A DNA stretch of 64,000 nucleotides from Sediminibacterium sp. TEGAF015 (GTDB lineage Bacteria > Bacteroidota > Bacteroidia > Chitinophagales > Chitinophagaceae). The stretch is from NCBI RefSeq assembly GCF_025997995.1, contig NZ_AP026683.1, forward strand, positions 2,604,501 to 2,668,500, read 5' to 3'. Both the position numbers and the translations under genes were made by a program. Below are positions 1 through 64,000 of this stretch, in pieces. Position 1 is the first letter of the stretch, and each line of letters opens with the position of its first letter. Below the pieces are notes generated by a model. It was not told the DNA's origin, did not search any database, and worked only from the letters and a program-made list of their open reading frames with translations.

Positions 1-1
1 T

Positions 2-1471
2 GTGGTGCTCAGCGAGTTATTGAATCCGGCGGCTGTAATCCCCCCGCCCCCCATAAAAGAATATACCACTTCTACAACAGCAACTACACCCGATACGGCC
101 ATAGCTGTTGGCTCCACTTGGGTGGGCGATTTAAACAACGATGGTACGGTACAAAGTCAGCGACGCGCTTCATTTAAAAAATGGTGGATGGGGTTAATGA
201 TTAATCAGGACCGTTCTGTGTTAGAAAAAATGACCTTATTCTGGCACAATCATTTTGCCACAGAAACCAATGATGTAAGCAATGCACAATATGTATATAG
301 ACATCATCAATTGTTGCGGTCAAATGCATTGGGAAATTTTAAAACACTAACCCGGGCTGTTACAGTTGACTCAGCCATGCTGGTCTATCTAAATGGTCAG
401 TTGAATACTAGAACAGCACCAGATGAAAACTATGGAAGAGAGTTACAGGAATTATTTTGCTGTGGTAAAGGACCTGATTCCTTGTATACAGAAGCTGATG
501 TAAAAGCAGCAGCAAGAGTATTAACAGGGTGGAGGAATAATAATACCACCATGACTGCGTACTTTGATTCAACCAGGCACGATACCAATCCCAAAGCCTT
601 TTCATCTTTTTATAATAATACGGTGATTGCAGGAAGAACGGGTGCTACCGCTGGTGATATAGAACTGGATGAGTTGCTGACGATGATTTTTAATGTGCAG
701 GAAGTAGCTAAATATGTTTGTCGCAGAATTTATCGATGGTTTCTTTACTATGATATAGATGCATCGGTGGAAACCAATATCATTACTCCGCTGGCCAATA
801 TTTTCAGAACTAATAATTATGAAATAAAGCCTGTGTTGCAGGCACTCTTGCAAAGTGAACATTTTTTTGATGTATTGTCTAGAGGATGTCAGATCAAGAG
901 CCCGGTAGATTTAGTAGTGGGAATGTGCAGAGAGTTTCCCATGGCGTTTCCGCCAGCCAGTGATTATATTACTAACTATGCACACTGGAATTATATGGTA
1001 ACCTGGGTAAGTAATATGCAACAAAACATTGGAGATCCACCAGATGTGAGTGGATGGAAAGCCTATTACCAGGAGCCACAGTTTTATCAAATCTGGATCA
1101 ACAGTGATACTTTGCCTAAGCGTAATCAATTTACTGATACCATGATTGTAACGGGTTATAGTTTTGGTGGTAAAAGAATTCAGGTAGATGGATTGGCACT
1201 GGTTCAACAACTCAACACGCCCGCAGATCCGAATGCACTAATCAATCAATTGACCAGTTATTTGTACCGGATAGATTTATCAGGTGCTTCAAAGACACAA
1301 CTTAAACAAGATATATTATTAAGTGGACAAACCAGTGATCATTACTGGACAGATGCCTGGAATTTATACATCAGCAATCCAGGTAATACTGCTAATACCA
1401 CAACGGTAAGAAACAAAATCAGGGACTTGCTCAAATATTTACTGAACCTGGCAGAATACCAACTGGCCTAA
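2..1471 (+). CDS. DUF1800 family protein, 5'-truncated by the window edge
   Basis: The reading frame is already open at the first base, so the true start and part of the N-terminus lie upstream. The 489 visible residues carry the usual DUF1800 (PF08811) signatures: FWHNHFATE at residues 80-88, YGRELQELF at 144-152 and TEADVKAAARVLTGW at 163-177, then a C-terminal DVSGWKAY segment. The biochemical role of this family is not established. It is nearly always encoded beside a DUF1501 protein, and here the DUF1501 start follows after 10 bases, so the two are surely cotranscribed and probably act together in the envelope or outside the cell. The family assignment is firm; the function is unknown. 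Confidence 0.88.
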   Translation: MVLSELLNPAAVIPPPPIKEYTTSTTATTPDTAIAVGSTWVGDLNNDGTVQSQRRASFKKWWMGLMINQDRSVLEKMTLFWHNHFATETNDVSNAQYVYRHHQLLRSNALGNFKTLTRAVTVDSAMLVYLNGQLNTRTAPDENYGRELQELFCCGKGPDSLYTEADVKAAARVLTGWRNNNTTMTAYFDSTRHDTNPKAFSSFYNNTVIAGRTGATAGDIELDELLTMIFNVQEVAKYVCRRIYRWFLYYDIDASVETNIITPLANIFRTNNYEIKPVLQALLQSEHFFDVLSRGCQIKSPVDLVVGMCREFPMAFPPASDYITNYAHWNYMVTWVSNMQQNIGDPPDVSGWKAYYQEPQFYQIWINSDTLPKRNQFTDTMIVTGYSFGGKRIQVDGLALVQQLNTPADPNALINQLTSYLYRIDLSGASKTQLKQDILLSGQTSDHYWTDAWNLYISNPGNTANTTTVRNKIRDLLKYLLNLAEYQLA

Positions 1472-1481
1472 AACCCAAACT

Positions 1482-3056
1482 ATGAAAAGGAGAGACTTTT
1501 TAAAAAATACAGTGCCTGCAGGCATTTTACTGCCATCATTGGTGAGTGGGTTTTCGTTTAAAGTATTTGGTGCTTCTTCTGTTTTTGCGGCGGCATTGCA
1601 GATGCAGGCTGAAGAGAACGATCATATCCTGGTCATTATTCAGTTGAATGGCGGCAATGATGGATTAAATATGGTGGTTCCTCTTGAGAACTTTGCCAAC
1701 TATGCCAATGCAAGACCCAATATTTTTATCCCTGAAAACAAAGTATTGAAATTAACTGGTGTAGACAAAGCAGGGTTACATCCTTCTATGACTGGTTTAC
1801 AAAGTTTATACAACGAAGGGAAATTAAATATTATTCAATCAGTTGGATATCCACAGCCTAGTTTTTCGCATTTCAGGGCTACGGATATCTGGATGAGTGC
1901 CAGTGATTCCAACACAGTAGTCAATAGCGGATGGGCAGGAAGATATTTGGATTATCAGTATCCGAATTTTCCAACCGGCTATCCCAATGCAACCATGAAA
2001 GATCCATTGGCCATCCAAATTGGATCGGCTACTTCTTTAACGATGCAAGGTCCGGCTGTTAACATGGCCATGAGCATTAGCAATACTAGTAATTTTTATA
2101 ACCTGATTAACGGAGTGCAGGATCCTGCACCAGCAACTCCTGCAGGCAAAGAGCTAACATATATCAGACAGATAACGCAGCAAACACAACAGTATGCCAA
2201 TGTAATTAAAGATGCTGCCAGTAAAGTACCTACGCAGTCTACCTATCCAGCGAATAACAGTTTGGCTGATCAGTTAAAAATTGTAGCCAGATTAATTAAA
2301 GGTGGATTACAAACAAGAGTATACATGGTAAGTACAGGAGGATTTGATACCCATGCATCTCAGGTAAACAACGGAGATACAACTACTGGAACACATGCAA
2401 CATTACTGGGAAGAGTAAGTGATGCCATCAAAGCATTTCAAACTGATCTGGCATTTTTAGGCGTGGATGATAAAGTGGTAGGTATGACTTTCTCAGAATT
2501 TGGCCGACGAATTAGAAGCAATGCCAGCAGTGGTACAGACCATGGTGCTGCAGCCCCTGTATTTGTTTTTGGAAAGCAGGTGATTGGTGGCGTTACTGGC
2601 AATACCCCCAATTTTGGCGCCAGTGTAGGAGTAGGGGACAATGTTCCTTTCCAATATGATTTCCGATCTGTTTATTCTACCTTGTTAAGCAACTGGCTAT
2701 GTGTAGAAGATGCCGATTTGCAACAAATCATGTTGAAGAATTATCAGAATCTTCCTTTGGTAAGCGGTGCAGCCTGTAAGCGTCCTCAACCATTGGCCAC
2801 AGAACAATTGATCAGTAATTATCCGAATCCATTTACTTCCAGTACGGTCATTACCTTCAAAACAGCTGGCGGACATACATTAGTTCAAATCATCGATACC
2901 AGTGGTAGAGTTATTGCCGTATTAACAGATAAAGAGTATCCGGCAGGGACTTATACCGTTACATTCAATAGCGGATTTCTGCCAACAGGTGTGTATTATG
3001 CCCGTTTTCAGAACCTTTCTGTACAGCAAGTGCGACCCATGCTGAAAGTCAGGTAA
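1482..3056 (+). CDS. DUF1501 family secreted protein with T9SS C-terminal sorting domain
   Basis: This 524-residue protein belongs to DUF1501 (PF07394), a sulfatase/alkaline-phosphatase-like fold family of unknown activity. The N-terminus MKRRDFLKN followed by a hydrophobic stretch to about residue 38 resembles a twin-arginine signal. Family signatures seen are QLNGGNDGLNMVVP (about residues 54-67), GGFDTH in the middle and SEFGRRI further on. The last ~79 residues, starting near NYPNPF, form a beta-sandwich type-A T9SS sorting domain, ending in QVRPMLKVR. The predicted path is therefore export to the periplasm and then release or anchoring through T9SS. It pairs with the upstream DUF1800 gene. 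The Tat assignment is inference; a tatA gene lies at 25.6 kb. Confidence 0.9.
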   Translation: MKRRDFLKNTVPAGILLPSLVSGFSFKVFGASSVFAAALQMQAEENDHILVIIQLNGGNDGLNMVVPLENFANYANARPNIFIPENKVLKLTGVDKAGLHPSMTGLQSLYNEGKLNIIQSVGYPQPSFSHFRATDIWMSASDSNTVVNSGWAGRYLDYQYPNFPTGYPNATMKDPLAIQIGSATSLTMQGPAVNMAMSISNTSNFYNLINGVQDPAPATPAGKELTYIRQITQQTQQYANVIKDAASKVPTQSTYPANNSLADQLKIVARLIKGGLQTRVYMVSTGGFDTHASQVNNGDTTTGTHATLLGRVSDAIKAFQTDLAFLGVDDKVVGMTFSEFGRRIRSNASSGTDHGAAAPVFVFGKQVIGGVTGNTPNFGASVGVGDNVPFQYDFRSVYSTLLSNWLCVEDADLQQIMLKNYQNLPLVSGAACKRPQPLATEQLISNYPNPFTSSTVITFKTAGGHTLVQIIDTSGRVIAVLTDKEYPAGTYTVTFNSGFLPTGVYYARFQNLSVQQVRPMLKVR

Positions 3057-3109
3057 AAATCCCCCAGAAAAAAATTGCAACAATGATGTAAAAATATCAT
3101 TGACTCTCT

Positions 3110-3117
3110 TATATTTG
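3110..3117 (+). promoter_or_regulatory. Bacteroidota -7 promoter element for the TonB receptor gene
   Basis: TATATTTG matches the Bacteroidota housekeeping -7 consensus TAnnTTTG exactly and sits 25 bases before the receptor ATG. No convincing TTG (-33) element lies at the usual distance. It suggests the receptor has its own transcription start separate from the DUF1800/DUF1501 pair. Confidence 0.5.
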
Positions 3118-3142
3118 CAACAAAGTAGCAAAAAATAAGAAT

Positions 3143-5536
3143 ATGAAGTCATTGGTATTGAGTTTGTTTTTATGCAGTTGGATTACAGCTGCCGCTTTTG
3201 CGAATGGCTCCATCAGAGGTAAAGTGACTGACGCAAGCAACGGGAAATCCTTGGTAGGGGCATCCGTTTATTTACATGAATTAAGAACAGGAACAGTAAC
3301 GGGAGCTGATGGTATGTATCAGACCGCTGAGATTCCATCAGGTACTTATTTAATGGAAGTAAGTTTCATGGGTTATAGTACTTATTTTAAAACAGTGCGA
3401 GTTGATAAAACACAGGAAATAAATATAGTATTAAAACCATCTGTGGTAGAACATGAAGCAGTAACCGTTACAGGTGTGGCTTCTGCCATTCGCCTTAGTC
3501 AAAATCCACAGGCCATTTCAGTAGTTAAGAAAACTGATTTACAGCGAAGCAGTGGCACGAATATCATTGACGCTTTGAGTAGAATTGTACCTGGTGTAGG
3601 CGCATTGAGTACAGGGCCCGCAGTGAGTAAACCAATCATTAGAGGATTGGGATACAACCGAGTAATCACGATTAATGACGGGGTTCGCCAGGAAGGACAA
3701 CAATGGGGAGACGAACATGGAATTGAAATTGATGAAGCCAGTGTTCAGAGAGTGGAAGTTTTAAAAGGACCTGCTTCTTTATTATATGGTAGTGATGGAA
3801 TGGGTGGGGTAATTAATATTATTTCGAATGTGCCAGTAGAAAGAGGTATTATGAAAGCCAACTACCATGTGGCCACCAATAGCAATAATGGACTCATTAG
3901 TAATCATCTAAACTGGTCTGGACATACTATGAATGGTTTCAATTGGAATTTGTATGGGTCTTTCAAAAATGCGCATGCGTATCAGAATAAATATGATGGC
4001 AGAGTGTTGGGCAGTCAATTTAATGAAAGAAATTTCGGAGGATATATTGGCGTGAACAAGAAATGGGGATATAGTCATTTATTGGTTAGCAATTTCAATC
4101 AAAACTTTGGTATGATTGAAGGAGATAGAGATGATGCAACTGGTAAATTTATTTTGTTTGCAGGATCTGCTTTGGAAAGGATTGCTACTGAGGCAGATTT
4201 AAAAGACAGGAAGGCGCAAGCTCCTTCACAAGGGATCAATCACTTTAAAATTGCGCTCGATAATAATATTGCATGGGGCAGCGGAAGATTACAGTTGAAT
4301 GTAGGCTTTCAGCGCAATCAGCGAAAAGAATTTGGAGACCCTGAAGCCCCTGGTATTCCTGAATTGTACTTTGATTTAAAAACAGTAAACTATAATGTGC
4401 AATATCATTTTGCTGAGAAGAATGGTTGGAAAACTAGTATGGGGATCAATGGTATGCAACAGCAAAATCAAAACAAAGCAGACGAAGTTTTGATTCCGGA
4501 ATACAGGTTATTTGATGCAGGCGCATTTGTGTATACTCGCAAAACTTTCAATGAAAAATTGACATTGAGTGGAGGTGTGAGAGCCGATTACAGAAAGCTG
4601 AATGCAGATGGTTTTACTGAAGGAACTGAAGTAAAGTTTGAGCGCTTTAGCAGAAACTTCAATAATATGAGTGGTTCAGTCGGCCTTAGCTATAATGCCT
4701 CTGAGAATGTAACATTGAAGGCCAATGTATCTAGAGGATACAGGGCTCCATCAGTAACAGAATTAGCGAGTAACGGGGCTCATGAAGGAACCAATCGATA
4801 TGAATACGGTGATAAGGATTTAAAAAATGAAACATCTTTTCAAGTAGATGCAGGCGTTGAAGTAAGAACACAGCACTTTAGTTTTCAAGTAAGTGCTTTC
4901 TACAATAGTATTAGCAATTATATATTCTACTCTAAGTTGAATAGTGTATTGGGTGGCGATTCATTGGTAAATAAAGATGGAGAAGATTTGATGGCGTTCC
5001 GATTCAAACAAAGTGCAGCCCGCTTATATGGATTTGAATCTAAAATTGATATCCATCCGCACCCATTAGATTGGTTACACTTAGCAAGTAGTTTTTCTGT
5101 AGTTGCCGGAAGATTTAATGAAAGTTTTGAAGGGGTGAATCGTTTGCCCTTTATTCCCCCAGCAAGATGGACAACTGAGTTGAGGGGTGATTTTGCAAAA
5201 GCTGCAAACGGTTCTTTAAAAAACTTCTACTTGAAATTAGAATTAGATAGAGTATTTGCACAGAATAATATTTTCTCTGCATACAATACAGAAACAGTTA
5301 CACCAGCTTTTAGCTTATTAAATTTTGGAATTGGCGCAGATGTACAGCGCAAGGGAAAAACCTTGTTTACCATTCACGCAGCAGCGAATAATATTGCAGA
5401 TGTTGCGTATCAAAACCATTTAAGCAGATTAAAATATACCTCTGAAAATATGGTTACGGGTCGTATGGGAGTATTTAATATGGGTCGAAATTTTACCCTC
5501 CGATTGCATGTTCCTTTAGAATGGAAACTAAAATAG
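3143..5536 (+). CDS. TonB-dependent outer-membrane receptor with carboxypeptidase-like N-terminal domain
   Basis: This 797-residue protein has a signal peptide (about residues 1-20, ending AFANG), then a carboxypeptidase-regulatory-like beta-sandwich (about 22-100) ending in the plug-proximal TVTGVAS segment. A TonB plug follows, with VPGVGALSTGPAVSKPIIRG and VEVLKGPASLLYGSDGMGGVINI-type motifs, and then a 22-strand-type barrel ending in an aromatic/basic tail. It would take up a ligand using TonB energy. The ligand cannot be read from sequence. No SusD-like partner is adjacent, so a glycan utilisation role is less likely than a metal, siderophore or cofactor role. A strong terminator follows the gene. 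Confidence 0.9.
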   Translation: MKSLVLSLFLCSWITAAAFANGSIRGKVTDASNGKSLVGASVYLHELRTGTVTGADGMYQTAEIPSGTYLMEVSFMGYSTYFKTVRVDKTQEINIVLKPSVVEHEAVTVTGVASAIRLSQNPQAISVVKKTDLQRSSGTNIIDALSRIVPGVGALSTGPAVSKPIIRGLGYNRVITINDGVRQEGQQWGDEHGIEIDEASVQRVEVLKGPASLLYGSDGMGGVINIISNVPVERGIMKANYHVATNSNNGLISNHLNWSGHTMNGFNWNLYGSFKNAHAYQNKYDGRVLGSQFNERNFGGYIGVNKKWGYSHLLVSNFNQNFGMIEGDRDDATGKFILFAGSALERIATEADLKDRKAQAPSQGINHFKIALDNNIAWGSGRLQLNVGFQRNQRKEFGDPEAPGIPELYFDLKTVNYNVQYHFAEKNGWKTSMGINGMQQQNQNKADEVLIPEYRLFDAGAFVYTRKTFNEKLTLSGGVRADYRKLNADGFTEGTEVKFERFSRNFNNMSGSVGLSYNASENVTLKANVSRGYRAPSVTELASNGAHEGTNRYEYGDKDLKNETSFQVDAGVEVRTQHFSFQVSAFYNSISNYIFYSKLNSVLGGDSLVNKDGEDLMAFRFKQSAARLYGFESKIDIHPHPLDWLHLASSFSVVAGRFNESFEGVNRLPFIPPARWTTELRGDFAKAANGSLKNFYLKLELDRVFAQNNIFSAYNTETVTPAFSLLNFGIGADVQRKGKTLFTIHAAANNIADVAYQNHLSRLKYTSENMVTGRMGVFNMGRNFTLRLHVPLEWKLK

Positions 5537-5567
5537 TTTCATTTGGTTTGTTTAGATTTAGAAGATG

Positions 5568-5593
5568 CGCACCCCGAAGGGGTGCGTTTTTTT
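5568..5593 (+). terminator. Rho-independent terminator after the TonB receptor
   Basis: A perfect 8-base stem CGCACCCC/GGGGTGCG (5568-5575 and 5579-5586) with a GAA loop is followed by seven T residues. It ends transcription from the left and overlaps the last bases of the convergent repeat-protein gene. Confidence 0.85.
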
Positions 5594-7562
5594 ATCTAAA
5601 TGGACTTTCAAGAATCCAATTTGAACCATCGCTAAAAACAACTAGTGAGAAATTAGCATCAAATGAAAATGCACCCCAGCCAAAACCACTTATTGTCTGA
5701 GAACTTGTAGTTAATATATTCCCTTTGATGTCAACAGATGGGCTAGTTCTATTTGCTATCACATATCGTTGCCCGGCTCTTGTTGTTGCATCGGGTAATG
5801 TGATTTGAGCAGTGCTACTAGTAACTTTTAAATAATAATGGTTATCGCCTAGAGTAATATCTCCTGTTATTGTATTATAAGCAAATTTGGCACCAGTGCC
5901 ATTTATTCTTCCACCAGCCGTAATTGATCCTGTTGCTGTTAAAGCACCTGTAGCATTGACCAAAACATTAGAAGTTCCTCCAATCAAAACTGAATTAATA
6001 GTATTATTTGTTGCATCACTTCCAATTGCAACACTGTTTTGTTGACTTGCTGTTGCATTTTTTCCAATAGCGATTCCGTTTTCTCCTGATGATGTAGTAT
6101 TGTCTCCTATTGCAATAGTATATACGTTTGTGGTTGTTGCAGGTGAACCAATCGATATGGAATTTAAAGAATTAGCTGATGCTGTATTGCCAATCACAAT
6201 TCCATTAATATTGCTTGCTGAAGAATTTCGTCCAATTGCAACAGAGTTATTACCTGTTACAGTGGCATTAATTCCAACGGCAACAGCCTCTTGAGCGCTG
6301 GTAGTAACATCTGCACGAAATCCAATTCCAACATTTCCATTGTTTGTTGTGCTTCTTAATGCTTCCCAGCCAACTGCTGTATTATTAGATGTTGTAGTAT
6401 TCGCACTTAAACTATTTTGTCCTACAGCTGTGTTTGCATTTCCTGTCGTATTTGCAGTTAATGCAAAATGTCCAATTCCTGTATTGTTTGAACCACCATT
6501 TGCAAAAAGGGCCGACTTTCCAACAGCTGTATTGTTAGATGTTGTAGTATTTGAATTCAAGGCAGCTTGGCCTACAGCTGTATTGCTAGTTCCGGTACTA
6601 TTAAATGTCAATGCTCCTTGTCCAATCCCTGTATTATTATCGCCACTTAGATTTGCTGATAGTGCCCCTTGACCTATACCAGTATTATCTAAACCAGAGT
6701 TATTTGAGGTTAAAGCTAGAGCGCCAAATGCTGAGTTTCTTAAACCGCTATTTGTATTTGCTTTTAAAGCTTGTGAACCAAATGCAGTAATATAGCTTGA
6801 ATTATTAGTGGTTGAATTTGTTTCAAATCCAAAACTAGTATTTCCAACATTCGCATCAGGATGTATTTGTCCTGAAAATGTATTATTCACTCTAAATCTC
6901 AAAGCAACAGCATCTGTCGTTCCTAGAAAATTATTTGAAACGTTAAGTCCGGAGTTGCCTACAATATTCCAACTGGATGTTGAAGTAGCAATGCTATTAG
7001 CTGAATACCATTGGGATGCTGAAGTGGCGTAGAATTCTGCATACGAGTTCGCAGGAACGCTAGAGAATGCAGCGTTTGTACCTAATGTATTTATTTGTGC
7101 ACTTGAAGCTGGATAAACATTTATAGGGTTTGCACCTCTATTGATAATGGTTACTTGCCTTCCAGACTGTGCAACTGGTAAAGTAACAGCTGATGATGCA
7201 GCTGCAGTTGTTATAACATTTATATCGTTAGTAAGATTGAGACTTCCTTGGCTATTTGCTCCTGCTGTTAGCCCTGTTGGAGTGTTTGTGTAATAAATGG
7301 CTGGTGTATTTATAGTTGGTGAATTAAGAGTTAGTCCGGCAACAGTTGTAGTTGTACTACCTAACGATATGCTTGTTGATCCTAAAGTAAATGAGCCATT
7401 ACTTGTCAGTTTTGCATTACTTACTGCACCATCAGCAATTTTAGCAGAAGTAATGGCATCATTTGCAATGGTTGTTGCATAAGAACCAGGGGCATTGATA
7501 ACGTCTCCTGTTAGTTGCCCAAAGTTGGAAGCTAATAATGTTCCAGATACATCAGTTCCCAA
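5592..7562 (-). CDS. 3' part of interrupted giant surface repeat protein (YadA-head-like repeats)
   Basis: The 656 codons continue the same frame as the gene at 7653-10268. The first codon here is TTG, which in the repeat copies is simply the Leu of IPLGTDVSG, so this is not a natural start. The frame is open from 7652, directly after the TAG at 7653-7655. Content: the end of a 140-residue repeat, a beta-rich linker, then about residues 240-535 of short repeats of the type NTAVGxxAL / GIAIGxxA, as in trimeric autotransporter heads (YadA/Hep_Hag). The last ~75 residues form a conserved-looking cap ending NWILESPFR. No YadA membrane anchor, S74 chaperone or T9SS signal is visible. It is expressed only if the stop is read through, reverted or is a sequence error. 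Confidence 0.75.
   Translation of the reverse strand: MGTDVSGTLLASNFGQLTGDVINAPGSYATTIANDAITSAKIADGAVSNAKLTSNGSFTLGSTSISLGSTTTTVAGLTLNSPTINTPAIYYTNTPTGLTAGANSQGSLNLTNDINVITTAAASSAVTLPVAQSGRQVTIINRGANPINVYPASSAQINTLGTNAAFSSVPANSYAEFYATSASQWYSANSIATSTSSWNIVGNSGLNVSNNFLGTTDAVALRFRVNNTFSGQIHPDANVGNTSFGFETNSTTNNSSYITAFGSQALKANTNSGLRNSAFGALALTSNNSGLDNTGIGQGALSANLSGDNNTGIGQGALTFNSTGTSNTAVGQAALNSNTTTSNNTAVGKSALFANGGSNNTGIGHFALTANTTGNANTAVGQNSLSANTTTSNNTAVGWEALRSTTNNGNVGIGFRADVTTSAQEAVAVGINATVTGNNSVAIGRNSSASNINGIVIGNTASANSLNSISIGSPATTTNVYTIAIGDNTTSSGENGIAIGKNATASQQNSVAIGSDATNNTINSVLIGGTSNVLVNATGALTATGSITAGGRINGTGAKFAYNTITGDITLGDNHYYLKVTSSTAQITLPDATTRAGQRYVIANRTSPSVDIKGNILTTSSQTISGFGWGAFSFDANFSLVVFSDGSNWILESPFR
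5955..6845 (-). repeat. YadA-head-like short peptide repeats
   Basis: The encoded protein repeats motifs such as SNNTAVGKSAL, DNTGIGQGAL and ENGIAIGKNA about every 14-24 residues. In known trimeric adhesins this pattern forms a left-handed parallel beta-roll. The DNA copies are diverged enough not to be an array of identical repeats. Confidence 0.7.
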
Positions 7563-8650
7563 TGGAATTGTTGTATTAAAACTTGGAGTAGATCCACTCC
7601 ATTTGCTGTAACCTGTGCCAGAAATTGCTGCTTGCTTATTATTGAAATTAATCTAATCAGTACTAGTTAATAAACCTCTATTTGAAGCAGATGAACTAGG
7701 AAGATTAAAGGTATGCGTTGAACCTGTAGATGTTATTCCAAAATCAGTTCCAGATGAGCCGGTTGCAAAACTTTGTGATGATCCAAGATTTATTGCAAGT
7801 CCATTTAGTGATATTGAACTGTTAGCAAGTTTTGCGTTCGTTACTGCGTTGTCAGCAATTTTTGTGGTAGTAATTGCATTATTACTTATTGTTGTTGCAT
7901 AAGATCCGCTAACATTCGTTACATCTCCTGTAAGTGCACCAAAGTTTGCCGCTAATAAAGTTCCTGAAACGTCAGTTCCCAATGGAATTGTTGTATTAAA
8001 ACTTGGAGTAGATCCACTCCATTTGCTGTAACCTGTGCCAGAAATTGCTGCTTGCTTATTATTGAAATTAATCCAATCAGTACTAGTTAATAAACCTCTA
8101 TTTGAAGCAGATGAACTAGGAAGATTGAACGTATGTGTTGATCCAATTGAGCTGATATTAAAATCAGAGCCTCCAGAACCTGCTAATAAGGTTTGAGAAG
8201 AGCCAAGCTCAACTGGTAATCCATTAATAGTAATTGATTTATTTATCAATTTAGCATTCGAAACTGCACCATCAGCAATTTTAGTAGTAGTAATTGCATT
8301 ATTTATAATTGTTGTTGTATAAGAACCTGGTGTATTGGTAACGTCTCCTGTTAGCTGGCCAAAATTTGCAGCTAATAATGTTCCTGATACATCTGAGCCT
8401 AAAGGAATCTGATTATTAAAACTGATGGCAGAACCGTTCCACTTCCCATAGCCTATTCCACTTATTGCTACTTGTTTATTATTGAAAGTAGACCAATCAG
8501 AGCTTGAAAGTAATCCTCTTGCACTGGCCGAAGCTGTTGGGAAATTAAATGTATGATTTGTTCCAGAAGAAATGATATTAAAGTCGGTGCCGATAATGCC
8601 GCTTGAAAAAGTTTGATTGCTTGATAAGGATAAGCCATTTAAAGTTGTAG
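7360..8650 (-). repeat. Tandem 420-base (140-codon) coding repeats
   Basis: Units at about 7561-7980, 7981-8400 and a diverged partial 8401-8650 repeat with a 420-base period; a further partial unit runs down to about 7360. The block 7552-7706 matches 7972-8126 over 155 bases with one difference, at 7654 (T) versus 8074 (C). The unit encodes a beta-rich module with landmarks NFNNKQAAISG, GTDVSGTLLA, ITTTKIAD and STHTFNLPSSSASNRGLL. More distant copies exist upstream, near 8770-8960 and 9480-9660. Confidence 0.85.
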
Positions 8651-10268
8651 AACTTGAAATTCCCCCCAGCCCTGCCAATGTATAATTTGGAATATTCAAC
8701 ACATTCCCACTTAGTGTTGCAGGTCCGCTTGAACCTGTTGTTGTTAGTCCTGTAATTCTGCTTGTGTAGGCGGTATTGAAATTGCTGAAATCATTGCTAC
8801 TTAAAAGACCTCTATTGGTAGCAGAAGCTGTTGGAATATTAAAACTGTGTACAGTTCCTGCCGAGCTAATATTAAAATCATTTCCAGTACTTCCTGTTGC
8901 AAAACTTTGTGAGCCTCCAAGTGCCAATGGTAAGGAGTTGATAGTTATACTATTATTAGTCAATCCAATATTACCATTTGCGTAAGTAATATTCGTTCCA
9001 GCGCTCAATTGATTCCGTACGTCATTTGTAAAATTTCCAAGACTTAAATCGCCTCTAAAATATTGTGTGGTCGTTCCTAATGGAATCGCATTTTGTTTGT
9101 TATTAAATGTGTTCCAGTCTCCAACCGTTAGCAGACCGCTTGTTGTTGCAGTAGCCGTTGGAATTGGATTCGAAGTAATATTTGTGATAAGCCCTTTGTT
9201 ATTTGCCGTGATTGAAGGAACTGTAATATTATTACCAAAAGTACCCACTGCACTATTTACAGTTGCCAATGTTAAAGGTAAAACAGGAGCTGTTCCGCTG
9301 CTAGTAGAAACACCCGTAGCATCTCCAGTAGCTGTTACAATAATGGGTTGATTAGCGGTTAAATAAGTATTGTTGTCTACAGATCCATCGGCTTTTAAAA
9401 ACTGTGCGGCAATTCCTCCTGCTCTAATAATGCGAGCTGCCGTGATATCATTGTTGAAAGTTTTATTTCCACCAAAGGTTTGTGCATTGGGTGTAATTAA
9501 ACCTCTGTTCGCAATTGAAGCATCAGGAAAATTAAATGTATGTGTCTTTCCTGCTGATATAATATTCACATCTGTGCCATTAGTGCCAACAGCGAAATCC
9601 TGTGAATCACCTAAATTCAAAATCAATCCGTTTAAAGTAACCTTGCTGTTTACCAGTTTTATATTGGCAATGGTATTGTCCTGAATTTTTGGATTAGTAA
9701 TAGCCTGATCAGCAAGTTTGGCGGTGGTTACATTTAGATCTGCAATTTTTGGAGTAGTTACGGCCTGGTTGGCTAGTTTGCCCGTGGTTACTGCCAATGG
9801 GGCAATGATGGGATTGGGATAGGTTGAACCTAATAAGTCTCCTCCTGCAGGACCAACTGGGTATGCTGCATTGGCAAATAGTGCATAGGGAACAGCCTGT
9901 AATTGCGAAGTCCCTGCTTGAAAATAATTGTTACCTCCTTCTGGATCAATCTCAACCTGTAAATATTTATTTCCACTAATCCAGTTGATGGATGCCATGC
10001 TTCCTAATACATTGCTGGCTCCTGGGCTACCTATCACTACAGTGAATAGTCCAAATTGATTGGTTCTTACATTTCTTGTTTCAGAATATACAATTGAGCC
10101 TGTTTGTGATCCATCTCTTATGGATAATCTGATACCAACATCTCTAAAAGTTAAGGCAACACCATTTGCGTTTCTGGCTATTGCCTGATAATTCAGCTGC
10201 TGTGCTTCTGAACGCACCATAACACCAAACATACTCATAAAAAGAAGCACTAAAAATCTCTTACACAT
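7653..10268 (-). CDS. 5' part of interrupted giant surface repeat protein
   Basis: These 871 codons begin with a signal peptide (MCKRFLVLLFMSMFGVMVRS, cut near EAQ). The N-terminal domain is typical of long Bacteroidota tail-fibre-like surface proteins, with landmarks LNYQAIARNANG, NQFGLFTVVIG and QLQAVPYALFANAA (about residues 25-135). It is followed by PNPIIAP and many beta-rich ~140-residue modules. The frame stops at TAG 7653-7655, where the neighbouring repeat copy has TGG (Trp, 8073-8075). Without that stop the gene would continue in frame to 5592 and encode about 1558 residues. A small T9SS-type protein gene lies 15 bases upstream and is probably cotranscribed. Likely role: exported adhesin or surface fibre (inference). 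Confidence 0.8.
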   Translation of the reverse strand: MCKRFLVLLFMSMFGVMVRSEAQQLNYQAIARNANGVALTFRDVGIRLSIRDGSQTGSIVYSETRNVRTNQFGLFTVVIGSPGASNVLGSMASINWISGNKYLQVEIDPEGGNNYFQAGTSQLQAVPYALFANAAYPVGPAGGDLLGSTYPNPIIAPLAVTTGKLANQAVTTPKIADLNVTTAKLADQAITNPKIQDNTIANIKLVNSKVTLNGLILNLGDSQDFAVGTNGTDVNIISAGKTHTFNFPDASIANRGLITPNAQTFGGNKTFNNDITAARIIRAGGIAAQFLKADGSVDNNTYLTANQPIIVTATGDATGVSTSSGTAPVLPLTLATVNSAVGTFGNNITVPSITANNKGLITNITSNPIPTATATTSGLLTVGDWNTFNNKQNAIPLGTTTQYFRGDLSLGNFTNDVRNQLSAGTNITYANGNIGLTNNSITINSLPLALGGSQSFATGSTGNDFNISSAGTVHSFNIPTASATNRGLLSSNDFSNFNTAYTSRITGLTTTGSSGPATLSGNVLNIPNYTLAGLGGISSSTTLNGLSLSSNQTFSSGIIGTDFNIISSGTNHTFNFPTASASARGLLSSSDWSTFNNKQVAISGIGYGKWNGSAISFNNQIPLGSDVSGTLLAANFGQLTGDVTNTPGSYTTTIINNAITTTKIADGAVSNAKLINKSITINGLPVELGSSQTLLAGSGGSDFNISSIGSTHTFNLPSSSASNRGLLTSTDWINFNNKQAAISGTGYSKWSGSTPSFNTTIPLGTDVSGTLLAANFGALTGDVTNVSGSYATTISNNAITTTKIADNAVTNAKLANSSISLNGLAINLGSSQSFATGSSGTDFGITSTGSTHTFNLPSSSASNRGLLTSTD

Positions 10269-10283
10269 ACATCAATATTTTAA

Positions 10284-10823
10284 TTACCGTAGTTTCAATA
10301 ATTTAAACACACCGTGTTTTTTTAATTGCCCTTTGCTATATAAAGTGAGCATCAGGTAATAGGGTCCTGATGCATATTTGCTAAAATCTATGGTTTGGTG
10401 AACGGGTAATGTATTGTATTGGAATTCTCTTACACCATGGGTATTACCTAATAAGTCTAGCATTCTTAGTACTACTCTTCCTGTGTCTCTGCTGAATAAA
10501 TCAAATTGTAATAATGTGCTAACTGGATTAGGATAGTATTTTACTTCTTCTTTATTCCATCCTTGAATAGGGACAGTTTGTAAGTCTTCCGGAATAAATG
10601 GCTGGAGTACGCCTTGGGTCAATAAATACATGCCCCCATTTACAGAGAATGTTTCAATCATCGTGGATTCTCCTACACTCCATATCAAACTAAAATTGGG
10701 TATTGTTGGGGAGCCTCTGAAAACATAATTCCCACCCGAGCTATTTAATGTAGCCGGTGCAATTATTTGTCCATTAACCCATAGGGTTAAAAACAAAAAA
10801 GCAGATAGTATACAAAATTTCAT
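10284..10823 (-). CDS. Small secreted protein with T9SS-type C-terminal domain
   Basis: This 179-residue protein has a signal peptide (about 1-19, ending WVNGQ), a short middle part (SVGESTMIETF) and a C-terminal part starting near YYPNPV that looks like a T9SS type-A sorting domain, with the final run VFKLLKLR. Except for the ~75-residue middle segment it is mostly sorting domain. It lies 15 bases upstream of the giant repeat gene on the same strand, so the two probably form an operon. Such small proteins often precede tail-fibre-like genes in Bacteroidota, but I know of no established function. A seven-C run (minus strand) lies just before its ATG. Confidence 0.75.
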   Translation of the reverse strand: MKFCILSAFLFLTLWVNGQIIAPATLNSSGGNYVFRGSPTIPNFSLIWSVGESTMIETFSVNGGMYLLTQGVLQPFIPEDLQTVPIQGWNKEEVKYYPNPVSTLLQFDLFSRDTGRVVLRMLDLLGNTHGVREFQYNTLPVHQTIDFSKYASGPYYLMLTLYSKGQLKKHGVFKLLKLR

Positions 10824-10848
10824 AACCGGGGGGGTTAAGTACTTCTAT

Positions 10849-10869
10849 AAACGAATTTTTGATTCGTTT
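10849..10869. promoter_or_regulatory. Perfect 8-base inverted repeat upstream of the secreted-protein operon
   Basis: Arms AAACGAAT (10849-10856) and ATTCGTTT (10862-10869) are separated by five bases, 26 bases before the ATG of the minus-strand gene. No T-run follows on either strand, so a regulator site is more likely than a terminator. This is inference from symmetry and position only. Confidence 0.35.
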
Positions 10870-11019
10870 AGTTTCTGAAAGATAAATTAGATAAAGCTTT
10901 TGCTGCTTCTGATTTTTAGAGTGATTTATGGTTTCTATGTAGTATCAGCACTACAAAATAGGTTTTTACACCTATTTGCTTACGACTGTTAGTCTTTACC
11001 GTTTAATATGTTTAAAATT

Positions 11020-11027
11020 TAAATTTG
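11020..11027 (+). promoter_or_regulatory. -7 promoter element for the DUF2721 gene
   Basis: TAAATTTG is an exact TAnnTTTG match ending 13 bases before the ATG at 11041. It implies a very short 5' leader and supports 11041 over the in-frame TTG at 11032 as the start. Confidence 0.5.
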
Positions 11028-11040
11028 TAACTTGAATCAT

Positions 11041-11484
11041 ATGGACATAAGTATTAATACTCCGGCACTTTTATTTCCTGCAATTAGTTTGATTATGTTG
11101 GCTTATACCAATCGTTTTTTGGCATTGGCTACTCGTGTCAGAACTTTACACAATGAATACAATACATCAGAAAACAAGCCCGTGCTTCATGGTCAAATTA
11201 AAAACCTCCGATTTCGAATTAAATTAATTAAGCAGATGCAAGCTTTGGGCGTAATGGCTTTTTTGAGCTGCATTATATGCATGTATTTTATTTATATAGA
11301 ATGGATGATTATGGCGCACTGGGTCTTTGCTTTCAGTTTAATTAGTTTCTCTAGTTCTCTGGCTATTTCACTTTGGGAAATTCAATTGAGCACTAAAGCG
11401 CTGGAACTGGAATTAAGTGATATGGAGGGATTAGAAGACCCTACTGTAATAGAGTACATAAAAAGTAAATTCGAAAAGGAATAG
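11041..11484 (+). CDS. DUF2721 family membrane protein
   Basis: This is a 147-residue protein starting MDISINTPALLFPAISL. A hydrophobic segment covers about residues 8-28, then comes a basic amphipathic stretch (LRFRIKLIKQMQALG), and two further membrane spans at about 73-92 and 98-118, with a charged C-terminal tail. The N-terminal TPALLFPAISLIMLAYTNRF motif is characteristic of DUF2721. The family's function is unknown. The upstream TTG at 11032 is in frame but lies too close to the -7 element, so ATG 11041 is preferred. It stands alone between minus-strand genes, which suggests independent expression. Confidence 0.8.
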   Translation: MDISINTPALLFPAISLIMLAYTNRFLALATRVRTLHNEYNTSENKPVLHGQIKNLRFRIKLIKQMQALGVMAFLSCIICMYFIYIEWMIMAHWVFAFSLISFSSSLAISLWEIQLSTKALELELSDMEGLEDPTVIEYIKSKFEKE

Positions 11485-11521
11485 CTAACTTTTTTGAAAA
11501 CGGATTGAGTTGTTCAAATTC

Positions 11522-12244
11522 TTATGCTTCTTTCAAAAGATCCTCTAAAAATGTATTGTTTTTCTCATCTATATAATATTCAAAATAGCGTTTGTCTTCC
11601 TGGCTTCTTACATTGCCTATTAATTGATTATGGGTTGGATAAAGAAAGCTGAATTTCTCATTGATGCTATTAATAACTTCACTTCTTACTTTTTTCTGAA
11701 GACCCTGATTTTTGTCTTTTATGCCCAAGACATAGTTAATTTCATTAACGGGGGTGGTTTCTTTTTTCTTGGATTTTTCTAGCAACACTTGCAGCAGTTG
11801 CTTTTCTGTTTCAGAAAAACGAATTTTGGCTACCGTTGTAGAAGTTACAGAAATTGGATCGGAAGAAGATAGAATAGCTTCTCTGGCTGCCTTGGCCTTT
11901 CTTTTTCTGGCTGCTGTTGCTGCTAAAATGAGAAAAATCGGAGCAATACCAATTGCTAAGCCTGTTTTGCTCTTTTTCCAGACTTTAAAATTCGATTTTT
12001 CAAATTTTGACAAGGGGACTTTTACAGAATCGTATTGCCAGGTCCTTCCATTTAAATAGTAGATAGTGCCATTATCATAATACCCTAGATAATTCTCATT
12101 AATTCTGGCAATGGATTGAGAAAATCCAGGGTCTTTATATTCTCTCACTTCATTATTTTCAAAGTCAACTAAATAAGTTTTATTATCAAAACTGATTAAT
12201 TGACCAAAATCAGTAGGGAATATCCATTTTGTATATAATAACAT
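11522..12244 (-). CDS. 3' part of interrupted kelch-type/membrane protein
   Basis: These 240 codons contain the end of a propeller-like domain (about residues 1-80, WIFPTDFGQLISFD and YLVDFENNEVREY), one membrane span (about 93-109, GLAIGIAPIFLILAATAA) followed at once by a basic stop-transfer RKRKAKAAR, and a C-terminal ~120-residue domain of probable cytoplasmic location. The frame is open upstream of this ATG to 12370 and encodes a kelch-like stretch (NLSTHEWKKLGK), so the ATG at 12244 is not the natural start. The 5' portion is the gene at 12371-12949, in the same frame and separated only by a TAA. The whole would be about 475 residues: secreted propeller, membrane span, cytoplasmic tail. 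I do not recognise the C-terminal domain. Confidence 0.65.
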   Translation of the reverse strand: MLLYTKWIFPTDFGQLISFDNKTYLVDFENNEVREYKDPGFSQSIARINENYLGYYDNGTIYYLNGRTWQYDSVKVPLSKFEKSNFKVWKKSKTGLAIGIAPIFLILAATAARKRKAKAAREAILSSSDPISVTSTTVAKIRFSETEKQLLQVLLEKSKKKETTPVNEINYVLGIKDKNQGLQKKVRSEVINSINEKFSFLYPTHNQLIGNVRSQEDKRYFEYYIDEKNNTFLEDLLKEA

Positions 12245-12370
12245 CGATAGGTAATCAGGGTCAGTTTTGCCAAGCTTTTTCCATTCATGAGTAGAAAGAT
12301 TTAATTTATAAGCATGGTTATCATTTAAATCTTTCTCAGCTCGATCTTTTAGTCCTCCGTTAATTATTGT

Positions 12371-12949
12371 TTAAAAAGGAATATAGAGCTCACTGGATTT
12401 ATTATTAAACCAAGACAAAATACCTGCCGTACCAATTTGATTAATATATGGAATATGAATCTCTTCATTCAAGGGTACCGCATCCCATTCCATGTCTTTT
12501 GGATTATACTTTCTTAATGTGCCACTGGATCGCCAGAACCCATATCCTCCGATATTGTAGATCTCTTTTTGGTGAGTAAATAAATATGCCTCAAAATTAT
12601 AATTCAGGTTTTCTGTGTCATCTATTCTTCTGAAGATATAATTTGAATCCGATGAATTTTTTAGTTGATACAATAATCCTGAACCATTAAAGTGAATAAA
12701 TAGTTCACCTGAAAGGGAAAAGAACTGATACCGGCGTTCTTTTAAAAAAGGATGTTTTGGACTTACAAAAGGGTATTCGGGGGAACGTAAAGGCTGAATA
12801 AGCTTTTTTTTACCCATTAAGTCTGTGAAAAAAGCCGATTTTTTCATGACTAAAACGCTATCCCAACCGTTTATATCTGAAGAAAAACACGGTTTTACTG
12901 CATATAACAAAACAATAAAAAAGGCCAGTTTTCTCATGAAATGGGACAA
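12371..12949 (-). CDS. 5' part of interrupted kelch-type/membrane protein
   Basis: These 192 codons begin MSHFMRKLAFFIVLLYAV with a signal peptide cut near CFSS; Met5 may be the real start. Kelch-like blades follow, for example YNIGGYGFWRSSGTL then KYNPKDMEWDAVPL. The frame ends at TAA 12371-12373 (after LYIPF) but stays open in the same frame for 42 more codons (TIINGGLKDRAEKDLN and on) into the gene at 11522. A single-base change such as AAA to TAA would explain the break. Alternatives are a sequencing error, a decayed gene, or a natural short secreted protein. No phage or transposon remnant is seen at the break. Confidence 0.65.
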   Translation of the reverse strand: MSHFMRKLAFFIVLLYAVKPCFSSDINGWDSVLVMKKSAFFTDLMGKKKLIQPLRSPEYPFVSPKHPFLKERRYQFFSLSGELFIHFNGSGLLYQLKNSSDSNYIFRRIDDTENLNYNFEAYLFTHQKEIYNIGGYGFWRSSGTLRKYNPKDMEWDAVPLNEEIHIPYINQIGTAGILSWFNNKSSELYIPF

Positions 12950-13103
12950 TTGGATAAAGATTTCAATGCAAAATATAGGAAATAACCTATTTAATCACCA
13001 ATTCCTTTACCTTTTTCCAATTGTACCCATTCGATAAGACGTTATTTTGATTCTCATAACTGCCAGTCGCCAAGATTTTTGATAACCGGGGGGGAATCAA
13101 CAA

Positions 13104-16100
13104 TCAAAGCGGCTGGTTTTTTTGGGGGCGATTGAAAACCCAGAAGATGATGGGGAAAATGAACAGGGTTAAAACAGTAGCGGTTACCAATCCCCCAATA
13201 ATAACTACTGCCAAAGGTTTTTGACTTTCTGAACCAATTCCTGTACTGATTGCTGCTGGCAATAAGCCAGTTGATGCCATTAAGGCGGTCATGACCACTG
13301 GTCGGGTTCTTACCTTAACCCCTTCTTTGATGGCGGCTACCAAATCCATCTTCTTTTTCATGTTTTGGTGGAACTCACTAATCAGGATAACCCCATTTTG
13401 AATACAAATTCCAAAGAGGGCAATAAATCCGACCCCTCCCGAAATCCCGAAATTGATGCCTGTTAAATGAAGGGCAATAATCCCCCCGATAATCGCGAAT
13501 GGAACATTCGTAAGTACCAATAAAGAGTCCTTGATATTGCCAAACATGATGAATAAGAGTACAAAAATGCCAATCAAACTTACGGGTATCATTTGCGCCA
13601 ACGTGCCAGTTGCTCTTACCTGATTTTCAAACTCCCCTGTCCAGCCAATGGAGTATCCGGTTGGTAAACTGATATTGTTTTTCACGTTTTTCTGTGCTTC
13701 TGCAATCGTACTTCCAAGGTCACGGTCTCTTACAGAAAATTTTACTCCTATAAATCTTTTGGTATTGTCTCTGTAAATAAATGCGGGCCCAGTAATTTTT
13801 TGAACACTAGCTATTTCCTTTAGTGGAATTTTTGATCCATCAATTGTGGGAACTTTTAAGTTGGCCAAATCTGTCTCATCTTTTCTATACGCTTTATTAT
13901 AGCGGATTCTAACATCAAACTTTTTTTCACCTTCATATTTCTGAGTAGCAGTTTTACCCCCAAATGCCATTTCCAATACAGCCTGTGCATCAGAAAGCTG
14001 TACCCCATAGGCGGCCATTCTTTCTCTGTTTAGAATTACACTGATTTCAGGTTGTCCTACATTTCTAAGAATGCCAACGTCTTTGATTCCTGGTACATGT
14101 TCAATTTGGGCAATTACTTTATTGGCAATTCTGTCAAGCTCTTCCAAATCATCGCCATAAATTTTTACAGCATTGGATGCATTTATGCCTGCAACACTTT
14201 CAGCCACATTATCAATGATAGGCTGAGAATAGTTGTATCCAACGCCCTGAAATTTGCTCAGGCTATCATCCATTTCTCGTACCAGATCGTCCATCGTTCG
14301 TTTGTGTTTCCATTCTTCCTTGGGCTTTAAATTCACTTGCATCTGAACATAGTAGAAGCCGCTTGGATCTGTTCCATCATTGCTTCTTCCTACCTGACTT
14401 AATACACCATTTACTTCTGAAAATTTTTGTAATTCTTTTCTTAATACAGCTGTTCTTTCCACTGTTTCAGAAAGACTCTGGCTCATGGGGAATTTAGCTT
14501 CTACCCAAAGGGCACCTTCATTTAATTGCGGTAAAAATTCAGTTCCCAAAAATCGGGTTGAAAATAAAGTGATACCCAATAAAGCAAATGCTGCTATCAA
14601 AGATTTTTTCTTGTGGGTGAATGTCCAGTTAAAGCCTCTTTCTACCCATTTATTCCAGAAATCTAAAAATGGATTGTGTTTTTCTTTTACATTTTTATTT
14701 AATAGAATATGACATAATAAGGGAACTAAGGTTAGTGTAAACAATAGCGCACCCAATAAAGCAAAACCCAGTGTATAGGCTAAAGGGGAGAACATTTTAC
14801 CTTCTACCTTCTGAAAGGCAAAAATGGGTAATAGCGCAGTAATGATTATCAATTTGGAAAAGAATATGGCTTTACCCAATTCAGTTCCGGTTTTCTTAAT
14901 GACACTACCTATCGCTAATTTATTATAAACATTCATGCCTCTTTTCATAGCAATATGATCCAAAGCTACAAATACACCTTCTACCATTACAACCGCACCA
15001 TCTATGATAATACCAAAATCCACCGCTCCCAAAGAGAGCAGATTGGCGCTCATGCCTTTTAATTTTAAACAGAGAAAGGCAAACAGTAACGACAATGGAA
15101 TAATAATGGATACCGTAATAGTTGTTCTCCAATCTGCCATGAAAAGGAATACAATAACCGTTACAAAAATGATTCCTTCCACCATATTGTGCATAACGGT
15201 GTTGGTAGTATAATTCATTAGGTTGTCACGATCGTAAAATGTTTCCATTTTTACATCATCAGGAAGAATACGATTGTTCAGGTCTGCAATTTTATCTTTG
15301 ATTCTACCCAGCACTTCTTTGGGATTTTCTCCCTTTCTCATAACAACAATCCCCTCGACCACATCGTTCTGGTTATTCAATCCTACTTGTCCAACCCTAG
15401 GCATGGAAGATTCAGTTACATCTGCCAGGTTTTTTACAAGAATAGGATTGTCCCCAGCCTCTTTCACAATAATGTTTTCGATATCCGCTATTGAACTTAA
15501 TAATCCCACTCCTCTTACAACATATGCCTGTTTATTTTTTTCAATCACATCTCCACCCACATTGAGGTTTCCTTTGTTAACAGCTTCAAATACTTCTAAA
15601 GGAGTTACGTCGTATTTGGAAAGTCTGTTAGGGTCTACACTTACTTCATAGGTTTTTTCCTGTCCGCCAAATGCAACAACATCCGCCACTCCTTGCACAG
15701 CTCTCAGTTGTCTGTCAATTACCCAGTTCTGGATGGTTAAAAGATCTCTCGAATCTCTTTTCTTGCTTTTTAATGTATAACGGAACACTTCTCCAGTTGG
15801 ACCATAGGGTGGCTGAACATCAGGAACAACTTCTTCTGGCAACGAAACATTGCGCAATAAATTATTCACTTGCTGACGTGCATAAAAATCGTCTACACCA
15901 TCTTCAAATATGATTTTGATAACTGAAAGACCAAACATAGTAATACTCCGAACACTTGTTTTCTTTTGAACAGAGTTCATAGAAATTTCAATTGGAGTCG
16001 TTACGAATCTTTCAATTTCTTCAGCACTTCTTCCGTTCCATTCTGTAACAATAATGATCTGTGTGTTCGTTACATCGGGAAATGCCTCAATTGGCATTGT

Positions 16101-16205
16101 TTTAAATGCAATGATTCCGGAAATAACGAAGAGGCTTACCCAAAAGAAAGTGAATGCTTTATTCTTTAAAGAAAAAGCAATTATATTTTTAATTAGTTTG
16201 TTCAT
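13104..16205 (-). CDS. czcA: CzcA/CusA-type heavy-metal RND efflux pump
   Basis: This 1033-residue inner-membrane RND transporter has the standard layout: a first span (about 15-35), a periplasmic porter domain, a block of spans, a second porter domain and a last block of spans. The fourth-span motif is DFGIIIDGAVVMVE with D396 and D402. Published classification ties DFGxxxDG to the HME-1/2 groups (Zn, Co, Cd, Ni), whereas Cu/Ag pumps lack DFG, so a divalent-cation pump is more likely than CusA. It starts 3 bases after the adaptor gene. Partners are the adaptor (16209-17309) and outer-membrane channel (17293-18537), which together form a tripartite pump. Confidence 0.92.
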   Translation of the reverse strand: MNKLIKNIIAFSLKNKAFTFFWVSLFVISGIIAFKTMPIEAFPDVTNTQIIIVTEWNGRSAEEIERFVTTPIEISMNSVQKKTSVRSITMFGLSVIKIIFEDGVDDFYARQQVNNLLRNVSLPEEVVPDVQPPYGPTGEVFRYTLKSKKRDSRDLLTIQNWVIDRQLRAVQGVADVVAFGGQEKTYEVSVDPNRLSKYDVTPLEVFEAVNKGNLNVGGDVIEKNKQAYVVRGVGLLSSIADIENIIVKEAGDNPILVKNLADVTESSMPRVGQVGLNNQNDVVEGIVVMRKGENPKEVLGRIKDKIADLNNRILPDDVKMETFYDRDNLMNYTTNTVMHNMVEGIIFVTVIVFLFMADWRTTITVSIIIPLSLLFAFLCLKLKGMSANLLSLGAVDFGIIIDGAVVMVEGVFVALDHIAMKRGMNVYNKLAIGSVIKKTGTELGKAIFFSKLIIITALLPIFAFQKVEGKMFSPLAYTLGFALLGALLFTLTLVPLLCHILLNKNVKEKHNPFLDFWNKWVERGFNWTFTHKKKSLIAAFALLGITLFSTRFLGTEFLPQLNEGALWVEAKFPMSQSLSETVERTAVLRKELQKFSEVNGVLSQVGRSNDGTDPSGFYYVQMQVNLKPKEEWKHKRTMDDLVREMDDSLSKFQGVGYNYSQPIIDNVAESVAGINASNAVKIYGDDLEELDRIANKVIAQIEHVPGIKDVGILRNVGQPEISVILNRERMAAYGVQLSDAQAVLEMAFGGKTATQKYEGEKKFDVRIRYNKAYRKDETDLANLKVPTIDGSKIPLKEIASVQKITGPAFIYRDNTKRFIGVKFSVRDRDLGSTIAEAQKNVKNNISLPTGYSIGWTGEFENQVRATGTLAQMIPVSLIGIFVLLFIMFGNIKDSLLVLTNVPFAIIGGIIALHLTGINFGISGGVGFIALFGICIQNGVILISEFHQNMKKKMDLVAAIKEGVKVRTRPVVMTALMASTGLLPAAISTGIGSESQKPLAVVIIGGLVTATVLTLFIFPIIFWVFNRPQKNQPL

Positions 16206-16208
16206 CTT

Positions 16209-17309
16209 TTAATCATTTAATGCATCATAAACCAAAAGCTGATTGGTAGTCATTACAGTCTCACCTTCCTTTAAACCAGATGAGATATAGGTTATATCTC
16301 CAATCTGACGATAGATAGTTACTTCTCTTGTTTCAATATTTGTTTTACTGTGAAAAATCATTACAAAAGTTTTGCTTTTGTCAAAAACAATTGCTGATGA
16401 TGGAATGGCAATCATTTTCTGATCTTCTATATAGGATAGCTGAATTGTTGCACGCATTTCGGGTTTTAATAAGAAGCCGTCATTTTTCAATTTTACCCTA
16501 GCTTTCATCGCCTTGGTCTCGGGATCAATGATGTTATAAATCTTGTCTACTTTACCGTAAAACTTTTTATCAGGATACGAGAGAGTCGAAATTTCTGCAT
16601 CTACCCCCAGTTTTACTTGACTGATATCGCTTTCATTAATATTTGCCATAGCCCATACATCGTCAATTTGTGCAATGTCGAATATATTGTCTGTTTTATC
16701 ACTTCTTAGTAACATGCCTTCATTAATGTTTTTCTGAATCACAAATCCGGATATAGGAGCCCTTACTTCGTATATAGCGCCTAATTTGATATTGTAAATT
16801 TGATAGGTTTCTTTAATCCTGTTTAATTGTGAACTGGCTTTGTCTACTTCATTTTTTGCTTCTATGATTTCTCTTTCCGTGTTTAGTTTTCCTTCATATA
16901 ATTCCTTTGCCACCTTTAATCTGTTTTGTGCAACCAATAAGTCATTCTTTGCATCTAGTAAATCTTTTTCAATACTGGCTACTTCAGTACTTCTGATAGT
17001 TGCTAACAGTTGTCCTTTTTCAACATAATCACCCAGTCCAACATTTACCTTCGTTACATTTCCACCTACAATGGGAAACACTTCAATCAGTTTATTATTA
17101 TCGGCTGTTATTTTACCATAAAAATTCAATTGATTTCTGGTATTGGTAAAAACAGCCTTCGCTGTCTGTGTGCTCGAAAGCATTTTATTGCTCATCACAA
17201 AAGATTCTTTTTCTGCTGATTTAACTGTTGATTCATTACAGGCAGATAATATGAACAATGGTGTCAGAATAAAGCCCCAAATGCTTTTTGATTTAAAATA
17301 TGTTTTCAT
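16209..17309 (-). CDS. czcB: CzcB/HlyD-type periplasmic adaptor lipoprotein
   Basis: This 366-residue membrane fusion protein has an N-terminal hydrophobic segment and a lipobox LSAC (Cys about residue 24), so it is probably lipid-anchored. A biotinyl/lipoyl-like part (VFPIVGGNVTKVNVGLGDYV), a helical hairpin (about 110-180, EKDLLDAKNDLLVAQNRL), the second lipoyl half and beta-barrel domains follow in order. Its start overlaps the end of the channel gene by 17 bases and it ends 3 bases before czcA, which indicates translational coupling. No separate metal-binding His-rich or Met-rich segment is evident at either end. Confidence 0.9.
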   Translation of the reverse strand: MKTYFKSKSIWGFILTPLFILSACNESTVKSAEKESFVMSNKMLSSTQTAKAVFTNTRNQLNFYGKITADNNKLIEVFPIVGGNVTKVNVGLGDYVEKGQLLATIRSTEVASIEKDLLDAKNDLLVAQNRLKVAKELYEGKLNTEREIIEAKNEVDKASSQLNRIKETYQIYNIKLGAIYEVRAPISGFVIQKNINEGMLLRSDKTDNIFDIAQIDDVWAMANINESDISQVKLGVDAEISTLSYPDKKFYGKVDKIYNIIDPETKAMKARVKLKNDGFLLKPEMRATIQLSYIEDQKMIAIPSSAIVFDKSKTFVMIFHSKTNIETREVTIYRQIGDITYISSGLKEGETVMTTNQLLVYDALND

Positions 17310-18537
17310 TAGCTATATAATTAATGGTTTCTTTACTTAGTATAATTTGCTTTTTAATTTCATTGATATAGAGTATGCTTTGATTGTAGCTCTCAATAAA
17401 ATCTGTGAACTCAATCAATGAAATATTTCTTTTTTGAAAATTCTGAATCACACCTGTATATACGGTTTCAAAGTCACCCATCGATTGCAGGCTTTTTGAC
17501 AATTGACTTTGTTGGTAATTCAGGGTATTGTATGCAGTAGCCAGTTGGGCCGACAAGCTAGTTTTTGCCTGATCAATATCTACAGAAGATTTACTTAACA
17601 AAGACTCCGCTACTTTAATATTTCCTCTGTTTTTATTTTTAAAAGGCAAACTCATTCCAAAAGTGAGCGTAACCTGATTACTAAAGGCGCCGCCACTTTG
17701 GTCATATGTTCCACCAATGGTTAGGTCAGGCTTAGCGATGGCTTTCTGCCATCTAAGATTAATTTCATCTTGTTCTTTTTGCTTAACTGCTTTTAAATAG
17801 TTTGGATTTTTTTCAAGTGCCTTTCCCTGCAATTGTGCCAACGTAAAAATAGATGGCGTTAGCATTTGCTGATTTAAGTCAGATTCATTTCCAATGGCTG
17901 AAATGTTTTCATTGGTATTGGTTAAAATCTGCAGATTTTCCTGAAAGGCCATTACTGTCTTCTGAATATCATTAATATCATTCCTTAGTGAAAGGGCAAG
18001 TGATTCTAGCCTAACTACTTCTTTTAAAGCAACATTTCCTTTGTTTGCCTGAACTGTATAAGCTTTAATTAATTCATCTAATTGTGTAATCTGTTTTTCA
18101 AGCTGCTTTATTTTCAATTGTCCAAAATAGACTTCATAAAAACTTGACTTTAACTGATACGAAAGATTGCGAAGCAATTCTTCATATTGTAATTCTGCCA
18201 GTTGCACATTCGATTGTGCAAATTCAATTTCTGACTTCTTTTTTCCCCCCATGTATATCAATTGCTGAATAGCAAGGGCTTTCTGTCCTTTCTTTCCAAT
18301 GTCGAATACTTGTTTGTTGTTGGGATTATAGAAGTTAACTTCTCCGGAAACATAAGGTTGCTCCCATATTCTGGCCTGAATTACAGCCGCCTTACTTCCA
18401 GCGATATTGTATTGCTCACTTAGTAATTGAAGATTGTTCTTTTGAAATAGAATTTCACAATCTTTAAGCGATAATGAGGTTTGTGCATTTGCACTAAACG
18501 AGAATATTAAAAAAAGCATTCCAAGTGTTCTGGCCAT
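17293..18537 (-). CDS. czcC: TolC/CzcC-type outer-membrane efflux channel
   Basis: From ATG 18537 (MARTLGMLFLIFSFSANAQ) this encodes 414 residues: a signal peptide and two outer-membrane-efflux (OEP) repeats, each long helical and coiled, e.g. EEIDL-type heptads around EQLDELIKAYTVQ. An in-frame ATG at 18555 adds six residues, but it would lie at or before the predicted transcription start, so 18537 is preferred. It is the first gene of the efflux trio and is separated by 64+ bases from the sensor kinase. That gap carries direct repeats suited to a response regulator, so the trio may have its own inducible promoter. Confidence 0.88.
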   Translation of the reverse strand: MARTLGMLFLIFSFSANAQTSLSLKDCEILFQKNNLQLLSEQYNIAGSKAAVIQARIWEQPYVSGEVNFYNPNNKQVFDIGKKGQKALAIQQLIYMGGKKKSEIEFAQSNVQLAELQYEELLRNLSYQLKSSFYEVYFGQLKIKQLEKQITQLDELIKAYTVQANKGNVALKEVVRLESLALSLRNDINDIQKTVMAFQENLQILTNTNENISAIGNESDLNQQMLTPSIFTLAQLQGKALEKNPNYLKAVKQKEQDEINLRWQKAIAKPDLTIGGTYDQSGGAFSNQVTLTFGMSLPFKNKNRGNIKVAESLLSKSSVDIDQAKTSLSAQLATAYNTLNYQQSQLSKSLQSMGDFETVYTGVIQNFQKRNISLIEFTDFIESYNQSILYINEIKKQIILSKETINYIANENIF

Positions 18538-18557
18538 AGTAGTGTTATTTGGCACTA

Positions 18558-18565
18558 CAAAGCTT
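18558..18565 (-). promoter_or_regulatory. Possible -7 element for the efflux trio
   Basis: Minus-strand AAGCTTTG differs from TAnnTTTG by one base and lies between the direct repeats and the channel gene. A start about 7 bases downstream would give a ~14-base leader for ATG 18537. Confidence 0.3.
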
Positions 18566-18581
18566 GGATACTGGTCTTTAA

Positions 18582-18603
18582 AACACCTTAAATAACACCT
18601 TAA
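18582..18603 (-). promoter_or_regulatory. Direct-repeat candidate response-regulator site upstream of czcC
   Basis: AACACCTTAA occurs at 18582-18591 and again at 18594-18603, a 12-base period (minus strand TTAAGGTGTT twice). A weaker third copy, AACCGGCTTAA, begins at 18604. OmpR-family regulators typically bind direct half-sites spaced near one helical turn, upstream of or overlapping the -35/-33 region. The regulator gene is in the same cluster (19969-20649). Binding is inference. Confidence 0.5.
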
Positions 18604-18619
18604 AACCGGCTTAATAAAG

Positions 18620-19972
18620 TTAAAATATAATTAAGAACTGATGGGTATAGCTACCAAAAGTATATTCAATTGAGAAGTCAAAATTGGTAAGAATACGCTT
18701 TACAATGGTTAAACCAATACCTAATCCCTTTGAATCTGCCGTATTTTCACCTCTTTTGAAAGGTTTAAATAAAATATCTTCTGCCTTGTCTGCTATCTTA
18801 CTTCCTGCATTAATGATGCTAAGTTTCAGCTTATGATTATCCTTGTATATTTTGACTTGGACTTTTTTATTATCGCTGTATAAATAGGCGTTCTTTATCA
18901 GATTACTGAATGCAATTTCAAGCAGATTGGGGCTTGCTTTTACCTCGAGTATTTCAGGGGTTTCTGCTACTGATTCTGCAATACTGAAATCAATACTGAT
19001 ATCTTTAAAGTCGTGGGAAATCTTTTCAAAAGCAGCGTACAATACCTCGTCAATTCTTATTGATTCGTATTCACGCGGATTGGTTTGATTGTTTTTAGTA
19101 AGGAGCAGCAGCGAGTTAATTAGTTCATTTAGTTGCGCAATATCTTGCATCATGCTTTTAAGAAAGAGATCATTCTCTCCTTTTTGTTGTAGCAATTGAT
19201 TTTCAACCTGAGCAGATAATTTTAACAGCGGGGTTCTTAATTCGTGGGAAACATGAGCAGTAAAATCTTTTTGAAGATTGTATACTTCTGTAATCCGACT
19301 CATCATTTGGTTGAACTCAATACTTAATAGATCAATTTCATTCTTACTGTTTTCTTTAGTTGCTAATTGCCTTTCAATATGCAAATCGTTTATTTGACTA
19401 ATGTTTTCATGGAACTCATCTAGTGGTTTTAGTTGCTTTTTAATCAGGGTGAAGGTAAATAGCCAGGTAGCTAGCAGAAAAACTAAAAATGTTATGATTA
19501 CAATGGTTGTTAAGTATCTGAGTTTGCTTTTACCATAATTGTCATTTGCAGAAACAATCGCGTAAAATTGTTTACCATTATTTAAATGCTTGATTCCATA
19601 AATTTCGTTTTCGCCCTCGCTTTTGAAATAAGCCCCCTCGGTTTTTAATATTTCTAGATCCCCAGTAGTCCAATGTATTTTGGTGTCGTCTAAACTGCTA
19701 TAGATTAAATTGAAGTTTTCATCAAAGATTAATGTTTTTTCATCGTACAATTGATGAATTGAGTTCTGGTCAATAATTTTCAGCAGGTCGTTATCCAGTT
19801 CCTTAACATCCAATAAAAGCCGGATTGTAGTTAATGCTTTTTCATTTAACCGTTCCTTGAATTCTTCTGCTCTGAAAGAAGCAAAACTCATTACAATAAA
19901 AAGAGCAATCAGCGCATAAAAACCTGAAAAGAAAAGGCTGGAATAAAGCGTTATTTTATGTTTGATGGTCAT
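18620..19972 (-). CDS. Sensor histidine kinase
   Basis: This 450-residue membrane kinase has span 1 at about residues 9-32, an extracytoplasmic sensor (about 33-150), span 2 at 152-176, a HAMP-like linker (177-232), an H-box HVSHELRTP with phospho-acceptor H243, an N-box NLIKNAYLYSDN and a G-box KGLGIGLTIVKRI in the ATPase domain. It overlaps the response regulator by four bases, so the two are translationally coupled. Position directly before the metal efflux genes suggests that it senses metal or envelope stress. The sensor region has no obvious His/Cys cluster, so the signal is unknown. Confidence 0.9.
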   Translation of the reverse strand: MTIKHKITLYSSLFFSGFYALIALFIVMSFASFRAEEFKERLNEKALTTIRLLLDVKELDNDLLKIIDQNSIHQLYDEKTLIFDENFNLIYSSLDDTKIHWTTGDLEILKTEGAYFKSEGENEIYGIKHLNNGKQFYAIVSANDNYGKSKLRYLTTIVIITFLVFLLATWLFTFTLIKKQLKPLDEFHENISQINDLHIERQLATKENSKNEIDLLSIEFNQMMSRITEVYNLQKDFTAHVSHELRTPLLKLSAQVENQLLQQKGENDLFLKSMMQDIAQLNELINSLLLLTKNNQTNPREYESIRIDEVLYAAFEKISHDFKDISIDFSIAESVAETPEILEVKASPNLLEIAFSNLIKNAYLYSDNKKVQVKIYKDNHKLKLSIINAGSKIADKAEDILFKPFKRGENTADSKGLGIGLTIVKRILTNFDFSIEYTFGSYTHQFLIIF

Positions 19973-20649
19973 TCTTGTTTCAAATAATAACCGAAGCCTA
20001 CTTTGGTATGTATTAATTTATCAGTATACAATTTATCAATTTTGTTGCGTAAAAAATTAATATATACTTCAATAGTATTCTCATTAGATTCTATATGGTA
20101 GTCCCATAAGCTTTCCGCAATTTGTTGTTTAGATAAAACGCGGCCGTTGGCATTTGCGAGAATAGTTAATAATTTAAACTCTTTGGGTGTGAGTTTGATT
20201 TCTTGCTTTGATCTACACACTTGTTTATTGTCTATATCAATACTTAAATCACCAATTTTTAAAACGGTAGCATTAAATTGGGGAACTTGTTTTCTCCTGA
20301 TTAAAGCATCTATTCTTAGCACCAGCTCTTCTAATAAAAAAGGCTTCACCAGATAATCATCAGCACCTAGTTGAAACGCTATCGTTTTATCTTCAATTTC
20401 GCCTAAAGCAGTAAGCATAAGGATTGGCGTTTCTTTATTTGATTCGCGAACTATTTTACAAATGTCTAATCCATTTATTTTAGGAACATTAATATCCAGC
20501 AAATAGATATCATAAGAATTACTATTGCTATACTTCAAGAATATTTCACCATCATATACAATTTCACAAGATATATTCTTTGCCTTCAGAAAACTGGATA
20601 TCTGATGGGCTATGGTAGGTTCGTCTTCTAGTAAAAGCGCTTTGATCAT
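19969..20649 (-). CDS. OmpR-family response regulator
   Basis: From ATG 20649 (MIKALLLEDEP) this encodes 226 residues: a receiver domain with acidic pair E8/D9, phospho-acceptor D52 (LLDINVP) and K102 (LVKPF), then a winged-helix DNA-binding domain (KLTPKEFKLL to GFGYYL). An upstream in-frame ATG at 20676 would add nine residues but lies inside the ABC exporter gene. ATG 20649 forms an ATGA overlap with that gene's stop, the expected coupling arrangement. It probably controls the efflux genes through the repeats at 18582-18603. Confidence 0.92.
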   Translation of the reverse strand: MIKALLLEDEPTIAHQISSFLKAKNISCEIVYDGEIFLKYSNSNSYDIYLLDINVPKINGLDICKIVRESNKETPILMLTALGEIEDKTIAFQLGADDYLVKPFLLEELVLRIDALIRRKQVPQFNATVLKIGDLSIDIDNKQVCRSKQEIKLTPKEFKLLTILANANGRVLSKQQIAESLWDYHIESNENTIEVYINFLRNKIDKLYTDKLIHTKVGFGYYLKQE

Positions 20650-22433
20650 TTTCTTTCTCCAATTTGCTGTCTCCACATAGCATAGTACAATCCTTTTTCA
20701 GCCAATAATTCGGAATGGCTGCCCGTCTCTACCACTTTTCCTTTTTCTAAAACATAGATCCTGTCTGCATGCATAATGGTACTAAGCCTATGTGCAATCA
20801 TTATGGTAATCTGCTCTTTTAATGCAGAAATGCTTCGTATGGTATTGGTAATTTCTTCTTCAGTTATACTATCTAAAGCAGAAGTAGCTTCATCAAATAT
20901 CAGGAGTTTGGGTTGTCTTATTAAAGCACGTGCAATGGACAATCGTTGTTTCTCTCCACCACTCAGTTTTAATCCACCTTCTCCAATCATGGAATCAATT
21001 CCATTTTGGGCTTTTGCTAATAGGTTGGCACAACTGGCTTTTTCTAGGGCAGCAATTACTGCAGCATCACCCGCTGCTGGTGCCACAAATAATAAGTTTT
21101 CTTTGATAGTGCCCGCAAATAACTGGGTGTCTTGGGTTACAAACCCGATTTGGTTACGCAGTTCTTCCATATCAATAGCGTGGCCATCTACACCATTATA
21201 GGTTACTTTCCCTTCCTGGGTATGATACAATCCAACAAGCAATTTCACCAATGTACTTTTTCCTGCACCTGAAGGTCCTACAAAGGCAATGGTCTCGCCT
21301 TTTTTCACTTCAAATGAAATGCCGTCCAATGCACTGAATTGAGCAGACTGATGTTTAAAGTGAATATTGTGAAATGCCAATGTACTGATGTTTCCAATAG
21401 GGGTTGGGTGTTCTGGACGAGGTTCTGATGGTTTTTGCATCAGATTATGAAAGTTATTTAATGAAGCTTCGGCTTCGCGATAACTTAATATAATATTCCC
21501 TATTTCCTGTAAAGGACCGAAAATAAAGAAGGAATAGAATGTTAGTGTCATTACTTCACCCGCAGTCAATTTACCTTGAAATACCAACCATAAAAGGGTA
21601 AACATAATTACCTGACGCAGGAAGTTAACAAATGTGCCTTGTACAAAGCTTAAAGAGCGGATGCTTTTTACTTTTCGCAATTCAAGCCCCAAGATTTTAT
21701 AGGTATTCTTATTTAAGCGACCAATTTCTTGTTCCGTTAGACCAAGGCTTTTAACCAGTTCAATATTGCGTAAACTCTCTGTAGTAGTACCTGCCAGTGT
21801 TGTTGTTTCTTTTACAATGTCTTTCTGAATGGCCTTAATCCGCTTACTTAAAAAACTGGTAAGCATTGATAGCATAACAATACCCACCGCGTAAATAGGC
21901 ATGATGCTCCAATGCAAACGAAATGAGTATACAGATATAAAAACAATTCCAACCAGAATACTGAAAAGTACATTGATAAATGCTATGATAAAGCGTTCTG
22001 TATCGGTTCTTACTTTCGAAAGAATAGAAAGGGTTTCCCCACTTCGCTGATCTTCAAATTCTTGATAGGGTAACTGCATGGAGTGTTTTAATCCATCTGT
22101 AAAAATCTTTGCCCCAAATTTTTGCACAATTACATTACTGCAGTAATCCTGAAAAGCTTTGGCAATTCGAGAAACCATAGCCACGCTAATTAGAATAGCT
22201 AAAAATCCGAGAACACCCCAAATAAATTCGGCTTCTGTTCTTGTACCGGTTGCAATGAATTGTTTTTGTTTATTAAAGTATCCCTTTTGCAAAGGATGCA
22301 TACCATATTGGTCTAATAGCTTCCCAAAGAAGTAAGGGTCCAGCATACTGAAACTCTGGTTAATAGCTGCCAGTAAGAGTGCCAATGCAATTAACCATTT
22401 ATAGGGCTTTAAATATTGGAGGAGTAATTTCAT
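20646..22433 (-). CDS. ABC exporter (MsbA-like fused membrane and ATPase half-transporter)
   Basis: These 595 residues comprise six predicted spans in the first ~320 residues, then an ATPase domain with Walker A GPSGAGKST (about 383), signature LSGGEKQR (about 489), Walker B LLIFDEATSALD and the H-loop IAHRLST. It works as a dimer. Substrates of this subgroup include lipids, peptides and drugs and cannot be told from sequence. Its stop codon overlaps the response-regulator start (ATGA), so an exporter is the lead gene of a two-component and metal-efflux cluster. A -7 element lies 8 bases before its ATG. Confidence 0.9.
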   Translation of the reverse strand: MKLLLQYLKPYKWLIALALLLAAINQSFSMLDPYFFGKLLDQYGMHPLQKGYFNKQKQFIATGTRTEAEFIWGVLGFLAILISVAMVSRIAKAFQDYCSNVIVQKFGAKIFTDGLKHSMQLPYQEFEDQRSGETLSILSKVRTDTERFIIAFINVLFSILVGIVFISVYSFRLHWSIMPIYAVGIVMLSMLTSFLSKRIKAIQKDIVKETTTLAGTTTESLRNIELVKSLGLTEQEIGRLNKNTYKILGLELRKVKSIRSLSFVQGTFVNFLRQVIMFTLLWLVFQGKLTAGEVMTLTFYSFFIFGPLQEIGNIILSYREAEASLNNFHNLMQKPSEPRPEHPTPIGNISTLAFHNIHFKHQSAQFSALDGISFEVKKGETIAFVGPSGAGKSTLVKLLVGLYHTQEGKVTYNGVDGHAIDMEELRNQIGFVTQDTQLFAGTIKENLLFVAPAAGDAAVIAALEKASCANLLAKAQNGIDSMIGEGGLKLSGGEKQRLSIARALIRQPKLLIFDEATSALDSITEEEITNTIRSISALKEQITIMIAHRLSTIMHADRIYVLEKGKVVETGSHSELLAEKGLYYAMWRQQIGERK

Positions 22434-22440
22434 GATGGGG

Positions 22441-22448
22441 CAAAGTTA
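22441..22448 (-). promoter_or_regulatory. -7 promoter element for the ABC exporter/two-component operon
   Basis: Minus-strand TAACTTTG matches TAnnTTTG exactly, 8 bases before the ATG. It predicts a nearly leaderless mRNA. No clear -33 TTG is present. Confidence 0.45.
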
Positions 22449-22543
22449 TTATATGGCGCTTTATCCACCACTGTTAATAATAAGTTCATACAGATTTAGC
22501 TGGATAAGCGGTTTTCCTTGGTAACTTCAGAAAACCCTATTTT

Positions 22544-23017
22544 ATGCATTGGAGAAAATTCAATGGAGAAAACATCCACCTGCCCATCAAAGAGGCAGTA
22601 GAAGAAGCCATTAAACGAGAAACCGAAAAAGGCACAAAACTCAAAGTTTGTATTGGTACCGACAGCCAGGTTAAAGGCGATGATACCGAGTTTGCCACTG
22701 TTATTGTTTTTTTGCGCGAACACAGTGGCGGTTTCATGTACATTCACAATGAAAAGACGAAACAGAAGTTTCATCTAAAAGAGCGAATGCTTACTGAAGT
22801 TGCCAAGAGTATTGAAATTGCGTATGAGCTTTGCCATTTATTTATTGAGTATCATATTGAGATGGAAGTGCATGCCGACATCAATACCAATCCAATGTTT
22901 AAAAGCAATGATGCTTTGCGTGAAGCCATGGGGTATATTCTGGGAATGGGCTTTGCTTTCAAAGCCAAGCCGGAAGCCTTTGCCAGCAGTTGTTGTGCAG
23001 ACAAAGCGGTTAATTAG
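22544..23017 (+). CDS. YkuK-like RNase H-fold protein
   Basis: This 157-residue protein matches the YkuK/DUF458 RNase H-like family (PF04308). The first acidic strand is KVCIGTDSQ with D40 and the second part contains EMEVHADINTNP. The central beta-strands and helices fit an RNase H fold. The function in this family is not settled; nuclease activity is a prediction. It is a single-gene unit transcribed away from the ABC exporter, with the -7 elements of the two directions sharing a ~110-base gap. The C-terminus FASSCCADKAVN has two adjacent cysteines. Confidence 0.8.
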   Translation: MHWRKFNGENIHLPIKEAVEEAIKRETEKGTKLKVCIGTDSQVKGDDTEFATVIVFLREHSGGFMYIHNEKTKQKFHLKERMLTEVAKSIEIAYELCHLFIEYHIEMEVHADINTNPMFKSNDALREAMGYILGMGFAFKAKPEAFASSCCADKAVN

Positions 23018-23054
23018 GAGTGTGGCTGCTTCCTGAATGTTGAAGTTCAGTGTA

Positions 23055-24116
23055 TTAATAACCTTGGAGCAAAGACCTTAGCGAAGCTGCCAGCAGCGCT
23101 TGTTTCTTCGCTTCAAATGCGGGAACTTTTTCTTTAGGTAAACGCAGCTGATAGGTTTTACCTGCTGCCAGAGCTTTCTCAAAACCAGGATTCCAGCGAT
23201 TGAATTGCGTAATGTCCATACTCAGTTCATTGGCTATTATCAATGCCTGATACCTTCCTGTTACTTCTAGTTCTGTGCTGTTATTGATTTCATCTGGGCT
23301 TAGCTGGCGAACATCTCCATGAAGCATAATGTTTTCCTGATGAATCTTTGTTTCTGCAGCAGTCATGGTAGTCCATCCGCCACTACCCTCCATTACATAA
23401 TGGGTGGCAATAAATTTCTTTACATGATTTCTGGTTTCTTCAGGTAAATGATATTGCAACTGCCAGAAGTCTCTGCTACCTGTTTTGCGAATGGCTTGTT
23501 TAACTCTTCCGGCACCACCGTTATACCCTGCAACAACAAGCAACCAATCCTTGAATTCTGCATAGAGTTCCCGCATTATTTTGGCTGCCACATGGGTACT
23601 TTTATTGTAGTCCATTCGCTCATCCGGATTTCGAACACTCAATCCAAATCTCTTTGCTTCAAAATCCATGATCTGCCAGGGGCCAGCTGCACCTGCCCAG
23701 GAAACAACACCTGCGCCTAAGTTACTTTCAATCACACTGAGGTATTTCATTTCTTTTGGAATGCCGTATTGGGTAAGAACCCCTTCGTATAAATCAAAGT
23801 AGGGTTTACCCCATTGTTTCATTTTCTCCAGCGATTTACTGTGTTTTTTCATGTAATCCTGTACAAAGGAAACCGCTCTGGGATTAAGCTGTACTGCATA
23901 AGGCTTGCTGGGATCAAAGCGCGTTTTAAAAAGGGATTTAAACCCAAACTTGTCGGTAGTCGTATCTTTTTGTGCTTGAACTTCTGTGGTGAAAAATCCT
24001 AGGAAGAAAACAAAAACAAAGGAGAAAGGCAGAATATAAAATGAAAGTAAAGGACGCAAATTTGTAGGTATTGCGTTGGTTGTTTTTGTAGCTGGATGAT
24101 GACTGCTGTTTCTCAT
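23055..24116 (-). CDS. Membrane-bound lytic murein transglycosylase (GH23, MltD-like)
   Basis: This 353-residue protein has a hydrophobic signal or anchor at about 24-48, then a GH23 SLT domain with catalytic E130 in LSVIESNLG, the GAAGPWQIMDFEAKRFGL motif and AGYNGGAGRV. The C-terminal ~70 residues (DITQFNRWNPGFEKALAAG, then YQLRLP) look like one degenerate LysM-type peptidoglycan-binding unit. It would cleave peptidoglycan strands to 1,6-anhydro ends. Its ATG overlaps the gatA stop (ATGA), so it is the last gene of tatA-gatA-LT. Confidence 0.87.
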   Translation of the reverse strand: MRNSSHHPATKTTNAIPTNLRPLLSFYILPFSFVFVFFLGFFTTEVQAQKDTTTDKFGFKSLFKTRFDPSKPYAVQLNPRAVSFVQDYMKKHSKSLEKMKQWGKPYFDLYEGVLTQYGIPKEMKYLSVIESNLGAGVVSWAGAAGPWQIMDFEAKRFGLSVRNPDERMDYNKSTHVAAKIMRELYAEFKDWLLVVAGYNGGAGRVKQAIRKTGSRDFWQLQYHLPEETRNHVKKFIATHYVMEGSGGWTTMTAAETKIHQENIMLHGDVRQLSPDEINNSTELEVTGRYQALIIANELSMDITQFNRWNPGFEKALAAGKTYQLRLPKEKVPAFEAKKQALLAASLRSLLQGY

Positions 24117-25582
24117 GATCTAAGCTCCATCAATTGGGCACTCAAATGTATAAGACCCATTTCATCAAAAGAACGCGTCATCACCTGTAAACCAAAAGGC
24201 ATACCATTTGTATGGGTAAATAGTGGTAATGAGATGGCCGGTATTCCTACCAGGTTGGCATATACGGTATAGATATCCCCCAGAAACATTTCAATAGGGT
24301 CATTGGTTTTTTCTCCAATCTTAAATGCAGGAGAAGGAACAGTAGGAGATAGTATTGCGTCAAAATCCCGGAAAATGCCATCTGTTTGTTGTTTCAGCAA
24401 TTGTCTTACCTGCTGCGCTTTGGTAAAATACGCATCAAAGAATCCTTCGCTCAATACAAATGTGCCAAGTAAAATTCTTCTTTTCACTTCTTCCCCAAAT
24501 CCTTCTGAGCGGGAAGCCTTATACATTTCTGTTAAGTCAATAGCTGATGTTGTAGTTCTGTGTCCATAACGAACACCATCGTACCTGGATAAATTACTGG
24601 AGGCTTCTGCAGTAGTTAAAACATAGTAAGTAGGAACTACGTATTCCAGAAGGCTGAAATCGATTGCGGTTACCGTATGTCCTTCCTGCTTCAACTTTTC
24701 AAAATAAGCCAGTGTTTGTGCCTGTATATTTTTATCTAAGGAAGGATGTTCCAGGGCTTCTTTAAAATATGCCAGCTTAAATTTTTTACTTGGGCCCGCC
24801 GTTTTTTCTTCAGTATCATTAGCTTGATTAACGACCACCTTACTATATGGCATTACAGATTCCTGCGAAACTGTACTGTCATATTCATCGGGTCCTGCAA
24901 TAACTTCTAAAACCAATGCCGCATCTTCTAAGGTCTTAGAAAAAATGCCAATCTGATCAAAAGAGGAAGCGTAGGCAATCAACCCATATCGGGATACTCT
25001 TCCATAGCTGGGTTTTAAGCCGATAATGCCACAAAAATCAGCTGGCTGTCTTACCGATCCGCCTGTATCGCTGCCGAGGCTAACCATGCAAAGATTCGCT
25101 TGAACGGCAACGGCTGATCCACCAGATGAACCGCCCGATACTCTTGTAGTATCTGCAGCATTTAATACAGGGCCAAAGGCTGAGTTTTCGTTGCTGCTGC
25201 CCATGGCAAATTCATCACAGTTCTGGCGACCAATGATGATGGCACCCGCATCCAGTAATTTTTGGGTGGCGGTTGCGTGGTAAACCGATTGAAAATTACC
25301 AAGCATTCGGGAGCTGGCGGTTAGGGTATGGCCTTTATGGGCAATCACATCTTTTAATCCGACAATAACACCATGCAATGGGCCAACCAGCTGTCCAATG
25401 GCAGCAGCTGCATCTAATTCCTTTGCTCTTTCCAGTGCCTCTGTTTCATACACTTCCAGGAAGGCATTTAAGTGTGCGTTTTCCCGGATAGACTGGGTGT
25501 AAAAAAGAACGGCCTCCACACAGGTGGTTTGGCCGTTTTGCAATGCTGTATGAAATGCTTTGATTGAAGTATAATCAAACAT
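24113..25582 (-). CDS. gatA: Asp-tRNA(Asn)/Glu-tRNA(Gln) amidotransferase subunit A
   Basis: This 489-residue amidase-signature enzyme has the Ser-cisSer-Lys triad in place: K77 (VGLKDVIA), S152 (SGGSSGGSAVAV) and nucleophile S176 (GSDTGGSVRQP). Length and the substrate-pocket motif YDGVRYGHR match GatA rather than a generic amidase. It supplies ammonia from glutamine to GatB for making Gln-tRNA or Asn-tRNA. gatB and gatC are not in the window, so the complex is encoded at separate loci. It overlaps the tatA stop by one base (TAATG). Confidence 0.93.
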   Translation of the reverse strand: MFDYTSIKAFHTALQNGQTTCVEAVLFYTQSIRENAHLNAFLEVYETEALERAKELDAAAAIGQLVGPLHGVIVGLKDVIAHKGHTLTASSRMLGNFQSVYHATATQKLLDAGAIIIGRQNCDEFAMGSSNENSAFGPVLNAADTTRVSGGSSGGSAVAVQANLCMVSLGSDTGGSVRQPADFCGIIGLKPSYGRVSRYGLIAYASSFDQIGIFSKTLEDAALVLEVIAGPDEYDSTVSQESVMPYSKVVVNQANDTEEKTAGPSKKFKLAYFKEALEHPSLDKNIQAQTLAYFEKLKQEGHTVTAIDFSLLEYVVPTYYVLTTAEASSNLSRYDGVRYGHRTTTSAIDLTEMYKASRSEGFGEEVKRRILLGTFVLSEGFFDAYFTKAQQVRQLLKQQTDGIFRDFDAILSPTVPSPAFKIGEKTNDPIEMFLGDIYTVYANLVGIPAISLPLFTHTNGMPFGLQVMTRSFDEMGLIHLSAQLMELRS

Positions 25583-25770
25583 TATGCTGTAGTACTGTCT
25601 TTTTCTTTAATGCCTTCTTCTAATTCTTTTTTCACGTTGTTCTTGGCATCATTAAACTCACGAATTCCTTTTCCAAGACCTCTCATGAATTCAGGAATTT
25701 TTCTTCCGCCAAACATAACTAGGATTACAAGACCAATGATCAGTAATTCCTGAAAACCTAAACTTCCCAT
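25582..25770 (-). CDS. tatA: Twin-arginine translocase subunit TatA/E
   Basis: This 62-residue protein has a short N-terminal membrane helix (about 7-21, ELLIIGLVILVMFGG), the conserved hinge FGGRKIPEFMRGLGKG and an amphipathic, then charged, C-terminal helix. This is the standard TatA architecture; it polymerises to make the passage for folded Tat substrates. It heads the tatA-gatA-transglycosylase operon. A likely local client is the DUF1501 protein, whose N-terminus begins with a twin Arg. Confidence 0.93.
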   Translation of the reverse strand: MGSLGFQELLIIGLVILVMFGGRKIPEFMRGLGKGIREFNDAKNNVKKELEEGIKEKDSTTA

Positions 25771-25800
25771 AGTATATTTTTTATTGCTGTAAAGTTAAGA

Positions 25801-25808
25801 CAAATGTA
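25801..25808 (-). promoter_or_regulatory. -7 promoter element for the tatA operon
   Basis: Minus-strand TACATTTG is an exact TAnnTTTG match 30 bases before the tatA ATG and just downstream of the rplS terminator. Confidence 0.5.
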
Positions 25809-25823
25809 TACGATTCAACCAAT

Positions 25824-25858
25824 AAAAAAAGCGCTCCGAGCTTTCGGGGCGCTTTTTT
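25824..25858 (-). terminator. Rho-independent terminator after rplS
   Basis: Stem GCGCTCCGA (25831-25839) pairs with TCGGGGCGC (25844-25852) with one G-T pair and a four-base loop, flanked by seven A on the left and six T on the right. It can work in both directions and separates rplS from the tatA operon. Confidence 0.85.
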
Positions 25859-25876
25859 AAGCAATTTATTAGAATA

Positions 25877-26227
25877 CTAAAAACGTTTTTCTTTAATACG
25901 TGCGCTCTTACCGCTTCTTTCACGTAGATAGAAAAGCTTAGCACGACGTACTTTACCTTTCTTGTTCAATACTACAGACTCAATGTTTGGAGACAACATT
26001 GGGAACAAACGCTCAACACCTACACCATCAGAGATTTTACGTACGGTAAATGAAGCAGTAGCTCCTACACCCTGTAATTTAATTACATCTCCGCGGAAAG
26101 ACTGGATACGCTCTTTTCCACCTTCAACAATCTTATAGTTTACGGTTACATTATCTCCAGCTTTAAAGCTAGGTAACTCTTTCTTAGCGGTTAATTGTTC
26201 GTGAACAAACTGTACTGCTGCCTGCAT
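25877..26227 (-). CDS. rplS: 50S ribosomal protein L19
   Basis: From ATG 26227 (MQAAVQFVHEQLTAKKELP) this encodes 116 residues matching bL19 over its full length: FKAGDNVTVNYKIVEGGKER, FRGDVIKLQGVG and the C-terminal KKGKVRRAKLFYLRERSGK. The frame stays open to 26281, but that extension passes through a complete promoter (26250-26282), so the shorter start is correct. It is monocistronic, with its own promoter and terminator, unlike the rpsP-rimM-trmD-rplS operon common in other phyla. Confidence 0.95.
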   Translation of the reverse strand: MQAAVQFVHEQLTAKKELPSFKAGDNVTVNYKIVEGGKERIQSFRGDVIKLQGVGATASFTVRKISDGVGVERLFPMLSPNIESVVLNKKGKVRRAKLFYLRERSGKSARIKEKRF

Positions 26228-26249
26228 AACATTATTTTTTATCGGACGG

Positions 26250-26282
26250 CAAAGGTAATGGGAATATTTTAAAAAACGCAAA
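26250..26282 (-). promoter_or_regulatory. Complete Bacteroidota promoter of rplS
   Basis: On the minus strand TTTG (26279-26282) is followed after 21 bases by TACCTTTG (26250-26257), the -33 and -7 elements of Bacteroidota housekeeping promoters. Transcription would start near 26243, 16 bases before the ATG. This is the best-formed promoter in the window. Confidence 0.7.
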
Positions 26283-26296
26283 TTTTCCAGAAATTT

Positions 26297-27862
26297 CTAT
26301 CTGGCTACGTTTACGGCTCTTTTTTCCCTGATTACAGTCACCTTAATCTGACCCGGATAGGTCATTTCTGTTTGAATTTTTTGTGCAATTTCAAAGCTCA
26401 GCTTATCGCTGTCTACATCAGATACCTTATCAGCTTCTACAATCACGCGTAACTCACGTCCAGCTTGAATTGCGTAGGCTTTTTCCACTCCCTGATAGGC
26501 AGTAGCCAGGTTCTCTAGATCCTTGATTCTTTGCAGGTATTGCTGCATAATTTCTCTTCTGGCACCGGGTCTTGCACCGCTGATTGCGTCGCAGGCCTGT
26601 ACAATGGGAGAAATCACGTATAACATTTCCATTTCGTCGTGGTGAGCACCAATAGCATTTACCACAGCAGGATTTTCGCCGTATTTCTCTGCTAATTTAG
26701 CTCCTAAAAGTGCGTGGCTTAGTTCGGTTTCTTCGTCAGGAACCTTACCAATATCGTGCAGTAAACCCGCTCTCTTAGCCAACTTAGGGTTCATGCCTAA
26801 TTCGGCAGCCATAATCCCACATAAATTGGCTGTTTCACGGCTATGCATCAATAGGTTTTGGCCATAAGAAGAACGGAAACGCATTTTACCTACGATTCTG
26901 ATCAATTCCTTATGTAAACCGTGGATACCCATTTCTATCACCGTACGTTCCCCAATTTCCATTACCTGCTCTTCCAATTGGCGACGGGTTTTTTCTACTA
27001 CTTCTTCAATACGAGCCGGGTGAATACGTCCATCCGATACCAAACGCTGTAAGCTCAAGCGGGCAATTTCTCTTCTAAGTGGATCAAAACTGCTGAGGAT
27101 AATAGCTTCCGGCGTATCATCCACAATTAAATCAACCCCCGTAGCGGCTTCAATGGCGCGGATATTACGGCCTTCTCTACCAATGATTTGCCCCTTGATT
27201 TCATCTGTTTCCAGATTGAATACAGTAACGGTATTCTCAATGGTCTGTTCGGCAGCTGTTCTTTGAATGGATTGGATAACAATCTTACGGGCTTCTTTAT
27301 TAGCTTTTTGCTTGGCGTCTTCAATAATTTCCTGCTGAAGGGCAAGGGCTTGTGTATGGGCTTCCTGCTTCAGGCTTTCAATTAGTTGGGCTTTGGCATC
27401 TTCTGCAGTTAATCCTGCTACTTTTTCCAGGCGACGGATATGTTCTTCCTGGTGTTTCTCCAGTTCAGTTCGTTTTTGATTAACCAGTTCAATCTGACGA
27501 TTCAGGTTTTCCTTAATCGCATCATTTTCCTTCACTTGTTTTTCAATACTGGCTTCTTTCTGATTGATGGAAATTTCTTTCTGCTTTATGCGGTTTTCCA
27601 TTTCCCCAATCTTGCGATTTCTGTCGTTTACTTCGCGCTCATGCTCCGATTTCAACTGTACAAAACGCTCTTTTGCTTCTAATTGCTTCTCCTTTTTAAT
27701 GGTTTCTGCTCTTAGTTCAGCTTCTTTTAAGATGGTTTGTGCTTGTAATTCGGCTTCTTCTACCTGCTTTTTAGTGTCTTTGGCGAAAATAAATTTACCC
27801 GCTATAATGCCCACTACAAGGGCAACTACGGCTGATATTATTACATAAATTATAGGATCCAT
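26297..27862 (-). CDS. rny: Ribonuclease Y
   Basis: This 521-residue membrane-anchored endoribonuclease has an N-terminal span (about 4-26, [19 protein letters not shown]), a long coiled coil (about 30-200), a KH domain with the [11 protein letters not shown] loop and an HD domain with HDIGK near residue 367 and HHDEMEM further on. It initiates mRNA decay at the membrane. The zapA gene ends about 130 bases upstream, so rny may be the tail of the pheT-coiled coil-zapA operon or have its own start; no clear promoter is seen in that gap. Confidence 0.95.
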
Positions 27863-27989
27863 GTCTTTGGCAAGGGTTTAAAACGTTCACAATTCTATTA
27901 ATGCAATCAAATCTCATTTTAATATAATAAGTAAATGACCTGCTACGAAGATAACAAGAAGATAGGAGATTTTTGAATTGAAAGCTAAA

Positions 27990-28286
27990 TTATCCGTTCT
28001 CTTTCAGTGCATTATCAATTGATTGCACCATTTCTTTAACCTGTTTGGCCGTTTCGTCTGCCAGTAAAGCCAACTGAGAATGTTCTTTTTGTTCGGTAGT
28101 GAACCACAATAAAACCATGGCCAGATAATCCTGCATGTCTTTCCCTGCAAAGTTGGTTCTAAACTCCAGAATTTTTTCATTGATGGTTTGTGCGGTTTTG
28201 CGCACCATTTCCTCGTCTTCCGCCTCAATTTTCAAGCGATAAGTCCGGTCGGCAACAACAATATTTACAGGGATTAATTCAGACAT
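27990..28286 (-). CDS. zapA: Cell division protein ZapA-like
   Basis: This 98-residue protein has the ZapA layout: an N-terminal beta-rich part (IPVNIVVADRTYRLKIEAEDEE), then a long helix (about 45-96) suited to dimer/tetramer coiled coil. It would bind FtsZ and support the Z-ring. It starts 4 bases after the small coiled-coil protein gene, and pheT lies just upstream of that. This gene order is common in the phylum. Confidence 0.85.
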   Translation of the reverse strand: MSELIPVNIVVADRTYRLKIEAEDEEMVRKTAQTINEKILEFRTNFAGKDMQDYLAMVLLWFTTEQKEHSQLALLADETAKQVKEMVQSIDNALKENG

Positions 28287-28290
28287 AGTT

Positions 28291-28578
28291 TTAAGCGTGC
28301 AGCAACGCCAGGCATTTATCTATTTCCTTAAGGTAACTATCAATTTGCTTTTGCAATTTAATTTTTTCCTGCGGGTCCCAGGTGCCGCTGGTGATTCTGG
28401 CAGCGGACAGTTTTTGTTCCAGGGCCGAGAGTGCATGTGTATTGCTAACCTGTAATTGCCGTAAATCAGTCAGCTCTTTTTCCAGGCGTTGGTTTTCCAA
28501 TACCAACTGACGATGGGCTTTCAGTAAAGTCTGTAACTTTTCCTGTAGTTCGGCAATATGTTGGTTTAGCAAAGACAT
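28291..28578 (-). CDS. Small coiled-coil protein of unknown function
   Basis: Of the 95 residues, about 1-58 form an uninterrupted leucine-heptad helix (LNQHIAELQEKLQTLL, LENQRLEKELTDLRQL). The rest has a second shorter helix (KIKLQKQIDSYLKEID). No signal or membrane span is present. It lies between pheT and zapA with gaps of 16 and 4 bases. A division-accessory role like that of ZapB is an attractive guess from its size, coil and position, but I see no residue-level match to ZapB. Confidence 0.75.
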   Translation of the reverse strand: MSLLNQHIAELQEKLQTLLKAHRQLVLENQRLEKELTDLRQLQVSNTHALSALEQKLSAARITSGTWDPQEKIKLQKQIDSYLKEIDKCLALLHA

Positions 28579-28594
28579 GGTAGAAAATTAGGAT

Positions 28595-31003
28595 TTATTT
28601 TCTGATTTCCGCATTGATTTCCTTCTCAAATCCTTTGATGAGCTTATTCATCATGCTGTCAATCTCAGCATCCGTAAGGGTTTTACTATCATCGGAGAAC
28701 ACGAAGTTAACTGCCATTGATTTTTTATCGGTACCTAATTTTTCGCTCTCAAATACATCAAACAGATTCATCTGTTTCAGCTTGGTAATCTTTAAGCCCT
28801 GTACGGTTTTTTCAATTTGCTCGTAACGAATTTGTTTATTCACTACCAGCGCAAGATCTCTATGTACCAATGGGAACTTATTGACTTCCTTATACACCAC
28901 TTTTATTTTTTGTATAGCCGAAAGCAATGTATCAAATGGAAGATCAATCCAGTAAACAGATTGTTTTAAATCGAACTGACTTAATTTGGCTGCAGGTGCA
29001 CTTTCTAAGACACCCAGTTTCTGCTTGTTGGCATATATGCTCACCGATGCATCGGTGTCCTGCTCAAAATGAATATTGCTTAATCCACACCATTGCAAAA
29101 GTGCATTTACTAAACCCTTCATTCTGTAGAAGTCTACCGGTGCTGCCTGATTTCTCCATCCCTGTTCAATATGATTACCCGTTGCAAACAGGCAGAAATG
29201 TTCTGTCTCTTTAAAGCCCTCTCCATCTATTGCATAAGTCTTACCAAATTCAAACATTTGTAAATCGCTATTCTTACGGTTTACATTATAAGCGATGGTT
29301 TCAAGACCACTCTCGAGCATCGAGGGGCGCAATACATCCAGCTCTGCACTCAAGTTATTAATCATTTTAACTGTGTGAGCAGCAACGGATTCATCGAAAT
29401 ATTTACCGTTAGTAATGGAGTTGGTAAGAATTTCAGTAAAACCTTTACCTACTAGGAAGCTGGAAATTTTTTCTTTCACGTTTTCCTTGATTCCCAGTTT
29501 TTCAACTGAAGGGCTGATGCTAATCATGGTAGGGATATCAACATTGTCCAGTCCGTCAATACGCAAAATCTCTTCAACAATGTCTGCAGGAATACTGATA
29601 TCCGGTTTGCTATAAGGAACTTCCACCATCAACTCATCCAGACTTTCCTTGGCAATATTAAAACCCAGTGCAGTTAAAATTCGTTTCACTTTATCTGCAT
29701 GATAATTTTTACCACTTAATTTTTTCAGGTAATGATTTTTAATCGTAACCGTTGTTCTTGGCTTGGGGTCAGGATATACATCAATTAAATCGCAGGAAAT
29801 ACTTCCTCCTGCAACTTCTTTAATTAATAAAGCTGCACGCTTCAATACGTTAACTGTATTGGAAATATCAATTCCCTTTTCAAAACGGGTGGCTGCATCT
29901 GTTCGCAAACTATGGCGCATAGATGTTTTACGAATACTGGTAGAATGGAAGCAAGCGCTTTCGAGGAAAATGGCAGTGGTCTCATTGGTTACCCCACTTT
30001 TACTCCCCCCGAAAACCCCGGCAATGCACATACTTTCTTCAGCATTGCAAATCATCAGGTCTTCGGCATGCAATTGTCTTTCCTTGCCATCCAGCGTAAT
30101 GAAAGGCGTTCCACCCGGCTGGTTTTTTACAATGATTTCTTTTCCGGTTACCGCATTCAAATCAAATGCATGCAAGGGTTGACCGGTTTCATGTAGAATA
30201 TAATTTGTGATGTCTACTATATTGTTGATACTTCTTACCCCTATCGCAGTCAGTTTATTTACCAACCATTCAGGAGAAGGGGAAACTGTCACTCCTGTAA
30301 TAGTAACTCCTGCATATCGCAGACAATCTGCAGCGTTTTCAATGGTCACTTTTATGGTTGCATCCTGGTTATCTGCTTTGAATCCGTTGCTGTATGGTTG
30401 TTTAACACGTGTCTCTTTCTGATGATGAGTTAAATAGGCTGCTACATCTCTGGCAACGCCTAAATGACTCATGGCGTCCATTCGGTTAGGCGTTAACCCA
30501 ATTTCAAATATATAATCGCTATATGGTTTAAAGTATTCAGAAGCAGGCGTACCTGGTACAAGATCTGATGGTAATACCATGATACCATCATGGCTATAAC
30601 CCAGCCCAAGCTCATCTTCTGCACAAATCATTCCCTGGCTTTCTTCGCCTCTTATTTTGGCAGCTTTCATGGTCATGGGTTCACCACTTATTGGATAGAT
30701 GGTAGCACCAATGGTTGCTACGGCTACTTTCTGACCTGCAGCTACATTTGAAGCTCCACACACAACTTTTAATGGAGTATCTGTGCCTATATGTATGGTA
30801 GTTAACTTAAGCTTGTCCGCATTAGGGTGCTGTTCGCAGGTTAAAACCTCTCCAATTACAACGCCTTGTAATCCCCCCTTCACTTTCTCATAGCGCTCCA
30901 GGCTTTCTACCTCTAAACCGATGGAAGTCAAAATTTTGGATAGTTGAGCGGGTTCTATTGTCTCAGGTAAATATTCGCAAAGCCAGTTGTAACTTATGGT
31001 CAT
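28595..31003 (-). CDS. pheT: Phenylalanyl-tRNA synthetase beta subunit
   Basis: This 802-residue protein matches PheT in order: the B1 domain (MTISYNWLCEYLPE), a tRNA-binding OB fold (about 40-150, VVIGEVLTCEQHPNADKL), the B3/B4 editing domain, B5 (about 400-475), a catalytic-like domain and a C-terminal anticodon-binding domain beginning near FPLVHRDLALVVN. It forms the alpha2beta2 enzyme with PheS, which is encoded elsewhere. It leads a minus-strand operon with the coiled-coil protein and zapA. Confidence 0.96.
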   Translation of the reverse strand: MTISYNWLCEYLPETIEPAQLSKILTSIGLEVESLERYEKVKGGLQGVVIGEVLTCEQHPNADKLKLTTIHIGTDTPLKVVCGASNVAAGQKVAVATIGATIYPISGEPMTMKAAKIRGEESQGMICAEDELGLGYSHDGIMVLPSDLVPGTPASEYFKPYSDYIFEIGLTPNRMDAMSHLGVARDVAAYLTHHQKETRVKQPYSNGFKADNQDATIKVTIENAADCLRYAGVTITGVTVSPSPEWLVNKLTAIGVRSINNIVDITNYILHETGQPLHAFDLNAVTGKEIIVKNQPGGTPFITLDGKERQLHAEDLMICNAEESMCIAGVFGGSKSGVTNETTAIFLESACFHSTSIRKTSMRHSLRTDAATRFEKGIDISNTVNVLKRAALLIKEVAGGSISCDLIDVYPDPKPRTTVTIKNHYLKKLSGKNYHADKVKRILTALGFNIAKESLDELMVEVPYSKPDISIPADIVEEILRIDGLDNVDIPTMISISPSVEKLGIKENVKEKISSFLVGKGFTEILTNSITNGKYFDESVAAHTVKMINNLSAELDVLRPSMLESGLETIAYNVNRKNSDLQMFEFGKTYAIDGEGFKETEHFCLFATGNHIEQGWRNQAAPVDFYRMKGLVNALLQWCGLSNIHFEQDTDASVSIYANKQKLGVLESAPAAKLSQFDLKQSVYWIDLPFDTLLSAIQKIKVVYKEVNKFPLVHRDLALVVNKQIRYEQIEKTVQGLKITKLKQMNLFDVFESEKLGTDKKSMAVNFVFSDDSKTLTDAEIDSMMNKLIKGFEKEINAEIRK

Positions 31004-31183
31004 AGTAAAGCGACGATGGTTAAAAATGCGAATTTAAGGTATTCGGCGTAAGTGTAAGGGAATCGGCTACGGCAAAACGGGTCTGCCTTTGGTGTATAAC
31101 GGAAAAATGGTAAAGGAATCCGTAAAACAGGTAAGTGTTCCTGTTGAATATTGTAGACCTTTGCTGTCAACATAAAGGAATAC

Positions 31184-31981
31184 ATGAGCCATTTAAAAGG
31201 ATTTCAAAAGAAGGCAGGTTTAGGGGTAATGGTTGTTATTACCAATGTTGTTATGTTGTTGGGTAGCCAATTGGCTGCACAAACAAAAGATAGCTCACTA
31301 TATTTTAAAGCTGCATTGAGTGCTACCCAAAATGGATTTTCAATTATTCCTTCTTTTTCCTTAGGCAAACCTGCAATCATTTTGGAGCCTTCCATTGGTA
31401 ACAAGCGAATGAGTTTTGAACCTCAATTTCGTTTTGCTATGACAGGGAAACCCTGGTCATTTATTTTTATATACCGCTATAAAATTATCGATAGAAAAAA
31501 GTTTTCTATGCAGTTAGGCGGACATATTCCAGCCATCAATTTTAATACCCAGACAGCTACCATCAATGGGGTTCCTGAAGAGATCATGGAATCCAAGCGC
31601 TTTTTAGCTGCAGAACTTATTACCAATCATGTGATTGCCGATCATGTTAGCATGGGCTTGTACCTTTTGCGAGGACATGGGTACAATAATACCGGAATTA
31701 AGGACTCATATTATGCTGGTTTTAGAATCACATTTTCTCAATTAAATATTTCTAAACAACTGTATGTGCAGTTGAACCCACAACTCTATTACTTAAGAAT
31801 TGATGATAAGGATGGGGTGTTTTTAACCAACACACTGAACCTTCGTGTTCATAATTTCCCCTTTTCTTTTGCTAGTATCTTCAACAAAGCAATTCGATCA
31901 ACCATTGTGGGCAAGCAATTCGATTGGAACCTAAGCCTGGTCTATTCTTTTCATCAGTCGTATCATAAATTGGCTAAATAG
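31184..31981 (+). CDS. Predicted outer-membrane beta-barrel protein, function unknown
   Basis: This 265-residue protein has an N-terminal signal (about residues 10-33, ending QLAAQ), followed by alternating polar/aromatic strands typical of a small barrel (SFEPQFRFAMTGKPWSFIFIYRY, split by turns) and no known catalytic motif. I do not recognise the family. It is transcribed away from pheT and stands alone before the dnaB intergenic region. Apart from the barrel-like pattern and secretion signal no role can be assigned. Confidence 0.7.
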   Translation: MSHLKGFQKKAGLGVMVVITNVVMLLGSQLAAQTKDSSLYFKAALSATQNGFSIIPSFSLGKPAIILEPSIGNKRMSFEPQFRFAMTGKPWSFIFIYRYKIIDRKKFSMQLGGHIPAINFNTQTATINGVPEEIMESKRFLAAELITNHVIADHVSMGLYLLRGHGYNNTGIKDSYYAGFRITFSQLNISKQLYVQLNPQLYYLRIDDKDGVFLTNTLNLRVHNFPFSFASIFNKAIRSTIVGKQFDWNLSLVYSFHQSYHKLAK

Positions 31982-32102
31982 TCGCTTATTACACAATCCT
32001 CTATTAAGTCATTCTGGACAAATTGCCCCCCTTTTTTCCATTTTTCTTTGTTAACGTGGTTCTGTTAATTTCTTCAAATAATAGAGGAAAACTTTTGCAA
32101 AT

Positions 32103-32177
32103 GGGGGATAAGCATAGTAATTTGTGTGAATAGGGGATGTTTGTTTGTGGATAAGCGGGGAATTAGCTGTGGAATAA
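32103..32177 (+). promoter_or_regulatory. Phased DnaA-box-like cluster (candidate oriC or dnaB control region)
   Basis: TGTGGATAA at 32146-32154 is an exact DnaA box (TTATCCACA on the other strand). TGTGAATAG at 32125 matches 8 of 9 of the relaxed consensus. GGGGGATAA at 32103 and TGTGGAATAA at 32168 are weaker. All four point the same way and start 22, 21 and 22 bases apart, about two helical turns. A/T-rich DNA follows. Gene direction flips from minus to plus here. Confidence 0.5.
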
Positions 32178-32217
32178 ATAGAATCCGAAAAAATTTTTAG
32201 TAGACCCTTCGCGCCCT

Positions 32218-32225
32218 TATATTCG
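32218..32225 (+). promoter_or_regulatory. Possible -7 element for dnaB
   Basis: TATATTCG has one mismatch to TAnnTTTG and lies 75 bases before the dnaB ATG, downstream of the DnaA-box cluster. Similar TTCG variants precede rsgA (54399-54406) and pheT (31029-31036, minus). Confidence 0.3.
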
Positions 32226-32299
32226 CTCCCCCTTGTTGCCAGTTAACATTTTGGTAACAATGCAAAAAGGATCGTTCTAAAATTGATTAAGCAAAGAAA

Positions 32300-33856
32300 A
32301 TGGAGATTACCAGTTTAAATAAAGACAGAAAAAGAAGAAAACCCGCGATAGATTTAAGTACGATGGTATACGGTAAAGTGCCCCCTCAGGCCAAAGAGCT
32401 GGAGGAGGCAATACTAGGTGCCTTGATGTTGGAGAAGAGTGCTTTTGACACTGTATCAGAAATCATTAAACCAGAATGTTTTTACGTAGATGCGCACCAA
32501 TATATTTTTCTGGCGATGCAAAGTCTGCAACAGAAATCTGTTCCGATAGATATTTTAACTGTTGTTGAAGAATTGAAAATGCAGGGTAAATTGGATCTGG
32601 TTGGTGGGCCTTATTATGTTACCAAACTAACCAATTCGGTTGTATCTACTGCGAATATTGATGCTCATGCCCGTATTGTTTTGCAGAAGTTCATCCAGAG
32701 AGAATTGATTAAAATTAGCGGAGAAATCATTGGGGATGCTTATGAAGAAGGAACCGATGTTTTTGATTTACTGGATGAATCAGAAACCAAAATGTTCAAT
32801 ATTACCAACAACTATTTGAAGAAGAACTTTGAAGACATTGGAGGTGTATTGATAGAAGCGATTACTCGAATTGATGAACTAAGAACCAAGACCGATGAAA
32901 TTTCTGGTGTGCCTAGTGGCTTTTCATCACTCGATAAAATTACGTATGGCTGGCAGCCAACCGATTTGATTATTCTGGCTGCACGTCCTTCTGTGGGTAA
33001 AACAGCTTTCGCGCTTAACCTTGCTCGTAATGCAGCTTTGCATCCGACGAAACCGGTTGGAGTAGGTTTTTTCTCTCTGGAAATGAGTGCCGCACAGTTG
33101 GTTCAGCGTATCCTGAGTGCCGAAAGTGAAATCAGAATGGAGAAAATTAGCCGGGGAAAACTGGAAGATCATGAATACCAGCAATTACATAGTAAGGGGA
33201 TTAAAAAACTGGAAAATGCACCGTTATATATTGACGATACGGCAGCACTGAATATTTTTGAATTCCGTGCAAAAGCCCGTAGAATGGTTAACAAACATAA
33301 CGTGGGTATCATCATCATTGACTACCTGCAGTTAATGAGTGGAAGCAACGATAAAGGGGGAAACAGAGAACAAGAAATCAGTAGCATCTCCCGTAACTTA
33401 AAGTCACTGGCAAAAGAATTGAAAGTTCCCATCATTGCCCTGAGCCAGTTGAGTCGTGCGGTTGAAACCCGTAAAGAAAGTAAAATGCCTCAGTTGAGTG
33501 ACCTTCGTGAATCGGGTGCCATTGAACAGGATGCGGATATGGTAATGTTTATTTATCGTCCGGAGTACTATGAAAATATGACCAATGAAATGGGGGAAGC
33601 AACCAATGGTGAAACCCATATACGTATTGCCAAGCATAGAAATGGTTCACTCGAAACCATTAAGTTAAGAGCAAAATTGGAAATACAAAGATTTGAAGAA
33701 ATGGACGCGGAACCAGGTCCCGGAAACTGGAAACCTATTCAACCCGGATCAATGAGTCAGGGCAATGGGGAGACTGCTTTCTTTATACAAAAAGGAAGTA
33801 AGATGAACCAGTCTTCTGATTTTGATGAAGGCTTTGATGAGGGCGCACCATTTTAA
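32300..33856 (+). CDS. dnaB: Replicative DNA helicase
   Basis: This 518-residue protein has an N-terminal DnaB domain (PQAKELEEAILGALMLEKSAF, about 31-140), then a RecA-like C-terminal domain with Walker A ARPSVGKTAFALN from about residue 228, Walker B VGIIIIDYLQLM, and the GAIEQDADMVMFIYRPEYY motif. No intein is present. The C-terminal tail (about 455-518) is low-complexity. It leads a plus-strand run of closely spaced genes through 40.7 kb. The region upstream carries DnaA-like boxes. Confidence 0.97.
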   Translation: MEITSLNKDRKRRKPAIDLSTMVYGKVPPQAKELEEAILGALMLEKSAFDTVSEIIKPECFYVDAHQYIFLAMQSLQQKSVPIDILTVVEELKMQGKLDLVGGPYYVTKLTNSVVSTANIDAHARIVLQKFIQRELIKISGEIIGDAYEEGTDVFDLLDESETKMFNITNNYLKKNFEDIGGVLIEAITRIDELRTKTDEISGVPSGFSSLDKITYGWQPTDLIILAARPSVGKTAFALNLARNAALHPTKPVGVGFFSLEMSAAQLVQRILSAESEIRMEKISRGKLEDHEYQQLHSKGIKKLENAPLYIDDTAALNIFEFRAKARRMVNKHNVGIIIIDYLQLMSGSNDKGGNREQEISSISRNLKSLAKELKVPIIALSQLSRAVETRKESKMPQLSDLRESGAIEQDADMVMFIYRPEYYENMTNEMGEATNGETHIRIAKHRNGSLETIKLRAKLEIQRFEEMDAEPGPGNWKPIQPGSMSQGNGETAFFIQKGSKMNQSSDFDEGFDEGAPF

Positions 33857-33877
33857 TGATTTCTTCCTATAAGAAGT

Positions 33878-34579
33878 ATGGATATCCCCTTTTTTTACGA
33901 AACCAGTTTGCCTGCAACTCCGGAATTGTTTACTCTTTCAGAAGAATCCAGTAAGCACTGTAGTGTTGTATTGCGCATGCAACCCGGGGAATCCATTGCG
34001 CTTACCAATGGCCAGGGATTATCTTGTATGGGCAGGATTGTTTCTGCAGACAAGCGCAAGACTGTTGTGCAGTTGACTGGTCACAAACAGATGGAGAGAG
34101 CTGATCCTCAAAACAGTATTGCTATATCATTCGTAAAGAATGCAGCAAGGATGGAGTGGTTTTTGGAGAAAGCTACTGAAATTGGAATTGCAGCTTTCTA
34201 TCCTTTGATTGCAGAAAGAACAGAGCGGACTCATTTCAAAAAAGAACGTTGGGAGCATATTCTGATTTCCGCCATGCTCCAGAGCAAGCAGGTTTTTAAG
34301 CCAGTACTGCATGATCCCATTGAGTATAAAACTTTATTGAATAAAGCCTTTGATGGACATCTTTTACTTGCACATTGTGAGGATGGCCCCAAGCAATTAA
34401 TTCAGTCTGTTGATAAAAATCAAGCAGCTTTATTGTTGATAGGACCAGAAGGTGATTTTTCGCCTTCGGAAATATTATTGGCTGAAAAAGCAGGTGCTAC
34501 TATGATTAGTCTGGGTACAACAAGGCTGAGAACAGAAACGGCAGGAATAGCAGCAGCTGTGCTTTTGCAGCATCGCTAA
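33878..34579 (+). CDS. rsmE: 16S rRNA m3U1498 methyltransferase
   Basis: This 233-residue SPOUT methyltransferase has an N-terminal PUA-like part (about 1-70), then the knotted domain with KNAARMEWFLEKATEIG, LLLIGPEGDFSPSE and LGTTRLRTETA near the C-terminus, the SAM-binding knot of RsmE. It modifies U1498 in the small-subunit rRNA. It lies 21 bases after dnaB and 9-27 bases before the L,D-transpeptidase gene, so cotranscription is likely. Confidence 0.92.
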   Translation: MDIPFFYETSLPATPELFTLSEESSKHCSVVLRMQPGESIALTNGQGLSCMGRIVSADKRKTVVQLTGHKQMERADPQNSIAISFVKNAARMEWFLEKATEIGIAAFYPLIAERTERTHFKKERWEHILISAMLQSKQVFKPVLHDPIEYKTLLNKAFDGHLLLAHCEDGPKQLIQSVDKNQAALLLIGPEGDFSPSEILLAEKAGATMISLGTTRLRTETAGIAAAVLLQHR

Positions 34580-34606
34580 TCTTCTTACATGTTGTATCTT
34601 AGCAGC

Positions 34607-36208
34607 ATGCGAACGTCTTTTTTATCCTTAATAGGATTTCTGACTTTTCTTGGTTTTTCTTGTGGGTGGAATAATGCTTCAGAAAAAGAAGTTATTAGAG
34701 ATAGTTCAATTACAATAACCACATCCTATAATCCTCTTTTTTTAGATAGTGTAGCATTGCAGACGTTTCTGGAATCTAATGGCTGGGCCAAAGCTTTCAG
34801 TAAACAAATGAATGACTTTTATACAGACCGTAATTTTGAATTTGCCTGGTTTGATTCTTCAGGACTTTCAGAACAAGCGCATCACTTTTATAATTTACAG
34901 AACGACTATATTTCCAGATTGTCAGACAGCTCTTTATTTAATCAGCAGTTCCAAGATTTATATACAGCCTTTGCAAATAAAAAAGCTAAACAAATAGTAG
35001 CGAATAAGGAGGTTGTCAATACTGAATTGTTGTTCACTGCTCAGTTTTTTGTGTATGCAGAGAAAATGTACAAAGGTTCGAATATTCAGCTGGCAGATTT
35101 GGGTTGGTATATCCCTAGAAAAAAAGTAAATCTTCATGCACTGCTCGATACAGTGATTAATAAAAAAGTAACCGAGATTATTAATCTTGCACCAGTTAGC
35201 TTGCAATATCCAAGAATGGAACAATGGTTGTTTCGGCTGGCAGAAATGCAAAAATTGGAAGTTGCCGATTCGCTGCCCCGTTTAAAAAAATCACTCAAAA
35301 GTGGCGATACCAGTTCTTTGATTCCGAGAATAAAAAACCGGTTACACTTTTTGCAGGGCGATGTATTAACCAGTAATAATTTATTTGATACAAGTCTTGT
35401 TATAGCCATCAAAAAATTTCAGGAGAGACACGGAATTGATGAAGATGGTATCATTGGAAACAAAGTGATAGAAGATCTGAATGTACCCGTTAGGAAAAGA
35501 ATGGAGCAATTGCTTATTAATATGGAGCGAGCCAGATGGATGCCATCTATGCAAGACAGTACATATGTTTTAGTGAATATTCCCGAATTCAGACTGCGCG
35601 TTTTTGAAGATGGTAAAAATGTGCTGAAGATGAATGTGATTGTAGGATCGGAAGCAAACAATTCTGTTATTTTTAATGGCAATCTTCAGTATGTTGTATT
35701 CAGTCCTTATTGGAATGTTCCGGAAAGTATTGTAAGAAAAGAAATATTGCCGGCAATCAGTAGAAACAAAAATTATATTGCTAAACACAATATGGAAATC
35801 ACCGGTTATGTAAATGGGCTTCCTCAGATTAGACAAAAGCCGGGTTCCAATAATGCATTGGGAAGAGTGAAGTTTTTATTCCCCAATAATTTTAATATTT
35901 ATTTGCACGATACACCTAACCGGAATTTGTTTTCACAAAGTAACAGAGGCTTAAGCCACGGTTGTATAAGAATTGCAGAGCCCAAAAAATTTGCCGAGTT
36001 TCTGTTGCGTGATCAACCACAATTTACTAGTACAACAATGGACAGTCTGATGTATCTAGAAAAGGAAAAATGGGTTACTTTAAAAAAGAAAATACCTGTA
36101 TTCCTGGTGTATTTTACTTCCTGGGTTGATGCCTCAGGACAGTTGCATTTCAGAAGGGATATATATAAGCACGATCAGAAAATGGCCATAAAATTATTTC
36201 AACCTTAA
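34607..36208 (+). CDS. L,D-transpeptidase (YcbB-like), probable lipoprotein
   Basis: From ATG 34607 (MRTSFLSLIGFLTFLGFSCG) this encodes 533 residues. The lipobox GFSC supports lipidation and this start; the ATG at 34589 would add six residues before the signal. Order: an N-terminal helical scaffold (about 40-230), a peptidoglycan-binding unit (IKKFQERHGIDEDGIIG), and the YkuD catalytic domain with HDTP and SHGCIR (Cys453). It would cross-link peptidoglycan (3-3 bonds) or attach proteins in the periplasm. Size and domain order resemble E. coli LdtD (YcbB). Confidence 0.88.
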   Translation: MRTSFLSLIGFLTFLGFSCGWNNASEKEVIRDSSITITTSYNPLFLDSVALQTFLESNGWAKAFSKQMNDFYTDRNFEFAWFDSSGLSEQAHHFYNLQNDYISRLSDSSLFNQQFQDLYTAFANKKAKQIVANKEVVNTELLFTAQFFVYAEKMYKGSNIQLADLGWYIPRKKVNLHALLDTVINKKVTEIINLAPVSLQYPRMEQWLFRLAEMQKLEVADSLPRLKKSLKSGDTSSLIPRIKNRLHFLQGDVLTSNNLFDTSLVIAIKKFQERHGIDEDGIIGNKVIEDLNVPVRKRMEQLLINMERARWMPSMQDSTYVLVNIPEFRLRVFEDGKNVLKMNVIVGSEANNSVIFNGNLQYVVFSPYWNVPESIVRKEILPAISRNKNYIAKHNMEITGYVNGLPQIRQKPGSNNALGRVKFLFPNNFNIYLHDTPNRNLFSQSNRGLSHGCIRIAEPKKFAEFLLRDQPQFTSTTMDSLMYLEKEKWVTLKKKIPVFLVYFTSWVDASGQLHFRRDIYKHDQKMAIKLFQP

Positions 36209-36217
36209 ACTATTGGT

Positions 36218-37390
36218 ATGCAAATAGCAGAAGTAAACAATCCGCAGTTAGCCTGGGACTTTCTGGAAGTGAATGCCATGATGAATGCCGGAAATGCCAA
36301 CTACATTCGCGCGCTCAATAATGAAGTGAATGAGGTTTTTGATCCTGCCAAAAATAAAAATTTCAAATGGGGCAAAGCAAAACGCTGGGTGGCTTTTGCA
36401 GATAATGGAGAGCCCATTGGAAGAGTTGCGGCATTCACCAATGAAAAATACATCAATAAGGGAACTGAATTTAAAACAGGCGGTGTTGGTTTTTTTGATT
36501 GCATCAATGACCAGGCAACTGCGAATGTTTTGTTTGATACCGCAAAAGAATGGTTGATTTCGGAAGGAATGGAAGCCATGGATGGCCCAATTAATTTTGG
36601 GGACAGAGATAAATGGTGGGGATTGATGGTGGAAGGCTTTGAGCAGGCGCCCATGTATGGAATGTCTTATAATCCCTCTTATTATAAAGCCTTGTTTGAG
36701 GGATATGGATTCAAAAATTACTACAATCAGTATTATTATTACATGAATGTAGATGACCCGCTTCCTGAAAAATTTCCTGAAAGGTATGAGAAGTTCAATG
36801 CCAAGCCAGGCTATGCTGTTAAGCATATAAAATTGCAAAACCTTGAAAAGTACGCTGGCGATTTTGCAACAGTTTATAATGCGGCTTGGGCGCAACATGG
36901 AGAAGCAAAGGAAATTACCAAAGAACAGGTAGTCAAGCTCTTCAAAAAAATGAAGCCCATAATGGACGAAAGAGTAGTGTGGTTTGCTTATTACAAAGAG
37001 GATCCGATTGCTATGTTTATTAATATTCCTGATTTGAATCAATATTTTAAGCATTTTAACGGGGAGTTTGGATTATTACAAAAGCTGCAATTGTTGTGGA
37101 TGAAGTGGCGGGGTACCAATAAAAGATTAACCGGTCTGGCTTTTGGGGTGGTCCCCAAATACCAGGCACTAGGTGTAGACAGTTATCTGATTTATGCTGC
37201 TGGTCTTCAATTGCAGGGGAAAGGCTGGTATCTTCAGTACGAAATGGGCTGGGCGGGCGACTGGAACCCTAAAATGGTGAATATTTATAAAAGCCTTGGC
37301 GGAAAGCAAAGCAGACAGATGGTGACTTTCCGATATATTTTCGACGAAAAATATCCTTTTGAAAGGCATCCTGAGATGGATTATAAATAA
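36218..37390 (+). CDS. GNAT-like acetyltransferase family protein
   Basis: This 390-residue cytoplasmic protein of the YghO-like group is widespread in Bacteroidota. It carries an N-terminal GNAT-like region (GEPIGRVAAF, then VGFFDCINDQATANVLFD) and a second GNAT-like half with FGVVPKYQALGVDSYLIYA, which resembles the acetyl-CoA loop. Typical motifs include GPINFGDRDKWWGLMVEGF. The acyl acceptor is unknown. It sits 9 bases after the L,D-transpeptidase and 20 before dnaX. The family assignment is moderate; the activity is not shown. Confidence 0.75.
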   Translation: MQIAEVNNPQLAWDFLEVNAMMNAGNANYIRALNNEVNEVFDPAKNKNFKWGKAKRWVAFADNGEPIGRVAAFTNEKYINKGTEFKTGGVGFFDCINDQATANVLFDTAKEWLISEGMEAMDGPINFGDRDKWWGLMVEGFEQAPMYGMSYNPSYYKALFEGYGFKNYYNQYYYYMNVDDPLPEKFPERYEKFNAKPGYAVKHIKLQNLEKYAGDFATVYNAAWAQHGEAKEITKEQVVKLFKKMKPIMDERVVWFAYYKEDPIAMFINIPDLNQYFKHFNGEFGLLQKLQLLWMKWRGTNKRLTGLAFGVVPKYQALGVDSYLIYAAGLQLQGKGWYLQYEMGWAGDWNPKMVNIYKSLGGKQSRQMVTFRYIFDEKYPFERHPEMDYK

Positions 37391-37410
37391 GTTATATTGC
37401 AGCAATTTCT

Positions 37411-39231
37411 ATGGAGAATTTTGTAGTATCAGCCCGTAAATACCGTCCTCAGAACTTTAATACAGTTGTGGGGCAGCAACATATTACCACCACCTTGAAG
37501 AATGCCATTCGCAATCAGCAACTGGCACACGCCTTTTTGTTCTGTGGGCCACGTGGTGTAGGTAAAACCACATGTGCCAGAATTTTGGCGAAGACAATCA
37601 ACTGTACCAATCCAACATCGGAAGGCGAAGCTTGTAATACTTGCAGTAGCTGTGTTTCCTTTGATGCAGGTACTTCCATGAATATTCATGAACTGGATGC
37701 GGCCAGTAATAACTCAGTAGACGATATCAGGGCGCTAGTAGAACAGGTGCGTTTTGCTCCGCAAGCTGGTAAGTACAAGGTATATATTGTGGACGAGGTA
37801 CATATGTTAAGTTCCAGTGCCTTCAATGCATTTTTGAAAACCTTAGAAGAGCCGCCACCTTTTGCCATATTTATTTTAGCAACTACCGAGAAGCACAAAA
37901 TTCTACCTACCATTTTAAGTCGATGTCAAATCTTCGATTTTAAAAGAATCACAAATAATGATACGGTAGAACATTTACAAGAAATAGCTACCAAGGAACA
38001 TATCAATGCTGAAAAAGCAGCATTACAAGTGATTGCACAAAAGAGCGAAGGCTGTATGCGTGATTCCTTAAGTATTCTAGATAAGATTGTCAGTTTTACC
38101 AATGGAACAGTAACGTATCAGAATACACTGGAGCACCTGAATATTTTAGATGAAGATTATTTCTTCCAATTGTTGGATTGTATGCAGCAACAGGATATGG
38201 CGGGAGCTATGTTGCTGTATGATCAGATCAATCGTAAAGGATTTGAAGGGGATCTTGTATTGAATGGGTTTGCGGAATTTATTCGCAACCTGTTGGTTTG
38301 TAAAGACGCTAAATCCGCTTCTTTGCTAGAAGTAGTAGAAGGGATGCAACAAAAATACGAGCAGGTAGCAGCACATACTTCCTTGAGTTATCTGGTGAGT
38401 GCGCTGAATATTCTGAACGATACAGAGGTTAACTATAAAATGGCGCGTAACAAAAGATTGCATGTTGAACTCGCGTTAATCAAACTTAGTTTTTTACAAC
38501 AAGCGATTGAATTGAGCCAGGACAAATCGGGGGTATCAAAAAAAAAACGGGTTGATGGTCCTATAGCTTTTAGAGCCAGACCTATTCAATCTCTGGTACC
38601 ACCAGTTCCTACGAATACGGCATCCACTGCCGGTAATGCAAAAATTTCTTCAGGAACTGAAGCTTCAGCAACAAGCCAGCAATCGGCCCAAATCAATCAG
38701 GCTCCTTCTGCTAAATTGTATGTTGAGCAGACAGCACCTGCTGTGACTCCTCCGCCAGGCACATTAAAGACGGGTCCAAAAAAATCTTTGCTTGAAGCAT
38801 TAAAAGAAAAAGCAGGTGCAGCATATGAGATTGAAGAAGTAAAGGAAGCGAAGCCTCTTACAGAAGAGACATTGCGCTCCTTCTGGGAATCTTATATTAA
38901 ACAACTGGAGCAACAATTGAAACACTCTGCAGTTGGTACATTCAAGATTGCCAGTTTAGAAATCGATAACGATATTCATTTTACTGTAAGGGTATCTGCT
39001 GTAACTGCACAGAAATTTATTGAGTCTGAGAAGTTGGTCTTATTAGAGCAGTTGCATGCTCAGTTTAATAATCGTGCTATCAATTTTACTATACTGGTAG
39101 AAGAAGGTGAAAAAGAAGATGTTCCATTGCATATGCGCCTCAATAGCAAACAAAGATTTGAGCGCATTGCAGAACAGTACCCATTGGTGAAAGAACTTCG
39201 CGACAGGCTGCGTTTAGAAATTGACTATTGA
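37411..39231 (+). CDS. dnaX: DNA polymerase III gamma/tau subunit
   Basis: This 606-residue clamp-loader subunit has Walker A GPRGVGKT (46-53), a zinc module with C65, C75, C78 and C81, the Walker B/DEAD-like VDEVHMLS, the arginine-finger region ATTEKHKILPTILSRCQ and domain III to about residue 370. Then comes a Pro/Ala/Ser/Thr-rich linker (about 385-470) and a C-terminal tau-specific domain (about 480-606). Between domain III and the linker a run of ten A (38538-38547) encodes three of the lysines at S376-K377-K378-K379-R380. Slippage there would end translation within 2 or 6 codons and yield a gamma-like product. Confidence 0.95.
   Translation: MENFVVSARKYRPQNFNTVVGQQHITTTLKNAIRNQQLAHAFLFCGPRGVGKTTCARILAKTINCTNPTSEGEACNTCSSCVSFDAGTSMNIHELDAASNNSVDDIRALVEQVRFAPQAGKYKVYIVDEVHMLSSSAFNAFLKTLEEPPPFAIFILATTEKHKILPTILSRCQIFDFKRITNNDTVEHLQEIATKEHINAEKAALQVIAQKSEGCMRDSLSILDKIVSFTNGTVTYQNTLEHLNILDEDYFFQLLDCMQQQDMAGAMLLYDQINRKGFEGDLVLNGFAEFIRNLLVCKDAKSASLLEVVEGMQQKYEQVAAHTSLSYLVSALNILNDTEVNYKMARNKRLHVELALIKLSFLQQAIELSQDKSGVSKKKRVDGPIAFRARPIQSLVPPVPTNTASTAGNAKISSGTEASATSQQSAQINQAPSAKLYVEQTAPAVTPPPGTLKTGPKKSLLEALKEKAGAAYEIEEVKEAKPLTEETLRSFWESYIKQLEQQLKHSAVGTFKIASLEIDNDIHFTVRVSAVTAQKFIESEKLVLLEQLHAQFNNRAINFTILVEEGEKEDVPLHMRLNSKQRFERIAEQYPLVKELRDRLRLEIDY
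38538..38547 (+). other. A10 slippery run in dnaX (candidate gamma-producing site)
   Basis: Ten consecutive A follow TC. In frame: TCA AAA AAA AAA CGG. With one extra A (or a -1 shift) the reading becomes ACG GGT TGA, a stop after two codons. With one A fewer (or a +1 shift) it reads AAC GGG TTG ATG GTC CTA TAG. Both alternative frames close at once, giving a ~380-residue protein that holds domains I-III. A run of five G lies 4 bases upstream. Confidence 0.6.
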
Positions 39232-39261
39232 TGCTTATATTTATATCGCAATAATCAATCT

Positions 39262-40668
39262 ATGTTAAAACCTTATTTCTTTTTCCTGCTGGCGTTATGT
39301 TCAGTTGGTGTATTTGCGCAGCCTAATTTTTCTAGACTTACTATTGAAGAAGCTGCAAAAAAAGCTGATAAGGAAAATAAATTGGTAATGCTGGTAATTA
39401 CATCGGAAAAATGTGTTCAGTGTAACGACGTTGCTGAGGCAGGATTGGTGGCTGCAAAAAATAGTATAGATAGCAATTGTATTTTAATTCAGCAACCTCG
39501 GTTTCCTGTTGAGTTTAATGCAGCAAATTCAATCTATACAGTACCTAAAGATTTTTTTGGTATTATTTGGTTTGATGCACAGTTAAACATTTTACAAATA
39601 TTACCTTCAAGCTCTACATCGTCGTATCCCTATATTCAAGGTATTCAACGTGCCAAAGCAGAATTGCGTTCGAATAATGGTTCGTTTAAAGAATTGAAAC
39701 AAAATTATTATAATAAAGTTGGTGATTTTGTAGTGATTCGAAAGCTTGTAGACAAAGTACTAAAGATTGGATTTGAACCTCATTCCAATCTTATTGACGA
39801 ACTCACACAAAAGGCACCTGATGATTCAGCAACTGCTATCAGTTTTCTTCAATATGTTTTGAGATGCGCCCCTATTGTTGGTTCTACAGCACAAAAATTT
39901 GTAGAAAAGCAAAGAGATAATTACATGATGGCTTGGTATAATATGCCTTTGAGAGAACGTCAGGTTATTAATAGTAGAATTTCCTTTAAGTCTATCAATA
40001 AAGCAATTGAAGATAAAAACCTTCCTTTTGCGTATCAAGTTGCTTCATTTAGGCAAAACACTTTTACTACCGATAAGCCTGAAGAAGGGCCTAAAGCCAA
40101 TATGCAGTTAATGCTCACCTATTATAAAGGCGTTAATGATACTGTTAATTATATGCGTAATGTATTTTCTTTTTATGAACGTTACTTCATGAATATAAAG
40201 CCTGAAGATATTCGCAAAGAAGATTCATTGGCGCAACTAAAGTTGCTCAATACTACTGGTTCGGGGATTCCCCCTGAAGTTTTTGCTCAAATTCCAGATA
40301 GCATTCGTAATAAGTTAGGTAAAACTGTTCGTGTTCAAGGCGTACAACGAAGTGTGATACCATTTGCACCCCGAGGGCAATTTTATGCCAATGCGTTGAA
40401 TGAAGGAGCATGGGATGTATATACTTTTTCTAAAAATCCTGCATACTTAAGTAAGGCCTTAATATTAGCTAAACGCGGATTAGAGTTTTATGAATCAGCA
40501 GAATTGATGGATACTTATGCAAGGTTACTATATAGAACAGGCAATAAAGCCGAAGCCATTAATTGGGAAGAAAAAGCTATTAAACTAAGATCTACTATGC
40601 GTTTTTCTGCTGCAGCATTTGAAACAGTATTGAATAAAATGAAACAGGGAGAAGTAAATATCGATTAA
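39262..40668 (+). CDS. Secreted thioredoxin-fold protein with helical-repeat C-terminus
   Basis: This 468-residue protein has a signal peptide ending near VFAQ (residue 20). Residues ~25-130 resemble a thioredoxin-like domain with a CVQC pair (51-54) in the active-site position, after KLVMLVITSEK. The remainder is mostly helical; the last ~80 residues (LILAKRGLEFYESAELMDTY, then GNKAEAINWEEKAIKLR) look like TPR units. A periplasmic redox or folding role is plausible, but CVQC is not a classical CxxC of a known oxidase or reductase. It follows dnaX after 30 bases. Confidence 0.7.
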   Translation: MLKPYFFFLLALCSVGVFAQPNFSRLTIEEAAKKADKENKLVMLVITSEKCVQCNDVAEAGLVAAKNSIDSNCILIQQPRFPVEFNAANSIYTVPKDFFGIIWFDAQLNILQILPSSSTSSYPYIQGIQRAKAELRSNNGSFKELKQNYYNKVGDFVVIRKLVDKVLKIGFEPHSNLIDELTQKAPDDSATAISFLQYVLRCAPIVGSTAQKFVEKQRDNYMMAWYNMPLRERQVINSRISFKSINKAIEDKNLPFAYQVASFRQNTFTTDKPEEGPKANMQLMLTYYKGVNDTVNYMRNVFSFYERYFMNIKPEDIRKEDSLAQLKLLNTTGSGIPPEVFAQIPDSIRNKLGKTVRVQGVQRSVIPFAPRGQFYANALNEGAWDVYTFSKNPAYLSKALILAKRGLEFYESAELMDTYARLLYRTGNKAEAINWEEKAIKLRSTMRFSAAAFETVLNKMKQGEVNID

Positions 40669-40680
40669 AGTTTTCTTTAT

Positions 40681-41124
40681 TTATTTTTTATTAAGCGGCC
40701 ACTCGCCCTTAGCATTTGGAATGGGGTCTCCATGTGGATCGGAGGAAGGATAATTTAGAAATTGATCAAGCTTATCAATCAATTTTTTACTCTGGATATG
40801 TTCCAATTGTTCAGCAACTTCATGTACTTCATCCCAGTTAAAAGACAGTTTTTCGTGTAAGAATGTTTCCCAAAGGCGGTGTTTTCTAACGATTTCTATG
40901 GCCCTTTTTTTGCCTTCTTTGGTTAAAGAAGACTTGCCGTATCGTTCGTATTGAATCAGTTTTTTATCCTTTAGCTTTTTCAGCATATCATTTACAGAAG
41001 CAGGTTTCACCCCCAGGTGGGCCGCAATTTCATTGGTCCCTGCTTCTTCCTTTTCTCCAACTTCAATAGTGAGCTTAAAGAGTCCTTTTAAATAATTTTC
41101 TTCTGTATACGACAATACTTGCAT
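40681..41124 (-). CDS. DtxR/MntR-family metal-dependent repressor
   Basis: This 147-residue protein has an N-terminal winged helix (SYTEENYLKGLFKL, IAAHLGVKPASVNDMLKKL) and a dimerisation/metal-binding domain with EQLEHIQ and the C-terminal HGDPIP. It lacks the SH3-like third domain, as in MntR. It is divergent from a TonB receptor, and a dyad TTAGGCTCGTCTAA sits between them. It probably represses metal-uptake genes when Fe or Mn is sufficient. Which metal it reads cannot be told. Confidence 0.88.
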   Translation of the reverse strand: MQVLSYTEENYLKGLFKLTIEVGEKEEAGTNEIAAHLGVKPASVNDMLKKLKDKKLIQYERYGKSSLTKEGKKRAIEIVRKHRLWETFLHEKLSFNWDEVHEVAEQLEHIQSKKLIDKLDQFLNYPSSDPHGDPIPNAKGEWPLNKK

Positions 41125-41160
41125 GGGTTAAAAATACGCTAAAATCAAAATAAATATTTG

Positions 41161-41174
41161 TTAGGCTCGTCTAA
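41161..41174. promoter_or_regulatory. Candidate DtxR/MntR operator
   Basis: TTAGGCTCGTCTAA is an imperfect dyad (10 of 14 positions symmetric) resembling known DtxR/MntR sites (TTAGG...CCTAA). It directly follows AATATTTG (41153-41160), a one-mismatch -7 element pointing to the TonB receptor, so a bound repressor would cover the start of transcription. Confidence 0.6.
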
Positions 41175-41247
41175 CATTTATAGTTTTACCCCGTAATAAA
41201 CCAAAACAATTCTGTTAATGTCTTTTCCGCAAGTAATACAATTAGTA

Positions 41248-43386
41248 ATGCGAAGATGCTTTTGCGCTGCATATGCTTTGTTTTTACTTGTTCTGATACT
41301 GCCAGTTTGCCTTATTGCACAAGCCAGAAAAGACAGTTCAAAAATTGTAGCAGCAGATACTTCCCAATTGTTAAAGCCCATGAGCCGTGATCTGGACGAA
41401 GTAGTTGTAACGGGTACAATGAAAGAAGTAAAACGAGTGGAAAGCCCTGTACCTGTTGAAGTATACAGTGCTGCTTTTCTGAAAAAGAATCCAGCCTTCC
41501 ATGTATTTGAAGGATTGTTACACGTTAACGGAGTTAGGCCACAGAACAATTGCAATATTTGCAATACAGGTGAAATTAAAATCAATGGACTACCGGGTGC
41601 TTATACAATGGTATTGATTGATGGTATGCCCATTGTGAGTGCGCTCTCAACTGTTTATGGATTATCAGGTATTCCTGCTTCCATGATAGAAAGAATTGAA
41701 ATTGTAAAAGGCCCAGCTTCTTCATTGTACGGAAGTGAAGCCATCGGAGGACTGATCAATATTATCACTAAAAAAGTAAGTGATAAGCAAAGTATCGGAT
41801 TAGATCTAATGACAACAACCTGGGGAGAAACCAATACGGATCTTGCATTCACCAATAAAGTAGGAGCAAAGGCCCATGTTTTAACTGGCATTAATTACTT
41901 TAATTATTCAAATCCCGTTGATCAGAATAAAGATGGATTTACCGATTTAAGCTTACAACAGCGGATTAGCCTATTTCAAAAATGGTCTATACAGCAAAGG
42001 CAAAATCGCCAATTCAATTTAGCTGCGCGGTATTTATATGAAGACCGATGGGGTGGCCAAATGAACTGGAACAAAAATTACAGAGGTACAGATGTAATAT
42101 ATGGCGAAAGTATTTATACTAATCGGGTGGAATTGATGGGAAATTATCAACTGCCTGTTAAAGAAAAGATGAATCTTGCTTTTTCGCTGAATCACCATCA
42201 CCAGAACAGCATGTATGGAAATACCTTGTACATGGGCAAACAGCAAGTGGCATTTGCTCAAATTACTTGGGATAAAAAAATAAGGAATCACGACTGGTTG
42301 TTAGGTGCTGCTGCACGCTATACTTATTACAATGACAATACGCCTGGCACAGGCGCGCCGCATCCCGGCAGTTGGGGATTGCAACCACAGAAAGTAGTAT
42401 TGCCAGGGCTTTTTGTACAGGATGAAATTACCCTGAATGATCAGCATAAAATATTGCTGGGGCTTCGATACGATTATCACTCCAAACACGGAAATATAGT
42501 AACACCAAGGTTGGCATATAAGTACACTTTTAATCCACAGCAATTCCTACGATTGAATATTGGAACGGGCTTCCGTGTAGTAAATTTATTTACCGAAGAC
42601 CATGCCGCATTGTCCGGTGCAAGAAAAGTAGTGATTGCTGAACAGTTACAACCAGAAAAATCTTTTAATATCAACCTCAACTATATTCATAAGCTCTACG
42701 GTAGAAACAGTAATGTCACTACATTAGATGTATCAGCCTTTTATACCTATTTCAATAATCGGATTGTAGGTGATTTTGAAACCGATCCCAATCAAATCAT
42801 TTATACCAATTTGCAAGGTCACGCCATAAGCAAAGGTGTTTCGGTAGGGGCAGATATTGCATTGCAGAATCGCTTGAAATTGAATCTCGGCGGAACCTAT
42901 ATGGATGTGGCTTTGTATCAAAACGGGCAAAAAGCACAGCAGATACTGACAGAACGGTTCTCTGGAACCTGGACCTTGTCTTATAAGTTTCCGGCAATTC
43001 ATCTGGATATAGACTATACGGGTAATATTTACAGCCCCATGCGTTTGCCTTTGCTCGGACCGCTCGACCCGCGACAGCCATACTCCCCCTGGTATAGCTT
43101 ACAAAATATTCAGTTCAGTTTTCATTATTGGAAAGGAATGGAACTCTATGGAGGCATCAAAAACCTCCTTAATTTTCTGCCCACACGTTACAGTCCTTTT
43201 TTGATTGCCCGTGCGCAGGATCCCTTCGATAAAAACGTGCAGTTTCAACCCAATGGTCAGGTGCTGGCCACATCAGATAATCCTTATGCACTGAGTTTTG
43301 ATCCCACTTATATGTTTGCGCCTAATCAGGGAATTCGGGGCTTTTTAGGAATTCGCTATACTTTTAAACAATCATTTATACACTAA
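41248..43386 (+). CDS. TonB-dependent receptor, probably for a metal chelate
   Basis: ATG 41248 (MRRCFCAAYALFLLVLILPV) gives a clean signal peptide ending CLIAQA, and 712 residues; an upstream ATG at 41218 would add ten. There is no carboxypeptidase-like extension: the plug starts at DEVVVTGTMKEVKRVESPVP. It contains VNGVRPQNNCNICNTGEIKI with a CxxC pair, VLIDGMPIVSALSTVYG and KGPASSLYGSEAIGGLINII, followed by a BtuB/FepA-like barrel. Its divergent DtxR-type neighbour and dyad suggest a metal-chelate substrate and induction under metal limitation. The two plug cysteines are unusual and may bind metal or form a disulfide. Confidence 0.88.
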   Translation: MRRCFCAAYALFLLVLILPVCLIAQARKDSSKIVAADTSQLLKPMSRDLDEVVVTGTMKEVKRVESPVPVEVYSAAFLKKNPAFHVFEGLLHVNGVRPQNNCNICNTGEIKINGLPGAYTMVLIDGMPIVSALSTVYGLSGIPASMIERIEIVKGPASSLYGSEAIGGLINIITKKVSDKQSIGLDLMTTTWGETNTDLAFTNKVGAKAHVLTGINYFNYSNPVDQNKDGFTDLSLQQRISLFQKWSIQQRQNRQFNLAARYLYEDRWGGQMNWNKNYRGTDVIYGESIYTNRVELMGNYQLPVKEKMNLAFSLNHHHQNSMYGNTLYMGKQQVAFAQITWDKKIRNHDWLLGAAARYTYYNDNTPGTGAPHPGSWGLQPQKVVLPGLFVQDEITLNDQHKILLGLRYDYHSKHGNIVTPRLAYKYTFNPQQFLRLNIGTGFRVVNLFTEDHAALSGARKVVIAEQLQPEKSFNINLNYIHKLYGRNSNVTTLDVSAFYTYFNNRIVGDFETDPNQIIYTNLQGHAISKGVSVGADIALQNRLKLNLGGTYMDVALYQNGQKAQQILTERFSGTWTLSYKFPAIHLDIDYTGNIYSPMRLPLLGPLDPRQPYSPWYSLQNIQFSFHYWKGMELYGGIKNLLNFLPTRYSPFLIARAQDPFDKNVQFQPNGQVLATSDNPYALSFDPTYMFAPNQGIRGFLGIRYTFKQSFIH

Positions 43387-43447
43387 TTAATACTGTTGTG
43401 AATACCATGGGTATTTACTTCCGCGAAAGCATTCGTATCTTTATACC

Positions 43448-43657
43448 ATGGAACAAGAACAAAAAACAACACAAGACGCTATAGATATCATAGTAAAGCC
43501 TTTCGGACAAATCGTTGTTACGGCTAAAATGAATATTCACAAACCCGATGGAACTATAGATGTAAAAGAAAAAGTTTCTTTCTGTGGTTGCGGATTATCT
43601 AAAAACAAACCCTATTGTGATGCCTCTCACAAGGAATTGTTGAAAGACAAAGTGTAA
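43448..43657 (+). CDS. CDGSH-type iron-sulfur protein
   Basis: This 69-residue protein has one 2Fe-2S CDGSH motif, CGCGLSKNKPYCDASH (about residues 47-62): three Cys and one His are in place, and the usual Gly of CDGSH is Ala. The N-terminus DIIVKPFGQIVVTAKMNI forms the expected beta part. The cluster is redox-active and labile in known members. It sits 62 bases after the metal receptor and 29 before the CoA-binding gene. A near -7 element TATCTTTA (43436-43443) suggests its own start. Confidence 0.88.
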   Translation: MEQEQKTTQDAIDIIVKPFGQIVVTAKMNIHKPDGTIDVKEKVSFCGCGLSKNKPYCDASHKELLKDKV

Positions 43658-43685
43658 ATAGTAAAAGGGGAGTAAAGTATTTTAA

Positions 43686-44045
43686 ATGAAAAAGACAGTA
43701 GTGCTGGGTGCCTCTGATAACCCAGCCCGATATAGTTTTGAAGCAGTAACCCGTTTACGCAGGTATGGGCATGAAGTAGTTGCGGTGGGAAGGAAAGCTG
43801 CTGAAGTAGCGGGGGTTACTATTGTAACAGAACCACCCACAGTAGAAAATGTAGACACGGTTACATTGTATTTAAATCCAACAGCGCAAGAAAGCTATTA
43901 CGATTATATTTTGTCTTTGCATCCCAAGCGCATCATATTTAACCCAGGTACAGAAAATGATGCATTGATTGAACTGGCTGAGCAAAACGGAATTGAACCT
44001 GTTGAAGCCTGCACGCTCGTGATGTTAAGCACGGGCCAGTATTAA
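43686..44045 (+). CDS. CoA-binding protein (YccU-like)
   Basis: This 119-residue Rossmann-fold protein matches CoA_binding_2 (PF13380): KKTVVLGASDNPARYSFEAV, GHEVVAVGRKAAEVAGV, VTLYLNPTAQ and IIFNPGTENDALIELAEQNG, which make the nucleotide-binding and dimer surfaces. Members bind CoA but their role is not known. It ends at the first unit of an 18-base tandem repeat at the convergent junction with the phosphoesterase gene. Confidence 0.88.
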   Translation: MKKTVVLGASDNPARYSFEAVTRLRRYGHEVVAVGRKAAEVAGVTIVTEPPTVENVDTVTLYLNPTAQESYYDYILSLHPKRIIFNPGTENDALIELAEQNGIEPVEACTLVMLSTGQY

Positions 44046-44080
44046 TTGAATAGAGCCCTTTAATTGAACAGCGCCCTTTA
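44045..44080. repeat. Tandem 18-base repeat across a convergent gene junction
   Basis: ATTGAATAGAGCCCTTTA (44045-44062) is followed without a gap by ATTGAACAGCGCCCTTTA (44063-44080), two differences in 18. The array touches the stop codons of both flanking genes. Confidence 0.7.
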
Positions 44081-45925
44081 GTATTGCAAATCTAACAACG
44101 CAATTTTCCCATCCATTGTGGAAGCTACTAATTCGTTGGCGTTACCAAAGTTCACTGTATTCACCATGGAGTTATCAATTTTATATCGCCACAATTTCTC
44201 TCTAGTATAAGGATCGATAGCGTAAATAATTCCATTTTTCGTTCCAAAATATACTTTGCCTTCTTTTTCAATGGGCATGGAGGGAACATGCTCGTAGCCA
44301 ATGCCAAAATCTTTTTTCCAGGCAAGGTTCTGCGGATTTCTTCCTGTTGGAAATACAGCAAATCCGTCGCTCATAGTTTTGGTATAAAGCCATTTTCCGT
44401 CAGCTGAAATGCCAATGGATTCGCGTACAGTGGCTTCCTTAGTTCTCCATAAAGTATTGCCTGTTTGCATGTCAATAGCAGATAAATAGCGATCTGGTGC
44501 AACTATATAAACAATGTCATCTTGCACCACAGGAATACAGGAAGCCGGAGCAAAATTTCTAACCATGGATCCATTATTCCATTTCCAGGCAAGTGTTCCA
44601 TTGAATGCATCTAGCGCATACAAATGCCGGTCCCATGATCCAAAAATAATTTTACCATTACTGAAAACAGGAGTGCTAACAACAGGGCCTTCCAATGCAT
44701 TATAACTCCATTTCTGCATTCCTGAATTCAAATCCAGGCATCTGAAATGGTGATCACTGCCGCCAATATATACTTTGTTGTCATAAATCAGTGGAGAGCC
44801 CAACACAGCAGCTTCTGCTTTGAACTGCCAGATGATTTTTCCATTGGTATGATTCAGACAATAAATGGTTCCATCGCCAGAAGCAACCACCACTTTGTTT
44901 TGATGGATGGCGGGGCTTGAATAAATCGCGCCCTTAGTTTGGTGTTTCCATTTTCTTTTACCGCTTGCTTTATCTATGGCTTCAATAGTACCTAAACTAT
45001 TCCCTACAATTACCAATTGTTGTGTAATGGCTGGTGTTGAAATGATATTGGCTTCTGAAGCATATACCCATCTTGATTTTACCGAAGGAAAACTGTCATT
45101 CATGGTATAAATGGGTCGCGGATATTCTTTATTGCTGAATTTATTTTCTGCCAAGTCAATACCTGTCCAAGGTTTTTTAGTTTCAATACCTGGTGTACGC
45201 TCTGCAAAAACCATAGAGTCAGATCTTACTTCCACAATATTGTATCCGCCATAAGCCGCTTTGGCTCTAAGATTAGAGCGACCTACCACAGCAGGAATTT
45301 CTTCATAATCCAGTCTTCTATTGGTATGCCAATGACCACTTAAAACGGCCAGTGTTCTGTGTTGTTTTAATCTATCTATAGCTTCATACCAGTTATCTAA
45401 ATCTTTGTCTAAGGGGTAATGGTTTAAAAATACAATCGGTTGTTTGGAATCCAGTTTTTTCAATTCCTTGTCTAACCAGTTAACCGCATCTCTAGGAATA
45501 TGCCCATCGCTCATTCTTACATAAGGCCCGGACGCGCATCCTAGGAACTGAATGCCATTAAAAGAAAAACTGAATTTATCGTACCCGAAGATTTTACCAA
45601 AACTTACACCGCCACTTTCGCTCCATCCGGTATCATGGTTACCTGCTAAAATATAATACGGCACTTTTAGAGCAGATAAAATTTCTTTTGCCAATTGTAT
45701 TTCTTCATCTGTTCCCAATTCTGTAATATCTCCGGTGAGCACTACAAAAGCAATCTCTGGCATGCTATTGATGTCGGCTACCGTTCTGCGTAAATCTTCT
45801 TCAGCACTTCCGTTGGGCGACCCAATATGCGTATCAGAAATAAATGCAAAGCGAAAAGGAGACCACTGTGCCTGTGCAATGTTTACGACACAAATGAATA
45901 GCAAGAAAAGCAACCGTTTTTTCAT
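44078..45925 (-). CDS. Calcineurin-like phosphoesterase fused to PQQ-type beta-propeller
   Basis: This 615-residue secreted protein has a signal peptide ending NIAQA (about 20), then a metallophosphoesterase domain with the full metal-site set: SDTHIG, LTGDITELG, AGNHDTG, LNHYPLD and SGHWHTN (about 28-200). From about residue 290 come seven or so PQQ-like blades, e.g. VVIGNSLGTIEAIDKASGK-type repeats with GKRKWKH, GKIIWQF, MQKWSYN, GTLAWKW and GNTLWRT. A hydrolase and a propeller in one chain suggest an enzyme acting on a large substrate in the periplasm or outside. The substrate is unknown. It is a single gene, divergent from comM. Confidence 0.87.
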   Translation of the reverse strand: MKKRLLFLLFICVVNIAQAQWSPFRFAFISDTHIGSPNGSAEEDLRRTVADINSMPEIAFVVLTGDITELGTDEEIQLAKEILSALKVPYYILAGNHDTGWSESGGVSFGKIFGYDKFSFSFNGIQFLGCASGPYVRMSDGHIPRDAVNWLDKELKKLDSKQPIVFLNHYPLDKDLDNWYEAIDRLKQHRTLAVLSGHWHTNRRLDYEEIPAVVGRSNLRAKAAYGGYNIVEVRSDSMVFAERTPGIETKKPWTGIDLAENKFSNKEYPRPIYTMNDSFPSVKSRWVYASEANIISTPAITQQLVIVGNSLGTIEAIDKASGKRKWKHQTKGAIYSSPAIHQNKVVVASGDGTIYCLNHTNGKIIWQFKAEAAVLGSPLIYDNKVYIGGSDHHFRCLDLNSGMQKWSYNALEGPVVSTPVFSNGKIIFGSWDRHLYALDAFNGTLAWKWNNGSMVRNFAPASCIPVVQDDIVYIVAPDRYLSAIDMQTGNTLWRTKEATVRESIGISADGKWLYTKTMSDGFAVFPTGRNPQNLAWKKDFGIGYEHVPSMPIEKEGKVYFGTKNGIIYAIDPYTREKLWRYKIDNSMVNTVNFGNANELVASTMDGKIALLDLQY

Positions 45926-45998
45926 GGACGAAAGTTAGGTATAAACACGTTTATTTTTCTGCATATAATCGCTGATTTTGTGATACTAAACCATAACT

Positions 45999-47552
45999 AT
46001 GTTCGTAAAAGTCTTTGGCAGTTCTGTGCAAGGCATTGAAGCCATCACCATTCGTATAGAAGTGAATGTGAGTATGGGGCAGGGCTATGCTGTTGTAGGG
46101 TTGCCAGATAGTGCTGTAAGAGAGAGCCTGCACAGAGCAGAAACGGCTATAAAGAATATGGGATATCATATGCCGCGTACCAAAGTAATTGTGAATTTGG
46201 CACCAGCAGGAATTAGAAAATCAGGAACTGCACTGGATTTGCCCATTGCCTTAGGAATCTTAGGCGCAAGCGATCAGCTCAGCAATACAGCGCTACTAAA
46301 AGATTTTATGGTAATTGGAGAACTCAGTTTAGATGGCAAAGTGAATGGTATAAATGGGGTATTGTCCATGGCCATGCAAGCAAAAAAGGAAGGCTTTAAA
46401 GGATTGATTATACCTAAGGCAAATGTAGCGGAAGCTAGTTTGGTAGAGGGTTTGGATATATGGGGTGTACAATATTTACAAGAACTGGTGAAATTTTTTG
46501 AAGGAGAAAATACATTGATGCCAGTGACCATTCGTGGAAATGAAGCATTGCAACAAAAACCCATTGATCATGATTGCGATTTTAAAGAAGTAAAAGGACA
46601 AAAGCTGATTAAAAGGGCAATGGAAGTTGCTGCTGCCGGGGGACATAATATTATTTTGATGGGGCCTCCTGGTGCAGGCAAAACCATGTTGGCGAAAAGA
46701 CTGCCTAGTATTCTTCCACCGCTGAATATCAACGAAGCATTAGAGACAACTAAAGTGTATAGTGTAGCGGGTAAGTTAACGGAACAGACAGGGTTGATTT
46801 GTTGGAGACCTTTTCGTTCTCCGCATCATACCCTTTCTATGATAGCAATGGTAGGGGGTGGATTGAACCCGTTGCCTGGCGAAATTTCCCTTGCACATCA
46901 CGGCGTGTTGTTTTTAGATGAACTACCAGAATTTTCTCGTGAAGTATTAGAAGTATTAAGACAACCCTTGGAAGAAAGATTAATCTCTATTTCCCGAAAT
47001 AAAATCACGCAATCTTTTCCAGCTAATTTTATGTTGGTGGCTGCAATGAATCCCTGCCCCTGCGGCTACTATAATCACCCAGAAAAAGAATGTTCCTGCG
47101 AATCGGGTCAGGTGAATCGGTATTTAAATAAAGTTTCTGGTCCTTTACTTGATCGCATTGATTTGCATATTCAAGTGAATGCACTGCCAATAGAAGATAT
47201 GGCAAAAGAAACGGAAGAAGAAGACTCTGCAATTATTCGTGAGCGAGTTGTTAAAGCCAGGGCTATTCAGTTGGCTCGTTATCGCAAACAGAAAAATATA
47301 TATACCAATGCGCGAATGACATCCGCACTTTTAAGAAAGCATGTAGTATTAGATAATATAAGTGCAGAACGACTTGCTACAGCCATGAAATCACAAAACC
47401 TAAGTGCCAGGGCCTATGACCGAATTTTAAAAATTAGCAGAACCATTGCAGACCTGGCTGGTTCTGAACAAGTTCAAAAGGAACATTTGTTGGAAGCTAT
47501 TGGCTATCGGTCCTTAGATAAATCTAATTGGGGAAATGGCTATAAAAAATAG
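45999..47552 (+). CDS. comM: ComM/YifB-family Mg-chelatase-like AAA+ ATPase
   Basis: This 517-residue protein has an N-terminal Lon-protease-like fold (MFVKVFGSSVQGIEA, GYAVVGLPDSAVRES, about 1-170), then AAA+ with Walker A GPPGAGKTML (about 222), Walker B LFLDELPEF, a Cys-containing stretch NPCPCGYYNHPEKECSCESG that looks like a zinc site, and a C-terminal Mg_chelatase_C part (LSARAYDRILKISRTIADLA). ComM helps branch migration during natural transformation in other bacteria. No other competence gene is nearby. Confidence 0.93.
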   Translation: MFVKVFGSSVQGIEAITIRIEVNVSMGQGYAVVGLPDSAVRESLHRAETAIKNMGYHMPRTKVIVNLAPAGIRKSGTALDLPIALGILGASDQLSNTALLKDFMVIGELSLDGKVNGINGVLSMAMQAKKEGFKGLIIPKANVAEASLVEGLDIWGVQYLQELVKFFEGENTLMPVTIRGNEALQQKPIDHDCDFKEVKGQKLIKRAMEVAAAGGHNIILMGPPGAGKTMLAKRLPSILPPLNINEALETTKVYSVAGKLTEQTGLICWRPFRSPHHTLSMIAMVGGGLNPLPGEISLAHHGVLFLDELPEFSREVLEVLRQPLEERLISISRNKITQSFPANFMLVAAMNPCPCGYYNHPEKECSCESGQVNRYLNKVSGPLLDRIDLHIQVNALPIEDMAKETEEEDSAIIRERVVKARAIQLARYRKQKNIYTNARMTSALLRKHVVLDNISAERLATAMKSQNLSARAYDRILKISRTIADLAGSEQVQKEHLLEAIGYRSLDKSNWGNGYKK

Positions 47553-47572
47553 TCTTAGGGCAATGACAATTT

Positions 47573-48922
47573 TTATACTAAAATTTCTTTCGCTGCTCGC
47601 TCACCACTTCTAACAGCACCTTCCATATAGCCGTTGAATTGCGTACTGGTTTCGGTTCCGGCCCAATGTATGCGATCGAAAGGCTTGGATAAGGAGCTTT
47701 GGTATTGTGTGAGTATTCCCGGAGGAAACATGCCTGCATAACATCCTTTCGTGAAGGGCTCTTCTGTAAAACTTTTATCGGTATAGTATTCTAACTCAGC
47801 AGCAGCGAGTCCAAACATTCGCACGAATCCAGCCTTAACCAATTCTTGTCTTTCTGCAATATCGTGTTGCATCAGTTGCTTTGCTTTTTCGGCCAGACTA
47901 AATCCCATCAGAATGCCCTTGCTTCCATCCCAAGGTGAGTTGTCAAAAACTACGGAAGTCATTTCATCGGGTGCCGCCACCAAACCATTTTTAAATTCCT
48001 TTCTCCAGAAAGGAGTAGCATATACCGCATAGCATTTAACCACGCTTCCCATGAAACTAGCTTTCATTAGATTCCATTGTGCTTCCGGAACAGCAGGGCT
48101 GAAATCTAGGTCCGTTGCGGCTACTGGCGGAATGGCAACAATGCAATGCGAAGTAGAGAAACTAAATCCATCTCCTGAAACCCTTACTCCGTTTTCATCC
48201 TGGATAATTTGGGTTACTACTTTTTCATACTGTATGGCAGAGCCTAATGTTTCAGCCATTTTAATGCAAATACTTTGTGCGCCGCCTTTAATTCGATCCT
48301 GCTGCGCTCCTTTATGAATATTCATCAGGTAGTCTAAGTTGCCACTACTCTTTATGTAAAACAAAGCATGCAAAAAAGAAAGGGTGGATGCATCTGTAGC
48401 AAAAACGGCTTCAGCAGAAACGGCAAACATTTTTCTGGCTGTTTCATTTTTCATCTGTTGATTCATCCAGTCTGCCAAACTCATGGAATCCCATTCCGCT
48501 GCATGCGGAGAGGCAAAAGGTTTTTCCAGATCAATGGTTTTTGCCAGCTTATTAATTTTTCGAATGGCGCGGTCTACACTTAACAATGCAAACAAGGGAA
48601 GGGGTGGAATAATGCCTTTGTATAATTTGTGTTTCCCGTTCAACAATAAACTACTTTTTCCTGTATCGTGTGTGTGAAAAGTATCGATACCAAACTCTTT
48701 GGCCAATGCATACATGCGTTCATGGCCCGGGCCAATCCATTGTCCCCCTAAATCGGTGTACTGATCTGCTGTAAAATATTCCGTGAGAATTCTGCCACCA
48801 CATCGATTGCGGGCTTCGAGCAATAAAATTTTTTTACCTTCTTTCTGTAAAGCTAGACCAGCAGCTAATCCTGCATAGCCTGCTCCAATAATAATTACAT
48901 CGTACGAAGAATGAGTAAGCAT
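47573..48922 (-). CDS. Flavin-containing amine oxidase family protein
   Basis: This 449-residue FAD enzyme has an N-terminal dinucleotide motif VIIIGAGYAGLAAGLALQKEG, then EARNRCGGRI and a substrate domain, with a C-terminal FAD motif IHWAGTETSTQFNGYMEGA. This is the monoamine-oxidase-like layout. The substrate (amine, amino acid or other) is not predictable. No signal is present. It starts 4 bases after the nitrilase-family gene, so it is the last gene of a minus-strand operon. Confidence 0.88.
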   Translation of the reverse strand: MLTHSSYDVIIIGAGYAGLAAGLALQKEGKKILLLEARNRCGGRILTEYFTADQYTDLGGQWIGPGHERMYALAKEFGIDTFHTHDTGKSSLLLNGKHKLYKGIIPPLPLFALLSVDRAIRKINKLAKTIDLEKPFASPHAAEWDSMSLADWMNQQMKNETARKMFAVSAEAVFATDASTLSFLHALFYIKSSGNLDYLMNIHKGAQQDRIKGGAQSICIKMAETLGSAIQYEKVVTQIIQDENGVRVSGDGFSFSTSHCIVAIPPVAATDLDFSPAVPEAQWNLMKASFMGSVVKCYAVYATPFWRKEFKNGLVAAPDEMTSVVFDNSPWDGSKGILMGFSLAEKAKQLMQHDIAERQELVKAGFVRMFGLAAAELEYYTDKSFTEEPFTKGCYAGMFPPGILTQYQSSLSKPFDRIHWAGTETSTQFNGYMEGAVRSGERAAKEILV

Positions 48923-48926
48923 GTAT

Positions 48927-50078
48927 CTAGTATAACCACTGGTTCACAATTCTTCCAGTGTCAGTGGTAGGGGGTAGTACAGTTAAAGCATCGCGGGTTA
49001 ATACCAATACACGGCCTTCGGCTTTCTTGCCCCACATATTTCCCGTGAAGAATACATTCATGCCAAAAGGAATATGGGCTTTACCCGCACGAGGGCCCAT
49101 AGAATATTTTTGCCAGGCTTCTCCTTCGGTAATTTTTTTATAATCAGATGTATCTACGTCTGAAGGCGCCTTGAAGCCATTGTATCCATTCCAAGGTGCA
49201 TTCCACACCGAGTCTACCGCTCCTAAAGAAGGCACGGCAATCATTTTTATATCGTCAGTTAGTTTGGAATACGCTTCTGGATACCAGCTATCAGCACAAA
49301 TTAATACAGCTAGTTTACCAGCTGGGGTAGTAAATACGGGTACCTGATTCTTATCGCCCGGAGTAGTAAATCCGGCTTCTTCGTCTATCGGAAATATTTT
49401 CTTCACCAGCGGAGCCTGAATTTTTCCTTCAGGATTATACACAATGCTGGTATTGTATAATCTTCCTCTTTCAATTTTTAGTTTACCTGCTTCATCCAAT
49501 GAGGGCTCAGGCAATACAATGGATCCAGCTACAATGGTTACTTTAAATTCCTTTGCTAGTTCACTGAATATTTCATCAAAGGTTTGTGCCACAGGTTTTG
49601 CTTTCATAGCAAATGCAGCGTATTTGTCTTTGTCTTTGGTTCCTGAAGGAGCGGTCATATAAGCAACACCGAATTTGAAAATATTGGCAGTAATTACAGC
49701 GGTCATGGCATCGGTTAAATTTGTATGCTCATACACACTGCTTTTCTGTTCCATCGCAACCAGCCAACTACCAATATATTCTGGGAAAATAATAACCGTT
49801 TTTGCATTGATTAGGCCCCTTGCATTGGCAGCCTGCAGATAACTGCGCAAATTGTCTTTCAGGGTAACTTTATTGGAATAGTGAATTGGATTGAGTGCAG
49901 ATTGTATACCTAACAGATTGCCGTGACCGGCATCATTGCCAAGGCTAACAATTGCACTCGAATCTACTTTTGTAGTAGCTAATACCTTGAATGTAGGTGG
50001 CACGTCAATTACTACCCATACATTGTAAAGGGCAACAATAATCATGGAAATACCTACAAATCGTACAAGGAATTTCAT
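48927..50078 (-). CDS. Nitrilase-superfamily (carbon-nitrogen hydrolase) protein, membrane-attached
   Basis: Of the 383 residues, about 5-26 form one hydrophobic span or signal (RFVGISMIIVALYNVWVVI). The catalytic triad is readable: Glu in IIFPEYIGSW, Lys in APLVKKIFPID and Cys in LAVLICADSWYPEAY. The C-terminal domain keeps the alpha-beta-beta-alpha fold pattern (GWNGYNGFKAP region). It would hydrolyse amides or transfer acyl groups on the outer face of the membrane. It is distinct from Lnt, which has many spans. The neighbouring amine oxidase may act on related amines (inference). Confidence 0.85.
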   Translation of the reverse strand: MKFLVRFVGISMIIVALYNVWVVIDVPPTFKVLATTKVDSSAIVSLGNDAGHGNLLGIQSALNPIHYSNKVTLKDNLRSYLQAANARGLINAKTVIIFPEYIGSWLVAMEQKSSVYEHTNLTDAMTAVITANIFKFGVAYMTAPSGTKDKDKYAAFAMKAKPVAQTFDEIFSELAKEFKVTIVAGSIVLPEPSLDEAGKLKIERGRLYNTSIVYNPEGKIQAPLVKKIFPIDEEAGFTTPGDKNQVPVFTTPAGKLAVLICADSWYPEAYSKLTDDIKMIAVPSLGAVDSVWNAPWNGYNGFKAPSDVDTSDYKKITEGEAWQKYSMGPRAGKAHIPFGMNVFFTGNMWGKKAEGRVLVLTRDALTVLPPTTDTGRIVNQWLY

Positions 50079-50103
50079 GCTGTCTTAATTTATAGTCAAG
50101 GTA

Positions 50104-51417
50104 CTATAAATTTTCTAACATTTGAACCACGCCCTCTCTTTTTAAAATGAGGTATCCCAGTCGGTCATTGCTGATGCCTTCTTTTAATTGGTAGCTAAAT
50201 AAAAGCTGATCGTCTTGAATAGCAGTTTCAAAATAGCGAAATTGAATATTGGGGTAATGTTTTAATTGATGCCCTATTTCGTATAAATGGGTTGATAAAA
50301 TAAACAGGGCATTGGGTAGTTTTCTTAACCCTTCAATTACAACAGTACTGCATTTCACTGCATCTTCCTGATTGGTTCCCTTGAAAAGTTCATCAATCAG
50401 AATCAGCCATTTTTTGCCATCGCTGATTCGCTCAATGGTTTTCTTAATGCGCTGTACTTCGTTGAAGAAAAAACTCTCTCCCTTCATAATATTGTCCGAA
50501 ACCTGAATATTGCTTAAGATACCATCCAATCGGCTGATTTTCATTTTTTTAGCAGGAACTCCCATGCCAATATGCCCCATATAGGCAGCTAGACCTGCGG
50601 CTTTAATGAAAGTACTTTTACCAGCCATGTTTGCTCCTGTGAGAAAAATAAAGTTCGCTGACTGATTTAATTTTACTTCATAGGAAACAGGTACTTCCAA
50701 TAAAAAATGATACAAGCCTTCTGCTTCAATACAAGGTTCATTGGTTTCAATTACTTCAGGATAAGTGAAATGAAATTTTTTGGCGGCTTTGGCTAAACTG
50801 ATATAGGCATCTAACTTGCTGTGAATCTCAATCAATTCTTCTGTGGCATTCTTGAATCGGGTTCTAATGAACTGGGCAAATTTTAAAATGGTGGTAGGGC
50901 TAAGACTTTTTTTATTCGTCTGAATCATATCCTGCACCATTTCTTTGTTTAGTAATTGACGAATGCGTTCTGCGGTTTGGTTTAGCCAAATAGAACCATT
51001 GTCCAGGGTGATCAAAGCCGCTATTTTTTCCATACCCTGCACAAAGTCCAGCGCATGCTCTACGGTAAACTTTGACAGGGAGTAATCTGCCAGATTTAGA
51101 TATTTATACACTAAGGCACTAACTATCCCTATGTCAGAAGGATAATTATTAATGGGAGACTCAAAGAATTTTTCCATCACCAATACCGTTCCGTTCGAAG
51201 GGCTTACTGGATATTGATCCATAATGGATCCCAATTGTTGAATTGTTAATTGGGTTTGTTCTATGGCTTTTACCGACTCCAATGGGTGGGCAAGTAAATA
51301 TCGAAGATACTCCCTGCCCCCATTGGTTAAGGTTAAATTGATATGATGGAATACTGACTGGAATTCTTCTGAATGAAAAACAGAAAGGTCCTGTAAAGTG
51401 ACTTTGTCTACTTGCAT
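50104..51417 (-). CDS. Short MutS-family ATPase lacking mismatch-recognition domains
   Basis: These 437 residues comprise a helical lever/clamp-like part (about 1-230), then the MutS ATPase with Walker A TGANMAGKST (about 260), the D-box-like SDNIMKGESFFFNEVQR, Walker B WLILIDELFKGTNQ and the FILSTHLYEIG switch. Domains I and II (mismatch contact and connector) are absent, and there is no Smr domain as in MutS2. This is a MutS-related group of unclear role that is common in Bacteroidota. It lies 24 bases after dihydroorotase. Confidence 0.85.
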   Translation of the reverse strand: MQVDKVTLQDLSVFHSEEFQSVFHHINLTLTNGGREYLRYLLAHPLESVKAIEQTQLTIQQLGSIMDQYPVSPSNGTVLVMEKFFESPINNYPSDIGIVSALVYKYLNLADYSLSKFTVEHALDFVQGMEKIAALITLDNGSIWLNQTAERIRQLLNKEMVQDMIQTNKKSLSPTTILKFAQFIRTRFKNATEELIEIHSKLDAYISLAKAAKKFHFTYPEVIETNEPCIEAEGLYHFLLEVPVSYEVKLNQSANFIFLTGANMAGKSTFIKAAGLAAYMGHIGMGVPAKKMKISRLDGILSNIQVSDNIMKGESFFFNEVQRIKKTIERISDGKKWLILIDELFKGTNQEDAVKCSTVVIEGLRKLPNALFILSTHLYEIGHQLKHYPNIQFRYFETAIQDDQLLFSYQLKEGISNDRLGYLILKREGVVQMLENL

Positions 51418-51441
51418 GCGCAGTGTTTGGGTTGAGTTCGA

Positions 51442-52785
51442 TTAATCTCTGCTGAATTTCAATCTTTCACCCCACTTAGATTCATCAAACACGCCATTTC
51501 CATAAACCATATGCCCATTTACAAATGTTTTTTCAATAGTAGCCGGGAAAGTCATTCCTTCCATAGGACTCCATCCACATTTGTAAAGAATATTCTGCTT
51601 GTTAACGGTATAGGGTTTATTCAAATTTACCATCACCAAGTCTGCCTTATATCCTTCGCGGATATAGCCTCTGTCTTGTATCTGAAAACAGTCCGCCACT
51701 GCATGGCTCATTTTCTCAACTACTTTGGTTAAAGGGATTCTGCCTTCTTTCACATAATGCAACATCAATTGTAATGAATGCTGAACAAGTGGCAGTCCGG
51801 CATGAGCATGTTCGTAGTCTTCCTGTTTTTCTTCCCATGTATGAGGTGCGTGGTCGGTGGCAATGATATCCAATCGATCATCTAACAATGCCTTCCACAA
51901 TGCTTCCTTGTTATGTGGTGCTTTAATAGCAGGATTACACTTGATTTGATTACCCAAACGATCATAGTCATCAGCCGTAAAATGCAAATGATGTACACAT
52001 ACTTCTGCCGTGATGCGCTTGTCCTTTAAAGGAATCATATTGGTAAACAACTGCAATTCTCGTTCGGTGCTGATATGTAGTATATGCAAACGACTGTTAT
52101 TTCTTTTGGCAAACTGAATGGCTTTAAAAGACGATTCAAAACAAACTTCATCATTACGAATAATGGGATGATCGGCTGCCGTTAATTTTTTTCCGGTGGC
52201 TTTTATTTGTTTCAAGTTCTCAGTAAATAAAGTTTCTTCTTCACAGTGGGTAGCAATCAGTAGTTCTGATCCACCAAATACTTTCTCTAATTGTAAAGTA
52301 TTGTTCACCAATAAATTTCCTGTGGAAGAACCCATGAAGATTTTAATTCCGCATACATCCTGTTTTTTCTTATTCACTTTTAAAATCTCTTCGATATTGT
52401 CATTGGAAGTTCCCATGAAAAAGGAATAGTTGGCCAATGAACATTCAGCAGCCCTGCTGTATTTTTGTTCCAGTAAGTCAACGGTAATGGCAGCTGGAGA
52501 AGTATTGGGCATTTCCATGTAGGACGTAGTACCTCCTGCAACAGCCGCTTTGGCTTCAGTATATAAATTTGCTTTGTGCGTTAAGCCGGGCTCTCTAAAA
52601 TGAACCTGGTCGTCAATCACTCCGGGCAATACATGTAATCCTGTTCCATCTATTTCCTGGGCTCTGGCTTTAATACTGATGTCTCCGCCAATTTTTTCAA
52701 TTCTGTCTTTGCTTATGAGAAGGTCGCCTTCTATGATGTTACCTTCATTTACGATGCTCGCGTTTTTGATGATAATATGTTCCAT
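51442..52785 (-). CDS. pyrC: Dihydroorotase-family amidohydrolase
   Basis: This 447-residue metal-dependent hydrolase has the class-I dihydroorotase pattern: DDQVHFREPG (59-68), carboxylated-Lys candidate K148 (GIKIFMGSSTGN), H180 (IATHCEEE), H234/H237 (LHILHIS) and D311 (ATDHAPH). The first metal His of the usual HxH is Q60 here, while H62 is kept. It would form dihydroorotate in pyrimidine synthesis. Other pyr genes are not nearby. The Q60 change may be a lineage feature; function should be checked. Confidence 0.88.
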   Translation of the reverse strand: MEHIIIKNASIVNEGNIIEGDLLISKDRIEKIGGDISIKARAQEIDGTGLHVLPGVIDDQVHFREPGLTHKANLYTEAKAAVAGGTTSYMEMPNTSPAAITVDLLEQKYSRAAECSLANYSFFMGTSNDNIEEILKVNKKKQDVCGIKIFMGSSTGNLLVNNTLQLEKVFGGSELLIATHCEEETLFTENLKQIKATGKKLTAADHPIIRNDEVCFESSFKAIQFAKRNNSRLHILHISTERELQLFTNMIPLKDKRITAEVCVHHLHFTADDYDRLGNQIKCNPAIKAPHNKEALWKALLDDRLDIIATDHAPHTWEEKQEDYEHAHAGLPLVQHSLQLMLHYVKEGRIPLTKVVEKMSHAVADCFQIQDRGYIREGYKADLVMVNLNKPYTVNKQNILYKCGWSPMEGMTFPATIEKTFVNGHMVYGNGVFDESKWGERLKFSRD

Positions 52786-52860
52786 GCTGCAATTTATTCA
52801 ATTGACAGCATTCAGCCCCAGCCTTCTATAGATAATAGTTATACTTTTTAAAAGGTAGAC

Positions 52861-53583
52861 TTAATCCTCTAAATGAAGGGAGAAAACAATCATTCTGGAT
52901 TGAATTTTCTCCAAAACGTTGGAATATTTAAGCGCTGCATCCGTCTGGTGCATATTAGAGAGGCCGTAGCTGATTTTGATTTCCGGAGAGACAGTTACAA
53001 AGGGCAGATAAAAATTAAACCCAATCCCTGCTTCCAGTCCAAAATCGTTTCTTTTTAGTTTGATTAAATCATCCGCGTTTCTGGCTGTGGAGTTGGAGGA
53101 AAGATCAATATCGTAGCGTACACCGCCAATCAGGTAAGTTCTGAAGTTTCCTATACGGTCTGAACTGAATTTTAAATGAAAGGGAAAGCTTACTAGTGTA
53201 GAGGGAAGACTCTGTATCTGCGTACTTCCTTCACCTAATCTTGTGCTTCCTAGCTGATAACGGATGCTTCTGGCCCCTCCAATAATGAGCTGGGGGTTCG
53301 CTCGAATCTGAAAGTGTTCGCCCAATCTTCCCGTTGCCATTAAGCCCATATTGATTCCTCCGCTTGAGCCAGGCTCTGCTACCAGTATACTATCGGTCTG
53401 GGTAAATTGCTTGGATTTGTTTACCTGTAAATAAGAACTATTGTATCCCAGCGTGATGCCGAAATAATACAACTGGTCCTCCCGATTGATCCGGTGTAAT
53501 TGTTTTTGAGCAAAGCCATACTGAGCAAGACCTAATAGGCCCCATACCAGCAGAACTATTTGCTTCCGCAATAAATAGTGCAT
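52861..53583 (-). CDS. porT: PorT-like outer-membrane beta-barrel protein of the T9SS
   Basis: This 240-residue protein has a signal peptide (about 8-25, ending YGFAQ), then antiparallel strands typical of the PorT/outer-membrane-barrel family (YYFGITLGYNSSYLQVN, INMGLMATGRLGEHFQIRAN, SFPFHLKFSS, YGLSNMH). In Porphyromonas and Flavobacterium PorT is needed for T9SS secretion. The assignment rests on pattern and on the position directly after menG, which is conserved in the phylum. Its start overlaps menG by 28 bases. Confidence 0.8.
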   Translation of the reverse strand: MHYLLRKQIVLLVWGLLGLAQYGFAQKQLHRINREDQLYYFGITLGYNSSYLQVNKSKQFTQTDSILVAEPGSSGGINMGLMATGRLGEHFQIRANPQLIIGGARSIRYQLGSTRLGEGSTQIQSLPSTLVSFPFHLKFSSDRIGNFRTYLIGGVRYDIDLSSNSTARNADDLIKLKRNDFGLEAGIGFNFYLPFVTVSPEIKISYGLSNMHQTDAALKYSNVLEKIQSRMIVFSLHLED

Positions 53584-54299
53584 ATGCCGAAACTTAGTTT
53601 CTTCAAATAGGTTTGGGTAAAGCCTGCTTCATTCAAAATATTTAAGAATTGATTTCCCTCAGGGAAAGCCTGTACACTATCGTTCAGGTATTGGTAGGCG
53701 TCTTTGTTTTTAGAGAATACCTTTCCAATAGAGGGTGTAATATAGTTCATATAGAATTGATACAATTGTTTAAATCCTAAAGAGCTGGGTTTGGAAAATT
53801 CCAAAATCACAGCCTTACCTCCAGGTCTCAAAACGCGGTACATTTCTTTTAAACCCTTGCTCAAATCCTGAAAATTGCGCACCCCAAAGGCAACGGTGAT
53901 GGCATCGAAATAATCGTTCTCAAAACGAATATTTTCACTATCACCAGTATATAATTGGATGGTATTTTCAAGTCCCTTCGCTTTTATTTTTTCTCTTCCA
54001 AAATTTAACATGCCTTCAGAGATATCAATACCGATAATCTGTTCGGGTTTTAATATTTCCTGAGTCAACAAGGCAACATCCGCAGTGCCTGTAGCAACAT
54101 CCAGTATTTTTTTAGGAGCCAACTTCTTCAACTCTTTAATGGCTGTTTTTCTCCAACCAACATCAATACCCACGCTAAGAAAACGATTTAGAAAATCGTA
54201 ACGGTGTGCAATATTGTTGAACATATCAGCTACCTGTTCTTTTTTTGCCAGGTCACTATCTTTAAAGGGCACTATTTCGTCGTGCGCAAATTTCGCCAT
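53556..54299 (-). CDS. menG: Demethylmenaquinone methyltransferase (MenG/UbiE)
   Basis: This 247-residue SAM methyltransferase has AHRYDFLNRFLSVGIDVGWR at the N-terminus, then SAM motif ILDVATGTADVALL, the family motif VAFGVRNFQDLSKGLKEM and LRPGGKAVILEFSKP. It completes menaquinone by C-methylation of demethylmenaquinone. Bacteroidota use menaquinone, so MenG rather than UbiE is the proper name. A TATCTTTG element lies 5 bases before the ATG, suggesting a leaderless or near-leaderless transcript. Confidence 0.95.
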   Translation of the reverse strand: MAKFAHDEIVPFKDSDLAKKEQVADMFNNIAHRYDFLNRFLSVGIDVGWRKTAIKELKKLAPKKILDVATGTADVALLTQEILKPEQIIGIDISEGMLNFGREKIKAKGLENTIQLYTGDSENIRFENDYFDAITVAFGVRNFQDLSKGLKEMYRVLRPGGKAVILEFSKPSSLGFKQLYQFYMNYITPSIGKVFSKNKDAYQYLNDSVQAFPEGNQFLNILNEAGFTQTYLKKLSFGICTIYCGSK

Positions 54300-54303
54300 G
54301 GGC

Positions 54304-54311
54304 CAAAGATA
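54304..54311 (-). promoter_or_regulatory. -7 promoter element for menG-porT
   Basis: Minus-strand TATCTTTG matches TAnnTTTG exactly and ends 5 bases from the menG ATG, which would place the start of transcription at or near the A of ATG. Confidence 0.5.
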
Positions 54312-54411
54312 TTCATTTTAAGCCCTGCAATCCTTTCTGTTCATGCACAACCAGCCTTATTTGGGTTAATATTTCGCAAAAATTGAGCAGACTGCCTTTA
54401 TCTTCGTTTCT

Positions 54412-55338
54412 GTGAAGGCTAAAATATACAAATCAACCGGTAGCTGGTATCAGGTAAAAGCAGAAAATGGACAGTTTTACAATGCCCGTGCCAAAGGGAT
54501 ATTTAAAATTGAGGGCCATACTTCTACAAATCCAATTGCGGTAGGGGACGATGTAGATATTGAAATTGAAGCCGTGCAGGAAGAGTCTGCTGTTATCCAA
54601 AAAATTCACGACAGAAGAAACTATGTGGCAAGGGTGTCTCCACACAATAAAAGGATGCATCATATCATCGCATCAAATATGGATCAGAGTTTACTCTTTG
54701 CTACTTTAAAAGAACCAAAAACATCAGCAGGCTTCATTGACCGCTTTCTTATTTCTTGCGAAGCCTATCATATTCCTGCCATACTGGTTTTTAATAAAGC
54801 CGACCTGTACAAGCAAAAGGAAATGGAGCGTTTTGAGTTATTGAAAGAGATATACACCAATGCAGGATACACTGTGATGTTAATCAGTGTAGAAACGGGT
54901 ATGGGGCTAGGGGAATTAAAAAATATACTAATGAATAAAACCACTTTACTAAGTGGACATAGTGGGGTTGGCAAATCAACTTTTATTAATCACTTGTTTC
55001 CTCAATTTAATCTGAGAACACAGGAAGTGAGCAACTGGAGTGGCAAGGGATTACATACAACTACTTTTGCAGAGATGTTCGATATTGATGAATATACCCA
55101 TATCATAGATACACCGGGGGTTCGGGAATTGGGGATTGTAGACATCGCCAAATCTGAGCTCTCTCATTATTTTCCGGAGATGCGAAAATTACTGGGTGAT
55201 TGCCAGTTCAACAATTGCATGCATATTAATGAACCAGGTTGTGCGGTGAAGCAACAGGTTGGTATTGGATCTGTATCGGAAGATCGCTATGTAAGTTATC
55301 TTACCATACTTGATACTATGGACAACAAGAAGTACTAG
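54412..55338 (+). CDS. rsgA: Ribosome small-subunit-dependent GTPase A
   Basis: This 308-residue protein starting at GTG 54412 has an N-terminal OB fold (about 1-70), then a circularly permuted GTPase with NKADL (G4) first, G1 GHSGVGKST near residue 182 and DTPGVRELG (G3) after it, and a C-terminal zinc finger C-H-C type (CQFNNCMHINEPGC, from about 264). It matures the 30S subunit. The end abuts the carbonic-anhydrase stop with no bases between. Confidence 0.95.
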   Translation: MKAKIYKSTGSWYQVKAENGQFYNARAKGIFKIEGHTSTNPIAVGDDVDIEIEAVQEESAVIQKIHDRRNYVARVSPHNKRMHHIIASNMDQSLLFATLKEPKTSAGFIDRFLISCEAYHIPAILVFNKADLYKQKEMERFELLKEIYTNAGYTVMLISVETGMGLGELKNILMNKTTLLSGHSGVGKSTFINHLFPQFNLRTQEVSNWSGKGLHTTTFAEMFDIDEYTHIIDTPGVRELGIVDIAKSELSHYFPEMRKLLGDCQFNNCMHINEPGCAVKQQVGIGSVSEDRYVSYLTILDTMDNKKY

Positions 55339-55881
55339 CTACTGCTTCAAAAAATTATTGTGGTTGTAATCTGCAAACCAAGAAGCATACTGCACATAAT
55401 TATTCGATATTCTTTCTATTTCACCATGCACCATTTCGGGTGATAAATCTTTCACTTTTTTTGCAGGAACACCGGCATAAATGGTTCCGGACTCTACTAC
55501 TGTACCTTCTAGCAATACAGCTCCGGCTGCAATGATGGAATTGGAATGGATTACACAGCGATCCATTACAATGGCACCCATGCCAATCAATACATCGTCA
55601 TGAATGGTACACCCATGAACCAGCGCATTGTGACCAATGGAAACACGGTCGCCAATTACAGTTGGGTTTTTCTGGTAAGTGCAATGAATAACTGCACCGT
55701 CCTGAATATTTACTTTGTTTCCAATTTTAATAAAGTGTACATCGCCTCTCACCACGGTATTGAACCAAACACTGCATTCATCGCCCATTACCACATCTCC
55801 TACAATAGTAGCATTAGGGGCTACAAAACAATCTGCACCCATTTGCGGATGCTTGCCAAGTACAGGTAAAATCGTTGCCAT
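55339..55881 (-). CDS. Gamma-carbonic anhydrase-like hexapeptide protein
   Basis: From ATG 55881 (MATILPVLGKHPQMG) this encodes 180 residues, the family's usual length. Repeated hexapeptides (ATIVGDVVMG, VNIQDGAVIH, TVIGDRVSIG) build a left-handed beta-helix. Metal ligands H66, H84 and H89 match the gamma-class set. The frame extends to 56019 but the extra residues would run back into the divergent aminotransferase gene and do not match the fold. Activity as a carbonic anhydrase is not proven for the YrdA/PaaY-like branch. Confidence 0.88.
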   Translation of the reverse strand: MATILPVLGKHPQMGADCFVAPNATIVGDVVMGDECSVWFNTVVRGDVHFIKIGNKVNIQDGAVIHCTYQKNPTVIGDRVSIGHNALVHGCTIHDDVLIGMGAIVMDRCVIHSNSIIAAGAVLLEGTVVESGTIYAGVPAKKVKDLSPEMVHGEIERISNNYVQYASWFADYNHNNFLKQ

Positions 55882-55925
55882 AGTAATATTTGCGATGAAG
55901 ATATAAATTATCGGCAATCTTATTA

Positions 55926-55933
55926 TAAGTTTG
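55926..55933 (+). promoter_or_regulatory. -7 promoter element for the aminotransferase gene
   Basis: TAAGTTTG matches TAnnTTTG exactly and ends 7 bases before the ATG at 55941, predicting a leaderless or very short 5' leader. Confidence 0.45.
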
Positions 55934-55940
55934 AACCCAA

Positions 55941-57116
55941 ATGAATCAACGTCAATTGTTTTTAGACCATGTGGCCCAGACTTCTCCCAAACCCATTGGG
56001 ATTGAAATGGCTGCTGCACATGGGGTCTGGCTTACCGATACCCAAGGTAAAAAATACATTGACGGAATTTCCGGTTTCAGTGTGGCCAATATTGGTCATG
56101 GGAATCCTGCCGTTATTAAAGCAGTTCAGGAACAGGCCGCTGCTTACATGCACGTGATTGTATATGGCGAATTCATTGAAACACCACAGGTGCAATACGC
56201 AAAAAGATTAACCGAATTTCTTCCTGCCTCTTTAAACTGTGTCTATTTTACCAATAGTGGGGCAGAAGCAACCGAGGGAGCCATGAAACTGGCCAAGCGT
56301 GTAACCAACCGGTCCAAAATCATCGGAGCCCAAAACGCCTATCATGGAAGTACACAGGGCGCTTTAAGTATGATGGGAGATGAATATTTTAAACAGGCAT
56401 TTCGACCTTTGTTACCTGATGTATATCATTATGCCTATGGTTCCTCCGATTTGATTGAAAATATTGACAGCGAAACAGCCTGTGTGATACTGGAAACAGT
56501 GCAGGCGGAAAGCGGCGTAACTGCTCCCCCGGCAGCATGGTTACAAGCGGTAAGAGAAAAATGCAATCAGCATTGTGTGTTGTTGATACTGGATGAAATA
56601 CAGGCAGGATTTGGAAGAACAGGTTCTTTATGGGCATTTGAAAAATTCGGTATAGTGCCCGATATCTTATTGCTTGGGAAGGCCCTGGGTGGGGGCATGC
56701 CCCTAGGCGCTTTTATAGCGGATCAAAGACTCATGAATACCTTAACCTATGCACCAGTGCTAGGTCATATTACTACGTTTGGTGGCCATCCTGTTTCCTG
56801 TGCGGCAGGAAAAGCAGCTTTTGAAGAATTGATAGCACACCCCGAATGGATACGGGAAGTGCCACAGAAAAATGCACTTTTAAAATCCCGCTTACAGCAT
56901 CCGAAAATTCTGTCGGTAAAGGATTGTGGATTGTGGATGAGTTTACAATTTGCTACTCCGGAAATTACCCAGGCAATTGCGCATGCTTGTATTCAAAATG
57001 GATTAGTAACCGATTGGTTTTTGTTTGCCCCCGACAGAATCAGAATTGCCCCGCCTTTGATTATTACAGAAAATGAGCTTTACCAGCTTTGCGATATAGT
57101 GTTGAAGAGTATTTAA
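55941..57116 (+). CDS. Class III PLP-dependent aminotransferase
   Basis: This 391-residue enzyme of the acetylornithine/4-aminobutyrate aminotransferase fold has a substrate and PLP phosphate region YFTNSGAEATEGAMKLAKR, LILDEIQAGFGRTGSLWAFE and the PLP lysine in LLLGKALGGGMPLGAF (about residue 247). The exact amino donor cannot be settled. No arginine or lysine pathway gene is adjacent, so it is left without a symbol. It is divergent from the carbonic-anhydrase gene. Confidence 0.9.
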   Translation: MNQRQLFLDHVAQTSPKPIGIEMAAAHGVWLTDTQGKKYIDGISGFSVANIGHGNPAVIKAVQEQAAAYMHVIVYGEFIETPQVQYAKRLTEFLPASLNCVYFTNSGAEATEGAMKLAKRVTNRSKIIGAQNAYHGSTQGALSMMGDEYFKQAFRPLLPDVYHYAYGSSDLIENIDSETACVILETVQAESGVTAPPAAWLQAVREKCNQHCVLLILDEIQAGFGRTGSLWAFEKFGIVPDILLLGKALGGGMPLGAFIADQRLMNTLTYAPVLGHITTFGGHPVSCAAGKAAFEELIAHPEWIREVPQKNALLKSRLQHPKILSVKDCGLWMSLQFATPEITQAIAHACIQNGLVTDWFLFAPDRIRIAPPLIITENELYQLCDIVLKSI

Positions 57117-57122
57117 ATTCAT

Positions 57123-57144
57123 ATACCAATAATTGGTATTTTTG
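57123..57144 (+). promoter_or_regulatory. Palindromic operator overlapping the parDE promoter
   Basis: ATACCAATAATTGGTAT (57123-57139) is a perfect dyad of 8-base arms about one central base. Its right arm overlaps TATTTTTG (57137-57144), an exact TAnnTTTG -7 element 20 bases before the antitoxin ATG. This is the expected site for autorepression by the antitoxin. Confidence 0.65.
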
Positions 57145-57163
57145 AACTTAAATACTCTTTTGT

Positions 57164-57406
57164 ATGTCAAAAAACACTTCAATTCTTTTAGGGGAGCATT
57201 TTGAAAAATTCATTAATAGCGAGGTTTCCTCTGGGCGTTATGGTTCAGCTAGTGAAGTAATACGAACAGCTTTGCGAATGTTAGAAACTGAAGAACAAAA
57301 AAAGAAAGCATTGATTAAAGCTTTAGTTAAAGGTGAAAAATCTGGAAGAGTTGAGAATTTTGATCCAGTTGCTCATTTAGCAAAACTTCATAAAAAGCAT
57401 TCATGA
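57164..57406 (+). CDS. parD: ParD-like antitoxin
   Basis: This 80-residue protein has an N-terminal ribbon-helix-helix type DNA-binding region (SILLGEHFEKFINSEVSSG, YGSASEVIRTALRMLE) and a charged C-terminal toxin-binding tail (KALIKALVKGEKSGRVENF). It matches ParD antitoxins in length and motifs. It should bind its own operator (57123-57139) and neutralise the toxin. Its end overlaps the toxin start by four bases. Confidence 0.88.
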   Translation: MSKNTSILLGEHFEKFINSEVSSGRYGSASEVIRTALRMLETEEQKKKALIKALVKGEKSGRVENFDPVAHLAKLHKKHS

Positions 57407-57696
57407 AATTGAAAGTTATTTTTCATCAAGAAGCTTTATCAGATTTAGAAGAAATATGGCTTTACACTTTAGAAACTTGGTCTCTTGAACAAGCTGACAG
57501 ATATTACAATCTAATTATCAAAGAAATTGAGTTCGTTTCTAAGAAACCAAAGTCTGGAAAAAATCTAAATTCTTTAAGAGAAGGGTATTATTCAACAAAA
57601 GTAAAGTCACATTTTGTTTTTTATAAATTTTCTTCAACAGAGTTGGAAATCATAAGAGTATTGCATGAAAGCATGGATATTCCTAATCGATTGTAA
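57403..57696 (+). CDS. parE: ParE/RelE-family toxin
   Basis: This 97-residue protein has ParE landmarks: DLEEIWLYTLETWSLEQADR, a central PKSGKNLNSLREGYYSTKVKS split by turns, and the C-terminal HFVFYKF and IRVLHESMDIPNRL. Known ParE proteins poison DNA gyrase; some relatives cut mRNA, so the target here is inferred. The ATGA overlap with parD ensures coupled synthesis. The pair sits as a two-gene cassette between chromosomal housekeeping genes. Confidence 0.88.
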   Translation: MKLKVIFHQEALSDLEEIWLYTLETWSLEQADRYYNLIIKEIEFVSKKPKSGKNLNSLREGYYSTKVKSHFVFYKFSSTELEIIRVLHESMDIPNRL

Positions 57697-57730
57697 AATG
57701 CAATTAAGACTTTCCTAAAATCTTAAGTTC

Positions 57731-58864
57731 TTATAAACTCATCCTACAAAACCTGCCGTATAATTTCTCGTAAATAGGAATAATTTTTTTGATGTCGAAT
57801 TGGGCAGCTTGTTCATAGGCTGCTTCTTTCATAGTTGCCAACTTTTGCTCATCGCTTAGTAACTCAATGGCATATTTGCTCATCGATTCTACATCTCCTA
57901 CATTGGCCATATATCCGGTCTGCCCCTGAATATTGATTTCCCCCAAACCACCCGCATTGGTGCTGATGACAACGGTTCTGGCTGCCATGGCTTCCAGGGC
58001 CGCCAAACCAAAACTCTCGTATTCAGAAGGCAATAAGAATACATCGCTTACGGCAAGAATATCCTCAATCTGTTCCTGCTTACCTAAGAAACGAACATCG
58101 TGTTCCACTCCTAATTCTCTTGCTAGTTCTTCACAGGCAGGTCTTTCAGGACCATCACCAACCATTAGTAATTTGGAAGAGACGGAAGCCTGTGTGGCTG
58201 CAAATACTTTAATCACATCTGTAACCCTTTTTACTTTTCTGAAGTTACTGGCGTGCATAATGATTTTTTCTCCGTTGGGTGCAATCACTTTACGGAATGC
58301 ATCAATCGGTTTTTTGTTGAACCTGCTTACATCCACAAAATTGTAAATAACTTCTATTTCTTTTTCAATGGCGAATGAGTGATAGGTTTCGTCCCTCAGA
58401 TTTTTGGATACGGCAGTAATGGCATCGCTCTCATTGATAGAGAATGTTACAACAGGCTCATAGGTCTTATCACGACCTACCAGGGTAATATCGGTGCCGT
58501 GTAAAGTGGTGATAAACGGAACATGTCTGCCGGTTTTCTTTTGTACAATCTGACGGGCCATGTAGGCTGCAGATGCGTGAGGTATGGCATAGTGTACATG
58601 CAGTAAGTCTAAATCATAATTCATAATTACATCTACCATGGTACTAGCTAACGCCACTTCATAGGGCGGATAATCGAATAAAGGATAAGTAGGTACCCTT
58701 ACTTCATGGTAAAAGATATTGGTATTGAACACATTTAGCCTTACCGGTTGCTGGTAGGTAATAAAATGTACCTGGTGGCCCTCATCAGCAAGTGCCTTGC
58801 CTAACTCGGTAGCCAAAACACCAGATCCACCAAAAGTGGGGTAACATACAATACCAATTCTCAT
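57731..58864 (-). CDS. bshA: N-acetyl-alpha-D-glucosaminyl L-malate synthase
   Basis: From ATG 58864 (MRIGIVCYPTFGGSGVLATE) this encodes 377 residues, the usual length. The frame extends to 58939 but the extra 25 residues do not match the family. It is a GT4 glycosyltransferase with FGGSGVLATELGKALA, LDLLHVHYAIPHA, HASNFRKVKR and the EX7E-like PSEYESFGLAALEAMA. It makes GlcNAc-malate, the first step of bacillithiol synthesis. bshB and bshC are not in the window. Confidence 0.93.
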   Translation of the reverse strand: MRIGIVCYPTFGGSGVLATELGKALADEGHQVHFITYQQPVRLNVFNTNIFYHEVRVPTYPLFDYPPYEVALASTMVDVIMNYDLDLLHVHYAIPHASAAYMARQIVQKKTGRHVPFITTLHGTDITLVGRDKTYEPVVTFSINESDAITAVSKNLRDETYHSFAIEKEIEVIYNFVDVSRFNKKPIDAFRKVIAPNGEKIIMHASNFRKVKRVTDVIKVFAATQASVSSKLLMVGDGPERPACEELARELGVEHDVRFLGKQEQIEDILAVSDVFLLPSEYESFGLAALEAMAARTVVISTNAGGLGEINIQGQTGYMANVGDVESMSKYAIELLSDEQKLATMKEAAYEQAAQFDIKKIIPIYEKLYGRFCRMSL

Positions 58865-59012
58865 TGCAATTGAATTATTCAATGTAAAGAACGGATATTT
58901 TTCTCTTTTGTTCGCCCCGTTCATACATAAGCAGTACAATTAACCAAAGCGTAATCTGAGAGATTCTACTCCTCATGGTTTAAATGAAAGGTCAAATCAT
59001 TAACTTTAGAAC

Positions 59013-60383
59013 ATGAAGCAATTAATCATTTTTGCAGCATGTATTCCGATGCTGCTTTCTGCACAAAGCAATGCAGACTCGGTGTACATTAAAAAAATTA
59101 GTGATGAAATCATGCGCAATGGCAAAGCCCACGATTTATTGCGTGAATTAACCAAGGGCATTGGCGGAAGATTAGCTGGCTCTGAGCAATACAATAAAGC
59201 AGTTGCCTGGGGCGAAGCTTCTTTGAAGAAGCTGGGGGCAGACAAGGTTTTTTTACAAGCCTGTATGATGCCGAACTGGAAAAGAGGGGGCAAGGACCTA
59301 GCATCCGTAGTGGATCAGAATGGAAAGAAAATCAATCGTACACTGGATGTACTGGCATTGGGTAATTCAATGGGTACCGGCGGAAAACCACTGGTAGCAG
59401 AAGTAGTGGCTGTTCAGGACTTTGACGAAATGGAAGCGAAGAAAGACCAGTTAAAAGGAAAGATTGTGTATTTCAACAATAAATTCAATCCAACCAATAT
59501 TCAGACTTTCAAGTCTTATGGGGAAGCAGGTCAGTACAGAAGATCTGGTCCAAGCAGAGCAGCCAAGTACGGTGCTGTGGGAGTAATGATCCGCTCATTA
59601 ACGGAAGCCACCGATAACAATCCGCACACGGGTACAACAGGCTATGATGAAGCTTATCCGAAAATTCCAGCGATTGCTTTAGGCAATTATGATGCTGACT
59701 ATATCTGGGAATTAACCAGAAAAAATATCATCAAAGTTTCCATGACTACCAACGGATCCTTTGGTCCGGATGTGGAAGGTCATTCTGTGGTTGCTGAATT
59801 AACAGGCACTGAATTTCCGAATGAATACATTACCGTTGGAGGGCACCTGGATAGCTGGGATGTAAACGAAGGAGCCCATGATGATGGTGCAGGAATTGTA
59901 CAAACCATCGAAATCATGCGAGCATTGAAAGTGTTGGGTTATCAGCCCAAGCGAACTTTGCGCTTTGTGTTGTTTGCCAATGAAGAGAATGGTATGAGAG
60001 GGGGTAATAAATACGCAGAAGAAGCAAAGAAAAATAATGAGAAACATGTATTTGCATTAGAGTCAGATGCAGGTGGATTTACACCAAGAGGATTTGGCTT
60101 TACAGCAAGTGCAGAGCAGCTGGCAAAAATTCAACAGTGGTTGCCATTGTTAAAACCTTATGGAACCGACTTTTTACAAGCCGGTGGCGGTGGAGCAGAC
60201 ATTGGGCCTTTGAATAAAACTTTTGGAACGCCGATTGCTGGATTAATGCCCGACAGTCAGCGTTACTTTGATATTCATCATGCCCGTTCCGATGTTTTTG
60301 AAAATGTAAACAAAAGAGAGTTGAATTTGGGCGCAGTGAATATGGCGGCATTAATTTATTTAGTAGACAAATACGGACTATAA
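59013..60383 (+). CDS. Secreted M28-family zinc metallopeptidase
   Basis: This 456-residue protein has a signal peptide ending LLSAQS (about 19) and a PA-type insertion (about 130-210). The M28 zinc site includes H278 in GGHLDSW, D in HDDGAGIV, EE in FANEENGM, D in LESDAGGFT and the C-terminal His in HHARSD. It is an aminopeptidase or dipeptidase by family. It starts 148 bases from bshA, facing away. The next gene follows after one base. Confidence 0.9.
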   Translation: MKQLIIFAACIPMLLSAQSNADSVYIKKISDEIMRNGKAHDLLRELTKGIGGRLAGSEQYNKAVAWGEASLKKLGADKVFLQACMMPNWKRGGKDLASVVDQNGKKINRTLDVLALGNSMGTGGKPLVAEVVAVQDFDEMEAKKDQLKGKIVYFNNKFNPTNIQTFKSYGEAGQYRRSGPSRAAKYGAVGVMIRSLTEATDNNPHTGTTGYDEAYPKIPAIALGNYDADYIWELTRKNIIKVSMTTNGSFGPDVEGHSVVAELTGTEFPNEYITVGGHLDSWDVNEGAHDDGAGIVQTIEIMRALKVLGYQPKRTLRFVLFANEENGMRGGNKYAEEAKKNNEKHVFALESDAGGFTPRGFGFTASAEQLAKIQQWLPLLKPYGTDFLQAGGGGADIGPLNKTFGTPIAGLMPDSQRYFDIHHARSDVFENVNKRELNLGAVNMAALIYLVDKYGL

Positions 60384-60384
60384 T

Positions 60385-60783
60385 ATGACAATGAAAAAAT
60401 TTGCCTGGAGCGCAACCACCATAATACTTTTAGTGCTGGCTGGGTTTATCTACTGGCGTTATTATTTTGTTTACTCCGAAGGAACTAAAGCCGGCATTTT
60501 GAATACTTTCCAGCAAAAAGGATTTGTATTTAAGACCTATGAAGGCAATTTAATTCAGAGTGGATTTAAAGCCAATGTACAGAGCAATGAGTTTGTGTTT
60601 AGCGTAGTAGATGAAAAAGTGGCGGAAGTACTCAATCAGAATTCAGGCAGAGAAATCAATGTGCATTACAAAAGGTACTTAGGTGCTTTGCCCTGGAGAG
60701 GCGTAGAAAAATACATTGTAGACAGTATTTTAGAAGTGAGGGGGTTGGGCAATGAAACCATTATTGCTCCTAAACAGCATTGA
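60385..60783 (+). CDS. Small single-span membrane protein, conserved in Bacteroidota
   Basis: This 132-residue protein has one membrane span at about 10-27 (TTIILLVLAGFIYWRYYF) followed by a beta-rich domain with YSEGTKAGILNTFQQKGF and VFKTYEGNL, then REINVHYKRYLGALPWRG. Relatives in databases are sometimes labelled 6-phosphogluconate dehydrogenase by error; no dehydrogenase fold is present. ATG 60391 is an equally good start. It directly follows the M28 peptidase, so they are cotranscribed. Function unknown. Confidence 0.75.
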   Translation: MTMKKFAWSATTIILLVLAGFIYWRYYFVYSEGTKAGILNTFQQKGFVFKTYEGNLIQSGFKANVQSNEFVFSVVDEKVAEVLNQNSGREINVHYKRYLGALPWRGVEKYIVDSILEVRGLGNETIIAPKQH

Positions 60784-60832
60784 TTGCTGAGCTGAATCTG
60801 AACTAAATGAACTATAGATGAAATAAATATTG

Positions 60833-61528
60833 CTAGGCCTGCAATAAAAAAATCACCGGAATTTTATGAAGTTCCGGTATTTTTTTGCCCCATTCTTTTA
60901 CGGTAAGGGTTACAATGCTTTCATCAGGTGCAGTAATATTCTTGCCCACGCAAATGCGGGTTTCCGGCTTACAGGAACTTAATAAATCTTTCATCATCTG
61001 ATTGTTTCGGTAAGGCGTTTCAATGAATATTTGTGTACACTGATTTCGTTGAGCGTCTTCTTCCAGCGCCCTGATTTTCTTTTTTCTTTCAGATGGATCA
61101 ATGGGCAGGTACCCGTTGAACTGAAAACACTGTCCGTTCATGCCACTAGCCATTAATGCCAGTAATATTGAGCTGGGCCCTACCAATGGTTTTACAGGGA
61201 ATCCATTTTGCTGTGCAGCTTCTACTAGCACCTGTCCAGGATCGGCAATACCTGGGCAACCCGCTTCACTCACAATGCCAATGGCATGTCCTTCTTTCAA
61301 AGCTTTTAAAAACTGCTGAACAACTGCCGCCTCTGCTTTATGAATCGCCTGCCACTGATAATTGTCAATCACCATTTCTTTCCAGATCTTTTTGAAGAAA
61401 CGCCTTGTGGTTTTTTCGTTTTCTACAAAGAAATAAGAACATTGCTGTATTCCTTCCTTTATATATCCAGGAATGGTCTCCAGTGCATCTTCGTATAGCA
61501 CAGTAGGTATGAGTAATACTTTACCCAT
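60833..61528 (-). CDS. RsmI-like tetrapyrrole-methylase-fold SAM methyltransferase
   Basis: This 231-residue protein has GIVSEAGCPGIADPGQVLVE, the counterpart of RsmI's DAGTP/ISDPG region, then VGPSSILLALMASGMNG and FNGYLPIDPSERKKKI, and IFIETPYRNNQM. The N-terminal strand (MGKVLLIPTVLYED) differs from canonical RsmI, and the chain is about 50 residues shorter. An rRNA (C1402) target is possible but not certain. It overlaps the EI24 gene by 8 bases. A bidirectional hairpin lies within its last codons. Confidence 0.83.
   Translation of the reverse strand: MGKVLLIPTVLYEDALETIPGYIKEGIQQCSYFFVENEKTTRRFFKKIWKEMVIDNYQWQAIHKAEAAVVQQFLKALKEGHAIGIVSEAGCPGIADPGQVLVEAAQQNGFPVKPLVGPSSILLALMASGMNGQCFQFNGYLPIDPSERKKKIRALEEDAQRNQCTQIFIETPYRNNQMMKDLLSSCKPETRICVGKNITAPDESIVTLTVKEWGKKIPELHKIPVIFLLQA
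60846..60887. terminator. Bidirectional terminator inside the end of the methyltransferase gene
   Basis: Arms ACCGGAA (60855-60861) and TTCCGGT (60872-60878) with a 10-base loop, flanked by A7 on the left and T7 on the right, can terminate both convergent transcripts. The hairpin encodes the C-terminal KIPELHKIPVIFL of the minus-strand protein. Confidence 0.7.
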
Positions 61529-62309
61529 TGTTGTTCTGTATTTTTTCTAGCGCTTCTTTTTTAAGCGGGTATATACTTAATGTGGCAGCTACTACCGCAT
61601 AGGCAGGGGCTAAAATCCACCCGATTAGGGGTAATAAATGAAACAGATAAAATACAAGACCATTTCCGATGGCCAGTCCTTTATGGGCTGCAACAAAGGC
61701 AATGCTTTCAGAAGTTGACTTTTTATGTCTTTCCATGCTATAATCCAGCATGGAGAAGCCGTAGTAGTAGCACTCCAGAATTAAAGCAAGAAATGGAGTA
61801 AGCCATCCGAGTAGCGGAATCAAACTTAAAAAAATGATACTGAGAACATATACTGTTTGCCACAAACTGTTTCGGATGGCCAGTTGAATACCACGCACTA
61901 TATCTTTCAGGAACTGAGTGGTATTAAAAGGAAAATCCTTGTTTTCTAAAATCGCTTCTGTTTTCTCACTTAAGTAGGCAAACAACGGAGAGCCTACAAT
62001 GAGAAATAAATATTTAAAGAGAGAAAAATAAAAAAGCATCAGCAGGATCCATAATAACATGCTTCCCATGGTGAAAATGAATCCGAGGAAACCACTGTCG
62101 ATAGTATCCAGCCATCTTTTCAGTCCGGTATTCAGTGCAATCCACTCAATAGCATTATTAACGCTCTGGCTAAAAAAATACATGCCGGTGAGAAAAAGCA
62201 ACATATAAAGCAATCCTGGAACAATGATCCATTTCCAAAGTTTATGTGCTTTAATGAAACGGTGCGCTGCTCCGTAAGCCTGTATTGATATGATAATTTC
62301 CTTTAGCAA
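61521..62309 (-). CDS. EI24/CysZ-like membrane protein
   Basis: This 262-residue integral membrane protein has about five to six hydrophobic segments (e.g. KWIIVPGLLYMLLFLTGMYF, GFIFTMGSMLLWILLMLFYF, VFYLFHLLPLIGWILAPAYA). The layout and the PLLGWLTPFLALILECYYYG stretch match the EI24 (PF07264) family that contains CysZ. In E. coli CysZ imports sulfate, but the family is broad, so transport of sulfate is not claimed here. It is coupled to the methyltransferase gene by an 8-base overlap. Confidence 0.83.
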   Translation of the reverse strand: MLKEIIISIQAYGAAHRFIKAHKLWKWIIVPGLLYMLLFLTGMYFFSQSVNNAIEWIALNTGLKRWLDTIDSGFLGFIFTMGSMLLWILLMLFYFSLFKYLFLIVGSPLFAYLSEKTEAILENKDFPFNTTQFLKDIVRGIQLAIRNSLWQTVYVLSIIFLSLIPLLGWLTPFLALILECYYYGFSMLDYSMERHKKSTSESIAFVAAHKGLAIGNGLVFYLFHLLPLIGWILAPAYAVVAATLSIYPLKKEALEKIQNNNG

Positions 62310-62323
62310 TCGGGGGTTTTTGC

Positions 62324-62331
62324 CAAAGATA
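62324..62331 (-). promoter_or_regulatory. -7 promoter element for the EI24-methyltransferase pair
   Basis: Minus-strand TATCTTTG matches TAnnTTTG exactly, 15 bases before the EI24 ATG. The same octamer precedes menG. Confidence 0.45.
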
Positions 62332-62343
62332 GCAAATAGGATT

Positions 62344-63348
62344 CTAAAACTTGGGGCAGTTCACTGGCCTGTCTGTATTGGGTCTTCTGATATAAATCAG
62401 GGAAACTTCAATTCCTCCTCTGTTCATGGAAGCTGTTCTTAAAGAGGAAGTATTGTAATCGTAGGTTGCACCAATTCGGATATTGTTAAACTCAATGCCA
62501 ATATAAGGAATGATGGCATCTTTCATTCTCATCCAGGCACCAATGTATAAGCTCGTTGGGTTGAGTTGATCAGGCGTTGCATTCAGTTGTATGGCACCCC
62601 CGATAATGGTTTGAGAAGCCTGTGCCTGAAAACTCTGTGATCCGCTCAGGTGAAGGGTTGCAGAAGTGCTTAGTGGAAAATAGGCCCCTGCATGAATATT
62701 GGTTCTGGGCTTCAGTGCATATTCGGCTCCGGTAAAAGATTGCCGGGGCCTATTAATATGGTACATGCTGATGCCAAAATAGAAATTATTATTCTCGTTG
62801 GTACTTCCGTTGTACAATAAACCTGCGTTTAAATCGAGGTATTTTGATTTGAGTGTGGTATTGTTGAATATCTCTGAACTCACTCTGGTAAAACCAGCTG
62901 TAGTTAACTGATCTTCAAAATTGAGATTAGTGGTATTGATAAACATATTGGCATATGTTCCCTGAAAGCCAAGTCCAATCTGGTGCATACCATCTTCATC
63001 CAGGCTCTTGTGATAAGCTGTTGAGAAACTTCCGTAATTAAACTGAACTGCGCCATTACTGCTATTGTCGTTGAATCCCATGAAGCCCACACCCCAGGTA
63101 TCGCCTCTTTGCATTTTATTCTGCATGATTTGAAAATCGATGGAAGCAGTTGCCGTTGTAAAAGCATTGTTGATGCCTGGCCATTGATTGCGATAATTAC
63201 CTGCTATGCGATAAGTACCAAAAAATTTACCAGTGAAGGCGGGATTTAAAGTAAGCGGGGAAGAAAAAAATTGAGAAAAATGCGGATCCTGTGCCTGCGC
63301 TACCAAAGACAAAAAAGCCCCACATCCCCAAAGCAGAAGTTTACGCAT
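62344..63348 (-). CDS. PorP/SprF family T9SS outer-membrane protein
   Basis: This 334-residue protein has a signal peptide (about 1-19, ending VAQAQ), then DPHFSQFFSSPLTLNPAFTG, the hallmark of the PorP/SprF family, and a barrel pattern (GNYRNQWPGINN, YGSFSTAYHKS, NAGLLYNGSTN) to IEVSLIYIRRP. In T9SS systems PorP/SprF proteins anchor or support secretion of partner surface proteins. A typical large partner gene (SprB-like) is not adjacent, so it is an orphan here. Together with the porT-like gene and the DUF1501 sorting domain it shows that the host uses T9SS. Confidence 0.88.
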   Translation of the reverse strand: MRKLLLWGCGAFLSLVAQAQDPHFSQFFSSPLTLNPAFTGKFFGTYRIAGNYRNQWPGINNAFTTATASIDFQIMQNKMQRGDTWGVGFMGFNDNSSNGAVQFNYGSFSTAYHKSLDEDGMHQIGLGFQGTYANMFINTTNLNFEDQLTTAGFTRVSSEIFNNTTLKSKYLDLNAGLLYNGSTNENNNFYFGISMYHINRPRQSFTGAEYALKPRTNIHAGAYFPLSTSATLHLSGSQSFQAQASQTIIGGAIQLNATPDQLNPTSLYIGAWMRMKDAIIPYIGIEFNNIRIGATYDYNTSSLRTASMNRGGIEVSLIYIRRPNTDRPVNCPKF

Positions 63349-63398
63349 ACAGTTTTGTTCCTTCTAAAGATACAATTTTATTGAGGCATGCAGCTTTG

Positions 63399-64000
63399 CT
63401 ATGATTGCATTTTTGAGCCATATGCCAGGTCGCCGGCGTCACCTAAACCCGGAACGATATACGACTTGGCAGTCAGTTCTTCGTCAATATCGCCACACCA
63501 GATTTTAATATTGGTTCCGCATTCTCTTTCTAGGAATTCAATACCTACAGTGCAGGCGATGGCTACTACCACGTGAATATTTGCCGGATTCCATTCTGCT
63601 TTCATGTGTTGAATGGTCTTTACCAAGGAGGCACCGGTGGCAAGCATGGGGTCAGAAATTAACACAACTCTGTTATTCAGGTCCGGACAGCTCATGTATT
63701 CCATGCTTATTTCAAAACTCCCATCTCTGTGGTGTTTGCGGTACGCAGACACAAATGCATTGTCGGCTTTATCAAAGTAGTTAAGCATACCATTGTGCAT
63801 AGGTAATCCTGCTCTTAAGATGGTTGCCAAAACGGGCTGATCTTTTAATAGTTTGCTTTCGTGTGTTCCCAATGGAGTAGCTATTTCAACCGTTTCCCAG
63901 GGAAGTTCCTTGCTGATTTCATAAGCAGCTACTTCTGCAATACGCTCCAGGTTTCTTCTGAAACGCATGCGGTCGCCTTGTACGTTTACATTTCTTAACT
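63399..64000 (-). CDS. upp: Uracil phosphoribosyltransferase, 5' end beyond the window
   Basis: The frame runs on past Met 63968 to the window edge, giving LRNVNVQGDR before MRFRRNLERI, which fits the UPRT N-terminal part; the true start is outside. The visible ~200 residues include the PRPP loop DPMLATGASLVKTI, the flexible-loop region TILRAGLPMHNGML and the uracil-binding C-terminus YIVPGLGDAGDLAYGS. It converts uracil and PRPP to UMP (salvage). No uraA-like permease is visible. Confidence 0.93.
   Translation of the reverse strand, partial: LRNVNVQGDRMRFRRNLERIAEVAAYEISKELPWETVEIATPLGTHESKLLKDQPVLATILRAGLPMHNGMLNYFDKADNAFVSAYRKHHRDGSFEISMEYMSCPDLNNRVVLISDPMLATGASLVKTIQHMKAEWNPANIHVVVAIACTVGIEFLERECGTNIKIWCGDIDEELTAKSYIVPGLGDAGDLAYGSKMQS

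What the first reader, a model, noticed from the sequence alone, without database searches (positions are those of the whole stretch)
32103..32177. Phased DnaA-box-like array before dnaB at a switch in gene direction
Seen: an exact TGTGGATAA plus three degenerate copies in the same orientation, with starts 22, 21 and 22 bases apart (two helical turns), followed by A/T-rich DNA. Genes from 5.6 to 31.0 kb run mainly leftward and genes from 31.2 to 40.7 kb all run rightward, as on either side of an origin. Known: DnaA boxes are 9-mers of this type, and origins often lie in such gaps. Inference: oriC, or a DnaA-regulated dnaB promoter. Against: only one perfect box, and direction becomes mixed after 40.7 kb.
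Basis: partly seen in the sequence, partly recalled or inferred. Interest (0 to 1): 0.66.

Follow-up and report, generated by a model that had tools for sequence, protein, structure and literature searches.

The report
Phased DnaA-box array at dnaB promoter
Upstream of the gene for the replicative DNA helicase lies a row of binding-site motifs for the replication initiator DnaA, all facing one way, one or two helical turns apart and at a fixed distance from the promoter across a bacterial family; it is not the replication origin but most likely a switch that ties helicase production to initiator activity.

Summary
The array is real: four same-strand DnaA-box-like 9-mers at 32103, 32125, 32146 and 32168 (steps 22, 21, 22), directly upstream of dnaB. 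It is not oriC. The chromosome is closed (3.06 Mb) and its GC-skew minimum lies near 2.28 Mb. About 15 kb from that minimum, the peptidylprolyl-isomerase/nadA gap carries many DnaA boxes plus a conserved box/TAATAGTAGTAG (DnaA-trio) module; the array is 342 kb away and lacks conserved trios. A second closed genome of the genus gives the same picture. Across 81 Chitinophagaceae dnaB upstreams the boxes face one way and recur at 11, 21-22, 32, 43 and 54 bp. Where a -7 promoter element could be placed (58 genomes) they sit at fixed distances from it. Chains of three or more boxes occur in 49/79 dnaB upstreams but 13/2331 other windows; in this genome the triple-box pattern occurs only here. Best reading: DnaA, probably as a cooperative oligomer on one helix face, regulates dnaB transcription, more likely activating it. 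DnaA control of dnaB is known in Caulobacter, and DnaA binding there in Mycobacterium; the phased, promoter-registered array appears to be an undescribed variant. Binding and sign of regulation are inferred.

The parts
32103..32111 (+). DnaA-box-like 9-mer 1, GGGGGATAA (2 mismatches); in several relatives of the genus the same place reads GGTGGATAA or AGTGGATAA
   Evidence: starts -115 from the -7 element
32125..32133 (+). DnaA-box-like 9-mer 2, TGTGAATAG (2 mismatches)
   Evidence: starts -93 from the -7 element
32146..32154 (+). DnaA box 3, TGTGGATAA (exact)
   Evidence: starts -72 from the -7 element
32168..32176 (+). DnaA-box-like 9-mer 4, TGTGGAATA (2 mismatches)
   Evidence: starts -50 from the -7 element
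32063..32071 (+). upstream box-like TGTTAATTT, right arm of an inverted pair (left arm about 32047-32055) seen in many relatives as TGCACA..TGTGNA
   Evidence: -155 from the -7 element, a peak in the position histogram
32088..32097 (+). AAAACTTTTG block just upstream of box 1, nearly invariant in the genus; role unknown
32218..32225 (+). probable -7 promoter element TATATTCG (Bacteroidota-type TAnnTTTG variant) of dnaB
   Evidence: sequence; invariant ATATTCGC in the genus alignment; consensus from PMC6847099; no start site has been mapped
32242..32259 (+). two TAAC repeats 11 bp apart in the dnaB leader, GTTAACATTTTGGTAACA; role unknown
32300..33856 (+). dnaB, replicative DNA helicase, the gene controlled
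   Evidence: TIGR00665 518 bits

Best explanation
The array is a DnaA-binding control region of the dnaB promoter. DnaA binds the same-facing boxes, spaced one or two helical turns apart, so that all subunits lie on one face of the DNA and form a head-to-tail oligomer whose promoter-side end is held at a fixed distance from the -7 element (the array spans roughly -127 to -54 from the predicted start of transcription). One strong box stands among degenerate ones, so occupancy should be cooperative and depend on ATP-DnaA. This would couple synthesis of the helicase to the state of the initiator that loads it. Because no box in this window overlaps the core promoter, activation is more likely than repression (about 60:40). 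Shown here: sequence, spacing, orientation, conservation, promoter register, and a better oriC elsewhere. Inferred: binding by DnaA, ATP dependence, effect on transcription and its sign.
For: Box consensus at the aligned positions is TGTGnATAA, the DnaA box, and the same motif crowds the trio-bearing oriC candidate. The genome's DnaA has a canonical GGRDHTTV domain IV signature (TIGR00362). In 81 dnaB upstreams pair spacing peaks at 11, 21-22, 32, 43, 54 bp on the dnaB strand; 20-23 bp pairs 181 against shuffle mean 11, maximum 18. Box positions keep a 10.5-bp grid relative to the -7 element in 58 genomes, R=0.58, and in 43 non-redundant ones, R=0.56. Chains of three or more boxes in 49/79 dnaB upstreams against 13/2331 other windows. 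Triple pattern once per genome, at dnaB, in this genome and six others of the genus. 11-bp steps match the 2-3 bp gap preferred by E. coli DnaA (PMC11317965) and the 2-bp optimum in T. maritima (PMC10316083). Precedent: DnaA-dependent dnaB in Caulobacter (PMC8203912); DnaA binding upstream of dnaB in M. tuberculosis, where a mutant that binds less there under-expresses dnaB (PMC7738170).
Against: No binding or expression data. Only one perfect box in this genome. The -7 element was located by consensus and could be placed in 58 of 81 regions. Genomes are related, so counts are not independent. In some other families of the order the phased boxes face the other way, and outside the order the array fades, so it is not a general requirement for dnaB expression.
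Confidence: 0.74

Rival explanations
1. The array is the chromosomal origin oriC, or a second origin.
For: Box cluster beside A/T-rich DNA, a local switch in gene direction and a local rise in skew at 32 kb.
Against: GC-skew minimum near 2.28 Mb in this genome and 0.945-1.11 Mb in G010, both beside nadA and not dnaB. The nadA gap has box plus DnaA-trio repeats in all ten genomes of the genus read; dnaB upstreams have scattered trio-like repeats in only 4 of 80. Box positions are tied to a promoter.
Confidence: 0.04
2. The boxes bind DnaA mainly to titrate it or change its nucleotide state (datA- or DARS-like), with little effect on dnaB transcription.
For: A clustered set of DnaA boxes away from oriC is what such sites look like; titration does not need a promoter.
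Against: The cluster follows the dnaB gene in many genomes and keeps a fixed distance to its -7 element; titration would not require that.
Confidence: 0.09
3. Another DNA-binding protein, not DnaA, uses these TGTGnATAA-like direct repeats to regulate dnaB.
For: Binding was not tested. Conserved neighbours (AAAACTTTTG, inverted TGCACA..TGTGNA, 11-bp TAAC repeats) show that other factors may act here.
Against: The motif equals the DnaA box and that of the oriC candidate; 11-bp same-orientation steps are the DnaA geometry; DnaA is known at dnaB in other phyla. CRP-type sites are palindromic with the half-sites facing the other way.
Confidence: 0.11
4. Chance similarity in A/T-rich DNA.
For: One perfect box only; degenerate boxes are common (242 in the window).
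Against: Spacing, orientation and promoter register are conserved in dozens of genomes while spacers change.
Confidence: 0.02

Closest known systems
DnaA-dependent dnaB transcription in Caulobacter crescentus (Hottes 2005, as cited in PMC8203912) and DnaA binding upstream of dnaB in M. tuberculosis (PMC7738170)
   Same: DnaA boxes or DnaA binding upstream of the replicative helicase gene; in both cases lower DnaA activity goes with changed dnaB expression
   Different: No long phased array in fixed register with the promoter is described in the passages read; different phyla and promoter type
E. coli double DnaA boxes at DnaA-regulated promoters (PMC11317965)
   Same: Paired same-motif boxes about one helical turn apart, cooperative DnaA binding outside oriC
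   Different: Two boxes 2-3 bp apart there; here four to six boxes mostly two turns apart; E. coli dnaB is not among the DnaA-bound genes in the list read
Unidirectional DnaA-box clusters of oriC (E. coli left DOR, H. pylori oriC2, T. maritima oriC; PMC10316083)
   Same: Directional box array, strong box plus weak ones, helical spacing
   Different: No conserved DnaA-trios or unwinding module, far from the skew minimum, tied to a promoter
datA / DARS clusters of E. coli
   Same: Several DnaA boxes outside oriC
   Different: Those act on DnaA supply or nucleotide state (own knowledge and PMC11317965); this one follows the dnaB promoter with a fixed distance

Membership tests
Bacterial oriC (DnaA boxes plus basal unwinding system) | Lies at the GC-skew minimum | tested here: not met
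   Minimum near 2.28 Mb, array at 2.637 Mb; in G010 minimum 0.945-1.11 Mb, dnaB at 1.415 Mb
Bacterial oriC (DnaA boxes plus basal unwinding system) | Conserved DnaA-trios next to a DnaA box | tested here: not met
   4 of 80 dnaB upstreams with scattered trio-like repeats; present in 12 of 12 nadA upstreams read
Bacterial oriC (DnaA boxes plus basal unwinding system) | Autonomous initiation / read-depth peak | not testable with these tools
   No sequencing reads and no experiment available
DnaA-regulated promoter | DnaA boxes upstream of a promoter, conserved in relatives | tested here: met
DnaA-regulated promoter | Box spacing and orientation compatible with cooperative DnaA binding | tested here: met
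   11 and 21-22 bp same-strand steps against the known 2-3 bp gaps
DnaA-regulated promoter | DnaA binds in vitro or in vivo | not testable with these tools
   Needs EMSA, footprint or ChIP-seq
DnaA-regulated promoter | Transcription of the gene responds to DnaA | not testable with these tools
   Needs reporter assays or DnaA depletion
datA / DARS | Changes the ATP/ADP state or free amount of DnaA | not testable with these tools
   Needs biochemistry; no architecture test made

The most novel reading that the evidence does not exclude
Chitinophagaceae carry one dedicated promoter, dnaB's, on which DnaA polymerises as a long one-faced oligomer that abuts RNA polymerase, so that helicase supply reads out the ATP-DnaA level: a double-stranded-DNA DnaA filament used as a transcription switch rather than for opening the origin.
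Probability: 0.35. Interest if true: 0.7.

Novelty: new variant of a known kind. Interest (0 to 1): 0.52.

Why it matters
What decides whether DnaA activates or represses a promoter is named as an open question in the review of its transcriptional activity (PMC8203912). Here evolution has kept box spacing, orientation and promoter distance over dozens of genomes, which gives a clean, testable architecture: insert 5 or 10 bp and measure. It also gives a specific hypothesis for how these Bacteroidota match helicase supply to initiation, and it places the likely oriC of this genus elsewhere, with a recognisable unwinding module.

Tried and rejected
A first array pattern could not match the array itself because box 4 reads TGTGGAATA; it was replaced by TGTGNA x3. 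oriC at dnaB was rejected by skew and trios. The contig start beside dnaA was considered as an origin and dropped: the skew is positive on both sides of it, not at its minimum. The mraZ/queA pair of exact boxes (2,988,437 and 2,988,527) was considered as oriC and dropped: it is about 700 kb from the skew minimum. dnaA upstreams show at most one conserved box and no phased array (read by eye). A sigma-70 promoter scan gave only chance-level hits, as expected for Bacteroidota promoters. A literature search for Bacteroidota, DnaA boxes and replication origin returned no paper.

Full report
What was checked. Box-like 9-mers as such are not enriched in the window (242 against 251 expected), but the regular same-strand chain is unique in 812 kb of sampled genome, and a TGTGNA triple at 20-23 bp occurs once in the whole genome. 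The gene-direction switch is as described and the downstream gene is DnaB.

Where the origin is. The window is 2,604,501-2,668,500 of a closed 3,055,665 bp chromosome; named relatives place it in or near Sediminibacterium, Chitinophagaceae. Sampled GC skew is mostly negative from about 0.86 to 2.28 Mb (near zero at 0.66 and 2.12 Mb) and mostly positive after that, so the cumulative minimum is near 2.28 Mb. Next to it lie mnmG and, at 2,294,098-2,294,577, an A/T-rich gap between a divergent peptidylprolyl isomerase gene and nadA. The gap holds many TGTGNATAA/TGTTAATAA boxes and TATACACATGCC-TAATAGTAGTAG followed by A/T-rich DNA, which is the box-spacer-trio order of the basal unwinding system (PMC8287927). 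Trio repeats stand upstream of nadA in all ten genomes of the genus read, and shorter trio-like ones in the two other genomes read. In the closed genome G010 the sampled skew minimum (0.945-1.11 Mb) is again beside nadA (0.949 Mb), with dnaB at 1.415 Mb. The dnaB array is 342 kb from this oriC candidate and has no conserved trios. It is therefore very unlikely to be the origin.

What the array is. In 81 dnaB upstream regions (80 named loci plus the window) boxes are enriched on the dnaB strand only (624 against 305 in shuffles; the other strand has 272), and pair distances peak at 11, 21-22, 32, 43 and 54 bp, multiples of one helical turn. Measured from the -7 element, box starts gather at about -156, -115, -94, -73, -61 and -50, with minor peaks between them on the same 10.5 bp grid; this holds in 43 genomes that are under 60% alike in the region (R=0.56). 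In a genus-level alignment much of the boxes and the promoter is invariant while most of the spacer sequence changes. Chains of three or more boxes occur in 49 of 79 dnaB upstreams and in 13 of 2331 other windows of the same loci. Within the genus the triple pattern is found at dnaB in this genome and six others and elsewhere in one; dnaA upstreams have at most one conserved box. In other families of the order phased boxes are present at dnaB in several cases, some facing the other way; in 40 families elsewhere in the class there is only a weak excess at 11 and 22 bp and one weak chain of three. The full array is thus a feature of Chitinophagaceae and some relatives.

How it probably works. 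The motif is the DnaA box, the genome's DnaA has a canonical GGRDHTTV signature, and 11-bp steps are the preferred DnaA-DnaA geometry in E. coli and T. maritima (PMC11317965; PMC10316083). Boxes two turns apart, with occasional boxes between, suggest a one-faced DnaA oligomer whose promoter end is held at a fixed distance from RNA polymerase. With the -7 element at 32218-32225 and a start 4-5 nt after it (PMC6847099), the array spans about -127 to -54, a place typical of activators. This step, the ATP dependence and the sign are inference. In part of the family (loci labelled Ferruginibacter and similar) boxes also occur at about -28 from the -7 element, which would allow repression there.

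What is known. dnaB belongs to the DnaA regulon of Caulobacter (PMC8203912). M. tuberculosis DnaA binds upstream of dnaB, and a DnaA mutant that binds less there expresses less dnaB (PMC7738170), which favours activation. I found no paper on such an array in Bacteroidota, but the library lacks most subscription journals. The finding is filed as a new variant of a known kind.

Limits. Relatedness of the genomes means the counts are not independent tests. The -7 elements were found by consensus, not by mapped transcripts. Skew was sampled, not complete. No binding or expression data were available.

Noticed in passing
G000 2,294,098-2,294,577 (L060:14098-14577), outside the window: Likely true oriC of the genus: gap between a peptidylprolyl isomerase gene and nadA, near mnmG, with many DnaA boxes and a box/TAATAGTAGTAG DnaA-trio module, next to the GC-skew minimum.
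   Followed up: partly
window 32242-32259; [quoted passage not shown] a similar GGTTAACAATTTCTTAATC stands in dnaA leaders of part of the genus. Unexplained; possibly a second shared regulator.
   Followed up: partly
window 32047-32071 and 32088-32097: Inverted box-like pair (TGCACA..TGTGNA in many relatives) at about -170/-156 from the -7 element, and an almost invariant AAAACTTTTG block just before box 1. Role unknown.
   Followed up: no
G000 2,988,437 and 2,988,527 (L040:2438-2536), outside the window: Two exact, inverted TGTGGATAA boxes 90 bp apart in the queA/mraZ gap at the head of the cell-division cluster; possible DnaA link to division genes.
   Followed up: no
L095, L103, L104 (other families of the order): Phased 21-bp box arrays upstream of dnaB that face away from dnaB.
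   Followed up: no
window 31184-31981: 265-aa ORF with no NCBIfam match sits between pheT and dnaB in this genome, whereas the start of pheT directly faces dnaB in several relatives.
   Followed up: no
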